A stretch of 5,896 nt of DNA from Rhodospirillaceae bacterium (GTDB lineage: Bacteria > Pseudomonadota > Alphaproteobacteria > JABSOH01), in NCBI GenBank assembly GCA_020629355.1, contig JAHDDM010000084.1:1-5896 (forward strand), given 5' to 3'. Shown here piece after piece: positions 1 to 5,896 of this stretch. The position numbers and the translations under genes are program-made. Each line of letters begins with the position of its first letter. The stretch's first letter is position 1. The notes beneath the pieces are model-generated. The model ran no database searches, was not told the DNA's origin, and saw only the letters and a list, made by a program, of their open reading frames with translations.

Positions 1-2
1 GT

Positions 3-158
3 CGAGTACGCAAAAACCAAGCACCAGCAAACTTTGCCATCATCAAACACGCTGCTATGAACTATATCAAAAGACTGCAAGACAAAAGATCACTACGCGC
101 CAGACGCAAAATCGCGGGATGGAACAATCAATTCTTGCTCAAAATCATCAAGGGATAA
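3..158 (+). CDS. ISAs1-family (DDE) transposase, C-terminal fragment cut by the window edge
   Basis: Reading frame 3 is open from the left edge to TAA at 156-158 and gives 51 residues, starting RVRKNQAPANFAIIKHAAMN. The pattern (AP)ANFAI(I)KHAAMNYIK...(R)A+RK.AGW.N.FLLKI matches the end of ISAs1/H-repeat-type transposases, where HAPEN.A.LR..ALN.L is followed by K.KR..AGWD..YLLK. This enzyme cuts and joins the element ends during transposition. The catalytic DDE residues lie upstream, outside the window, so whether the full gene is intact cannot be judged. The visible part has no frameshift or internal stop, and the stop lies 19 bp before the IS tip, so the 3' end looks complete. Confidence 0.8.
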   Translation, partial: RVRKNQAPANFAIIKHAAMNYIKRLQDKRSLRARRKIAGWNNQFLLKIIKG

Positions 159-159
159 T

Positions 160-177
160 CTTCATGCGATTCCCCTG
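160..177 (-). repeat. Right terminal inverted repeat of the ISAs1-family element
   Basis: The sequence cttcatgcgattcccctg ends the element; read inward it is CAGGGGAATCGCATGAAG. ISAs1-family ends commonly start with CAGGG or a close variant and include a CATGAA-like stretch. The partner repeat at the left end is not in the window, so the exact length of the repeat is an estimate. Confidence 0.6.
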
Positions 178-196
178 CGGATAATGTAAAGCCGTC

Positions 197-223
197 TTGA
201 CAAGAGGGGATAATCTGTATAGT
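197..223 (+). promoter_or_regulatory. Candidate sigma-70-type promoter for rpmJ
   Basis: A perfect -35 hexamer TTGACA (197-202) is followed after 15 bp by TATAGT (218-223), a 5/6 match to the -10 consensus. Transcription would begin near 230, leaving a leader of roughly 40 nt before the rpmJ ATG at 269. The spacer is 2 bp shorter than ideal. The promoter lies entirely outside the IS, 20 bp from its tip, so rpmJ need not depend on transcription from the element. Confidence 0.45.
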
Positions 224-268
224 CAGTGCCAAGATACATTAACGTCTGAATTTATAAAGAGAACCATC

Positions 269-394
269 ATGCGTGTAGCCAGTTCACTGAAAACTTTGAA
301 AAAACGCCACAAAGATTGCCGTTTGATACGTCGTAAAGGTCGGGTCTATGTCATCAACAAGACCAACCCGCGCATGAAAGCCCGCCAAGGCTAA
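269..394 (+). CDS. rpmJ: 50S ribosomal protein L36
   Basis: This 41-residue protein is bL36, a small basic protein of the large ribosomal subunit. It begins [18 protein letters not shown], has the central [11 protein letters not shown] block, and ends NPRMKARQG, a C-terminus common in alphaproteobacteria. It has a single cysteine (Cys17), so it is the form without the Cys/His zinc site. The start is ATG 269: the protein from there has the normal bL36 length, and a weak purine-rich ribosome site (aaagagaa, 256-263) lies just upstream. A longer reading from TTG 197 would put the -35 box inside the coding region and add unrelated residues. The gene stands alone, is read from its own candidate promoter beside the IS end, and converges on the mutase-like gene, 16 bp away. 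Confidence 0.93.
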
Positions 395-410
395 AGCAGC
401 GTTTTCCCAA

Positions 411-2009
411 TTAACGTTTCCAGGGTCGTTTTGGCTTTGGTTTATCTTCGATAATCGTAGTGGCGTTGGCCTTACGGATGCTGCGCCAATGGCGTGAGGT
501 AAAGTCTATCTCTTCACGATCGGCATCAGAAATTGCCTTCAGAGCCTTGGCCTTGGCAGAGCCCGTCAAGGCGGTTTCTTTGGTCTCCAAAGTTGGCTTG
601 ATTTCTTGTGGCTTGGTGGTCTCGTTACCGATCAAGGAAAAATATTGTTGGAATACTGCAGAGGTTTCCGTAAGCCCACCTTCGCTGGTTGCGGCAATAT
701 CCAAGACCAGTTGGGTTTTATTGTTGTGTTCCAGGCAATGTAACCACCAAAAGCCTTGGTCATTATCCACGCGAAGGCCATCCAGATCGTTGAAAGAAAC
801 TTTATTCAGCATCAAGCGCTTGCGGATAGCCTGAATGACCGTATCGGGCGCATCATGTTCGAAATACCGCCTTGGCAAAGTCACATGATCTTGAAAACGG
901 TGATAAAAACTGCTGAGATTCTCGTTACTTGTGCCAAGCAGGTTCAGCAAGGTCACGGCACTAAAAAGCCCGTCATCAAAAGCCATGAAATTATAATGTT
1001 TGCCAAAAACATAATGACCGTTACCGCCGTAAGCCAAATTGGCGTTTGCACTGCCGAGTTTCTCAATGACACTGCCTAACCCCACTGGGGCAAATTCCAT
1101 CTTGCCGTTTTTCTCAAGACATTGCTTGATTGCAGTGGGGCAGTCCATACCCGCAACAATTGTCGAATCGGGCTGTGTTTTCAGTAACTGCTGGCAGAAC
1201 AATGCGCATAATCTGTGCGATTCCCACAGTCTGCCTTGATGATCAACCACAGCAATTTGCGTGCAATCCGCGTTAATTATAATACCCAAGTCGCATTTTT
1301 CCTCAATCACCACCTCAGTAACCGTAGCGATTCGTGTTGCTGTGAAACTATCTGGCAACTCAAGGCCAAATTGCGCATCAAGCTGATCATTCATCATCAA
1401 ATGTTCGCCAGAAATCCCATCGGACAGCTCGGATAGAACCATACATGCTGCGCCTCCACAAAGATCCCAAGCGACTTTGAATGGGCGTTTCGAATGGACG
1501 TTTTGCTTGAGTTTTTTGATATATAGCTCAAGAACATTACCGTCTAACACGCCACCGCGCTCTTTGTGCCAACTGCCGTTTGCGGCTAAAGCTGTCAGGC
1601 GTTGCAGCCGATTCCCGTAAAGAGGCACACCATCAGCGGAAAGGCGAAAACCATTGATATCGTGATGATCACTACCTCCAGTGATCATAATGCTTGCGGC
1701 GTTCAGGCAATGGGCGCTGAACTGTACCGCCGGAGCAGGCGCAACTCCAGCGCGCATGACATAGCATCCTGATGCCGCAAGGCCGCGACACATTTCGGTT
1801 TCAAGAATTGCTGAACTGGCGCGATTGTCGATACCAACAATGGCGAGGCATTGATCCTTGGTTTTCAGCATTGTTCCAAGGGTGCAGCCGATAGCCAACG
1901 CATCGTTTGCGTTCAGAGTTTGGCCTATTTCTCCGAAGATACCATCCCTCTGTATGGCGGCATCATTGATTGCGTGGCCTTTGTTGTGTTTGTAGCTACG
2001 TTTATTCAT
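411..2009 (-). CDS. Phosphohexomutase-fold protein with degenerate active site (probable pseudoenzyme or divergent paralogue of PMM/PGM)
   Basis: The 532-residue protein follows the alpha-D-phosphohexomutase plan through its four domains (VGIDNRASS at 58-66, GVAPAPA at 88-94, IMIT...NGFRL at 107-123, DLGI at 240-243, FDDGLFSA at 344-351, DGLRVD at 410-415). Active enzymes interconvert hexose 1- and 6-phosphates using a phosphoserine, a Mg-binding DGDxDR loop, a sugar-binding GGExSGH loop and a phosphate-binding RxSNT loop. Here these read TGGSDHH (110-116; Gly112 where Ser is expected, Ser113 one place later), NADCTQ (246-251), AYGGNGH (326-332) and HCLEHNNKT (424-432). The N-terminal YDIRG-like motif reads DGIFG (22-26). 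Residues from about 463 on form an extra, lysine-rich tail ending KPKPKRPWKR. The frame is uninterrupted, so this is not a decayed gene. The start at 2009 lacks a clear ribosome site. It is divergent from petA and convergent with rpmJ. Family membership is fairly sure; loss of mutase activity is inferred and the real function is unknown. Confidence 0.8.
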   Translation of the reverse strand: MNKRSYKHNKGHAINDAAIQRDGIFGEIGQTLNANDALAIGCTLGTMLKTKDQCLAIVGIDNRASSAILETEMCRGLAASGCYVMRAGVAPAPAVQFSAHCLNAASIMITGGSDHHDINGFRLSADGVPLYGNRLQRLTALAANGSWHKERGGVLDGNVLELYIKKLKQNVHSKRPFKVAWDLCGGAACMVLSELSDGISGEHLMMNDQLDAQFGLELPDSFTATRIATVTEVVIEEKCDLGIIINADCTQIAVVDHQGRLWESHRLCALFCQQLLKTQPDSTIVAGMDCPTAIKQCLEKNGKMEFAPVGLGSVIEKLGSANANLAYGGNGHYVFGKHYNFMAFDDGLFSAVTLLNLLGTSNENLSSFYHRFQDHVTLPRRYFEHDAPDTVIQAIRKRLMLNKVSFNDLDGLRVDNDQGFWWLHCLEHNNKTQLVLDIAATSEGGLTETSAVFQQYFSLIGNETTKPQEIKPTLETKETALTGSAKAKALKAISDADREEIDFTSRHWRSIRKANATTIIEDKPKPKRPWKR

Positions 2010-2041
2010 GGTCGTTACTGTAATATGTCGTTGAAAGTTGC

Positions 2042-2078
2042 CCCTGACAAGGAAATTCGCATCAAATTCGCATCAGGG
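2042..2078. repeat. Perfect 11-bp tandem repeat inside a 6-bp inverted repeat; possible operator
   Basis: AAATTCGCATC occurs twice with no gap, at 2053-2063 and 2064-2074, giving a period of about one helical turn. The pair is bracketed by CCCTGA (2042-2047) and its reverse complement TCAGGG (2073-2078; the right arm overlaps the last 2 bp of the second copy). It lies between the divergent mutase-like and petA genes, 33 bp from the former's start codon and about 30 bp upstream of the candidate pet promoter. Its position suits a regulator-binding site for either gene, but I do not recognise the motif and binding is an inference. Confidence 0.5.
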
Positions 2079-2104
2079 AACACTGGACGGAGCGTAAAAT
2101 ATCG

Positions 2105-2132
2105 TTGCCTTTGGCGCGAAAATGTATATACC
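2105..2132 (+). promoter_or_regulatory. Candidate promoter of the petABC operon
   Basis: TTGCCT (2105-2110) resembles a -35 box, and the TATATA stretch (2125-2130) a -10 box. The best-spaced reading pairs TTGCCT with TATACC (2127-2132), 16 bp apart; TATATA itself would be only 14 bp away. It would give a leader of about 50 nt before the petA ATG at 2189. It is the best match seen in the 179-bp gap in the petA direction, but the match is imperfect. Confidence 0.3.
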
Positions 2133-2188
2133 TCTTAACCGAAGCTGTAACGAGCAGAATTAACGGATTGATCAAGGATTAAGACGAA

Positions 2189-2728
2189 ATGAGTGAAAGT
2201 GCTAATCAAGAAGACGGTGTCATCCGCCGTGATTTTCTGGCCTATACGGCTTTGAGCATGGGTGTAATTGGCACAGGTGCAGCACTCTGGCCCGTGATTG
2301 ACAGCATGAATCCAGCGCGTGATGTTCTTGCTTTAGCCAGTGTAGAAATTGATATTTCAGCAATTGCTGTTGGTCAAAGCATTACGGTGAAATGGCGCGG
2401 TAAGCCTGTATTTGTCCGTCATCGTACTGCAGAAGAAATTACCGCTGCCGAAAAAGTTAATTTGGCAGATTTGCCTGATCCACAAACCGATTCCAGTCGT
2501 GTTGAGAAACCGCAATGGTTGGTCATGGTGGGCATTTGTACCCATTTGGGCTGTGTCCCTGTAGGGCAAAAGAGTGCCGATGCCAAAGGCGATTATGACG
2601 GCTGGTTCTGCCCTTGTCATGGTTCGCACTATGATACTTCTGGCCGCATCCGTAAAGGCCCTGCACCGCGCAATCTCGAGGTGCCTCCGTACCAATTCGT
2701 CAACGATACCCTGATTAAGGTTGGCTAA
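2189..2728 (+). CDS. petA: Ubiquinol-cytochrome c reductase, Rieske iron-sulfur subunit
   Basis: The 179-residue Rieske subunit carries the [2Fe-2S] cluster that takes the first electron from ubiquinol in the bc1 complex and passes it to cytochrome c1. A twin-arginine motif (IRRDFL, 12-17) precedes a hydrophobic segment (about 18-38) that serves as Tat signal and uncleaved membrane anchor. A flexible hinge (about 43-53, [10 protein letters not shown]) follows. The cluster boxes are complete: CTHLGC at 117-122 and CPCHGSHYD at 141-149. By family knowledge Cys117, His119, Cys141 and His144 bind the cluster, and Cys122-Cys143 form the disulfide. [12 protein letters not shown] near the C-terminus is the conserved Pro loop. 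Length is normal for alphaproteobacteria. The ATG is preceded by AAGGA (2174-2178) at 10 nt. It is the first gene of petABC; its stop is 1 nt before the petB ATG. Confidence 0.96.
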
Positions 2729-2729
2729 A

Positions 2730-3983
2730 ATGAACGCATCTGCACATCCTGCTCCGGAATTTAAGAACCCTGTTGTCCGTTGGATTGACCAACGCCTGCC
2801 AATATTCACCATGCTGCACGGGGAATATGTTGTTTTCCCCATGCCCAAGAATCTGAACTATTTCTGGTCTTTTGGCGGTATGGCCATGGTGGTGCTGGTG
2901 ATCATGGTACTCACAGGCGTGGCACTGGCGATGCAATATACTGCCCACGTTGATTTAGCCTTTGACAGTGTCGAGCGGATGATGCGTGATGTCAACTATA
3001 GCTGGCTATTGCGCTATATCCATATGAATGGGGCTTCAATGTTCTTCATTGCGGTGTATATTCATATATTCCGTGCACTATTCTATGGTTCGTACAAAAA
3101 TCCGCGCGAACTGGTCTGGATATTCGGTGTCGTGATTCTGGTATTGATGATGGCCACGGCCTTCATGGGCTATGTTTTGCCTTGGGGACAGATGAGCTAT
3201 TGGGGCGCAACAGTGATCACGAATCTGTTCTCTGCCTTCCCTTTGATTGGGGAGCCTATTGTCAAATGGCTTTGGGGCGGGTTCTCGGTGGATAATCCAA
3301 CATTGAACCGATTCTTTGCTCTGCACTATCTGTTGCCTTTCGTGATTTTTGCTGTGGTCATGCTGCACGTTGCCGCAATGCATCAGGCTGGTTCGAGCAA
3401 TCCCACAGGCGTTGAGGTAAAGTCCCAAGAGGACACCATCACCTTCCATCCCTATATGACCGTCAAGGATGCTTTTGGTCTGATGGTTTTCCTGTTTGTG
3501 TTCGCGTTTTTTGTCTTTATTGCGCCAAATTATATGGGGCATCCTGATAATTATATTCCTGCCAATTCGCTCTCGACACCCGCTCATATCGTACCAGAAT
3601 GGTATTTCTTACCCTTCTACGCTATTCTACGTGCGGTGGACTTCCAGTTCCTATGGTTCGTTCCAGCAAAACTGGGTGGCGTGCTGTTGATGTTTGGTTC
3701 TCTGCTGGTGCTGGCCATGTTGCCATGGTTTGATACCTCAAAAGTACGTTCCTGCCGTTACCGCCCGATCTATCGCTGGTGTGTGATACTCTTCGTCATT
3801 GATGTTATCATTCTGGGTTATGTCGGTGGCAAACCTGCCGAGGGCGCGTATGTCGTTATTTCAAAACTTGCGACCCTGTATTATTTCGCGCATTTCTTGG
3901 TGATCACACCCGTGGTTGGCTGGATAGAACAACCGCGAAAATTACCGAACAGCATATCAGAATCGGTGCTAAAAGGCTCGTAA
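2730..3983 (+). CDS. petB: Ubiquinol-cytochrome c reductase, cytochrome b subunit
   Basis: This 417-residue membrane protein carries both quinone sites and the two b hemes of the bc1 complex. The heme histidine pairs are present: His98 and His112 on one helix, His199 and His213 on another. The 14-residue spacing on both helices is of the bc1 rather than the b6f type. The quinol-oxidation site shows [20 protein letters not shown] (147-166) and the PEWY motif (289-292). About eight hydrophobic segments are visible (for example 49-69, 102-118, 129-151, 199-216, 249-266, 316-333, 350-366, 382-398). The protein is full length, not split into b6 and subunit IV. ATG 2730 is chosen, with AAGG (2717-2720) 9 nt upstream inside the petA end. 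A TTG at 2721 in frame would add three residues and overlap petA. The spacing implies translational coupling to petA. Confidence 0.96.
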
Positions 3984-4005
3984 GATTCGTTAAGCTACAC
4001 TTTGG

Positions 4006-4833
4006 ATGTCTATGATGAATAAAATATTCTCTCTTGTTGCTGTAGCCGCTATGACGCTTGGCTCATGGACGGCACATGCCGCCAGTAGCGCGCCAGCAGC
4101 ACCCGAAATGTCCTGGCCTTCAGCGGGATATCTTGGAGCATTTGATAAATCCTCACTGCAACGCGGTTTGCAAGTCTATACTGAGGTCTGTGCCAGCTGC
4201 CACGGTTTGCGTCTGTTAAGTTACCGTGATCTGCGGGATTTGGGTCTTTCAGATACCGAAGTGAAAGCGTATGCTGCACAATACGAAGTGCTTTCTGAGC
4301 CAAATGAAGACGGCGAGCGGGTGATGAAAGCAGCACAGCCCTATGATAAATTTGTTTCGCCTTTTGCTAATGAGCAGGAGGCGCGGGCGATGAATGGCGG
4401 TGCATTACCGCCTGATCTGTCGCTGATTGTCAAAGCCCGTAATTTTGGCAAGGGCAATTTCTTTGCGAATTTCTACGACATGTTGCGTGGACGCGGCTAT
4501 GCTTCGGGTGCGGATTATATTTATGCTTTGCTCACAGGTTATGAAGACCCGCCAGCAGATGTCGAAATGGCTGAAGGAATGCACTACAATAAGTGGTTTG
4601 CAGGGAATGCTATAGCCATGGCACAGCCTATCTATGAAGCTGAGCCTTTTGCTGATGGCACACCTGCCAGTATTGAACAACAGGCAAAAGATGTTGCCTC
4701 GTTCCTGATGTGGGCATCCGAGCCTCGTCTTGAGGAACGCCGCGCTCTGGGGATTCCGGTGCTGTTGTTTATGGCGCTGTTTATTCTCGTGCTGTATCTG
4801 CTGAAACGCAGAGTTTGGCGCGATGTTCACTAA
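4006..4833 (+). CDS. petC: Ubiquinol-cytochrome c reductase, cytochrome c1 subunit
   Basis: Cytochrome c1 accepts electrons from the Rieske cluster and delivers them to soluble or membrane cytochrome c on the periplasmic side. The 275-residue precursor has a Sec signal peptide ending AHA (23-25), with probable cleavage before Ala26. The heme-binding CASCH (62-66) gives covalent ligands Cys62 and Cys65 and axial His66; the second axial ligand is probably Met205 in NAIAMAQP (201-208). A C-terminal anchor helix (250-267) is followed by basic KRRVW, as usual in this family. The start is ambiguous: ATGs at 4006, 4012 and 4015 are in frame, and the only ribosome-site-like bases (ttgga, 4002-4006) favour 4012 or 4015, changing only two or three residues ahead of the signal peptide. 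It is the last gene of petABC, 22 bp after petB. Confidence 0.95.
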   Translation: MSMMNKIFSLVAVAAMTLGSWTAHAASSAPAAPEMSWPSAGYLGAFDKSSLQRGLQVYTEVCASCHGLRLLSYRDLRDLGLSDTEVKAYAAQYEVLSEPNEDGERVMKAAQPYDKFVSPFANEQEARAMNGGALPPDLSLIVKARNFGKGNFFANFYDMLRGRGYASGADYIYALLTGYEDPPADVEMAEGMHYNKWFAGNAIAMAQPIYEAEPFADGTPASIEQQAKDVASFLMWASEPRLEERRALGIPVLLFMALFILVLYLLKRRVWRDVH

Positions 4834-4840
4834 AGGGTGA

Positions 4841-4869
4841 TTGACTTTACGATGAAGCCGCGTTAAGCA
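4841..4869 (+). promoter_or_regulatory. Weak candidate promoter for rpsT
   Basis: TTGACT (4841-4846) is a 5/6 match to a -35 box just downstream of the petC stop. Alphaproteobacterial promoters often have a strong TTGAC and a poor -10. At 17 bp spacing the -10 would be TAAGCA (4864-4869), a poor match, inside the hairpin. A TACAAT (4883-4888) closer to rpsT is a better -10 but has no -35 partner and would leave a very short leader. rpsT probably has a promoter in this 73-bp gap, but its position is uncertain. Confidence 0.2.
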
Positions 4870-4876
4870 CGGCTTC
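4854..4876 (+). terminator. Hairpin between petC and rpsT: terminator or rpsT leader structure
   Basis: GAAGCCG (4854-4860) pairs perfectly with CGGCTTC (4870-4876) around a 9-nt loop. The hairpin begins 21 bp after the petC stop and ends 30 bp before the rpsT ATG. Only ggttctt follows, not a real T-run, so a classical intrinsic terminator is doubtful. It could weaken read-through from petABC or be part of the rpsT leader; S20 is known in E. coli to repress its own translation, but no S20 site can be assigned here. Confidence 0.45.
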
Positions 4877-4906
4877 GGTTCTTACAATTTGAAGGAAATC
4901 TTTATC

Positions 4907-5173
4907 ATGGCCAATATCCAATCGGCAAAAAAACGCGCACGGCAAACCATCAAACGTCAAGCGCGCAATCGCATTCAAATGAATCGCTTGCGGACATTCA
5001 TGCGCTATTGCGAACAGGCTTTGGCTTCTGGTGATGCGGCGAAAGCAGCAGAAGCATTTCGCGTGGTCACGGGTGAATTGCATAAAGCTGCTCAGAAGGG
5101 TCTGATGCACAAGGCAACCGCATCACGGAAAATTTCTCGTCTCTCCAAGCGCGTACAGGCTTTGACAGCCTAG
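4907..5173 (+). CDS. rpsT: 30S ribosomal protein S20
   Basis: The 88-residue bS20 is a basic helical protein that binds 16S rRNA early in assembly of the small subunit. The diagnostic start MANIQSAKKRARQTIKRQARN and the later HKAAQKGLMHKATASRKISRLSKRV (about 59-83) are typical; the middle is an alanine-rich helix (37-53). Length is normal for the family. ATG 4907 is chosen because MANIxSAKKR is the conserved N-terminus and AAGGAAA (4892-4898) is a good ribosome site 8 nt upstream; an in-frame TTG at 4889 would overlap that site. It is a single gene, read away from petC and convergent with livF, 13 bp apart. Confidence 0.97.
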   Translation: MANIQSAKKRARQTIKRQARNRIQMNRLRTFMRYCEQALASGDAAKAAEAFRVVTGELHKAAQKGLMHKATASRKISRLSKRVQALTA

Positions 5174-5186
5174 AAGGCTTTTAGGC
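5168..5186. terminator. Hairpin at the rpsT/livF convergence, possible two-way terminator
   Basis: GCCTAGAA (5168-5175) can pair with TTTTAGGC (5179-5186) around a 3-nt loop, with one G-T (G-U) pair. It starts inside the last codons of rpsT and ends right at the livF stop codon, so both messages could use it. GC content is modest and no strong T-run follows on either strand, so termination strength is uncertain. Confidence 0.4.
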
Positions 5187-5896
5187 TTAGATCGCCAGAT
5201 ATTCGTGGCGAAGTTCGGTATCATCCAGCACCTGTTGTGCTGTACCATCAAAGACAACTTTGCCCGTATCCAGAATCACGGCACGGTCTGCAAGCTTCAA
5301 TGCTGCAATGGCGTTCTGTTCAACAATAATCGTCGTCATGCCCTCTGCTTTGACGTGCAGTAGGGTCTTTTCAATTTCCTGAACAATCACGGGCGCGAGT
5401 CCTTCGTAAGGTTCATCAAGCAGCAACAGCTTTACGTCTCGTGCTAAGGCGCGCGCGATAGCCAGCATTTGCTGTTCGCCACCTGAAAGGGTAATGCCTT
5501 CTTGAGCGCGGCGTTCCTCAAGACGTGGGAAAAGTGTATAAATCCGCTCAAGAGACCAGCCGATAGGTTCGGCAATTTGCGCTAATTTCAAATTCTCTTC
5601 GACTGTAAGACCAGCAATGATGCGGCGGTCTTCTGGCACAAGCACACATCCTGCACGGCTGGCCTGATGTGCCGCCATGTGATGCAAGGCTTGACCGTCA
5701 AGCCAGACCTCGCCAGCGTTGAGACTTGGATCCTCCAGCCGTGCTATAGCGCGTAAAGTCGAGGTCTTACCCGCGCCATTCCGCCCAAGTAACGCCAGAA
5801 TTTCACCCTCAGCAACGCTAAATCCAACATCCTGAACAATATAGCTTTCGCCATAGTAGGCTTGTAGATTTTGTGCTGAAAAATATGGATACTCCC
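5187..5896 (-). CDS. livF: Branched-chain amino acid ABC transporter ATPase (LivF type), 5' end outside window
   Basis: This cytoplasmic ATPase of a high-affinity Leu/Ile/Val-type importer powers uptake together with LivG, LivH, LivM and a periplasmic binding protein. The frame is open to the right edge. Walker A GRNGAGKTS lies at 5760-5786, the ABC signature LSGGEQQ at 5469-5489, and Walker B LLLLDEP at 5409-5429, followed by YEGLAPVIVQEI. The switch region reads IIVEQNA, with Gln where most ABC ATPases have His, a trait typical of LivF. AQNLQAYYGES near the N-terminus and VPEDRRI.AGLTVEENL also fit LivF. About 235 residues are visible against 237 in E. coli LivF, so only a few N-terminal residues are missing. 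A TTG at 5687 cannot be the start because Walker A is upstream of it. It is the last gene of its operon; the substrate is inferred from family, and amide or urea importers use close relatives. Confidence 0.88.
   Translation of the reverse strand, partial: EYPYFSAQNLQAYYGESYIVQDVGFSVAEGEILALLGRNGAGKTSTLRAIARLEDPSLNAGEVWLDGQALHHMAAHQASRAGCVLVPEDRRIIAGLTVEENLKLAQIAEPIGWSLERIYTLFPRLEERRAQEGITLSGGEQQMLAIARALARDVKLLLLDEPYEGLAPVIVQEIEKTLLHVKAEGMTTIIVEQNAIAALKLADRAVILDTGKVVFDGTAQQVLDDTELRHEYLAI

Follow-up and report, generated by a model that had tools for sequence, protein, structure and literature searches.

What becomes of a phosphohexomutase when every one of its active-site loops has changed? 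The question is raised by a gene in the window, our name for the whole 5,896-nt stretch of contig JAHDDM010000084.1 that was analyzed here. Its product is a homolog of PMM/PGM over most of its length, and the residues at all four loops of the former active site differ from those of the active enzymes.

RESULTS

A PMM/PGM homolog with six orthologs

The gene product matches the Pfam domains PGM_PMM_I (1.6e-16), PGM_PMM_II (4.7e-10), and PGM_PMM_III (1.7e-11), each above the cut-off, and the PMM/PGM of P. aeruginosa aligns with residues 23 to 460 (E = 4.1e-42). Against NCBIfam PgmG it scores 250 bits, below the cut-off of 600, and so fails the equivalog test. Together, these results put membership of the PMM/PGM family far from chance, and the Pfam matches and the P. 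aeruginosa alignment bear out a preliminary description of this DNA, which had seen a PMM/PGM scaffold kept over about 450 residues.

Six further full-length members, P0002 to P0007, came from a search of some 5.8 billion proteins, with identities of 77, 71, 71, 60, 48, and 37 to 39%. A profile search added no members beyond those seven (7997 candidates scored, as in the first search; the protein searches each scored 7997 to 8000). The next-best matches, P0008 to P0011, carry SHNP and DGDxDR loops. Domain limits (Table 1) were drawn by us from the Pfam matches and an AlphaFold model, which replaced an earlier seven-row model of poor quality (pLDDT 58.9). As in an active PMM/PGM, homology is joined to a four-domain fold, here a predicted one with Pfam domain IV unmatched: PGM_PMM_IV gave no match in domain 4 of any of the seven family members, and the domain III match is missing in one of the seven (P0007).

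TABLE 1 Features of the window (plain positions) and of related loci (positions with a locus prefix); fractions are invariant positions in the seven-member family
Feature	Position	Strand	Residues and remarks
Ribosomal protein L36, 41-aa type	269..394	plus	Tail-to-tail neighbor of the pseudoenzyme gene
Putative pseudo-phosphohexomutase gene	411..2009	minus	532 codons plus stop; ATG start; no internal stop
Domain 1	1575..2009	minus	1-145; 56/145; most constrained part
Domain 2	1224..1574	minus	146-262; 33/117
Domain 3, former sugar-specificity domain	894..1223	minus	263-372; only 5/110
Domain 4	615..893	minus	373-465; 18/93; fold retained in model
Former phosphoserine loop	1665..1682	minus	110-115; TGGSDH (active enzymes, TGSHNP)
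Former Mg loop	1257..1274	minus	246-251; NADCTQ (active enzymes, DGDGDR)
Former sugar loop	1014..1034	minus	326-332; AYGGNGH (active enzymes, AGEMSGH)
Former phosphate loop	714..740	minus	424-432; HCLEHNNKT (active enzymes, RASNT)
C-terminal motif	474..539	minus	491-512; KAISDADREEIDFTSRHWRSIR; 12 positions invariant in 7/7
Rieske, cytochrome b, and cytochrome c1 genes (pet operon)	2189-4833
S20	4907-5173
ABC ATPase	5187-5894
FHIPEP genes, flagellar export	L075:1366-3498 and L076:1357-3498		FlhA above, SctV below cut-off

Loss of active-site residues

Each of the four loops is required for mutase chemistry. The four changes listed in the preliminary description were all found as quoted in the window protein, which at none of the phosphoserine, Mg, sugar, and phosphate loops has what is expected of an active PMM/PGM; by our patterns, all 120 active relatives listed (the best of 8000 matches) retain the four loops. 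Across the family, the Ser column of the phosphoserine loop still holds Ser in three members (P0002, P0005, and P0006) and has lost it in four, and the His and Asn that follow are gone in all seven and the Pro in six. In the Mg loop, one member (P0007) retains the first Asp, all seven the middle one (D248), and none the last Asp or the Arg, the first and last Asp being jointly absent in six of the seven. No member keeps the Glu or Ser of the sugar loop, while the next Gly is present in six and the His in four. At the phosphate loop, P0006 alone retains the Arg, and all seven members lack the Ser, Asn, and Thr, P0006 through a gap. More broadly, a set of 55 active relatives, without P0008 to P0010, has 164 positions with conservation of 95% or higher; 48 of these positions are kept in all seven members and 90 in two or fewer.

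The alteration of four active-site loops in seven members makes it likely that the proteins are catalytically dead. Under the known mechanism, the loss of the phosphoserine His-Asn, two of the three Mg-loop Asp residues (in six of the seven members), the sugar Glu and Ser, and the phosphate residues makes mutase chemistry very unlikely.

The cysteine count of 14 given in the preliminary description is correct for the window protein. The six orthologs have 9 to 14, compared to a mean of 4.7 (range, 2 to 11) in the 120 listed active relatives, so the family total is two to three times that mean, for which we found no reason. Five of the 14 are invariant (C42, C74, C101, C184, and C239), and two of these, C74 and C239, are found in related active enzymes too.

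Selection on the protein

Two genomes of the genus were examined: G000, the window's own MAG (187 contigs, 65% complete), and G001 (95% complete). DNA was read for the window gene and P0005, and both are open; the other five orthologs are predicted proteins only. Between the window gene and its G001 ortholog (L061:1135-2733), dN is 0.30 (NG86), dS is saturated, so that no dN/dS figure is given (domain 2 alone, dS of 2.6), and codon third positions are 39% identical. This combination of a dN of 0.30, a dS too high to estimate, and diverged third positions indicates purifying selection on the protein.

A canonical PMM/PGM with all loops intact is encoded elsewhere in G000 (L002:1471-2886), and the GlmM of this genome (L003:1363-2818, G000:C20) runs in two overlapping frames in the assembly, perhaps through an assembly error. 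GlmM is intact in G001 (L063:1502-2833), where the PMM/PGM ortholog (L062:1272-2503, G001:C56) is broken into several frames, by true loss or assembly error, with its four loops readable. The pseudoenzyme gene of G001 is intact.

Decay of the gene or a sequencing artifact might be suspected in so fragmentary a MAG, the more so as other genes are split in these MAGs (GlmM in L003 and PMM/PGM in L062). However, the seven full-length proteins come from different contigs, the orthologs are intact and constrained, and a new tail is conserved, which together with a dN of 0.30 at near saturation of silent sites makes this explanation exceedingly improbable; a dying gene was rejected on the full-length family, the tail, and this disparity of rates. 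The earlier view of a pseudoenzyme maintained by selection, as opposed to a mutase in decay, is thus well supported: the six full-length orthologs carry altered loops, a separate canonical PMM/PGM is present, and the two genes compared have changed far more slowly in protein sequence than at silent sites. Intact loops in the relatives' version coupled with frameshifts in the window were not found.

Shift of constraint toward domains 1 and 2 and the C terminus

The distribution of invariant positions over the four domains (Table 1) was compared with that in 2000 random sets of seven drawn from 50 active enzymes, with similar mean identity. Mean invariant fractions in these control sets were 0.28, 0.29, 0.35, and 0.30 for domains 1 to 4. 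The ratio of domain 3 to domain 1 invariance never fell below 0.745 in the 2000 sets, compared to about 0.12 in the pseudoenzyme family. Counted over columns that vary among active enzymes, those invariant in the family amount to 13/36 for domain 1, 9/44 for domain 2, 0/20 for domain 3, and 1/30 for domain 4 (domains 1 and 2 versus domains 3 and 4, 22/80 versus 1/50; Fisher P = 9e-5), whereas held-out sets of seven active enzymes were invariant at 0.2 to 0.5% of such columns on average. Shared ancestry inflates the family's invariant columns, because the pseudoenzymes belong to a single clade that includes some near relatives, whereas the active controls span families; the sole internal control for this effect is provided by domains 3 and 4 of the pseudoenzymes themselves. 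Domain 4 also has conserved residues (helix 388-401). Judged by these alignments, constraint has moved to domains 1 and 2 and to a new C-terminal peptide. Residual ligand binding or a folding need could also account for the high conservation of domains 1 and 2.

The tail has 12 invariant positions among its 67, and the linker that joins its motif to domain 4 is poorly conserved. A helix at residues 495 to 515 appears in the model with low confidence. The tail gave nothing significant against Pfam or the PDB (best E values, 0.11 and 0.56), and of 385 genomes of the class, taken from a larger group and scored for up to 18 candidates each, only the two with the pseudoenzyme gene showed the motif. 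The amphipathic moment of the window's tail helix is 0.53 versus a shuffled mean of 0.27, and 3% of shuffles were as high; values in the six other members, taken without shuffles, were 0.36 to 0.53, and amphipathicity is clear only in some.

Neighborhood and origin

The genes around the pseudoenzyme gene in the window (Table 1) are ordinary ones. The tail-to-tail pairing with the L36 gene occurs in both genomes (L061:973-1095 and 1135-2733 in G001). In G001, the pet operon is found away from this pair, beside the aconitase and coproporphyrinogen oxidase genes (L074). Apart from L36, gene content differs between the two genomes, and the neighborhood points to no partner. A promoter and terminator scan of positions 380 to 2250 found promoters no more often than in shuffles. 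A 51-codon frame at window positions 3 to 155 bears a resemblance to the C terminus of an IS transposase but has no Pfam match. About 1.3 kb from the G001 ortholog lies a BREX-like defense locus (L061:4028-16181, G001:C90) with a BrxC/PglY-like DUF6079 protein, a PglXI-type methylase, and PglZ; a relaxase gene follows further along.

The active set used in the tree and the controls was selected by its loops: of 56 class loci, 49 remained after a loop filter and de-duplication. The seven left out were four repeats, L007 and its repeat L057 (SHLP), and L029 (GEVSGH). The SHLP and GEVSGH loci are otherwise canonical; in the class PMM/PGM at L007:1501-2802 (G017:C8), SHLP replaces SHNP in the phosphoserine loop. 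The pseudoenzymes were cut to 470 residues for the tree, and P0009 was the outgroup of the tree and not among the 50 rows of the controls.

In the resulting tree of 58 rows, the seven pseudoenzymes group in a single clade (100/100), and their neighbor is the PMM/PGM of family f105 (99/96), near which, among the matches listed, are names like Aestuariispira and Marivibrio. The organism's own PMM/PGM groups elsewhere (95/94), and a recent duplicate of it was rejected as the origin on this ground. The origin is uncertain and the placing beside f105 provisional, given a very long pseudoenzyme stem (3.79), a long-branch warning from the tree program, and a bootstrap that had yet to converge.

The order JABSOH01, which includes "Ca. 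Luteria ianthellae," has been described from the sponges Ianthella basta, Hexadella dedritifera, and Vazella pourtalesii (PMC10947273). The genus shared by G000 and G001 and the name of their order suggest that the window's bacterium belongs to this probably sponge-associated group. Presence of the pseudoenzyme gene throughout the order is a guess, since two of its genomes were examined.

DISCUSSION

How might such a protein work?

We lean toward a pseudoenzyme that acts as a protein-binding adaptor or regulator. The loops are altered in the sequences of all members and the fold is predicted; the adaptor role is suggested by the parts that have been kept or newly fixed, namely domains 1 and 2 plus the tail, and by the precedent of GlmM with CdaA (PMC8573169). 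Domains 1 and 2 would form a platform that holds a partner protein, with domain 1 perhaps used for pairing, as in GlmM dimers. The tail, on its variable linker, would be a short linear motif that makes a second contact with the partner, which may be the organism's own PMM/PGM, its own GlmM, or an unrelated protein.

One form of adaptor, prozyme-like, would be a subunit that pairs through domain 1 with the organism's own PMM/PGM or GlmM and tunes its activity, a reading that we consider somewhat unlikely. PMM/PGM of the P. aeruginosa type is a monomer, which counts against it. Dead paralogs that activate their partners are known (PMC5201418 and PMC3663545), and this speaks in its favor. The genes of both active enzymes are present in G000 (GlmM split in the assembly), and domain 1, the most conserved domain here, is the pairing domain of GlmM (PMC8573169). 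In the tree, however, the pseudoenzyme is nearer to the f105 PMM/PGM than to its own genome's copy, so that a partnership with that copy would be no leftover of a recent duplication.

Could the old cleft still be in use? A dead mutase might go on binding hexose phosphate or bisphosphate there and signal its level, like PGM5, and the four-domain fold that this would need is predicted to be intact. PGM5 binds substrate despite having no mutase activity, but its sugar loop is strictly conserved and its metal loop nearly so (PMC7761743), whereas the window family has lost the sugar-loop Glu and Ser in all seven members and the phosphate-loop Arg in six, and domain 3 keeps 5 of 110 positions. We therefore regard this as improbable, the sugar domain being under the least constraint of all. 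Thus, where the preliminary description had offered a sensor, regulator, or scaffold, sensing of the old ligand is disfavored and a scaffold or regulator is favored. New enzyme chemistry in the same cleft, by way of D248, G111, D117, N119, or the invariant cysteines, appears quite improbable. D248, D117, N119, and G120 are invariant along with five cysteines, and the cysteine count is raised family-wide, but domains 3 and 4 would be expected to contribute conserved polar residues as well, and the old loops there hold none common to all seven members. Joint loss of the outer Mg-loop Asp residues in six of the seven also speaks against it.

Two specific roles for the protein that we favor as an adaptor or regulator were tried and rejected. 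Regulation of a diadenylate cyclase was rejected because the DAC domain (PF02457) was found in neither G000 nor G001; the control gave matches in 12 of 14, 11 of them over the cut-off, and a domain may have been missed in genomes 65% and 95% complete. By simple offset, the CdaA-contact residues D151, E154, and D194 of GlmM correspond to pseudoenzyme positions 155, 158, and 198, which are Leu/Val, Asn/Ser, and mixed across the members. These positions are not acidic like those of GlmM, so the CdaA-type interface is not shared, and with no DAC domain found in the two genomes, a CdaA-like cyclase is probably not the partner. A secreted effector was considered as well; a type III system is reported in "Ca. 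Luteria" (PMC10947273). Each genome has one FHIPEP gene, and this is FlhA (Table 1), so no injectisome was found in either of the two genomes, and the candidate was dropped.

Relation to known phosphohexomutases

The reuse of a dead enzyme is of a known kind. Among the papers listed by searches of the openly available literature on dead or altered phosphohexomutases, there was no bacterial phosphohexomutase pseudoenzyme and no dedicated family of them. We put forward, with some reserve, the wider proposal of a noncatalytic regulator present across the order, with domains 1 and 2 as a binding platform, domain 3 freed, and a C-terminal docking helix, which would be the first dedicated family of phosphohexomutase pseudoenzymes in bacteria. 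If this is true, the family would show wholesale reuse of a widespread metabolic fold, probably to bind proteins, with constraint shifted to other domains. It would also provide a route to testing metabolic control in an uncultured, likely sponge-associated order.

Vertebrate PGM5 is the dead member of the superfamily known to us, and most of its active site survives. Like the window protein, PGM5 (aciculin), a paralog reported to be inactive, is an inactive-looking copy beside an active one. It retains most loop residues and binds G1P (PMC7761743), whereas the window family has lost metal, sugar, and phosphate residues and so does not show the retained substrate-binding loops of a PGM5-type protein; the window protein is also bacterial and much more divergent. 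A contrary account has PGM5 promoting the conversion of G1P to G6P (PMC8079189).

With the PMM/PGM of P. aeruginosa (PDB 1k35/1pcj), the window protein has in common the homology over about 450 residues and the predicted four-domain fold; it differs in the four altered loops, the additional C-terminal motif, and a PgmG score below the cut-off. Slr1334 (cd05800), a glucose-1,6-bisphosphate synthase, is also a family member; it has a regulatory output and is an active phosphotransferase (PMC9426568). GlmM, as an inhibitor of the c-di-AMP cyclase CdaA/DacA, shares the fold; in Bacillus it pairs through domains 1, holds CdaA with domain 2 helices, and can dispense with domain 4 (PMC8573169). Unlike the window protein, which is likely dead, GlmM is an active enzyme, but the domains through which it pairs and binds, 1 and 2, are the ones under constraint in the window family.
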